Below, piece after piece: positions 1 to 38,291 of a DNA stretch of 38,291 nt; the first letter of the stretch is position 1, and each line of letters begins with the position of its first letter. Origin of the DNA: Actinomycetota bacterium. GTDB lineage: Bacteria > Actinomycetota > Thermoleophilia > Gaiellales > Gaiellaceae. A model generated the notes under the pieces. The model had not been told where the DNA came from. It saw nothing but the letters and a program-made list of their open reading frames with translations, and made no database searches. The position numbers and the translations under genes are program-made. The stretch spans positions 1 through 38,291 of the forward strand of contig VAXM01000073.1 in the NCBI GenBank assembly GCA_005883335.1, read 5' to 3'.

Positions 1-1
1 C

Positions 2-91
2 GAGCTCGGTTCTGCGCTCGCGGACTGGCTCGAGCGCCTTTCCGCCAGGCCGGCGATCGCGGCCGAGCGCGAAGTCGTCGCCGCGCTGTGA
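2..91 (+). CDS. C-terminal fragment of a probable glutathione S-transferase family protein (truncated by window edge)
   Basis: Open frame from base 2 to TGA at 89-91: ELGSALADWLERLSARPAIAAEREVVAAL*, resembling a GST C-terminal tail (W..RL..RPA). Stop overlaps the next GTG start (GTGA). Confidence 0.5.
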   Translation, partial: ELGSALADWLERLSARPAIAAEREVVAAL

Positions 92-747
92 AGGTCCTGT
101 TGCTGCACGCCTTCCCGTTCGACGAGCGCATGTGGGAGGGGTACGAAGGCGTCGCTCCGCGGCTCTACGGACGGGGCGAGAGCATCGACGGCTGGGCGCA
201 GCAGCTGGCGGCCGAGCACGACGGCCCGCTCGCAGTCGTCGGCGCGTCGATGGGCGGCTACTGCGCGCAGCGGCTGCTCGCGCACGCGGACGTGCGGGCA
301 CTCGTGCTCGTCGGCGCGAGGGCCGAGCCGGATCCTCCGGAGCGGCTCCCGGGGCGTGACGAGACGATCGCGCTCCTGTGGGAGGAGGGCGTCGAGGCCC
401 TCTGGGGGCGGCAGCGGCCGGCTCTGTTCCCGGAAGACGCCGACGAGGGCGCCGTGGCGAGGGCGCGCGAGATCGCGCTCGAACAGAGCGCCGAGGAGCT
501 CGCCACGGCGGTTGCGGCGATGCGCGACCGGCCGGACTCCACCGGGCTCGTGCGCGAGACCGAGGCGAAGGTGCTCGTCGCCCGCGGCGAGCACGACCCC
601 TTCCTGAGCGGGGACGAGGCCGAGGCGCTAGCGGCGTCAGCCCGCAACGGCCGCTCGCACACGTTCTCCGGCTCCGGGCACCTGCCTAGCTTCGAGCGGC
701 CCGAGGAGTTCAGGCTCGTCGTCGAGGAGTTCCTGGCCGGTGTCTGA
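88..747 (+). CDS. alpha/beta hydrolase fold protein
   Basis: 219 aa; GASMGGY nucleophile elbow, GEHDPF acid-loop region, SGSGHLPSFERPEEF near the C-terminus. Confidence 0.85.
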   Translation: MKVLLLHAFPFDERMWEGYEGVAPRLYGRGESIDGWAQQLAAEHDGPLAVVGASMGGYCAQRLLAHADVRALVLVGARAEPDPPERLPGRDETIALLWEEGVEALWGRQRPALFPEDADEGAVARAREIALEQSAEELATAVAAMRDRPDSTGLVRETEAKVLVARGEHDPFLSGDEAEALAASARNGRSHTFSGSGHLPSFERPEEFRLVVEEFLAGV

Positions 748-1528
748 GCTGCCGCCTCTGGTCGACGCCGCCTGGGTCCAGGAGCACCAGGGCGAGCCCG
801 ACCTCCTGCTCGGCGACGTGCGCGGCCCGAACGCCCACCAGCGCGGGCACCTGCCCGGCTCGATCCCGCTCGTGCTCGGCTCGCCGCCTCCCTTCGCCGA
901 GGCGGAGACCCTGCGCGAGTTCGCGGTCGAGGTGCAGCGGCGGCTGGGCCGCCACGGCGTCGACGGCAGCGAGCGGCTCGTCCTCTACGACCGAGGCGAC
1001 TGCGTCGGTGCCGCCGCTTCGGCCCAGGCGGCGCTGCTCGCGGGGCATCCGAGCGTCTCCGTCCTGGCAGAGGGGTTCGCCGGCTGGCCCGGGGAGGTCG
1101 AAGCGGGCGCGGTCGAGCTGCAGAAGACGAAGACGCGCCTGGAGCCGCGCCTCGAGGCGGTGCCGACCTGGCAGGAGCTCCGCGATCGCCTCGACGACCC
1201 GAACCTCACGATCCTCGACGTCCGCACTCCCGAGGAGTACTCGGGCAAGGCCGGGTCACCCTGCGATCCGCGCCAGGCCCACATCCCGGGCGCGCGGCTG
1301 CTCGAGTACGAGCGCCTGTTCGCGGGCGCCGGCCAGCCGCTGCCGCCGGAGCAGGTGCGCGAGCTGGCGGGGCTCCCGGAAGAAGCAGCGGTCGTCACGT
1401 ACTGCCACTCCGGCTCGCGCTCGGCCCTGGCCGCGCTCGCCCTCCGAGCCGCCGGCTACGACGCGCGCAACTACCCCGGCTCGTGGCACGAGTGGTCCCG
1501 CCACGACGAGCTGCCGGTAGAAAAGTGA
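740..1528 (+). CDS. sulfurtransferase with two rhodanese domains (thiosulfate/3-mercaptopyruvate type)
   Basis: 262 aa; tandem rhodanese layout, ILDVRTPEEYSG...HIPGA, catalytic YCHSGSRSA loop. Confidence 0.88.
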   Translation: MSELPPLVDAAWVQEHQGEPDLLLGDVRGPNAHQRGHLPGSIPLVLGSPPPFAEAETLREFAVEVQRRLGRHGVDGSERLVLYDRGDCVGAAASAQAALLAGHPSVSVLAEGFAGWPGEVEAGAVELQKTKTRLEPRLEAVPTWQELRDRLDDPNLTILDVRTPEEYSGKAGSPCDPRQAHIPGARLLEYERLFAGAGQPLPPEQVRELAGLPEEAAVVTYCHSGSRSALAALALRAAGYDARNYPGSWHEWSRHDELPVEK

Positions 1529-1530
1529 GA

Positions 1531-1552
1531 GGCCCCGCGAAGGGGCGGGGCC
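1531..1552. terminator. GC-rich hairpin between convergent genes (candidate bidirectional terminator)
   Basis: GGCCCCGC-GAAGGG-GCGGGGCC, perfect 8-bp stem, between the stop at 1528 and the minus-strand stop at 1562; no clear U-tract. Confidence 0.6.
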
Positions 1553-1561
1553 CCTCGGTTC

Positions 1562-2659
1562 CTAACGCCTTGGCTTGACGACGATCGTGTTCGCGCTGGT
1601 CAGGGGCGCGAGCGACGTCCCGTTGCACGGGATCGGCAGGCCCGAAGGCGACGGCCCTTCGCAGTTGTCGCCGGTCGAGGGCACGAGCAGGTAGTTCTCG
1701 AAGCGCATCTGGTAGAAGGTTTTCTTCTTCCCCTTCGGCCGCTTGCGCGCGATCGAGTACTTGCCGTTGCTCTTGACGCCCTTCGTGCTCGCGAACTTGC
1801 CGGTGCCGAAGAGCCCGTTGGGCGTGCCGAGGGTGTAGTTCGGCGCCGGCTGGGCCTTCGTCGACGAGTAGAGGTGCAGCTTGATGCCGCCCGGGTTCAG
1901 ACCGGCGATCGAGAGCGCACCCGAGAACGCGACCTGAGAAGCCTTGCTCTTGGCCCGCTTGAAGGTGAGCGAGCTCGGGAGGCCGACGTACGTGCGCCAC
2001 TCGACGGTCCCGGCCGGATTCGCCGTGGTCGTTCCGGGGACGAACGGCGTGAAGTCCGCCGCCCATTGGTAGCTGCCCTTGCTGGAGGCGTTGGTGAAGA
2101 GGCCCTTGACCGAGTAGTTGGCGACGATCAGCTGGGCTCCGGTCACGTTCGCCGGATCCGCCGGGCTCTGCAGGCAGATCTGCTGGACGACGTACGGCCC
2201 GACGACGTTGACGAAGGCCGGGATCCGGATGCTCTGGCCCTGGAGGGTCGTGTCGAGAATCCAGACGTGCTGATTCGTGGTCGAGCCCGTGCAGGCCTGC
2301 GATTGCGCCATGATCGCCGGATCGGCCGGATCGGCGACGACGACATTGCCCGCGAGAGGCACGATGATGTCGCCGACCTTGTGGGCCTGCACGTAGGCAA
2401 GCGCCTTGCCGATGACCGTGCCGGGCGTCTGCGACAGGTTGCTCGCGTAGCCGGCCGGCGAGAAGATCGTCATCTTCGCGGTCGGATCGTTGCTCGGGTC
2501 GATCGTGACGACGAATCCTGCGGTCGTCGCGGCGCCGACCTTGTAGCTCGACTGCTGAACGGTCAGGTCAGGCTGGTAGACGGCGAGCGCGGGCGCCGCG
2601 AACGCCAGGCCGAGGAGCCCGGCACACACGACCAGCAGCAAGCGCAATCGTTTCTTCAT
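1562..2659 (-). CDS. secreted hypothetical protein
   Basis: Start MKKRLRLLLVVCAGLLGLAFAAPALA (signal peptide) with upstream SD-like GAAAGAAGGGGAT. The longer ORF-track version (1562..3517) overlaps the next gene in another frame. Confidence 0.75.
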   Translation of the reverse strand: MKKRLRLLLVVCAGLLGLAFAAPALAVYQPDLTVQQSSYKVGAATTAGFVVTIDPSNDPTAKMTIFSPAGYASNLSQTPGTVIGKALAYVQAHKVGDIIVPLAGNVVVADPADPAIMAQSQACTGSTTNQHVWILDTTLQGQSIRIPAFVNVVGPYVVQQICLQSPADPANVTGAQLIVANYSVKGLFTNASSKGSYQWAADFTPFVPGTTTANPAGTVEWRTYVGLPSSLTFKRAKSKASQVAFSGALSIAGLNPGGIKLHLYSSTKAQPAPNYTLGTPNGLFGTGKFASTKGVKSNGKYSIARKRPKGKKKTFYQMRFENYLLVPSTGDNCEGPSPSGLPIPCNGTSLAPLTSANTIVVKPRR

Positions 2660-2739
2660 ATCCCCTTCTTTCGTAGGAACCCCCTGGGAAAAGCCCTCAC
2701 ACGGTGAGACGTAGATCGCACTGGGATAGTTAAGCCCTC

Positions 2740-3951
2740 CTATCGTGGGTTTACAAGCGGCCCGAAGAGGACCCAGAGGTCCTTTCGATACCGAAGCATC
2801 CGCGCCTTCGCGATCGGGAAGTAGTTCGTCGGGCTCGTGCGCACGTAGACCCCCGGGAGCAGGAACGGGTTGGAGCGCTCGTTCATGTGCGTGACCGCGC
2901 GCATGAAGCTCTGCCGGGTGAGATTGCGGCCGGCGTGGCGGAGCGCGTCGACCATCGAGTAGGCGACCGTCATCCCGTACCAGTTGTAGACATCCGAGGG
3001 CCGGGCGCCCTTGTCGTAGCGCTTGAGGATTTTCTTGTAGAGGGCGACCGCAGGATCGTGCTTCCACGCTGGCGAGGTCGGGTCCTTGACGAACGCGAAG
3101 CTGAGCGCGTTGTTCGTCTCCTTCCCCTTCGTGTTTGTGCGCGCGATGCTCATGATCGTCGGCTCGATCGAGACCGCGCTGACGAAGAAGCGCGGGTACC
3201 AGCCGAGCTTGTACGCGGCGACGAAGCCCTGGATCGCGTAGGTCGGGAGGGCGAAGAGCATGAACGTGTCCGCTTTCGAGGCGCGGAGCCTCGCGATCTG
3301 GGAGCGGATGTCCGTGTCGGTGACCTCGTACGACTGCTTGGCGACGATCCGCGAGGCGCGCTTGCCGAGGCCGCGCTGGAGGCCGTGCAAGAGGTCGTTG
3401 CCGTAGTCGCTGTTCTCGTAGAGGACGGCGATCTTGGCCTTGGGCCGGTGCGTGACGACGTAGCGGCCGTAGATCGCGCCCTCGCCCTCGAAGCTCGGCA
3501 GGTAGCCCATCGTCCACGGGAACTGCTTGTAGCCGCGGCCTACCTTGGCGGCGCCGGTGCCGGCGAAGACCTCGGGGACCTTGACGGCGTTCAGATAGCC
3601 GCGGATCGCAATCGTGTGCTCCGTGCCGATCGTGTTGAAGATCGCGAAGACCTTGTCCTGCTCGACGAGCTCGCGGGTCAGCTCCAGCGTCCGCGAGGGG
3701 TCGTAGCCGTCGTCGCGGTACAGGTACTTGAGCTTGCGTCCATGGACGCCGCCGCGGGCATTGACGTACTTGAAGTAGGCGTTCGCGGCTGGGCCGATGG
3801 CGCCGAAGGCCGAGGCCTGGCCGCTGAGCGGGACGGTGCCGCCGATCAGGACCTGGGTGCCGGTGACTCCTGGAGTTTCGGCCGGGCGGCTGCCTGCTGC
3901 CGGAACGAAGAGAACGAGCGCCGCCGCCGCGACGAGGACGAGCCGCGTCAC
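2740..3951 (-). CDS. ABC transporter substrate-binding protein, branched-chain amino acid (LivK-like) family
   Basis: 403 aa; signal peptide, then TPGVTGTQVLIGGTVPLSGQASAFG...LKYLYRDDGYDPSRTLELTRELVEQDKVFAIF. Confidence 0.88.
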   Translation of the reverse strand: MTRLVLVAAAALVLFVPAAGSRPAETPGVTGTQVLIGGTVPLSGQASAFGAIGPAANAYFKYVNARGGVHGRKLKYLYRDDGYDPSRTLELTRELVEQDKVFAIFNTIGTEHTIAIRGYLNAVKVPEVFAGTGAAKVGRGYKQFPWTMGYLPSFEGEGAIYGRYVVTHRPKAKIAVLYENSDYGNDLLHGLQRGLGKRASRIVAKQSYEVTDTDIRSQIARLRASKADTFMLFALPTYAIQGFVAAYKLGWYPRFFVSAVSIEPTIMSIARTNTKGKETNNALSFAFVKDPTSPAWKHDPAVALYKKILKRYDKGARPSDVYNWYGMTVAYSMVDALRHAGRNLTRQSFMRAVTHMNERSNPFLLPGVYVRTSPTNYFPIAKARMLRYRKDLWVLFGPLVNPR

Positions 3952-5372
3952 CGGGAGATCGGCTTCCGCAGCACCGGCAGGACGAGCTGGGCCGGGCCGA
4001 GCGAGATCTTCGCCCCGGCCGGCATCGGCAGGTCGAGGTAGAGCAGGTTGTTCGGGTCCTGGGCGAGCGAGTTGGAGGCGAGGGTCAGCGTCAGCGTCGA
4101 GCCGCGCGGAATCAGCGTCGCGTCGTCAATCATCCGGATCGTCAGCGTGTGCGAGCCGCTCATCCCCGAGGTGTTGACCCCGCCCTCGCTGACGACGATC
4201 GTCTTGCCGCGCCGTGGTTTCGCGGTGAGCACCGCGACGAGGCGCGACCAGCCGCCCGAGAGCTTCGCCTTGACGCGGATGCGTGCGGAGCCGAAGGTCT
4301 CGACGCGCGTCCGCAAGCGCCCGCTCGTGCGCTCGCCTTTGCCACGGCCGGGGAACGAGTCCCGGCCGGGGAACGCGACCGTGACGTTCCGCGATGCGGG
4401 CAGCTTCGTGAAGTGATGCGCCTGTCCACCCCACGGGTCCGGCGAGATGTTGATCGGGTATCGGCCCGGTGGGATCGGGCTGTGGGCCAGCCAGCGGCTG
4501 AACCAGCTCTCGCCCTCGGCGACGACCCTTGCCACGTCGGGGCCGGGGAACGTCGAGGGGCCGTGCCCGAAATCGCCGATGTAGAGCTGCTTCGGGCCCT
4601 TCAGGAGCCGGTAGGCCGCCTTCGCCTGGGCCAGGTCGAAGACGAAGTCGCGCCGGCCCTGGAAGAGGTAGACGGGCGTCGTCACCCGGGACAGCTGGGA
4701 GAGGCTCGAGCGCTGCGCCGCCCATGCGCGGAGCACTGAGAGGTTTCGGCTCGCGAGCGCGTCCTGCTCGATCGCCTTCACCGAGGGGTCGAGCCTCGAC
4801 TCGGGCACGGAGCTCAGCAAGCCGTAGATCGCCCCGGACTTCGAGAGGTTCTGCGGTGCGAGCGCGCTGTAGAGGTTGCTCCACGTCTGGACGGTCGCGA
4901 CCGCAGTCCACGGGACGCCTTCGACCAGCGACCGCAGCACGGCGCCGCCGCCGAGCGAGATTCCCCAGGCGCCGATGGCGTGGGGATCGATCTCCGATCG
5001 GCTCGCGAGCCAGTCGTGGACGGCACGCGTGTCGGCGATCTCGCGCGGTCCGTCGACCGAGACGAGCCCGCCTGACTGGCCGTGGCCGCGCGCGTCGAAG
5101 GAAAGGACGGCGAACGTGTCGGCCCACCGCTGGGCGATGAAGTCGACGTCCTGCCGCGAGCCGCCCAGGCCGTGAAGCAGGACGATCGCAGGGAAGCCCT
5201 GCAGCGGCGGATCGCCGTTCGGCTCGTAGAGCGTGGCGCCGAGGTCGACGCCGTCGTCCATGTGCAGCACGAGGTCGTGCCGGGTGAAGGCGGACGCTCG
5301 CCCGGAGGCGACGAGCGCGATCACGCCCGCGACGAGAATCGCGACGACCCGGCGGCCCAAGGGTTCCATCAT
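3948..5372 (-). CDS. alpha/beta hydrolase, CocE/NonD (X-Pro dipeptidyl-peptidase-like) family with C-terminal beta domain
   Basis: VLLHGLGGSRQD, SFDARGHGQSGG, GAWGISLGGGA and a C-terminal beta-rich region; start at 5372 or 5369. Confidence 0.82.
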   Translation of the reverse strand: MMEPLGRRVVAILVAGVIALVASGRASAFTRHDLVLHMDDGVDLGATLYEPNGDPPLQGFPAIVLLHGLGGSRQDVDFIAQRWADTFAVLSFDARGHGQSGGLVSVDGPREIADTRAVHDWLASRSEIDPHAIGAWGISLGGGAVLRSLVEGVPWTAVATVQTWSNLYSALAPQNLSKSGAIYGLLSSVPESRLDPSVKAIEQDALASRNLSVLRAWAAQRSSLSQLSRVTTPVYLFQGRRDFVFDLAQAKAAYRLLKGPKQLYIGDFGHGPSTFPGPDVARVVAEGESWFSRWLAHSPIPPGRYPINISPDPWGGQAHHFTKLPASRNVTVAFPGRDSFPGRGKGERTSGRLRTRVETFGSARIRVKAKLSGGWSRLVAVLTAKPRRGKTIVVSEGGVNTSGMSGSHTLTIRMIDDATLIPRGSTLTLTLASNSLAQDPNNLLYLDLPMPAGAKISLGPAQLVLPVLRKPISR

Positions 5373-5377
5373 AGAAT
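5372..5377 (+). promoter_or_regulatory. candidate -10 box for leaderless murI
   Basis: TAGAAT followed by 6 nt, then the GTG start at 5384. Confidence 0.55.
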
Positions 5378-5383
5378 CGCCCC

Positions 5384-6202
5384 GTGGATTCGCGGCCGGT
5401 CGGGGTCTTCGACTCGGGCGTGGGCGGGCTGACCGTCCTGCACGAGTGTCTCGTGACGATGCCGCACGAGGATTTCGTCTACCTCGGCGACCACGCGCGG
5501 CTCCCGTACGGGCCGCGGCCGCTGGACGAGGTGCGCCGGTTCGCGCACGAGATCGGCGCGTTCCTCGAGGGCCAGGACGTGAAGGTCGTCGTCGTCGCCT
5601 GCAACTCGGCGACCTCGGCTGCCCTGCCGCAGCTCCAGGAGGAGCTCACCGTGCCGGTGGTCGGTGTGATCACGCCCGAGGCGCACGCGGCGGTGCAGGC
5701 GACTCGCAACCGGCGGATCGGCCTGCTGGCGACGCAGGCGACCGTCGAGGCGGGGCGCTACGCGACGCTCGTCCACGATCTCGACGCCGGGGTCGAGCTC
5801 TTCCCGGTCGCGTGCGCGCGCCTGGTCCCGCTGATCGAGAGCGACGACCCGTTCTCAGCACAGACGACCGAGGCCGTGCGCGAGTACGCAGGGCCGCTCA
5901 AGGAGGCGGCGGTCGACACCGTCATTCTCGGCTGCACGCACTATCCGCTGATCCGGCCGATCTTCCAGCGCGTCTTCGGCCGCGACGTGACCCTCGTCTT
6001 CTCGGCAGAGGAGACCGCCCGCGAGGTCGCCGAGACGCTCGCCCGCAAGGGGATCGAGAACGGCGAGGGGCGCGAGGGCAACTACCGGTTCCTGACGACC
6101 GGCGAGCCGTCCCTGTTCCGGGAGCTCGGCGAGCGTTTCCTGCAGCTGCCGCTCGGCGACATCGAGCAGGTGGCGGTCGCGGACCTCGAGTTGGTTCCAT
6201 GA
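5384..6202 (+). CDS. murI: glutamate racemase
   Basis: GVFDSGVGGLTVL, VVACNSATSAALP, VILGCTHYPLI. Confidence 0.97.
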   Translation: MDSRPVGVFDSGVGGLTVLHECLVTMPHEDFVYLGDHARLPYGPRPLDEVRRFAHEIGAFLEGQDVKVVVVACNSATSAALPQLQEELTVPVVGVITPEAHAAVQATRNRRIGLLATQATVEAGRYATLVHDLDAGVELFPVACARLVPLIESDDPFSAQTTEAVREYAGPLKEAAVDTVILGCTHYPLIRPIFQRVFGRDVTLVFSAEETAREVAETLARKGIENGEGREGNYRFLTTGEPSLFRELGERFLQLPLGDIEQVAVADLELVP

Positions 6203-6909
6203 GGGCCGAGGGAAGGCGCCCCGACGAGCTGCGCGCGCTCGAGATCGTCCTCGACTACCTCGAGCAGCCGATGGGAGCGGCCCTCTATTCCCAGGGAAAG
6301 ACGCGGGTGCTCTGCACGGCGTCGCTCGACGAGGGGGTGCCGCGCTGGCTCCGCGACTCCGGCCGGGGCTGGCTGACCGCGGAGTACTCGATGCTGCCGG
6401 CCTCGACGGGCGAACGGAGCCAGCGCGAGGCGAGCGCGGGGAAGCAGAAGGGGCGCACCGTCGAGATCCAGCGGCTGATCGGACGGGCGCTGCGCGCGGT
6501 GGCCGACATGGAGGCGCTCGGCGAGCGGACGCTCTGGCTCGATTGCGACGTCCTCCAGGCCGACGGAGGCACGCGCTGCGCGGCGATCTCCGGGGCCTAC
6601 GTCGCGGCCGCGCGGGCGCTGGACCGCGCCGGGCTCGGCCGCGTCCTGACGGACTCTGTCGCGGCGGTCTCGCTCGGGATCGTCGGCGGCGAGCGGCTGC
6701 TCGACCTCGACTACGAGGAAGACTCGAGCGCCGAGGTCGACCTGAACGTGGTCATGACCGGTGCGGGCAGGCTCGTCGAGGTGCAGGCGACGGCCGAACG
6801 CGCGCCGTTCGACCGGCCCGAGCTCGAGGAGCTTCTCGACCTGGGAGCGGCCGGGATCGAGAAGATCGGCGAGGCCCAGGAGCAGGCCCTCGATGCTGCT
6901 CGCGTCTAG
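6199..6909 (+). CDS. rph: ribonuclease PH
   Basis: MRAEGRRPDELRALEI...GKTRVLCTAS...GWLTAEYSMLPAST...IQRLIGRALRAV. True start is ATG 6199; the 5233..6909 ORF is a spurious extension. Confidence 0.95.
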   Translation: MRAEGRRPDELRALEIVLDYLEQPMGAALYSQGKTRVLCTASLDEGVPRWLRDSGRGWLTAEYSMLPASTGERSQREASAGKQKGRTVEIQRLIGRALRAVADMEALGERTLWLDCDVLQADGGTRCAAISGAYVAAARALDRAGLGRVLTDSVAAVSLGIVGGERLLDLDYEEDSSAEVDLNVVMTGAGRLVEVQATAERAPFDRPELEELLDLGAAGIEKIGEAQEQALDAARV

Positions 6910-7594
6910 CGTCCCGTCGCTCTCGTGGGAGGAGGCGCTGCTGCGCCTCGCCCTCGCGGCCGCGCTCGGTGGGGCCGTCGGCCTCGAGCGTGAGTTCCGG
7001 GAGCGGGAGGCCGGCTTTCGGACGCACATGCTCGTCTCGCTGGGCTCGGCCCTCTTCACGATTGCCTCCGCCTACGGCTTCCGCGATTTCCTCCTCCACG
7101 GTGGCGGTCTCGTCCGCACCGATCCGACCCGGATCGCGGCGCAGATCGTGACCGGGATCGGCTTCCTCGGCGCGGGCGCGATCATCCGGCAGGGGCTCTC
7201 CATTCGCGGGCTGACGACCGCGGCCACGCTCTGGGTCGTCGCGGCGATCGGGCTGACGGCGGGGGCCGGGTACTACTCGGCTGCCGCGATCACGACGCTG
7301 CTGGTGATCGTCTCGCTCTGGCCGCTGCGCATCCTCACCCATCGCGTGATGTCCCGCTTCCGGCCCGAGACGGACCGGCTCATCGCGCAGCTCCCTGCCG
7401 GGGAGAGCCCGGCGCCGCTGATCCAGGAGCTCGAGAGCCAGGGCGCGCAGCTGCGCGCGCTCGAGATCGGGCACGAGGCCGATCGGAGGACGGTGCTGCT
7501 GGACGTGACGCTGCCGCCGCGTTCCGACGCCCCGGCGATCGTGGCGAAGCTCTCGGAGCTCGACAACGTGCTGGAGATCCGCTGGGCGGACTAA
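6893..7594 (+). CDS. MgtC/SapB family membrane protein
   Basis: LLRLALAAALGGAVGLEREFRERE...GFRTHMLVSLGSALF...IVTGIGFLGAGAIIR. Start ATG 6893 overlaps the rph 3' end. Confidence 0.9.
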   Translation: MLLASSVPSLSWEEALLRLALAAALGGAVGLEREFREREAGFRTHMLVSLGSALFTIASAYGFRDFLLHGGGLVRTDPTRIAAQIVTGIGFLGAGAIIRQGLSIRGLTTAATLWVVAAIGLTAGAGYYSAAAITTLLVIVSLWPLRILTHRVMSRFRPETDRLIAQLPAGESPAPLIQELESQGAQLRALEIGHEADRRTVLLDVTLPPRSDAPAIVAKLSELDNVLEIRWAD

Positions 7595-8151
7595 AGGTTC
7601 TGCTCGCGTCGCGGAACCGGAACAAGCTGCGGGAGCTCTCGGCGCTGCTTCCCGACTGGGAGCTGGAGCCGCTCGACGCCGAGGACTATCCGCCCGAGAC
7701 CGGGGAGACGTACTACGAAAACGCGCGCGCAAAGGCCCTCTTCGGCCCGGACGACGAGTGGGTCCTGGGCGAGGATTCCGGGCTCGAAGTGGAGGCGCTG
7801 GGCGGGCGGCCGGGAGTTCGCTCGGCTCGCTACGGCGCCGAGGGGACTGAGGCGAACGAACGGCTGCTCGGGGAGCTAGGCGGGGTCGAGGATCGCGCGG
7901 CGCGGTACGTCTGCGAGCTCGTCCTGATCGCCCCTGACCGCCGCGAGCTCCGTGGGACCGGTGTGCTCGAGGGGCAGATCGCGGACGAACCACGGGGGTC
8001 GGAGGGATTCGGCTACGACCCGATCTTCGTGCCCGAAGGCGAGCAGCAGACGGTCGCGGAGCTCGGAAACGAGTGGAAGTCGCGCAACTCACACCGGGCC
8101 CGCGCCGCCCGGGCGCTCTCAGGCCAGGCCCGCAGCCTCCTCGGGCACTGA
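7582..8151 (+). CDS. rdgB: non-canonical purine NTP (XTP/dITP) pyrophosphatase, probable CTG start
   Basis: LKVLLASRNRNKLRELSALLPDW...ETGETYYENARAKA...LGEDSGLEVEALGGRPGVRSARY...EGSEGFGYDPIF-type signature. The only ATG/GTG/TTG start in frame (7789) lies after the conserved N-terminus. CTG 7582 has GGAG 5 nt upstream. Confidence 0.85.
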   Translation: MGGLKVLLASRNRNKLRELSALLPDWELEPLDAEDYPPETGETYYENARAKALFGPDDEWVLGEDSGLEVEALGGRPGVRSARYGAEGTEANERLLGELGGVEDRAARYVCELVLIAPDRRELRGTGVLEGQIADEPRGSEGFGYDPIFVPEGEQQTVAELGNEWKSRNSHRARAARALSGQARSLLGH

Positions 8152-8943
8152 GGGCCGGCGGCGGTGGGCGAGCCACCAGTTGACCTCGGCGCCGAAGACG
8201 ATCACGTTCGCCATCACGTACAGCCAGACGAGCAGCAGCGCCGGGCCGCCGAACGCTTTCAGCGCCACGACGTTGTTCGAGAAGCGCACGTACAGCGGCA
8301 GCACCTGAAAGCTCGCCTCGAGCACGACCGCCGCCACCACCGCCCCGGGCAGGACGTCCAGGAAGGTGTGCTCCACGTTCGTCAGCAGGTAGTAGACGGA
8401 CACGAGGAAGACGAGCACGCCGAGCAGCGAGACCGCGACCGAGAGGCCGTACGCCACGTACGAGTTGCCGGCCACCCCGCCGGCGTACCGCGTCAGCAGG
8501 TCGAACCCGAACGATCCGATGAGCAGCCCGACGAAGAGCGTCACGAGTGAGAGCAGCATCAGCCCGACGGCGAGCAGCTTCCCGCGCAGGAACGAGCGGT
8601 TCGGCTGCCCGTAGACGATGTTGAAGGCCGACTCCAGCACGCTAAAGAGCGAGAGCGACGTCCAGAGCAGCGCGGCGCCGCCGACGATCCCGAGCGCCGT
8701 CGCGTGCTTCTGGATCTCTCGCACGGTGTGCACGATGCTCGCGACCGAGCTGCCCGGGAACGCGCGCTTCAGCTCGGTGACCAGGTAGCTCGACTCGTCG
8801 GGCCGCCCGGCGAGCCCGAGCAGCGAGACGGTCAGGAACAGCAGCGGCACGAACGAGAGCAGCGCGAAGTACGCGGTCATGGCGGCGAGGTGGGGCCCTC
8901 GATCCCGGAAGAACTTCCCCAGCGGCTCGGGCAGGGCCGGCAT
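8119..8943 (-). CDS. YihY/BrkB family inner-membrane protein
   Basis: AAMTAYFALLSFVPLLFL...LWTSLSLFSVLESAFNIVYGQ...NNVVALKAFGGPALLLVWLYVMANVIVFGAEVNW. Confidence 0.9.
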   Translation of the reverse strand: MPALPEPLGKFFRDRGPHLAAMTAYFALLSFVPLLFLTVSLLGLAGRPDESSYLVTELKRAFPGSSVASIVHTVREIQKHATALGIVGGAALLWTSLSLFSVLESAFNIVYGQPNRSFLRGKLLAVGLMLLSLVTLFVGLLIGSFGFDLLTRYAGGVAGNSYVAYGLSVAVSLLGVLVFLVSVYYLLTNVEHTFLDVLPGAVVAAVVLEASFQVLPLYVRFSNNVVALKAFGGPALLLVWLYVMANVIVFGAEVNWWLAHRRRPSVPEEAAGLA

Positions 8944-8977
8944 GGAATTGAGTATGGGCTGTGGTAGCGTCGGACCC

Positions 8978-9391
8978 ATGGCTCCGACGGCTCAGGCGCT
9001 CGCCGATCTGACCGAGATCTCGACCCAGGTCGAGGCGGCGGTCGTCTTCGACCGCGAGGGGACGGTCCTCGGCTCGACGGTCGACGACGAGCGGGCGGGT
9101 CGGCTTGCCGAGGCGGCGCTCGAGCTCGTTCGCGCGGCGGATGAAGCCGTAACCAGGGCGGATGCCATGGAGGATCTGGTGCAGCTCGACGTCGCGCTGG
9201 CAGACGGAAGCGTCTTCGTCGCGGCCGACGGCGACCGGCTGATCGCCGCGACGACCGCGCCGGAACCGACGGTCGGCCTCGTCTTCTACGACCTCAAGAG
9301 CTGCCTGCGCGGGCTCGCCCAGGAGCCGGAGGCGAAGCCCAAGCCGCGCCGCCGGACCGCGACGAAGAAGACGGGCGATGAGAAGCCGTAG
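8978..9391 (+). CDS. roadblock/LC7-like domain protein
   Basis: 138 codons; LADLTEISTQVEAAVVFDREGTVLGSTVDDERAGRLAEAALELV...FVAADGDRLIAATT; TAGCGT box 7 nt before ATG. Confidence 0.55.
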   Translation: MAPTAQALADLTEISTQVEAAVVFDREGTVLGSTVDDERAGRLAEAALELVRAADEAVTRADAMEDLVQLDVALADGSVFVAADGDRLIAATTAPEPTVGLVFYDLKSCLRGLAQEPEAKPKPRRRTATKKTGDEKP

Positions 9392-9587
9392 CTTCCTGAC
9401 CGGCTTCCTGCTCGCGATCGGCTCGGCTTCCGCCGCGCTGCTGTTCCGGCGGCGGGCCGCGCGCCGCCGCGAGCGCGCCGAGCTCTACCTGGCCGACGGC
9501 ACGCTCGTCTCGCTGGTCGACGGCCAGCCGGGCGCCGACCGGCTGCTCGAGCACGCGCGCGAGCTCTTGACAGCCGCCCGCGCTTGA
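9378..9587 (+). CDS. small protein with N-terminal membrane segment
   Basis: 69 aa; FLTGFLLAIGSASAALLF followed by RRRAARRRERAELYLADGT. Tightly packed between neighbours on the same strand. Confidence 0.6.
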   Translation: MRSRSFLTGFLLAIGSASAALLFRRRAARRRERAELYLADGTLVSLVDGQPGADRLLEHARELLTAARA

Positions 9588-9588
9588 C

Positions 9589-10146
9589 GTGGATCGCGAC
9601 GAGCTCGCCCAAGCGCTAGGGGAATGCGCGTACCTGGAGGGCGACTTCGTCCTCCGCTCGGGCCGCCGCTCGCAGTACTACCTCGACAAGTACCTGTTCG
9701 AGACTCGGCCGGAGCTCCTCGGGCCGGTCGGCGAGGCGATCGCCGAGGCCGTGCACGAGGCCGAGCCGGACGCCGTGCGGCTCGCCGGCCCGGAGCTCGG
9801 CGCCGTTGCGCTCGCGGCTGCAGCGTCGCTCGCCTCGGGCCTACCGTTCGTGATCGTCCGCAAGGAAGCCAAGGACTACGGGACGAGCAAGCGGCTCGAG
9901 GGCGCCTTCGAGGAGGGCGATTTGACGTGCCTCGTCGAGGACGTGGTCACCTCCGCGGGCGCTGCGCTGGACGCGGTCGAGGCACTCCGTGAGGCCGGTC
10001 TCGAGGTGCGGAATGCCGTCTGCGTCGTCGACCGGGAGGAAGGCGGAGCGGATGCTCTCGCCCGCGCAGGTGTCCGTTTGCGGGGACTTTTCCGCGTCTC
10101 TGACCTCTCGGAAGGCGCAAAAAGTGCCGCAAAACCGCATGGTTGA
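9589..10146 (+). CDS. pyrE: orotate phosphoribosyltransferase
   Basis: GDFVLRSGRRSQYYLDKY...LAGPELGAVALA...FVIVRKEAKDYGTSK...CLVEDVVTSAGAAL PRPP loop. Confidence 0.95.
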   Translation: MDRDELAQALGECAYLEGDFVLRSGRRSQYYLDKYLFETRPELLGPVGEAIAEAVHEAEPDAVRLAGPELGAVALAAAASLASGLPFVIVRKEAKDYGTSKRLEGAFEEGDLTCLVEDVVTSAGAALDAVEALREAGLEVRNAVCVVDREEGGADALARAGVRLRGLFRVSDLSEGAKSAAKPHG

Positions 10147-10171
10147 GCCGAAAGAGCACAACTGTTAGGGT
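10143..10171 (+). promoter_or_regulatory. candidate sigma-A-type promoter for the HU gene
   Basis: TTGAGC, 17-nt spacer, TAGGGT; HU start downstream with a purine-rich SD (GGGAGGAGAGG). Confidence 0.5.
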
Positions 10172-10215
10172 CTGCCGCTGGCGGAAGAACCCACAACGGG
10201 AGGAGAGGATCGGAC

Positions 10216-10533
10216 GTGACCAAGCAAGAGTTCGTTGATCAGGTGGCGTCGAAGACGAACATGTCGAGGCGGGAAGCAGCGGATGCAGTCGATGCGGTCC
10301 TGGACTCGATTCAGGAGACTCTCACGAGCGGTGGAGAGATCAACTTCACCGGCTTCGGGAAATTCTCGACGCAGCACCGCAAGGAGCGCCAGGGCGTCAA
10401 CCCGCGCAACCCGACCGAGAAGGTGACGATCCCCGCGGCGACGGTGCCGAAGTTCTCGGCCGGCAGCACGCTCAAGCAAGCCGTCAAGAGCGGCGGTGCC
10501 GGCAGCATGGGGGGCGGCGGCGGCGGCTTCTAG
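10216..10533 (+). CDS. HU-family DNA-binding protein
   Basis: MTKQEFVDQVASKTNMSRREAADAVDAVLDSIQETLTSGGEINFTGFGKFSTQHRKERQGVNPRNPTEKVTIPAATVPKFSAG; Gly-rich tail. Confidence 0.96.
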   Translation: MTKQEFVDQVASKTNMSRREAADAVDAVLDSIQETLTSGGEINFTGFGKFSTQHRKERQGVNPRNPTEKVTIPAATVPKFSAGSTLKQAVKSGGAGSMGGGGGGF

Positions 10534-10555
10534 GCTCGCGCGCATCCAGCTTTCA

Positions 10556-10577
10556 GAGGGCCGCGCAAGCGGCCCTC
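10556..10577 (+). terminator. hairpin downstream of HU (candidate terminator)
   Basis: GAGGGCCGC-GCAA-GCGGCCCTC, 9-bp stem with GNRA tetraloop, followed by TTGCGTG. Confidence 0.7.
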
Positions 10578-10612
10578 TTGCGTGCTCCGAAAGCGCGAGT
10601 AGCCTCTGACGT

Positions 10613-11530
10613 GTGAGCGCCGAGCCAGTCGTCGCGACGACCCTGTTCGGCGACCGGCTTGCCGACGCCGTCGAGCGCAAGCGCTCGCAGCTCCTTGTAG
10701 GGCTCGACCCGCGCCCGGACCTGCTTCCCGTCGAGCTCGTCGGCGACGTCCAGTACGACCGGGCCGCTGCGGCCGGCGGCTGCGCGCGCTTCTGCCGCGG
10801 GATCGTCGACGCGGTCGCGCCGCACGTCGTCGGCGTTAAGCCCCAGCTCGCGTTCTTCGAGGCGCTCGGGGCGGACGGGATCCGTGCCTTCGAGGAAGTC
10901 TGCGACTACGCGCGCGCGGCCGGCCTGCTCGTGCTCGCGGACGCGAAGCGCGGTGACATCGGTTCGACGGCACGGGCCTACGCCACGGCCTATCTCGAAC
11001 CGCGCGGCGACGAGCCGCCGCTGGCAGACGCGCTCACGGTCAACCTCTACCTCGGGCGCGACTCGCTCGAGCCGTTCCTCGCGGCCGCACGGCGGCACGG
11101 GGCGGGGCTCTTCTGCGTGCTCAAGACCTCGAACGAGGGCGGGGCGGACGTGCAGGACCTCGTCCTCTCCGACGGACGCCCCCTTTGGCAGCACCTGGCA
11201 CGCCTGGTGCACGAGCTCGGCGAGGAGATCGTCGGGCAGCGCGGCCTCTCGAGCGTCGGCGCGGTCGTCGGTGCGACGCATCCGCGCGCGGTCGGCGAGG
11301 CCAGGCGCCTGATGCCGCAGGCGGTCCTGCTCCTGCCGGGCGTCGGGGCCCAGGGCGGCTCCCCGGCCGATCTTGCGCGCGCGTTCACGAGCGGGCCCGC
11401 GAGCGCTCTCGTGAATGCGTCCCGAAGCGTGCTCTACGCCTTCCGCTCGAGCGGCGAGGACTGGCGCACGGCCGCCGCCGCGGAGGCCGCCCGCCTCCGG
11501 CGCGAGGTCTGGGCCGTCGCCGGCTGGTAG
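10613..11530 (+). CDS. pyrF: orotidine-5'-phosphate decarboxylase (type 2)
   Basis: LLVGLDPRPDLLP...GVKPQLAFFEALG...VLADAKRGDIGSTA...GAVVGATHP. TAGCCT box 7 nt before GTG. Confidence 0.95.
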   Translation: MSAEPVVATTLFGDRLADAVERKRSQLLVGLDPRPDLLPVELVGDVQYDRAAAAGGCARFCRGIVDAVAPHVVGVKPQLAFFEALGADGIRAFEEVCDYARAAGLLVLADAKRGDIGSTARAYATAYLEPRGDEPPLADALTVNLYLGRDSLEPFLAAARRHGAGLFCVLKTSNEGGADVQDLVLSDGRPLWQHLARLVHELGEEIVGQRGLSSVGAVVGATHPRAVGEARRLMPQAVLLLPGVGAQGGSPADLARAFTSGPASALVNASRSVLYAFRSSGEDWRTAAAAEAARLRREVWAVAGW

Positions 11531-11534
11531 AACC

Positions 11535-11858
11535 TTGGCGCGAGAGCGATGGCGCGCGGAGTTCAAGCGGTATGCGGCGCCGGTCGCCTTCCTGGTCGCG
11601 GTCACGATCGCCGTGCTGCTCGTTCGCTCCGGGCTCGAAGGCAAATCGAGCTCGACGACGGCGATCACGACGACCGCCACCACGACGAACACCGTCCCGA
11701 CGCACCATCGGCGGCCGAAGTACTACCGGCTCCGCGCCGGCGAGACGATCAGCGACGTCGCGCTCCGCTTCGACACGACCGTCGAGGAGCTGCTGAAGCT
11801 GAACCCGAAGATCAAGCCGACCCAGCTCACGGTCGGCCAGCGGATCCGCGTCAGGTAA
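11535..11858 (+). CDS. LysM-domain protein with N-terminal membrane anchor
   Basis: TTG start; VAFLVAVTIAVLLV then YYRLRAGETISDVALRFDTTVEELLKLNPKIKPTQLTVGQRIRVR. Confidence 0.8.
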   Translation: MARERWRAEFKRYAAPVAFLVAVTIAVLLVRSGLEGKSSSTTAITTTATTTNTVPTHHRRPKYYRLRAGETISDVALRFDTTVEELLKLNPKIKPTQLTVGQRIRVR

Positions 11859-11881
11859 CCCCCGGGTAGACTCGCCGACCG

Positions 11882-12934
11882 GTGAAGGGTCGGCTTCTTG
11901 TCGCCGCCGCGGCTCTCGTCCTCGTTGCACCAGTCCTCGCCGCTCGGCCCCAGGTGACCGGGCGTGCGTGGCTGGTCGAGAACGGAGCGACCGGCGAGGT
12001 GCTGCTCGTGCACAACGCGAGGCAGCGCGTGCCGATCGCCAGCATCACGAAGTTGATGACGGTCCTGCTCACGCTCGAGCACGTGCGGCTGAACGACGTC
12101 GTCACCGTCACGCGCGACGCCGCCTCCGTCGGCGAGTCATCGGCGAATCTGCGGCCCGGGGAGCGGCTCACGGTGCGCGAGCTGCTCGAGGCGGCGCTCA
12201 TCCAGAGCGCGAACGACGCGGCCGACGCGCTGGCCGACTACGTGGGGCACGGCAGCCAGGCCCGGTTCGTCGCGATGATGAACGCGCGCGCCCGTCGCCT
12301 CGGGCTGCGGAACACGCACTACGTGCGTCCCGACGGGCTGGACGCGGCAGGCCATTACTCGAGCGCGCGCGACGTCACGTTCCTCGCGCGCGTGCTGATG
12401 CACTACCCGGTCGTGCGGCAGATCGTGCGCCGCCGGACGGCCGCGATCACGGGCGCGTCGCTTCACACCTGGGGCTGGTCGGAGATCGCCGCGGCGCGGC
12501 GCGGCGGCGTCTCGATCTACGCGACCCTGATCGGCAGCCCCGACCGCGGCAGGCGGAACGCCGACCTGACGCGCCTGCTCGATTGGGGCTTCTCGCAGTA
12601 CGTCCGCGCTAGGCCGGTGGTCAAGGGGCGCGCTTACGCCGAGGCCCGGCTGGCGTACGGCCGCAGCCCGCTGAAGCTCATCGCCGCGGGCTCGCTGGCC
12701 GCCCCGTTCCGCGCCGGGCTTCCCGTCGTCCGGAGAGTCGTCTTTCCGGACGTGGTATCGCTGCCCGTGTCCAGGGGACAGTCCCTCGGAAAGGTCCGGA
12801 TCTACCAACGCGGAAGGCTCGTCGGCGCGGTTCCGCTCCTCGCCTCGCGCTCGGTCGGGCGCCCCGGGGTTGCCGGCCGCGCGGGCTGGTATGCGAGGCG
12901 TACCCTCCACCACATGGCCGGGTGGTTCTCGTGA
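11882..12934 (+). CDS. D-alanyl-D-alanine carboxypeptidase (PBP5/S11 family)
   Basis: VPIASITKLMT (SxxK), SANDAA (SxN), signal peptide; 350 aa. Confidence 0.9.
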   Translation: MKGRLLVAAAALVLVAPVLAARPQVTGRAWLVENGATGEVLLVHNARQRVPIASITKLMTVLLTLEHVRLNDVVTVTRDAASVGESSANLRPGERLTVRELLEAALIQSANDAADALADYVGHGSQARFVAMMNARARRLGLRNTHYVRPDGLDAAGHYSSARDVTFLARVLMHYPVVRQIVRRRTAAITGASLHTWGWSEIAAARRGGVSIYATLIGSPDRGRRNADLTRLLDWGFSQYVRARPVVKGRAYAEARLAYGRSPLKLIAAGSLAAPFRAGLPVVRRVVFPDVVSLPVSRGQSLGKVRIYQRGRLVGAVPLLASRSVGRPGVAGRAGWYARRTLHHMAGWFS

Positions 12935-13896
12935 TCGTGACGGTCACCCTCAACGCGGCGGTCGACCGGACGCTCACCGTCCCGAACTTCCAGCGCGGCC
13001 AGCGCCACCGCGCGAGCGAGGGGCTGACCCTCGCCGGCGGGAAGGGCATCAACATCGCGCGAGCGCTGAAGACCCTCGGCGTACCGGTGATCGCGACCGG
13101 TCTCGCCGGCGGCGGCACCGGCATGCGCATCGTGGAGGAGCTGACCGCCGAGGCGATCCTCAACGACTTCGTGCGGATCGATGACGACTCGCGCACCTCG
13201 ACCGCGATCGTCGACCCGACGGGCGGCAGCTACACCGAGGTGAACGAGTGGGGCCCGCACGTGGGCCCGGAAGAGCTGGAGATCCTGCTCGACAAGCTCG
13301 CGTATCTCTCTCGCGCGCGCGACTACGTGATCTTCGCCGGCTCGCTCCCGCGTGGAGTTGACGCCGGCTTCTACGGCGAGGCGATCCGCGACCTCAACCG
13401 GCGCGGCGTGCACACCGTCCTCGACTGCGAGGGCGAGGCGCTGCGGCTCGGCACGCAGGCCGAGCCGTTCCTGGTCTCGCCGAACGACCGCGAGGCCGAA
13501 GGGCTCGTCGGCCAGGAGTTCCACGACGACGACGACTTCCTCACCGGGCTGGACGCGATCGCGGAGCTCGGCGCGCGGAACGTCCTGATCACCCAGGAGT
13601 CCGGCTGCTGGGCGCTGCTCCGCTCGGAGCGGGAGCCTCACCGCTACCGGGCGCTCGCGCCGCGGGTCGACCCCATCTCTGCGGTGGGGTCCGGGGATGT
13701 GCTGCTGGCCGGTTTCGTCGCCGCGCGCCTCGAGGAGCGCAACGACGAGGAGGCGCTCCGAGCCGCGGTGGCCGCCGGCGCCGCCTCGACGCTGGAGCTT
13801 GGCGCCGGGCGCCTCGAGCCGCGTGAAGCCGGACGCCTCGTCGCAACCGTCGAGGTGGCCGAGCTAGAGCCGGTGGGTGGTGACGGGGGGCGATAG
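12931..13896 (+). CDS. PfkB-family hexose/1-phosphofructokinase-type kinase
   Basis: MIVTVTLNAAVDRTLTVPNFQRGQRHRA...AGGKGINIARALKTLG...DPISAVGSGDVLLAGF. GTGA overlap with the upstream stop. Confidence 0.9.
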   Translation: MIVTVTLNAAVDRTLTVPNFQRGQRHRASEGLTLAGGKGINIARALKTLGVPVIATGLAGGGTGMRIVEELTAEAILNDFVRIDDDSRTSTAIVDPTGGSYTEVNEWGPHVGPEELEILLDKLAYLSRARDYVIFAGSLPRGVDAGFYGEAIRDLNRRGVHTVLDCEGEALRLGTQAEPFLVSPNDREAEGLVGQEFHDDDDFLTGLDAIAELGARNVLITQESGCWALLRSEREPHRYRALAPRVDPISAVGSGDVLLAGFVAARLEERNDEEALRAAVAAGAASTLELGAGRLEPREAGRLVATVEVAELEPVGGDGGR

Positions 13897-13929
13897 CCGT
13901 CCAGGGGCGGTGCTACGATCGCCGTCCTC

Positions 13930-15087
13930 GTGGAGATCGAGATCGGTCGCGGTAAAAAGGCCCGCCAGGCCTACGGATTCGACGACATCGCGATCGTGCC
14001 CTCGCGGCGCACGCGCGACCCTCAGGACGTCGACATCGGCTGGAAGCTCGGCCCGCACCTGCTCGAGCTGCCGCTGCTCGCCTCGGCGATGGACGGAGTC
14101 GTCTCGCCGCAGATCGCGATCGAGCTCGGCCGGCTCGGCGGGCTCGGCGTCCTGAACCTCGAAGGGATTTTCACGCGCTTCCAGCACGCCGACCGCGAGC
14201 TCGAGAAGATCGCGAAGCTCCCGAAGGAGAAGGCGACGGCGGGTCTCCAGAAGATCTACGAGAAGCCCGTCGACCCGAAGCTGATCTCGGCGCGGATTGT
14301 GGAGATCAAGCAGGCGGGCGTGCTCGCGGCCGGGTCGCTGACGCCGCAGAAGGTGCGCGACCACTACGAGGCTGCCCTCGAGGCCGGGCTCGACATCCTC
14401 GTCATCCAGGGCACGGTCGTCTCGGCCGAGCACGTCTCCTCGAACGGCAAGGCGCTCAACCTGAAGGAGTTCATCGCCTCGCTGCCGATCCCGACGATCG
14501 TCGGCGGCTGCGCCTCCTACCAGACGGCTCTGCACCTGATGCGAACCGGCGCCGAGGGCGTCCTCGTCGGCGTTGGCCCAGGGCAGGCGTGCACGACGCG
14601 CGGGGTGCTCGGGGTCGGCGTCCCGCAGGCGACCGCGATCGCGGACGCGGCGGCGGCCCGGGTGCAGCACCTGCTCGAGACCGGCAAGTACGTGAACGTG
14701 ATCGCCGACGGCGGCATGCGCACCGGCGGCGACATCGCCAAGGCCGTGGCCTGCGGCGCTGATGCAGTCATGATCGGCTCGCCGCTCGCGCGCGCGAAGG
14801 AGGCGCCCGGCCGCGGCTTCCACTGGGGGATGGCTACCTTCCATCCGACCCTTCCGCGCGGGGCGCGCGTGGCCGTCGACCAGAGCGCGACGCTGGAGGA
14901 GATCGTGATCGGCCCCGCACGCGAGAACGATGGGACCTTGAACCTGATGGGAGCGCTGCGGACGTCGATGGCGACCTGCGGCTACGAGTCGATTCACGAC
15001 TTCCAGAAGGCGGAAGTGATGCTCGCGCCGGCGATCAAGACCGAGGGCAAGTCGCTGCAGCGGGCACAACGCGTGGGCATGGGCTAA
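13930..15087 (+). CDS. GuaB3 family IMP dehydrogenase-related protein
   Basis: [36 protein letters not shown]...[24 protein letters not shown]...[31 protein letters not shown]. Confidence 0.92.
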
Positions 15088-16667
15088 TGGGCGAGGTCGT
15101 TCCGCTTCCGGTCGCCGAGACGGGGGCGGAGGAGCGGCCCGTCCTGGTTCTGGATCTCGGCGGGCAGTACGCGCAGCTGATCGCGCGGCGGGTGCGCGAG
15201 TGCCGCGTCTACTCGGAGCTGGTGCCGCACTCGATCACGGCGGCCGAGGCGCGGGCGCGCAACCCTCGGGCTCTGGTGCTGTCCGGTGGGCCCGCGTCGG
15301 TCTACGCAGAGGGCGCGCCGAAGGTCGACCCCGAGCTGTTCTCGCTGGGCGTGCCGTCGCTGGGAATCTGCTACGGGATGCAGCTGATGGCGCAGGAGCT
15401 CGGCGGCTCCGTCGACCGGACCGGCGTCTCCGAGTTCGGCAAGACCGAGGTCAGGGCGGACGCCGGTGAGAGCGCGCTCTTCAGCGGCCTGCCCGAGGAG
15501 CAGACCGGCTGGATGAGCCACCGCGACTCCGTCACCGCTCCGCCCGAGGGCGCGAGGGTGACCGCCGGCTCGCCCGCGGCGCCGATCGCGGCCTTCGAGG
15601 CTCCGGAGCGCGGGCTCTACGGCGTCCAGTTCCACCCCGAGGTCGTGCACACCCCGCACGGGCAGGAGTTGCTGAAGAACTTCCTCTACACCGTCGCCGG
15701 CGCGCCGCCCACCTGGACGGCCGCAGCGGTGATCGAGGAGCAGGTCGAGCGGATCCGCGCGCAGGTCGGCTCGCAGCGGGTGCTCTGCGCGCTCTCGGGC
15801 GGCGTCGACTCCGCGGTCGCCGCGCTGCTCGTGCACAAAGCGGTCGGCGAACAGCTCGTCTGTGTCTTCGTCGACCACGGCTTCCTGCGCAAGGACGAGG
15901 CGGCGCAGGTGGTCGAGACCTTCGAGGGGCACTTCCACGTGCCGCTCGTCCACGTCGACGCGCAGGCACGATTCCTCTCGCGGCTCGACGGCGTGGCCGA
16001 CCCGGAGGAGAAGCGCAAGGCGGTCGGCGAGGAGTTCATCCGCGTCTTCGAGGAGGAGTCCAACCGGCTCGGGAAGATCCGCTACCTCGTCCAGGGCACG
16101 CTCTACTCGGACGTGATCGAGTCGGGCGGCGACGCGGCGCTCGCGGCGACGATCAAGTCGCACCACAACGTGGGCGGCCTCCCGAAGGAGATGGAGATGG
16201 AGCTCGTCGAGCCGCTGCGCCTGCTCTTCAAAGACGAGGTGCGGCGCGTTGGGGAAGAGCTGGGCCTGCCGGAGCGGATGGTCTGGCGCCAGCCGTTCCC
16301 GGGGCCGGGGCTGGCGATCCGGATCATCGGCGAGGTGACGCGCGAGCGGCTCGAAATCCTGCGCGAGGCAGACTCGATCCTCCAGGAGGAGATCCGCCGC
16401 GCGGGGCTCTACCGCGAGCTGTGGCAGTCATTTGCAGTGCTGCCCGCCATCCGCTCGGTCGGCGTCCAGGGCGACGAGCGCACGTACGGCTATCCCGTCG
16501 TCGTGCGCGCGGTGACGAGCGACGACGCCATGACTGCCGACTGGGCGCGGCTGCCCTACGACCTGCTGGAGACGATCTCGTCGCGGATCGTCAACGAGGT
16601 CCCCGCGGTCAATCGGGTCGTGCTCGACATCACGTCGAAGCCTCCCTCGACGATCGAGTGGGAATAG
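15087..16667 (+). CDS. guaA: GMP synthase (glutamine-hydrolysing)
   Basis: Class I GATase ([16 protein letters not shown]), ATP-PPase [15 protein letters not shown]-terminal dimerisation domain ending [13 protein letters not shown]. Confidence 0.98.
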
Positions 16668-17700
16668 CCGCCGGCGGGTAGCGGCCGCGCACCTCGTCGA
16701 CGTACGCGCCCAGGCGGTCCGCAAGCTGCGCATCGGCGATCTCCAGCACGTTCTCCGCGTTCTTCTCGCCCGAGTGCGAGAGGTTGAACGAGCCCACGAA
16801 AGCCACGTCGTCGGCGACCACCACCTTCGCGTGCATGAAGTCGTGCAGGCTGCCCGGCGCCCACGGAGTCGAGTTCTTGCCGGAGAACGAGCCGGCCAGC
16901 ACCCGCTGCAAGAGCGGGACCTTCCAGGTGACATTGCCGTCGGCGTGCCACTGGCGGAGCACCTCATCCACCTGCGTCCGGTCGACGCAGCCGGCGATGT
17001 CGGCCTTGCCGTCGGCGATCGCCTGCGCCAGAGTCGCCAGCACCGGCGCCGAGGTGATCACCGGCGAGCAGATCCGCACCTTCTGCGCGTGGCCGATCTT
17101 CTTCGCGATCCGGTGCGTTAGCGCGTCCGCGAAGCCGGGCGTGAACCAGGGCCGCACGCGAATCCCGTCCACCTCGACCGGCCGAGGCTCTGCGAAGCCG
17201 CTCCGCTCGACGTCGCCGTCGCGCCAGAGCTCCTCGAAGTCGATCGTGAAGGCCTCCGCGAGCTCAGGCGAGTCGACGGTAACGAGAACGTTCTCCTGCC
17301 GCGACCAGGAGTCGTCCGTCCAGTTCATCGAGCCCGTCCAGACCGACTCGCCGTCGCGCACGACGAACTTGTGGTGCATCAGGTCGGGAACGCCCGCGAT
17401 CGCCCGCGACGGCACGCCGAGTGCCGCGATCAGCGCGACGTCCGGCTCGGGCGGCGGCGGCACCGGGATCGGGTTCTCGTGGTCGACGTTGTAGAGGATC
17501 CGCACCGCGACCCCTCGCGCGGCCGCATCGCGTAGCGCGCCGGCCACGACCTCCCGCGTCTCGGGCCCGAGGTTGAAGTCGTACTGCGCGAGATCGAGGG
17601 AGCGCCGCGCCGCCCCGAGGAACTCGGCCACGAGGCGCGCGATCTCGAGCGGCTGCTGGCCGCCGTCCGTCAGAGTTCGGATTTCGATGGAGGAGCTCAT
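16630..17700 (-). CDS. phospholipase D-like domain protein (two HKD motifs)
   Basis: [23 protein letters not shown] and [28 protein letters not shown]; probable start [10 protein letters not shown] at 17700. Confidence 0.88.
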
Positions 17701-18232
17701 CTCTCGGCTCGCCGACGCGACAATCGGCGACACATTCAACTTCTATCGGGACGGCTCCGGCGCCGAGAAGCGCCGCGCGAGGCTTGCCGCCTACCTCGAA
17801 TCCCGCCGCGAGGCCCAGCTGCTCCTCATCGGCGAGGCCGCGGGCTACCGGGGAGCGCGCGTATCCGGCATTCCGTTCACCTCGGAGCGGCAGTTGACCG
17901 GCGAGGGCCCCGCGGAGGCAAGCGCGACGATCGTCCATTGCGTCCTCGACGAGCTCGGGCTCGAGGAGAGCGTTCTGCTCTGGAACGTCGTCCCGACGCA
18001 TCCCGGAACGCCGACTTCGAATCGCCGCCCCAGAGCAGCCGAGATCGCGACAGGCCTGCCCTTTGCGCTGGAGCTCGCCCGCGGTAGGCGCGTGATCGCT
18101 GTAGGACGCATGGCGCAGTCCGTCCTCGACGCGCCGTACGTCCGCCACCCGAGCCACGGCGGCGCGGCAGAATTCCGGGCAGGACTGCTAGGATTCCGCT
18201 CCGGCGGACGGCGAGTTCGCCGCTTTTTATGA
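17687..18232 (+). CDS. uracil-DNA glycosylase family protein
   Basis: [20 protein letters not shown]...[25 protein letters not shown]...[11 protein letters not shown]...VIAVGRMAQ...HPSHGG. Confidence 0.85.
18186..18194 (+). promoter_or_regulatory. candidate extended -10 (TGCTAGGAT) for rplM
   Basis: TGC-TAGGAT about 35 nt before the rplM ATG, inside the 3' end of the UDG gene. Confidence 0.35.
18209..18228 (+). promoter_or_regulatory. terminator-like hairpin and U-tract directly before the rplM start codon
   Basis: CGGCG-AGTT-CGCCG-C-TTTTT then ATG at 18229. Confidence 0.4.
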
Positions 18233-18663
18233 AGACGTGGAACGCAAAACCGGGCGAGGTCGAGCGCCGCTGGTACCTCGTCGACGCCGAGGGCAAGACG
18301 CTCGGGCGTCTGGCTACGCAGATCGCCGACACGCTGCGCGGCAAGACCAAGCCCGAGTACACGCCGCACGTCGACACCGGCGACTTCGTCGTGGTCGTTA
18401 ACGCCGAGAAGATCGCGGTTACCGGCAAGAAGCTCGACGACAAGCTCTACTACCGCCACTCCGGCTATCCGGGCGGGCTCCGCAGCCGGCCGCTGCGCGA
18501 CGAGCTCGAGCGCCGGCCAACCGAGGTGCTGCGCAAGGCCGTGAAGGGAATGCTCCCGCGGAATCGGCTCTCGCGCGCCCAGATCAAGAAGCTGAAGATC
18601 TATGCCGGCCCCGAGCACCCGCACGAGGCGCAGGGGCCGAAGGAGCTGGAGCTGAAGACATGA
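18229..18663 (+). CDS. rplM: 50S ribosomal protein L13
   Basis: [39 protein letters not shown]...[19 protein letters not shown]. Confidence 0.98.
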
Positions 18664-19055
18664 GCGAGCTCGCTCAGTACCGCGGCACGGGAAAGCGCAA
18701 GGCCTCGGTGGCACGCGTGATCCTCAAGCCCGGCGACGGCACGACCTGGTTCAACGGCCGGACGATCGAGAGCTACTTCCCACGCGCGACGCACCGTGAG
18801 CTCGCGCTCGCGCCGCTGAAGCTGGCAGGCGTCGAGGGCACCTTCGACGTGCGGGTCCGCGTGCACGGCGGCGGCCCGAGCGGGCAGGCGGGCGCGGTGC
18901 GCCACGGGATCGCGCGCGCGCTCGTCGAGGCCGATCCGGAGCTGCGCGTGCCGCTCAAGCGCGCCGGCTTCCTGACGCGCGACGCGCGGATCGTGGAGCG
19001 CAAGAAGGCCGGCCTGCACAAGGCGCGCAAGGCGCCGCAGTTCTCGAAGCGCTAA
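18660..19055 (+). CDS. rpsI: 30S ribosomal protein S9
   Basis: [14 protein letters not shown]...[19 protein letters not shown]...[25 protein letters not shown]. Confidence 0.98.
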
Positions 19056-19060
19056 CCCGC

Positions 19061-20447
19061 TTGCGCCGCTACTTCGGGACCGACGGGGTCCGCGGTGTCG
19101 TCGGCGAGGACCTGACTCCGGAGCTGGTGGAGCGGCTCGGCCGCGCCGCCACGCTGTGGTCGCAAGGAGGCCGCGTCTTCGTCGGGCGCGACACGCGCGG
19201 CTCGGGCCCTGAGCTCGAGGAGGCGTTCGCACGCGGTATCGTCGCGGCGGGCGGCAATGCCGTCCTCGCCGGCGTGCTGCCGACCCCTGCGGTGGCGCTG
19301 CTCGCTCTCGACCTCGGCGCGGTCATCTCCGCCTCGCACAACCCGCCCGAATACAACGGCGTCAAGTTCTTTGACCGGGAAGGCCGCAAGCTGACCGACG
19401 AGGCCGAGGAGGAGATCGAGGCGTTGCTCGACGCGCCGTTCGAGGGCGAGCCCGGCGAGATCGATCACGTCGGCGTCGCGACCGACAGCTACCTCGAGCA
19501 CATCGTCGAGCGGTTCGGCTCGGACCTCAGCGGCCTCGAGGTCGTCGTCGACTGCGCGAACGGCGCCTACACCGGGATCGCGCCGAAGGCCTTCGAGCAG
19601 CTCGGCGCCGAGGTGACGGCGATCGGCTCGGAGCCGGACGGGACGAACATCAACGTCGGCTACGGCGCCACCGACCTCGCGGCCTTGCAAGAAGCTGTTA
19701 CGAGCTCGGGAGCCGACCTGGGGATCGCGTTCGACGGTGACGGCGACCGGCTCGGAGCCGGACGGGACGAACATCAACGTCGGCTACGGCGCCACCGACC
19801 TCGCGGCCTTGCAAGAAGCTGTTACGAGCTCGGGAGCCGACCTGGGGATCGCGTTCGACGGTGACGGCGACCGGATGCTCGCGGTCGACGCCCGCGGCGA
19901 GGTCGTGGACGGCGACCAGATCCTGGCGATCCTGATGCTCCATCTCGACGTCGAGCTCGTCGGGGTGACGGTCATGGCGAACCTCGGGCTCCACCGCCTT
20001 GCCGAGGAGCACGGGGTCCGGGTCGTCACGACGGACGTGGGCGACCGCTACGTGCTGGAGGCGCTGTACCGGGAGGGCGGCCTGCTCGGCGGGGAGCAGT
20101 CCGGCCACCTCATCTACCTGCGCGACCACGTGACCGGCGACGGCCTGGCGGCGGGGCTTCTGCTCTGCGGCGCGCTCGAGGGCCGGACGCTCGAGGAGGC
20201 TGCCGCGCAGATGGAGCGTTTTCCACAGGCGAAGGCGAACGTACGGGCTGCCGTGCGCGAGCTTCCCGAGAGCGTCACCCGAGAAGTCGAGCGGCTGAAT
20301 GCGGAACTCGAGGGGAGAGGCCGGGTTCTGGTGCGCCCGTCCGGAACGGAGCCCGTGATCCGCATCCTCGCGGAGGCCGAAACGGCTGCTGAAGCCGATG
20401 CTGCCTGTGGTACCATCCGCGCTCTCGTGACACGAGAGCTCGGCTGA
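19061..20447 (+). pseudogene. glmM: phosphoglucosamine mutase, reading frame broken by an internal 124-bp tandem duplication
   Basis: ORF 19061..19864 carries RRYFGTDGVRG, ISASHNPPEYNG and DGDGDR, then goes out of frame; ORF 19737..20447 carries the rest (MLAVDARGEVVDGDQIL...RPSGTEPVIRILAEA). Removing one 124-bp unit restores a single frame. Confidence 0.95.
19624..19874 (+). repeat. exact tandem duplication in glmM: 127-bp identity (19624..19750 = 19748..19874), offset 124 bp
   Basis: Base-by-base comparison of CGGCTCGGAGCCGGACGGG...GGTGACGGCGACCGG; copies share 3 bp (CGG) at the junction. Confidence 0.99.
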
Positions 20448-20513
20448 CTCGCCGCAACGGCGCGGCGGGGGGAGCAGCCGGGCATTTCGCGTTCTAAGGG
20501 GGAGGTTTCGTCG

Positions 20514-22340
20514 GTGTGCGGAATCATCGGCTACGTCGGCCACAGGCCATGTAAGGACCTCCTGCTGCAGGGGCTCGAGCGGCTGGAGTACCGCGGCTAC
20601 GACTCGGCCGGGATCGCGCTCCGGGAGGACGACGGCCTCGACTACGTGCGCGCGGTCGGGAACCTCCGCTTTCTGAAGGACGCGGCCGGCCAGAACGGCT
20701 CCGGCTCGACCACCGGGCTCGGGCACACGCGCTGGGCGACGCACGGAGCGGTCACCGAGCAGAACGCGCACCCGCTCACCGGTTGCGACGACGGCAAGCT
20801 CGCGATCGTGCTGAACGGGATCGTCGAGAACTACCGCGAGCTGAAGGGGGCACTCGAGGCCGATGCCCACACCTTCAGCTCCGAGACCGACGCCGAGGTT
20901 GTCGCCCACCTGATCGAGCGCCATTACCGGGGCAATCTGACCGAGGCCGTGCTCGCGGCGTACAGGGAGCTCGAAGGGCACTTCGCGTTCGTCGTCATCC
21001 ACGACGACCATCCGGACGAGCTCGTCGGCGCCCGCATCCAGTGCCCCCTCCTGGTCGGCGTGGGGGACGGCGAGATGTTCCTCGCCTCGGCCTCGGCTGC
21101 GTTCCTACGCGAGACGCGCCAGATCCAGCTGATCGAGGACGGCGAGATCGTGTCCATCACCCCCGAGGGCGCCGCTTTCACGAGTGTCGAGAGTGGGGCC
21201 GTCGAGCGCGAGGTGATCGACGTCGACTGGGACGACGAGGAGGCCGAGAAGTCGGGCTACGAGACCTTCATGCTGAAGGAGATCTACGAGCAGCCGGAGG
21301 GCGTCCGGGAGACGATCGGCGACCGCGTCCGGCACGGGAAGCTCATCCTCGAGAGCCTCGGCCTATCCGACCAGCAGATCGGCAACCTGCGGCGGATCGT
21401 GATCCTCGCGTGCGGCACCTCGTACCACGCGGGAGTGGTCGGTCGCTACGTGATCGAGGAGTGGGCGCGGATCCCGGTCGAGCCCGACATCGCGAGCGAG
21501 TGGCGCTACCGGAACCCGGTGCTCTCGAAGGACACGCTCGTGATCGGCATCTCCCAGTCGGGCGAGACCGCCGACCTGATCGCGGCGATGAAGCTCGCGC
21601 GGGAGAAGGGTGCGCGTACGGTGGCGATCACGAACCACATGGGCTCCCAGATCACGCGGGAGGTCGACTCGGTCGTCTACACGCGCACCGGGCTCGAGGT
21701 GGGCGTCGCGGCGTCGAAGACGTTCACGGCCCAGGTGGCTCTCTTGAGCCTGATCGCGCTGAAGCTCGCGCAGGTGAAACGGACGCTCCCCGACGACGAG
21801 GTCGAGTTCATCCTGGACGAGCTCTACGACCTTCCGAACCGGATGGCGGACTTCCTCGACGGCAACCATCCGATCGAGGAGATCGCACAGCGCTACTACG
21901 ACAAGCCGTTCTTCCTCTACCTCGGCCGGCACATCGGCCTGCCGGTCTGCCTCGAGGGCGCGCTCAAGCTGAAGGAGATCGCGTACGTGCCGACCGAGGC
22001 GTACTCGGCGGGCGAGATGAAGCACGGGCCGATCGCGCTGCTCGACCAGGACACCCCGGTCGTCTGCGTGGCCACCGATTCGCACGTCTACGACAAGGTC
22101 GTCTCCAACATCCAGGAGACGCGGGCCCGCGGCGCCCACGTGATCGCGATCGCGACGGACGGCAACGAGGACATCCAGCACCACGCGGACGACGTGATCT
22201 ACGTGCCCAAGACGCCCGCGTTCCTGCAGGCCGTGCTCGCGGTCTTGCCTCTGCAACTGCTGGCCTACCGGATCGCGCGCCTGCGGGGCCTGAACGTCGA
22301 CCAGCCGCGCAACCTGGCGAAGACCGTCACCGTCGAGTAA
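20514..22340 (+). CDS. glmS: glutamine--fructose-6-phosphate aminotransferase (isomerizing)
   Basis: MCGIIGYVGHRP (Cys1), GHTRWATHG, two SIS domains, C-terminus DQPRNLAKTVTVE. Confidence 0.98.
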   Translation: MCGIIGYVGHRPCKDLLLQGLERLEYRGYDSAGIALREDDGLDYVRAVGNLRFLKDAAGQNGSGSTTGLGHTRWATHGAVTEQNAHPLTGCDDGKLAIVLNGIVENYRELKGALEADAHTFSSETDAEVVAHLIERHYRGNLTEAVLAAYRELEGHFAFVVIHDDHPDELVGARIQCPLLVGVGDGEMFLASASAAFLRETRQIQLIEDGEIVSITPEGAAFTSVESGAVEREVIDVDWDDEEAEKSGYETFMLKEIYEQPEGVRETIGDRVRHGKLILESLGLSDQQIGNLRRIVILACGTSYHAGVVGRYVIEEWARIPVEPDIASEWRYRNPVLSKDTLVIGISQSGETADLIAAMKLAREKGARTVAITNHMGSQITREVDSVVYTRTGLEVGVAASKTFTAQVALLSLIALKLAQVKRTLPDDEVEFILDELYDLPNRMADFLDGNHPIEEIAQRYYDKPFFLYLGRHIGLPVCLEGALKLKEIAYVPTEAYSAGEMKHGPIALLDQDTPVVCVATDSHVYDKVVSNIQETRARGAHVIAIATDGNEDIQHHADDVIYVPKTPAFLQAVLAVLPLQLLAYRIARLRGLNVDQPRNLAKTVTVE

Positions 22341-23148
22341 TCCGCTCCAGCACGGCCGAGTAGTCCTGCTCGCCGTTGCCGTCTTCGGCGAGCCAGGAGC
22401 GGCCGGCCTCGGTGAGACGGAGGTCGAGGCCTAGCTCGGCGATCAGGTCTGCGTCCTTGCGCGCGAGCCTGAGCGGGAAGCGCGGCGGGTAGTCGTGCGA
22501 CTCCAGGGCGGGGCGGCGGCGCTCCGCCTGGGCGGCGAGGGCGGTGGTGCCGAGGACTTCGAACGCCTTCTCACGCGGGAGGCCGAGCGCATCTGCCAGC
22601 GCGAGCGCCTCGCCCAGTGCGCCGATGATGGTGATCAGCGTCGAGTTGGCGACGAGCTTGGCCGCCGCACCGGAGCCGCTCGGCCCCACGTAGATCGGCT
22701 TTCCCAGAGCTTCGAGGAGCTCGCGCCGGCGTTCGAAGACGTGCTCGTCGCCGCCGACGAAGATCGAGAGCGTGCCCGACTCGGCCTCGCTCAGGCTGCC
22801 GAGGACCGGCGCGTCGAGGACGTCCGCGCGCACGGCCGACCCGAGCCGCTCGATCGCCGCCGGGCCGACGGTCGACATTTCGATCACGGTGGTGTTCTCG
22901 TCCGCGCCGGCAGCGACGCCTTCCGGGCCCTCGGTCACGGCCTGCAGAGCGGGGGGGTCGGCGACCATCGTGATCACGACTTCGGCCCGCGATGCCGCCT
23001 CCGCCGGGCTCTCAGCGATCGGGACACCGAGCGGCTCGGCCTTTGCGGCCGTGCGATTCCAGACGGTCAGCTCGTGCCCTGCGTCGATCAGCCGCCGCGC
23101 GATGCGGCTGCCCATCCCGCCGAGCCCGACGACCGCGACCTTCGCCAC
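22327..23148 (-). CDS. NAD(P)-dependent oxidoreductase, 3-hydroxyisobutyrate dehydrogenase family
   Basis: VAVVGLGGMGSRIARRLIDAGHELTVWNRT...APVLGSLSEAESGTLSIFVGG...GSGAAAKLVANS. Confidence 0.88.
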   Translation of the reverse strand: MAKVAVVGLGGMGSRIARRLIDAGHELTVWNRTAAKAEPLGVPIAESPAEAASRAEVVITMVADPPALQAVTEGPEGVAAGADENTTVIEMSTVGPAAIERLGSAVRADVLDAPVLGSLSEAESGTLSIFVGGDEHVFERRRELLEALGKPIYVGPSGSGAAAKLVANSTLITIIGALGEALALADALGLPREKAFEVLGTTALAAQAERRRPALESHDYPPRFPLRLARKDADLIAELGLDLRLTEAGRSWLAEDGNGEQDYSAVLERITRR

Positions 23149-23166
23149 GCTGCGATCATCCCGGAT

Positions 23167-23766
23167 ATGGGGCTCGGTCACCTGGCTGCCTTCCTGGGCG
23201 TCTCGCTCGTCGTGATCGTCACGCCCGGCCAGGACACGGCCCTGACGATCCGGAACACGCTCACGGCCGGGCGGCGCGGCGGGGTGCTCACCGCGCTCGG
23301 CGTAGTCAGCGGCCAGGTCACGTGGGCAATCGCCGCGAGCGCGGGGCTCTCGGCGGTGCTGCTCGCGTCAAAGCCGGTCTTCACCGCGCTCCGGATCGCA
23401 GGTGCGGCCTATCTCGTCTTCCTCGGCGCGGAGGCGCTGCTCGCGGCGGTGCGCGGTCGGGCCGTGACGGCGAACGAACGGCGACCGCGAGCGACCTATC
23501 GCCAGGGCCTGCTGAGCAACCTCGGCAACCCGAAGATGGTCGTCTTCTTCACCAGCCTCCTGCCGCAGTTCGCCTCATCGTTCGGCGGGATGCTCTCGCT
23601 CGGGCTCGTCTTCGCGGCGATCACGCTCGCGTGGCTGACGCTGTACGCCTTCGCGGTCGCGCGCGCGAGGGCGGTGCTCCTCCGCTCCCGGGTCCGCCGC
23701 GCGCTCGATGCGCTGGCGGGGCTCGTGCTCGTCTCCTTCGGCGTGCGCCTCGCCTCCGAGCGTTAG
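23167..23766 (+). CDS. LysE-family translocator
   Basis: MGLGHLAAFLGVSLVVIVTPGQDTALTIRNTLTAGRRGG...LLSNLGNPKMVVFFTSLLPQF. Confidence 0.9.
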   Translation: MGLGHLAAFLGVSLVVIVTPGQDTALTIRNTLTAGRRGGVLTALGVVSGQVTWAIAASAGLSAVLLASKPVFTALRIAGAAYLVFLGAEALLAAVRGRAVTANERRPRATYRQGLLSNLGNPKMVVFFTSLLPQFASSFGGMLSLGLVFAAITLAWLTLYAFAVARARAVLLRSRVRRALDALAGLVLVSFGVRLASER

Positions 23767-23767
23767 C

Positions 23768-24880
23768 GTGCACGTGGTCGACCAGATCGGCCAGGGGCTC
23801 TGGAACGCCTTCCAGATGGCCTGGGAGGTCTGGTGGGCGCTCGTGCTCGGGTTCCTGCTCTCCGGAATCGTGCAGGCGTGGGTTCCGCGGACGCAGATGG
23901 CTCGAGCGCTCGGCGGGCGCGGACCGCGGTCGCTGGCGCTGGCGACCGGCCTCGGCGCGGCCTCGTCATCCTGCAGCTACGCGGCCGTCGCGATCGCGAA
24001 GTCGGCCTTCCAGAAGGGCGCGAGCTTCCCGGCGGCGATGGCGTTCCAGTTCGCCTCGACGAACCTCGTCTTCGAGATCGGGATTGTGATCTGGGTGTTC
24101 ATCGGCTGGCAGTTCACGGCCGCCGAGTTCGCGGGCGGGCTGATCCTGATCGTGCTCGTGTGGATCGCGATCGTGCTGCTCGTCCCCCGGCGCGAGGAGG
24201 AGCAGGCACGACGGCACGCGCTGGCCGCGGATACCGGCCATGCGCACCCGTCCGCCGGCGGCTCGCCGTGGCGTTCGCTCGCCGCTTGGCGCAACGTCGC
24301 GCTCAACTTCCGCCACGACTGGAAGATGCTCTGGAAGGAGATCGTCGGCGGCTTCCTGATCGCCGGCTTCGTCGCCCTGCTGCCGCTGCGGGTCTTCAAC
24401 GATCTCTTCCTGACGCACACCGGGGGCGCGGGACAGCTGCTGGAGAACGTCCTCGTCGGGCCCGTCGTCGCGGTGCTCTCGTTCGTCTGCTCGGTCGGAA
24501 ACGTGCCGCTGGCGGCGGTGCTCTGGGCGGGCGGCATCTCGTTCGGCGGCGTGATCGCGTTCATCTACGCCGACCTGATCATCGTCCCGCTGGTCGTGGT
24601 CTACGCGCGCTACTACGGCGTGCGGGTCGCCGCGCTGCTCGTGGCCGTCATGTTCGGCGCGATGGTCGCCGCGGCGCTCGCGGTGGACGGGATCTTCAGC
24701 TGGGCCGGGCTGATCCCGACGCACCGGCCCTCGGTCGACTCGATTGCGAGCCGCGGGATCTCGTGGAACTACACGACCGCGCTGAACATCGTCTTCAGCG
24801 TCGTCGCGGGGGTGCTCGCGTGGCTGAGCCGAAGGCCTAGGGGAGCAGCGGCGGAAGCGGCGGCACATCCGGCACACTGA
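23768..24880 (+). CDS. YraQ-like (UPF0718/DUF318) permease
   Basis: GSAT/SSSCSYAAVAIAKSAFQKGASFPAAMAFQFASTNLV and CSVGNVPLAAVLWAGGISFGGVIAFIYADLI; multiple TM segments. Confidence 0.85.
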   Translation: MHVVDQIGQGLWNAFQMAWEVWWALVLGFLLSGIVQAWVPRTQMARALGGRGPRSLALATGLGAASSSCSYAAVAIAKSAFQKGASFPAAMAFQFASTNLVFEIGIVIWVFIGWQFTAAEFAGGLILIVLVWIAIVLLVPRREEEQARRHALAADTGHAHPSAGGSPWRSLAAWRNVALNFRHDWKMLWKEIVGGFLIAGFVALLPLRVFNDLFLTHTGGAGQLLENVLVGPVVAVLSFVCSVGNVPLAAVLWAGGISFGGVIAFIYADLIIVPLVVVYARYYGVRVAALLVAVMFGAMVAAALAVDGIFSWAGLIPTHRPSVDSIASRGISWNYTTALNIVFSVVAGVLAWLSRRPRGAAAEAAAHPAH

Positions 24881-25877
24881 CCGGCGGCAGCGGCGGCGCC
24901 GGAGGAAGCTGAACCGGTAGCTGCGGCGGGGCGGGCAGCTGCACCGGCGGCACGGGCGGGGCCGGAGGAGCGGCAGCGGGCGCGGGCGGCGCCTGCGGCG
25001 CGCCGGCGGCGGCCGGCGAGCCGACCGGAGGTGTCCCCTTCGGACCGGTCCGAGGGACTGCCCCCCGTACATGGCTCTTACGGCCGGCCGTTCGCGCCTT
25101 CGTCGTCACGGGCGTCGCCCGCGTCACGGCGGGTGGGCGCGGGTCGGGCGTCCGCACGGCCGCGTCTCGCGCAGCTGCGGGCGGACGGGTCGCAGGCGAC
25201 GCCGACCGGAGCTCGTGCCGAGCTGCGGGTGTCGCGGCTGCGACTCCGGCGACGAGGGCCGCGGTTGCCGCGACTTTCGCTGCGCTGCCGCCGAGGATCG
25301 ACTTGCTCCATGCCCCGATCGACCCGACGTTGCCCCAGGTCCGGCCGCGCGAGCGGTCTAGCTTGCGAGCGAGCGAACGGCGCGCGCGGAAGAGCAGCGT
25401 CTCGACAGCGCCCTCGGTCAGGCCGAGCTGCTCCGCGATCTCGCGGTACGAGAGGCCCTGCCACTCGCGGAGGAGGATCGCCCGCTGCTGGTTCGGCGGC
25501 AGCTCGGCGAGCGCGTCGGCGAGACCCGCCAGCTCGTCGTGCGTCCCCTGCGGCGCGGCTACCAGCCCCGCCATGCCGTCCGGGTCCTGCACGAGCTCCC
25601 GCTGGTTGCGGCGCCAGGCCGAGCGCTGCCGCTCGCGGCAGACGTTCTCGGCGATCTTGAACAGCCAGGCCGCCTCCGACCGCGGCACGACGCCCTGGCG
25701 CAGCCCGCGGAAGGCGTTCATGAACGTGTGCTGGACGGCGTCCTCCGCCTCCTCGCGGCTCGCCAGCCGGCGGAGGCAGTAGCCGAGGATCCGCCCCGAG
25801 TACGCCTCGTAGAGCGCGCCCGCGTGCTCGGCCTCCTGCGGGGTCGCGGCGTCGCGGATGGAGGGAAGTGCGCTCAT
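24837..25877 (-). CDS. ECF-type RNA polymerase sigma factor with C-terminal TM segment and Pro-rich tail
   Basis: Region 2 (GYCLRRLASREEAEDAVQHTFMNAFR), region 4 (LPPNQQRAILLREWQGLSYREIAEQLGLTEGAVETLLFRARRSLARKL), then KVAATAALVAGVAAATP and PAPPAPPVPPVQLPAPPQLP. Confidence 0.9.
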   Translation of the reverse strand: MSALPSIRDAATPQEAEHAGALYEAYSGRILGYCLRRLASREEAEDAVQHTFMNAFRGLRQGVVPRSEAAWLFKIAENVCRERQRSAWRRNQRELVQDPDGMAGLVAAPQGTHDELAGLADALAELPPNQQRAILLREWQGLSYREIAEQLGLTEGAVETLLFRARRSLARKLDRSRGRTWGNVGSIGAWSKSILGGSAAKVAATAALVAGVAAATPAARHELRSASPATRPPAAARDAAVRTPDPRPPAVTRATPVTTKARTAGRKSHVRGAVPRTGPKGTPPVGSPAAAGAPQAPPAPAAAPPAPPVPPVQLPAPPQLPVQLPPAPPLPPVSVPDVPPLPPLLP

Positions 25878-25910
25878 GACTGGGCGGTGCCTTGAAGCGC
25901 GTTCTCGCTC

Positions 25911-26294
25911 TCAGTGTGCGAGTCGCGCCCGAAATTGCAAGAGGTCGTGCGGGAGGCCCGCGAAAGCCTCCCGCACTTCGCGCTCGCCGCGTGTGACCTC
26001 CTTTCGACGTGGGTCACCCGACACCGCAAGCTCGACCACCGCTTCGACGACCTCCGGCGCCGAGCACCCCTTCGTCAGGTACGCCTCCGCGCCGGCGGCA
26101 CGGGCGCGCAGGGCGTCCTCGGGGAGCGGAGAGGCGGTCAAGATCGCCACTCGAGCGGGGAGAGAGCGACGGATCGCTTTGGTGGCCTCGATGCCGTCCA
26201 CCAGCGGCATGTCGAGGTCCATCAGCACGACGTCTGGCTCGAGCGAGATCGCAAGCTTGACCGCCTCCCTTCCGTCGCGCGCATGGCCGACCAT
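25911..26294 (-). CDS. truncated response-regulator receiver domain protein (possible gene remnant)
   Basis: MVGHARDGREAVKLAISLEPDVVLMDLDMPLVDGIEATKAI...ILTAS...AYLTKG. Lacks the beta1/alpha1 acidic-pocket segment and any output HTH. Confidence 0.7.
   Translation of the reverse strand: MVGHARDGREAVKLAISLEPDVVLMDLDMPLVDGIEATKAIRRSLPARVAILTASPLPEDALRARAAGAEAYLTKGCSAPEVVEAVVELAVSGDPRRKEVTRGEREVREAFAGLPHDLLQFRARLAH
25947..25976 (-). repeat. 11-bp-stem inverted repeat inside the receiver-gene 3' end
   Basis: GTGCGGGAGGC-CCGCGAAA-GCCTCCCGCAC. Confidence 0.8.
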
Positions 26295-26389
26295 GGGTGC
26301 GAGATAGAAGCCCGAACCGGCCGAACCTTGCGGGTCGTGGACTCGAATCCCTCATTCGGGGTACGGTTCCGCTCGAGAGGAGGTTGCTG

Positions 26390-26707
26390 GTGCGCGTCTG
26401 CGCCGAGTGCGGTGGGGAGCTGGCGTCGTCGTTCCGCTTTTGCCCCTGGTGCGCGGCGCCGCAACGGCGCAAGCTGGTCGAGTTCTTCCGCGCCCACCCG
26501 CGTGACGAAGGCAAGGCGCTGCGCGTCTCGCGCTACCTGACCGAGGATCCGCACGTCCGCTTCAGCGTCTGGAACGCTGAGGGCGTGGCCGAGGGCGCGG
26601 TCTCGCTCGACGAGGAAGAGGCCGAGCGGCTGGCCGGCTTCCTGGCCGCGCCACGGCTTCCCCGCCCGCGGCCTTTCGAGAGGCTCCGAGCCCTGATTCC
26701 CCGCTAG
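26390..26707 (+). CDS. small zinc-ribbon protein
   Basis: VRVCAECGGELASSFRFCPWCAAPQRRKLVEFF: two CxxC pairs; GAGGAGG SD 6 nt before GTG. Confidence 0.8.
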   Translation: MRVCAECGGELASSFRFCPWCAAPQRRKLVEFFRAHPRDEGKALRVSRYLTEDPHVRFSVWNAEGVAEGAVSLDEEEAERLAGFLAAPRLPRPRPFERLRALIPR

Positions 26708-27747
26708 CGCCGCGCCCGGCGCTGCGCTTTGGCGCTGCGCTCGAGGGTCTCGAGCTCGTCGAGGCTGCGGCCCGCGCCCTCGGCGACGCAGGTGAGCGGC
26801 GACTCGACGCGCTGCACCGGCAGCCCGACCTCGTGCCGGAGCCGGTCGTCGATCCCGCGCAGCAGGGCGCCGCCGCCCGCGAGCACGATTCCGCGCTCGC
26901 CCAGGTCGGCGGCAAGCTCCGGCGGCGTGCGCTCGAGGGTGTCCTTGACCGCGGTCACGACGCGCGCGACAGGCTGCTCCAGCGCGCGGCGGACCTCGTC
27001 CGCGCCGAGGCTGACGCGGCGCAGCAGGCCGGTGATCAGGTCGCGCCCGGCGACCTGGGTCTCCGTGGGGGCGCCTTCGACGTCCCATGCCGACCCAACC
27101 GCGATCTTTGCCGCCTCGGCGGTCTCCTGCCCGATCAGGAGCTTGTGGACGTTCTTGACGTAGTCGACGATCGCATCGTCCATCTCGTAACCGCCCACGC
27201 GGATCGACTCCCAGACGACCATCGCGCCGAGCGCAATCACGGCGACCTCGGTCGTGCCGCCGCCGATGTCGATCACCATGCTCGCGATCGCGTCGGCAAC
27301 GGGCAGGTTCGCTCCGATCGCCGCGGCCATCGGCTCCTCGATCAGGTAGACGGCGCGCGCGCCCGCCGATCGGGTTGCCTCGTCGACGGCGCGGCGCTCG
27401 ACGTCGGTGATCCCGCTCGGGACGCAGAGCACGACCCGGGCGAAGGCGAAGCGGCTGCCGCCGCCGGCCTTGGTGATGAAGTGCCGCAGCATCTGCTCGG
27501 TGATCTCGAAATCCGCGATCACCCCGTGCCGCAGCGGCCGCGTGGCGCGGATCGAGGCGGGCGTCCGTCCGATCATCCGCCGAGCCTCGGCGCCGACCGC
27601 GTGCACCTTGCCCGTCTCTTCCGAGAAGGCGACCACCGACGGCTCGAAGAGCACGATTCCCCGGCCGCGGATGAACACGAGCGTGTTCGCCGTGCCGAGG
27701 TCGACCGCCATGTCGCGGCCGCCGCCGAGAGACCCCCGCAGTCGCAT
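26704..27747 (-). CDS. mreB: rod shape-determining protein, MreB/Mbl family
   Basis: MAVDLGTANTLVFIRGRGIVLFEPSVVAF...VCVPSGITDVERRAVDEAT...YLIEEPMAAAIGA...MVIDIGGGTTEVAVIALG...IVLAGGGALLRGID. Confidence 0.95.
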   Translation of the reverse strand: MRLRGSLGGGRDMAVDLGTANTLVFIRGRGIVLFEPSVVAFSEETGKVHAVGAEARRMIGRTPASIRATRPLRHGVIADFEITEQMLRHFITKAGGGSRFAFARVVLCVPSGITDVERRAVDEATRSAGARAVYLIEEPMAAAIGANLPVADAIASMVIDIGGGTTEVAVIALGAMVVWESIRVGGYEMDDAIVDYVKNVHKLLIGQETAEAAKIAVGSAWDVEGAPTETQVAGRDLITGLLRRVSLGADEVRRALEQPVARVVTAVKDTLERTPPELAADLGERGIVLAGGGALLRGIDDRLRHEVGLPVQRVESPLTCVAEGAGRSLDELETLERSAKAQRRARR

Positions 27748-27777
27748 CTGGGAGGACCCTAGCCAGACCGGGGCAAA

Positions 27778-27806
27778 GAGAGAGGCCGCACGGGGCGGCC
27801 TCTCTC
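27778..27806 (-). terminator. hairpin downstream of the 27830..28570 gene
   Basis: GAGAGAGGCCGC-ACGGG-GCGGCCTCTCTC, 12-bp stem, followed on the minus strand by CTTTGCCCC. Confidence 0.75.
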
Positions 27807-27829
27807 CTCGGGGAGCGGGCAGAGGCTGT

Positions 27830-28570
27830 CTAGGGAGACGAGACGTTCGTGAACGGCTCGTGGTCGCCGACGTGGTTCGCCGGCACCGCCTCGACCTGGG
27901 CGAGCGAGTAGCGCTGCGGCGCGCGGATGCGCACCGAGATCCGGTCACCCACGACCAGCTGGCTCGGCGAGATGACGTGCGGGACGCCTCCCTGCCAGAG
28001 CACGAAGATCGTATGCGCGTCGTACGTGAAGGCCTGGTCGAGCCCCTGCCCGAGCAGCGCCTTCAGCGCGCGGTGGTTTCCGTCGGTCATGCTGAGCATG
28101 AAGTGGCCTGAGGCCGCAGGGGCCTCGAGTGTCCCGATGAAGAGCCACAGCGGCCGTCGTGGGTTGTGCCCGAAGGGCCCGCGGTCGGCAACGCGCCAAG
28201 ACGGGGTCGCCTCGATCTGCGCAAGTGAGTCGCTGCGGGGCGCACGGACGTTGATGGTGACGCGGTCGTCGGCAACCAGGTTCGACTCCTCGACGACCTG
28301 CGGCACGCCGTGCGTCCACCGGATGTACTGCGTGTTCGAATCAACCGCGAACTGCTGCGTGTGACCCTGGCCGAGCAGCTTCCGCAGCGCCGGTTTGTTC
28401 CCGCCCTTCACGTCCACGAAGAGCGACGAGGAGCTGCCGGCGTCGGCGAGCAGACGGCCGTTGAAACTGAAATTGATGGTGCCGCTGCCCCTTGCGGCCA
28501 GCGTGCTCGATGCTCCGACCGTGAGCACGGCCACCGCGACGAGGCCGAGGTACACGAGGTGCTTTCTCAT
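27830..28570 (-). CDS. secreted hypothetical protein with two internal repeats
   Basis: Signal peptide MRKHLVYLGLVAVAVLTVGASSTLAA. Repeats share LLGQG...F..D..T.....GVP.V......LV..DR....RAP...SLAQ.EA.P...V.D..P. Confidence 0.75.
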   Translation of the reverse strand: MRKHLVYLGLVAVAVLTVGASSTLAARGSGTINFSFNGRLLADAGSSSSLFVDVKGGNKPALRKLLGQGHTQQFAVDSNTQYIRWTHGVPQVVEESNLVADDRVTINVRAPRSDSLAQIEATPSWRVADRGPFGHNPRRPLWLFIGTLEAPAASGHFMLSMTDGNHRALKALLGQGLDQAFTYDAHTIFVLWQGGVPHVISPSQLVVGDRISVRIRAPQRYSLAQVEAVPANHVGDHEPFTNVSSP

Positions 28571-28685
28571 CTCTCCGACTCCTTGTCCGGGATCGCACGA
28601 ATCCTCGGCCGTGCTTGTCAAGCCGCGATGAGGCACCCGTTAGGCGCCTGTAAGCGTCCCGTAAGACTTGTGGGAGGATGGGAAT

Positions 28686-29582
28686 ATGGCCGAGGGCCGG
28701 ATCCCGTTCTCGATCGGCCAGACGTGGTATCGCTCGATTGAGCCGGAGCAGGACGAGGGTCGGGTGCCGCTGCTCTGCCTGCACGGCGGTCCGGGAGCGA
28801 ATTGGCTGCACATGAAGCCGTACGAGGCGCTCGCCGAGGAGCGGCAGGTCGTGTTCTACGACCAACTCGGAGCCGGCAACTCGGCCGTCATCGAGCCGCA
28901 CGATCCGTCGATGTGGACGCCCGAGCTCTACGTGGACGAGGTCGACGCGGTGCGCGACGCGCTCGGCCTCGACCGGGTTCACATCCTCGGCCACTCGTGG
29001 GGCGGAATGCTCGGCATGCAATACGCGGCCGGGCGGCCCGAGGGGCTCGTCTCGCTGATCGTCGAGTCCTCGCCCCCGAGCGTTCCGGCCTGGATGCCGG
29101 AGATCGCGCGGCTGCGCTCGGAGCTTCCGCCCGAGGTCGAGGCGACGCTCCGCGAGCACGAGGAGGCGGGAACGACCGACAGCCCGGAGTACGAGGAGAC
29201 CGTGATGGTCTTCTACAGGCGCCACCTTTGCCGGGTCGACCCGTGGCCCGACTGGCTGGTCGAGTGCTTCCAGCTGCTGGACGCGAACCCCGAGGTCTAC
29301 CACTCGATGAACGGGCCTAGCGAGTTCCACGTGATCGGGACGATCAAGGACTGGGACATCACCGGCCGCCTCGGTCAGATCGACGTGCCGACGCTCGTCT
29401 TCTCGGGCCGCTACGACGAGGTCACGCCCGCGACGACCGAAGCGGCGCATCGCGCCATCCCGGGCTCCGAATACGTAGTGATGGAGGAGAGCTCGCACAT
29501 GGCCCAGGCCGAGCAGCCGGAAGAGACGCTGGCGCTCGTGCGCGGCTTCCTCAGTCGGGTGGAGGGCGCCGCAGGCGCTTGA
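28686..29582 (+). CDS. proline iminopeptidase-like alpha/beta hydrolase
   Basis: PLLCLHGGPGANWLHMKPYEALAEERQVVFYDQLGAGNS...ILGHSWGGMLGMQYA...SSHMAQAEQPEE. Confidence 0.9.
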   Translation: MAEGRIPFSIGQTWYRSIEPEQDEGRVPLLCLHGGPGANWLHMKPYEALAEERQVVFYDQLGAGNSAVIEPHDPSMWTPELYVDEVDAVRDALGLDRVHILGHSWGGMLGMQYAAGRPEGLVSLIVESSPPSVPAWMPEIARLRSELPPEVEATLREHEEAGTTDSPEYEETVMVFYRRHLCRVDPWPDWLVECFQLLDANPEVYHSMNGPSEFHVIGTIKDWDITGRLGQIDVPTLVFSGRYDEVTPATTEAAHRAIPGSEYVVMEESSHMAQAEQPEETLALVRGFLSRVEGAAGA

Positions 29583-29961
29583 CGTCGCTGCGGCGGCGCT
29601 TCTGCTCGAGCCGTCGCTCGACCGCCGCTTTCGTCGGCCTCGTCGGCCGGCGCCGACGCGGGACCCGGAGCGCCTCGCGTAGAGCCTCGACGAGCCGCTC
29701 GGTCGCGAGCTCGCGGTTGCGCCACTGGCTCCGCTCGTCCTGGGCGATCGCGCGAATCACGGGACCGGCGCGCGCGACGACCCGGCGCTTCTGAGTTTGA
29801 GTGAGCGCGACGGAGGCTTCGACGTCGAAGGTTGCCTCCACGCGCGTGTCGCTCTTCTGCGCGTGCTGGCCGCCGGGCCCGCTGGACCGCGAGAAGCGCA
29901 GCTCGATCTCCGAGCGGGGTATGGAGACCGACCGCGTCACCCGAATAGACTCGCCCGCCAT
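29551..29961 (-). CDS. arfB: ArfB-like peptidyl-tRNA hydrolase / release-factor GGQ domain protein
   Basis: PRSEIELRFSRSSGPGGQHAQKSDTRVEATFDV...SQWRNRELATERL; basic C-terminal tail. Confidence 0.9.
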   Translation of the reverse strand: MAGESIRVTRSVSIPRSEIELRFSRSSGPGGQHAQKSDTRVEATFDVEASVALTQTQKRRVVARAGPVIRAIAQDERSQWRNRELATERLVEALREALRVPRRRRPTRPTKAAVERRLEQKRRRSDVKRLRRPPPD

Positions 29962-30733
29962 GAGTGGGATTCTCCTTGACGTCGACGGCGTGCTCCACGT
30001 CTCGGGCCACCCGATCCTCGGCGGCGCGAAGTCAATCGCGCGCTTGCGAGAGGCCGGTCACCGCCTGCGCTTCGTCACCAACAACACGACGCACTCGCGG
30101 CGCGCGCTTGCCGACGAGATCCGCTCGTTCGGGGTCGGGCTCGACGACGAGGAGCTGCAGACGACGCCGATCGCCGCCGCGCACGCGCTGTCCGGGAAGC
30201 GGGTTCTCGCGCTGACGATGCCCGCGATCGTGGACGACCTGGAGGGGATCGAGCTCGTCGGGGAAGGCGCCGACGCAGTGCTGCTCGGCGGCGCCGACGA
30301 GGGCTTCGAGACGAACCGCGTCTTCAGCTACTTCAACCTCGCGCGCGCGTTCGCCGAGCTCCAGGACGGGGCGGAGCTCTACTGCCTGCACAAGAACCGC
30401 TGGTGGCAGACCTCGCGGGGCGCGCTGCTCGACGCGGGCGCGTTCGTGGCCGGGCTCGAGTACGCCTCCGAGACCGAGGCGACGGTGCTCGGGAAGCCGA
30501 GCCCGGCGTACTTCGCGGCGGCTCTGGAAGCGCTCGACTACGACCCGGAGCAGACCTGGATGGTCGGAGACGACGTCGACGCCGACATCGTGGGCGCGGC
30601 GGCATTCGGGCTCCGGACGGTCCTCGTCCGCACGGGCAAATTCCGCGAGGAGGCGCTGGAGGAGGCGACCGTCAAGCCGGACGGGGTGATCGACTCGATC
30701 GCGGCGCTGCCCGACTGGCTCGAGGATCGGTAG
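29960..30733 (+). CDS. HAD-IIA family hydrolase
   Basis: MSGILLDVDGVLHVSGHPILGGAKSIARLREAGHRLRFVTNNTTHSR...LGKPSPAYFAAALEAL...MVGDDVDADIVGAAAFGLRTVLVRTGKF. Confidence 0.92.
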   Translation: MSGILLDVDGVLHVSGHPILGGAKSIARLREAGHRLRFVTNNTTHSRRALADEIRSFGVGLDDEELQTTPIAAAHALSGKRVLALTMPAIVDDLEGIELVGEGADAVLLGGADEGFETNRVFSYFNLARAFAELQDGAELYCLHKNRWWQTSRGALLDAGAFVAGLEYASETEATVLGKPSPAYFAAALEALDYDPEQTWMVGDDVDADIVGAAAFGLRTVLVRTGKFREEALEEATVKPDGVIDSIAALPDWLEDR

Positions 30734-31092
30734 TGCGCATCGGCATCGACCTGATCGAGATCCCGCGGATCGCCCGCGCGCTCGAGCGCTACCCGGGCTT
30801 CCGCGAGCGCTGCTTCACCGAGGCCGAGCGCGAGTACTGCGAGGGCCGCGCCAACCCGCCCCAGCACTACGCGGCCCGCTTCGCCGGCAAAGAGGCCGTC
30901 GGGAAGGCTCTCGGCTCAGGAGTTCGCTTCACGTGGCGGGAGATCGAGATCGCCGGCCGGCCGAAGCCGGGGGTGACGCTCTCGGGCCGGACGCTGGCGT
31001 GGGCGGAGCGCGTGGGGGCGGGGGCGATCGACCTCTCGATGACGCACTCGCGCGAGCTCGCTACTGCCGTGTGCGTCGTCTCGGATGCTTGA
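30733..31092 (+). CDS. acpS: holo-[acyl-carrier-protein] synthase
   Basis: VRIGIDLIEIPRIARALERYPGFRERCFTEAEREYC...HYAARFAGKEAVGKALGSG...LSMTHSRELATA. Confidence 0.95.
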   Translation: MRIGIDLIEIPRIARALERYPGFRERCFTEAEREYCEGRANPPQHYAARFAGKEAVGKALGSGVRFTWREIEIAGRPKPGVTLSGRTLAWAERVGAGAIDLSMTHSRELATAVCVVSDA

Positions 31093-32440
31093 GCCGCTCT
31101 ACACCGCGGACGAGATGCGCGCGGCCGAGGCGGGCCACGACGTCGAGCAACTGATGGCCCGTGCCGGCCGCGCGGTTGCCGAAGAGGCGATGCGCCGATT
31201 CCCGCAGGCGCGGCGGTTCGTCGCGGTCTGCGGCAGCGGTGCGAACGGCGGCGACGGGCGGATCGCCGTGGACGTCCTGCGCTCCGCCGGGCGGGACGCG
31301 GTCGTCGCCGACGACTTGGCGGGGGCCGATGTGATCGTGGACGCGCTTTTCGGGACCGGCTTCCACGGCGAGCCGCGCGAGGACGCGGCGCGGAAGATCG
31401 AGGCGATCAACGCTGCGGGCGCGCCGGTCGTCGCGGTCGACCTGCCGTCCGGGGTCAACGCGTCTACGGGCGAGGTTGCCGGCGCCTGCGTCGATGCGAC
31501 GCTCTCGGTGACGATGCACGGCCGGAAGGTCGGCCTCGAGGTCGCTCCGGGCCGCTTCCACGCCGGCGAGGTCGTCGTCGCCGACATCGGGCTCGAGCGG
31601 CGCGAGACGGAGCTCCGGCTCGTGACCACAGCGATCCTCGAGCAGGTCCCGCGCAAGCGGCCCGACCAGAACAAGTACTCGGCCGGCACGGTGCTGGTCG
31701 TCGGCGGCTCGCGCGGCTTGACCGGGGCACCGTCGCTCGCCGCCGAGGCGGCCTTCCGCGCGGACGCGGGCTACGTGGCGGTCGCCGTGCCCGACTCGAC
31801 GCTGCCGGTCTTCGAGCAGCGGCTGCTCGAGGCGGTGAAGCTCCCGTGCCCGGAGGACGAGGGCAAGATCTCGCCGCGGGCGATCGAGCCGATCGTCGAG
31901 TTCGCGGGGAAGGCAGGCGCCGTCGCGCTCGGCCCGGGGCTCGGGCGCGGGCCGGGGCCGAAGGAGGTCGTTGCCCGGCTGCTGGCCGAGCTCGAGACGC
32001 CGGTGGTCGTGGACGCCGATGCGCTCTTCGAGCTCGAGCCGTTCGAGCGCTCGGCACCGACGGTCCTGACACCGCACGAGGGCGAGCTCGCGCGCCTGCT
32101 CGGCGAGGAGTCGAGCTGGGTCGCGGCGCACCGGGTCGAAGCCGCGAGGCGGGGAGCGGAGAAGTTCGGCTGCGTCTGCCTGCTGAAGGGCGCCGACACG
32201 CTGATCGCAGAGCCCGCCTCGGGCATCTGGGTCTGCGCCCTCGGCACCCCCGCGCTTGCGACCGCCGGCAGCGGCGACGTCCTCACCGGCGTCGTGTCCG
32301 CGTTCCTCGCGAAAGGGCTCGGCGCCGGACTCGCGGCGGCCGCTGCCGCGGCTGCGTGCCAGCTCGCGTCGAGAGAGATCCCGCAGCGCGGTGCCGTGGC
32401 AAGCGACGTCATTCACGCGCTTCCAGCTGCGTTGAACTAG
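31085..32440 (+). CDS. nnr: bifunctional NAD(P)H-hydrate epimerase / ADP-dependent dehydratase
   Basis: YjeF N-terminal (CGSGANGGDGRIAVDVLR...VDLPSGVNASTGEV) fused to the kinase-like domain (LTPHEGELARLLG...LATAGSGDVLTGVVSAFLAKG). Confidence 0.94.
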   Translation: MLEPLYTADEMRAAEAGHDVEQLMARAGRAVAEEAMRRFPQARRFVAVCGSGANGGDGRIAVDVLRSAGRDAVVADDLAGADVIVDALFGTGFHGEPREDAARKIEAINAAGAPVVAVDLPSGVNASTGEVAGACVDATLSVTMHGRKVGLEVAPGRFHAGEVVVADIGLERRETELRLVTTAILEQVPRKRPDQNKYSAGTVLVVGGSRGLTGAPSLAAEAAFRADAGYVAVAVPDSTLPVFEQRLLEAVKLPCPEDEGKISPRAIEPIVEFAGKAGAVALGPGLGRGPGPKEVVARLLAELETPVVVDADALFELEPFERSAPTVLTPHEGELARLLGEESSWVAAHRVEAARRGAEKFGCVCLLKGADTLIAEPASGIWVCALGTPALATAGSGDVLTGVVSAFLAKGLGAGLAAAAAAAACQLASREIPQRGAVASDVIHALPAALN

Positions 32441-32443
32441 GTC

Positions 32444-32489
32444 GGTTCAGTCTGGTCGAACCAGCTGGTTCAGTGCCGCCGAACCAGCT
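32444..32489 (+). promoter_or_regulatory. two tandem 23-bp inverted-repeat units (candidate operator)
   Basis: GGTTCAGT-CTGGT-CGAACCAGCT directly followed by GGTTCAGT-GCCGC-CGAACCAGCT; TAGCGT -10-like box at 32492, 6 nt before the GTG at 32504. Confidence 0.7.
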
Positions 32490-32503
32490 GCTAGCGTCTG
32501 GGC

Positions 32504-33637
32504 GTGGCCGACGTCAACCCATTCGTCTACTCGCGACCGCTTGCACCCGAGGACGTGCTCGACCGCGAGCCGGAGATCAGGCAGCTGCTCTCGCTCGCCG
32601 CCGGCGGCCACTACGTGCGTCTCTACGCGCCGCGGCGGTTCGGCAAGACGAGCCTCCTCGGCAAGGCGTTCGCCGAGGCCGAGCGCGGCGGCGAGCTCGT
32701 TCCGGTGCTGGTCGACCTCTACGGCGTGCTCAGCTACGCGGACGTGACGATCCGGATCGAGCGCGCGTATGCGCAGCTGAAAGGGACGATCCGCAAGACG
32801 ATCGAGGCGATCCTCCGCACGACAGGGCTCGGGCTGTCGCTCGGCGCGCCGGGGATCTCCGTCAAGCTCCAGCTCGAGCCGCGCACCGACCCTCTGCCGG
32901 CCCTGCACGCGCTGCTCGACCTCCCGCAGCGCGTCGCCGAGCGCAGCGGCACCCGCGTCTTCGTCGCCCTGGACGAGTTCCAGGACATCGCCAAGGTGCA
33001 GGACTTCGACAAGCTCCTGCGCAGCCACATCCAGCACCAGGGCGAGTCGGCGTCGTACATCTTCTGCGGCTCGGAACCGGGGATGATGCGCGAGCTGTTC
33101 GACGTCAAGGGCCGGCCGCTCTACGGCCAGGCTGAGCCGTTGCGGCTCGGGCGGCTGCCAGACGGCGAGGTCGCGGCCTACATCGCGGAGCGGTTCGCCC
33201 GCACCAAGCGCAGCGCCGACCTCGTCCTCGACGCGCTGCTGGCGACCGCGCGCGGTCATCCTCAGCGGGCGATGCTGCTCGCCCACCGTCTCTGGGACGA
33301 AGTCGGTCCCGGCAAGGCCGCCGACGAAGACGACTGGCAGAACGCGCTCGCCCGGACACGTAACCAGGTCGCGGCGGAATTCGACGCGCTCTGGCGCGGT
33401 CTGGAGGCGAACGAGCAGCGGGCCCTGCGCGCGATCGCGCTCTTCCCCGAGGCGCCCTACGGCGCGCGGGCGCTGGGCGCGGTCGACCTGAAGAAATCCG
33501 GGGCGCACTACGCGGTGCGCTCTCTGCTCGCGAAGGGCGAGCTCGAGGAGGAGAGCGGCCGCACCGTCTTCGTCGATCCGCTCTTCGAGCTCTGGCTGAA
33601 CGACGTCCAGCGAGGACGGGAAGATGCACCGCTCTGA
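32504..33637 (+). CDS. archaeal-type (STAND/AAA-like) ATPase with putative C-terminal winged helix
   Basis: NPFVYSRPLAPEDVLDREPEIRQLLSLAAGGHYVRLYAPRRFGKTSLLGKAF (Walker A), RVFVALDEFQDIA (Walker B), C-terminal LFELWLNDVQ. Confidence 0.85.
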   Translation: MADVNPFVYSRPLAPEDVLDREPEIRQLLSLAAGGHYVRLYAPRRFGKTSLLGKAFAEAERGGELVPVLVDLYGVLSYADVTIRIERAYAQLKGTIRKTIEAILRTTGLGLSLGAPGISVKLQLEPRTDPLPALHALLDLPQRVAERSGTRVFVALDEFQDIAKVQDFDKLLRSHIQHQGESASYIFCGSEPGMMRELFDVKGRPLYGQAEPLRLGRLPDGEVAAYIAERFARTKRSADLVLDALLATARGHPQRAMLLAHRLWDEVGPGKAADEDDWQNALARTRNQVAAEFDALWRGLEANEQRALRAIALFPEAPYGARALGAVDLKKSGAHYAVRSLLAKGELEEESGRTVFVDPLFELWLNDVQRGREDAPL

Positions 33638-34646
33638 GGTGACGGTCGACCTCGGCGCGGTGCGGCGCAACGCGCGCACGTTGCTGCGCGCGCTCGAGGG
33701 CTCGCAGCTCTGGGCGGTCGTGAAGGCGAACGCCTACGGGCACGGCGCAGTCGACGTCGCGGGTGCGGTCGTGGACGAGGGGGCGGGGGCGCTCTGCGTC
33801 GCGACGGTCACGGAAGGCCTCGAGCTGCGCGCGGAGTTCTCGCTGATCCGGATCCTGGTCATGGGGCCGACCGCGTCGAGCCGCGAGATCGCCGAGGCGC
33901 GGGAGGCGAAGCTCGAGCTCGCGGTCTGGGACGAGGAGATTCCCGAGGGCGTGCGGGTGCACCTGAAGCTCGACACGGGGATGGGCCGCTGGGGCCTCGC
34001 GGAGCTGCAGAAGCCCGGGGCGGAGGTGGTCGGCCTGATGACGCACCTCGCGACCGCCGAGAGCGACCCAGACTACGCGGCGAAGCAGATCGAGCTCTTC
34101 CGCACCGTGACCGAGCAGTACTCCGACCTGATGCGCCACGCGGCGAACAGCGCGGCCGCGTTGCGGCTGCCGTCGTCCCGCTTCGACGCGGCGCGCTGCG
34201 GGATCGCGCTCTACGGGCTCTCGCCCTTTGGTGAGGACCCGGCCGCGGACGGGCTCGAGCCTGCGCTCTCCTGGCGTAGCTATCTCGCGCAGGTCAAGCA
34301 GCTGCAGCCGGGAGAGAGCACGGGCTATGGGCGCCGCTTCGTCGCCGAGGAGCCGACCTGGATCGGGATCGTTCCGGTCGGCTACGCGGACGGTTTCCGC
34401 CGCGACCTGACCGGAACGGAGGTGCGGGTGAGCGGCGAGCCGCGGGGTGTGGTGGGGACGATCTCGATGGACGCGTTCGCGGTCGAGCTGGAGCGTGAGG
34501 AGCCGGTCGGCGCGCCGGTCACGATCCTCGGGCAGGGCGTCCTCGCCGAGGAGCACGCGCGTGTCGCGGGGACGATCAACTACGAGCTCGTCTGCGGCAT
34601 CCGCGCGGACCCGAGGCGGGCGCGGAGGGTCGTCGTCGATGCTTGA
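33624..34646 (+). CDS. alr: alanine racemase
   Basis: VTVDLGAVRRNARTLL...WAVVKANAYGHGA...LKLDTGMGRWG...RCGIALYGLSP...VPVGYADGFRR...GTISMDAFAVEL. Confidence 0.95.
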   Translation: MHRSEVTVDLGAVRRNARTLLRALEGSQLWAVVKANAYGHGAVDVAGAVVDEGAGALCVATVTEGLELRAEFSLIRILVMGPTASSREIAEAREAKLELAVWDEEIPEGVRVHLKLDTGMGRWGLAELQKPGAEVVGLMTHLATAESDPDYAAKQIELFRTVTEQYSDLMRHAANSAAALRLPSSRFDAARCGIALYGLSPFGEDPAADGLEPALSWRSYLAQVKQLQPGESTGYGRRFVAEEPTWIGIVPVGYADGFRRDLTGTEVRVSGEPRGVVGTISMDAFAVELEREEPVGAPVTILGQGVLAEEHARVAGTINYELVCGIRADPRRARRVVVDA

Positions 34647-35670
34647 GACCGCGCGCGACGTGCTTGCGGGCGAGGAGGCGTGGGTCGTCGGGGGAGCGGT
34701 CCGCGACGAGCTGCTGGGGCGGGAACTGCTCGACCTCGACATCGCGGTGCGCGACCCGAAGCGCGCGGCCCGCGCCTACGCGAAGCGCTCTGGAGGCGCA
34801 CCCTTCCCGCTCTCGGAGCGGCACGGCGCGTGGCGGGTTGCGCTGGACGCCGGCCGCACCGTTGACTTCACCCCGCTTCCGGGTTCCGTCGAGGACGACC
34901 TGGCGACGCGTGACTTCACGATCAACGCGATCGCGCGCCCGCTGGCCGGCGGGGAGCCGGTTGATCCGTTCGGCGGGGTCGATGATCTCAAGGAGCGGCG
35001 GCTTCGGGCCGTGCGCGGGTCGGTCTTCGAGGACGACCCCCTCCGGCTGCTGCGGGCGGTGCGCCTCGAAGACGAGCTCGACGTCCGCCTCGACGAAGCG
35101 ACGGAGGCACTCGTCCGCGAGCACGCCGCTCTCGTGACGCGGCCGGCGGGCGAACGGATCCTGGCGGAGCTGCGGCGCCTCTCGCCGGGCGGCTACCGGC
35201 GGCTCGACGAGCTCGGCCTGCTCGAGCCGCTGGGCGGGACGATCACCGACCGGCTCGACCGCGTCGACTCGCCCGAGTTCCGGCTCGTCGCGGCGTTCGG
35301 CGACGGGCTGGGGCGCTTCCCGATCTCGAACGAGCTCGGGCGGTACGCGTCCGCGCTGCTCCAAGCCGAGCGGCCCGAGGCGGACCCGCGCTCGATCCAC
35401 CGCTTCCGGCGCGCGACCGAGCCGTGGGCCCTCGACGCGCTCGCGTTCCTCGGCGCTCCGGAGCTGAGTGACGCGGTCGAGGAGGCGCGCCGCAACCAGC
35501 CGGCCGAGCCGCTCCTGCGCGGCGACGAGCTCGGTCTTCCCGCCGGTCCGGAGATCGGCAGGCTGCTCGCCGAGATCGCGGAGGAGCAGGCGGCGGGTAC
35601 GATCGCCACGAAGGAGGAGGCGCTCGAGTATGCAAGACGCAACGCGCGAGCGGTTCGCGAGGACGGCTGA
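34639..35670 (+). CDS. CCA tRNA nucleotidyltransferase / poly(A) polymerase family protein
   Basis: AWVVGGAVRDELLGRELLDLDIAV...DDLATRDFTINAIARPL...DPFGGVDDLKERRLRAV...FEDDPLRLLRAVRLEDEL. Confidence 0.92.
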   Translation: MLETARDVLAGEEAWVVGGAVRDELLGRELLDLDIAVRDPKRAARAYAKRSGGAPFPLSERHGAWRVALDAGRTVDFTPLPGSVEDDLATRDFTINAIARPLAGGEPVDPFGGVDDLKERRLRAVRGSVFEDDPLRLLRAVRLEDELDVRLDEATEALVREHAALVTRPAGERILAELRRLSPGGYRRLDELGLLEPLGGTITDRLDRVDSPEFRLVAAFGDGLGRFPISNELGRYASALLQAERPEADPRSIHRFRRATEPWALDALAFLGAPELSDAVEEARRNQPAEPLLRGDELGLPAGPEIGRLLAEIAEEQAAGTIATKEEALEYARRNARAVREDG

Positions 35671-36331
35671 GCGGGTCGCCGAGCTGCAGGACGCGCGGGC
35701 GGCCTCGCTCGAGCAGGACGTTCTGCGGTTCGTCGCGCCGTCCGGGGACGAGCGCGCGCTCGACTCCGGCACCGGCTCCGGAGCCCTCGCCTTCGCGCTG
35801 GCGCCGCACGTGCGCGAAGTGGTCGGGGTCGACATCGTCCCGGAGCTGCTCGAGCAGGCGCGCAAGCGGGCCGAGCAGCTTCCGAACGTCACGTTCGTCG
35901 AGGGCGACTCGACGAAGCTTCCCTTCGAGTACGGGTCCTTCGACCTCGCGGGGACGTTGCGGACACTCCACCACATCGCCCGCCCCGAGCTGGCGATGGC
36001 CGAGCTCGTCCGCGTGACGCGGCCCCGAGGGCGCGTGCTGGTGATCGACCAGATCGCGCCGGTTGACCCACTCGCGGCCGCCGAGCTGAACCGCTTCGAG
36101 CGCGCGCGCGACCCGTCGCACTCCCGTGCGCTCGCGGACGTCGACCTGCGCGGGCTCTTCGAGTCAAACGGCCTCGTCCTGATCCGGGCCGAGTACGAGC
36201 GCGAGCCGCGCGAGCTCGACGCCTATCTCGACCTCGCCGGCTGCGAAGGCGAAGCCCGTGAGCGCGCGGAGACCCTCGCCCCGCCCGGCTACACCGCCGA
36301 GCTCGGCTGGTACCTGCTCGAGAAGCGCTAG
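35630..36331 (+). CDS. class I SAM-dependent methyltransferase
   Basis: ALDSGTGSGALAFALAPHVREVVGVDIVPELLEQARKRA...LRTLHHIARPELAMAELVRVTRPRGRVLVID; AAGGAGGAGG SD before ATG 35630. Confidence 0.9.
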   Translation: MQDATRERFARTAERVAELQDARAASLEQDVLRFVAPSGDERALDSGTGSGALAFALAPHVREVVGVDIVPELLEQARKRAEQLPNVTFVEGDSTKLPFEYGSFDLAGTLRTLHHIARPELAMAELVRVTRPRGRVLVIDQIAPVDPLAAAELNRFERARDPSHSRALADVDLRGLFESNGLVLIRAEYEREPRELDAYLDLAGCEGEARERAETLAPPGYTAELGWYLLEKR

Positions 36332-36753
36332 GCCAACCGGCCGAGGACCCAGCCGAAGAGAGCGTGGCGCCAGGTCGCCTGGGCGAAGGCTCGCGCGTTG
36401 GTGAAGAGCGCAGGGATGCCGGGCTCGCCGCGGGCCGGGTGGTGGCGGTCGATGAAGTAGCAGAGCGGATACAGGGTCAGGTGCTCACCGACCGCGGCGG
36501 CCACCGCGAGCTTGCGGTGATCGACCCGCGCCCTGCGCCGGAGCTCGTGGAAGGCCAGCCCGAAGATCGCGCCGTTCACCGCGTGGATCGCGAACCCCGC
36601 GGCGCGCCAACCGGGGCCGCGCGTGACCGTCTTGCCGAGCAGCGCGATGTCCGAGTAGTCACAGCGGAAGAGCCGCTGGTCGAGCGGCTCCTGCAGGCCC
36701 CAGACCGTCGCGGCGATCACGCCCGCAACTGCGGCCTGCGCGCGCTCAGTCAC
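36328..36753 (-). CDS. hypothetical membrane protein
   Basis: 141 aa; AVAGVIAATVWGLQEPLDQRLF, hydrophobic segments. GTG start overlaps the stop of the upstream selenoprotein candidate. Confidence 0.65.
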   Translation of the reverse strand: MTERAQAAVAGVIAATVWGLQEPLDQRLFRCDYSDIALLGKTVTRGPGWRAAGFAIHAVNGAIFGLAFHELRRRARVDHRKLAVAAAVGEHLTLYPLCYFIDRHHPARGEPGIPALFTNARAFAQATWRHALFGWVLGRLA

Positions 36754-36964
36754 GCAACGCCGAGAGAACCTCGCCGTCGTCCGGGAAGCGGCCGGTCTCC
36801 CGTTTCGAGTAGACGAGCCGCCCGTCCGCGAGAACGTCGAACTGGCCCTTGCCGCCCGGAATCGCCTCGGCGTCGAAGCCTTCTCCGCTCAGCTCGGCCG
36901 CGAGACTCGCGGCCCGCGTGTCGTAGCCGCTTCAGGTCGGGCAGTAGTGGATCTCGACGTGCAC
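36746..36964 (-). CDS. Rdx-family (SelT/SelW/SelH-like) thioredoxin-fold protein with in-frame UGA as putative selenocysteine
   Basis: GTG start 36964; VHVEIHYCPT[UGA]SGYDTRAASLAAELSGEGFDAEAIPGGKGQFDVLADGRLVYSKRETGRFPDDGEVLSALRD*. UGA at 36934..36932 occupies the second redox residue of CxxC/CxxU; family-like features continue after it. Confidence 0.82.
36896..36914 (-). promoter_or_regulatory. candidate bacterial SECIS hairpin
   Basis: Minus strand, 17 nt after the UGA: GGCCGCGA-GUC-UCGCGGCC, 8-bp stem with G at the first loop position (or 7-bp stem with AGUCU loop). Confidence 0.6.
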
Positions 36965-36975
36965 GCGGTTCGATC

Positions 36976-37392
36976 CTAGCCCGCGGTGACGCGGCCGCGG
37001 AGGCTCTCGAAGGCGTCCAGGAGGGCCTGCCGCTCGGTTTCGTTGCTCGTGAACGTCGACGCCAGCCGCCGCTCGCCCTCGGCCGAGAGCCGGAGGTAGG
37101 CGATCCGCCCGTCGACCGACGAGCGCTCCCGCTCGACGAGCCCGATCTCCTCCGCGCGGCGGACGAGCTCGGTGACGGTGCTCTGAGCGAGCTGCAGGCG
37201 GTCGGCCAGCTCCGTCACCGTCGACTGCTCCGAGTGGTCGGCCGCGCCCTTGATCATCAGCAGCAGCAGGTAACGCTGCGGCGTCAGCCCTGCCGCGCGC
37301 GCGTTGCGCTCCGTGATCCGCAGGAACCGGCGCAGGGCGGCCCGGAACTCGGCTACGCGCGCGACTTCCTCGGCTGAGAACGGCTCGCTGAT
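36976..37392 (-). CDS. MarR-family transcriptional regulator, probable ATC start
   Basis: ISEPFSAEEVARVAEFRAALRRFLRITERNARAAGLTPQRYLLLLMIKGAADHSEQSTVTELADRLQLAQSTVTELVRRAEEIGLVERERSSVDGRIAYLRLSAEGERRL. No ATG/GTG/TTG between the upstream in-frame TAG and M at 37257, which lies inside the domain. Confidence 0.85.
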   Translation of the reverse strand: MSEPFSAEEVARVAEFRAALRRFLRITERNARAAGLTPQRYLLLLMIKGAADHSEQSTVTELADRLQLAQSTVTELVRRAEEIGLVERERSSVDGRIAYLRLSAEGERRLASTFTSNETERQALLDAFESLRGRVTAG

Positions 37393-37401
37393 GGCGAGAG
37401 T

Positions 37402-38163
37402 CTATTCGCCTGCCGGCCGGATTCCCCGTTTTCCGGCGCGGGCGACGAGGCCCGGCGCGAAGACCTGGGCCAGCGTTGCGATGCGGTAGTAGCGCGGCAC
37501 GAATATCTCGGCGCGGTCGCGCTCCACTGCCGCGACGATTCGGTTCGCCACCAGCTCCGGCTCGACGACGACGGCTCGCAGGAGGCTGCCGGAGAAGCGC
37601 GAGCGTTGCGGGAAGCCGGGCGTCTCGACGAAGCCGGGCAGCACGGTGTGGACGTGGATCCCTCGTTCCCGGAGCTCGCTGCGGGCCGCGCGCGAGAATG
37701 CGAGCTGGGCGTGCTTCGAGGCGCTGTACGGCCCCGCCGCGCCACTCGAGATCGTCCCGGCGACGGACACCACGTTCACGACGTGCGACGGAGCAGCCGC
37801 CTCGAGCGCGGGCAGGAACGCGCGCAGGCACCAGACGCCGCCGAGGTAGTTCGTCCGCGTCACGGTCTCGATCAGCTCTGCGTCGGCGCGCAGGAAGCCG
37901 CCTCGGCCCGGGATGCCGGCGCCGTTCACGAGCAGCCCGATCTCCGGATGGCGCTCGCGGATCGCGGCGGCAATGCGTTCGACCTCCGAGCGGTCGCCGA
38001 CGTCGCAGCGCTCCCACTCCGCGCCGAGCTCCCCAGCCACCGCGCGCAGACGCTCCTCGCCGCGCGCGACCAGGACGCAGCTCCAGCCTCGCTCCGTCAG
38101 CTTCCGGGCGACCGCGGCGCCGATGCCGCTCGAGCCGCCGGTGACGACCGCTATCTTCGGCAC
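37402..38163 (-). CDS. SDR-family oxidoreductase
   Basis: VVTGGSSGIGAAVARKL, VNGAGIPGRGG, GPYSASKHA catalytic YxxxK; GTG start 38163. Confidence 0.93.
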   Translation of the reverse strand: MPKIAVVTGGSSGIGAAVARKLTERGWSCVLVARGEERLRAVAGELGAEWERCDVGDRSEVERIAAAIRERHPEIGLLVNGAGIPGRGGFLRADAELIETVTRTNYLGGVWCLRAFLPALEAAAPSHVVNVVSVAGTISSGAAGPYSASKHAQLAFSRAARSELRERGIHVHTVLPGFVETPGFPQRSRFSGSLLRAVVVEPELVANRIVAAVERDRAEIFVPRYYRIATLAQVFAPGLVARAGKRGIRPAGE

Positions 38164-38291
38164 ACGCGAACGACCCGCCGTGCCTGTGCCCGCCGGCCCC
38201 GCCGGTCTGTGAGGACGACGCGCAGCACGTGCCGTCCCCGCGAGGCCTTCTTCGGCCTCCAGGTCGCGCCGTAGACTCCGAGCGGGCTGCC
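38151..38291 (-). CDS. C-terminal fragment of an unknown protein (truncated by window edge)
   Basis: Open frame GSPLGVYGATWRPKKASRGRHVLRVVLTDRRGRRAQARRVVRVCRR*, stop 38151-38153 overlapping the SDR start. Confidence 0.45.
   Translation of the reverse strand, partial: GSPLGVYGATWRPKKASRGRHVLRVVLTDRRGRRAQARRVVRVCRR

Follow-up and report, generated by a model that had tools for sequence, protein, structure and literature searches.

Is the exact tandem duplication that interrupts glmM in this metagenome-assembled genome (MAG) a property of the organism, or was it introduced when the genome was assembled? The window analysed here (38,291 nt) is the whole of contig C139, and the genome comprises 2.31 Mb in 185 contigs at 91.7% completeness. 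Comparison of the window with itself showed that positions 19624..19750 and 19748..19874 (+ strand) are identical over 127 bp at an offset of 124, a maximal match that could not be extended, and TRF reported the array at 19612-19874 with a score of 519. Besides this repeat, no repeated 22-mer was found in the whole window. The 124-bp unit is flanked by 15-nt near-repeats, GGTGACGGCGATCGG at 19612 and GGTGACGGCGACCGG at 19736 and 19860, which agree at 14 of 15 positions and would be expected in a single-copy gene also. The repeat reaches 127 bp because the 124-bp period is followed by three bases (CGG) that lie after the near-repeat mismatch. Both the identity and the imperfect direct repeats at these three positions were as the original prediction had described them. 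The glmM repeat is in our view almost certainly a joining error, since its join signature recurs at two other repeats of the genome, and from these sequence comparisons we put the probability of an assembly artefact at roughly 93%.

Because 124 equals 1 modulo 3, the frame opening at 19061 ends at a TGA (19862-19864) after 267 aa, and the 3' part of the gene runs in another frame. From the ORF list and translations, the 5' part (19061..19864, + strand) contains the N-terminal domains through a first DGDGDR motif, followed by out-of-frame residues up to the TGA, and the 3' part (19737..20447, + strand) extends in its native frame from a second copy of this metal loop to the C-terminus. An NCBIfam profile search matched the fragment at 19061-19861 to positions 1-244 of TIGR01455 and the fragment at 19737-20444 to positions 199-439. 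As assembled, glmM is present as two fragments and not as one full-length frame, each fragment scoring under the TIGR01455 cut-off of 447.55 bits, a threshold that intact relatives in the family narrowly miss as well. Removal of one 124-bp unit gave an open frame of 420 aa on translation, which confirmed both the predicted frameshift and the predicted restoration of GlmM by deletion of a unit. The same prediction had placed the DGDGDR loop out of frame with the rest of the gene; the frame break is real, but the motif occurs in both repeat copies, and each part of the gene has one in its own frame, the first belonging to the 5' part and the second to the 3' part.

Profile matches gave the gene order rplM, rpsI, glmM, glmS. 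Ka/Ks against the homologous locus L159 was 0.091/0.516 in the 5' part of the gene and 0.109/0.568 in the 3' part (~0.18-0.19 in both), and these estimates show glmM to be under purifying selection in both halves. A decayed pseudogene was rejected on the low Ka/Ks and on the lack of any lesion other than the repeat.

The glmM region was single-copy in two genomes of the same genus (G001 and G002) and in all 23 loci from other genomes (L159-L181), which were colinear with the one-unit version and gave two overlapping pieces against the assembled version. In 55 of 60 family genomes, GlmM was matched at near full length within a single open frame, most of the remainder giving partial matches, and this genome was the only one of the 60 with profile positions 196-244 twice in tandem. 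A phase-variable gene would be expected to show two states among strains or relatives; the related loci, all from outside the species, showed only the single-copy state, and the duplicated state was not seen among them.

A survey of ~1.55 Mb of the same MAG, about two thirds of it, turned up only three exact tandem duplications of more than 100 bp, with periods of 124, 188 and 383. The 188-bp duplication, on contig C12 (locus L030, 11848-12223), frameshifts a gene that we take, from reading its translation, to encode an ABC transporter ATPase. The 383-bp duplication is on contig C59 (locus L077, 4271-5036), and the two genes flanking it appear whole, presumably encoding a thioesterase-like protein and an M16-like peptidase (translations read by eye). 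Both of these sites were likewise single-copy in G001 and G002, although in principle the two duplications could be real as well. Within 0.87 Mb of control loci we found a 136-bp period with a 143-bp match (L211) and a 246-bp period (L175), of which L211 has an ordinary form, a period plus overhang without a displaced seed. A separate region of the MAG (L150, on contig C132) contained several diverged copies of a 264-bp unit at ~4763-6150, probably a real repeat region, and an inverted repeat near 7638-7720.

The junctions of all three exact duplications in the MAG had the same geometry, a 10-nt match at -15 to -6 and, after it, 5 nt that belong to the left piece and are retained even where none of them matches. 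At glmM the putative right-piece start, GGTGACGGCG|ATCGG, is paired with the left-piece end GGTGACGGCG|ACCGG; the corresponding pairs are ACCGGCTCGC|CGTGT and ACCGGCTCGC|ACGCC at L030, and CTTCTCGCGC|TCGAT and CTTCTCGCGC|CACTC at L077. Beyond the left tail, the right piece continues. The join point in glmM occupies 19736..19750 (+ strand), with the 10-nt match at 19736-19745 and the tail at 19746-19750, and the near-repeat at 19612..19626 (+ strand) is the probable start of the right-hand assembly piece; outside glmM the join points are at 12021-12035 of L030 and 4639-4653 of L077. The 5-nt tail matched the right piece at four of five bases in glmM and at none of five in either L030 or L077, and we know of no documented rule that gives such a tail. 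The chance of a 10-nt match in that place is ~1.6e-5 per junction (64 in 4 million random positions), and the same signature was present at three of three junctions in unrelated loci, as an artefact of joining would produce. It is this identity of form with the L030 and L077 junctions that, on our reading of the sequences, decides for an artefactual origin of the glmM duplication. The exact cut in glmM could fall anywhere from 19747 to 19750.

Since four of the five tail bases match, the glmM junction taken alone would also fit slippage. Bacteria are well known to gain tandem duplications when replication slips from one short direct repeat to another, and here, too, such repeats stand at the unit ends. 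We weighed a real duplication that slippage across the near-repeat had produced in some cells, that segregates in the soil population and that the assembler picked up, and judged it improbable. The near-repeat would be a plausible slippage site already in the single-copy gene, the middle copy has a C at 19747, as left-to-right strand synthesis would keep, and the expected exact match (period plus microhomology) is compatible at glmM with 124 + 3 after the mismatch. At L030 and L077, however, the same expectation gives 188 + 0 and 383 + 0, and these loci share the 10 + 5 geometry with none of five bases paired before the switch, which is not compatible with slippage. Recombination or a slipping polymerase switches inside paired homology and not after five unpaired bases, as precede the switch at two of the three loci. 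Slippage is further disfavoured by the absence of the duplication from every relative in the genus or family that has the region, and by the strong disadvantage expected of a GlmM null in a genome with no second GlmM equivalog among its phosphohexomutase matches. A chimera that arose during library PCR or amplification, by a template switch at the near-repeat, and was retained in a low-coverage consensus would also account for a near-repeat at the junction and for the absence from relatives, but it explains neither the identical 10 + 5 form at three loci of different sequence nor the unmerged contig ends described below, and we regard it as very unlikely.

The assembly artefact has its raw material in this MAG, because contig ends overlap and were left unmerged. 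Exact overlaps were observed for seven pairs of ends, of 161 bp (L029/L023), 153 bp (L156/L137), 151 bp (L136/L083), 131, 101, 96 and 74 bp, and more of the MAG's contigs could be joined at such ends. The two flanks of each of two short N runs (L091, L038) showed no sequence overlap with each other. From the repeat, the join geometry, the other two cases, the unmerged contig ends and the relatives, all of them directly observed, we infer both a joining step and a program responsible for it, one that would accept a 10-nt overlap close to an end. The left piece would have ended at ~19750 and the right piece begun near single-copy position 19612, with a true overlap of ~139 nt, and the two would have been connected during gap closing or end merging through a spurious 10-nt match, 5 nt from the left-piece end. 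The real overlap would have been passed over by this join and so be present twice in the contig. The organism itself most likely has one intact copy of glmM, within the usual order rplM-rpsI-glmM-glmS.

Overlaps written twice at scaffold joins are a described error of metagenome assembly, reported for IDBA-UD and CLC assemblies (PMC7111523). As here, the true overlap of neighbours becomes an exact local duplication; there, Ns remain between the copies, whereas here closure through the 10-nt spurious match left no Ns. The GapFiller description, in the passages drawn on here, gives as the default for gap closure an overlap of at least 10 nt between two extensions (PMC3446322), and the 10-11 nt matched at all three joins correspond to this stated minimum. 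Those passages make no mention of a 5-nt tail, and the gap-size check they describe may have limited such closures. The artefact alternative raised by the original prediction, and its suggestion of a join by way of the 15-nt near-repeat, both gained support from the 10 + 5 form at two further duplications. Its argument that 127 bp reflects an assembler k-mer is not borne out, as the duplications measure 127, 188 and 383 bp and the overlaps 74-161 bp, with no constant length equal to k; k=127 was rejected as the cause.

In the biological alternative, loss and gain of the 124-bp unit would have switched the synthesis of cell-wall precursors reversibly, in the manner of phase variation. Losing one unit would restore the frame, and the genome contains a phosphomannomutase/phosphoglucomutase paralogue (contig C145), a kind of enzyme that can have some phosphoglucosamine mutase activity, as in B. 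subtilis PgcA (PMC6797236); loss of GlmM would not be strictly impossible. However, the unit occurs in no relative, the junction form is common to L030 and L077, and the paralogue is found throughout the family, where relatives pair equivalent second and third matches with an intact glmM, which leaves this genome without any special backup. A literature search on reversible short tandem duplications returned nothing relevant. We give the switch the least credence of all the readings, and scarcely more to a real duplication in which two overlapping fragments of GlmM (19061-19864 and 19737-20447) are made, each with its own metal loop, and reassemble, or in which the locus toggles by unit loss.

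A second GlmM that would make glmM dispensable was considered and rejected. No duplicate of the GlmM equivalog was present among the genome's phosphohexomutase matches, the others being the C145 enzyme and a nucleotidyltransferase-phosphohexomutase fusion on contig C48, and relatives have matching second and third matches. The fusion (L008, 208-2877) reads AFDRAGERL where GlmM has DGDGDR, and its hexomutase half may be inactive because of this replacement.

Read as a joining error, the glmM duplication would be of no biological significance and not a real feature. It does suggest caution wherever a housekeeping gene of a MAG is frameshifted by a short, exact tandem duplication, as a joining error of this type may be recognised without reads when the same junction form recurs where the assembly has further duplications. 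Intact genes come to look like pseudogenes through such errors, and here glmM and the putative ABC transporter ATPase are affected. Elsewhere in the window, the open frame at 22495-23763 had ~240 residues before a LysE/RhtB-like efflux domain, and its true start is probably further in.
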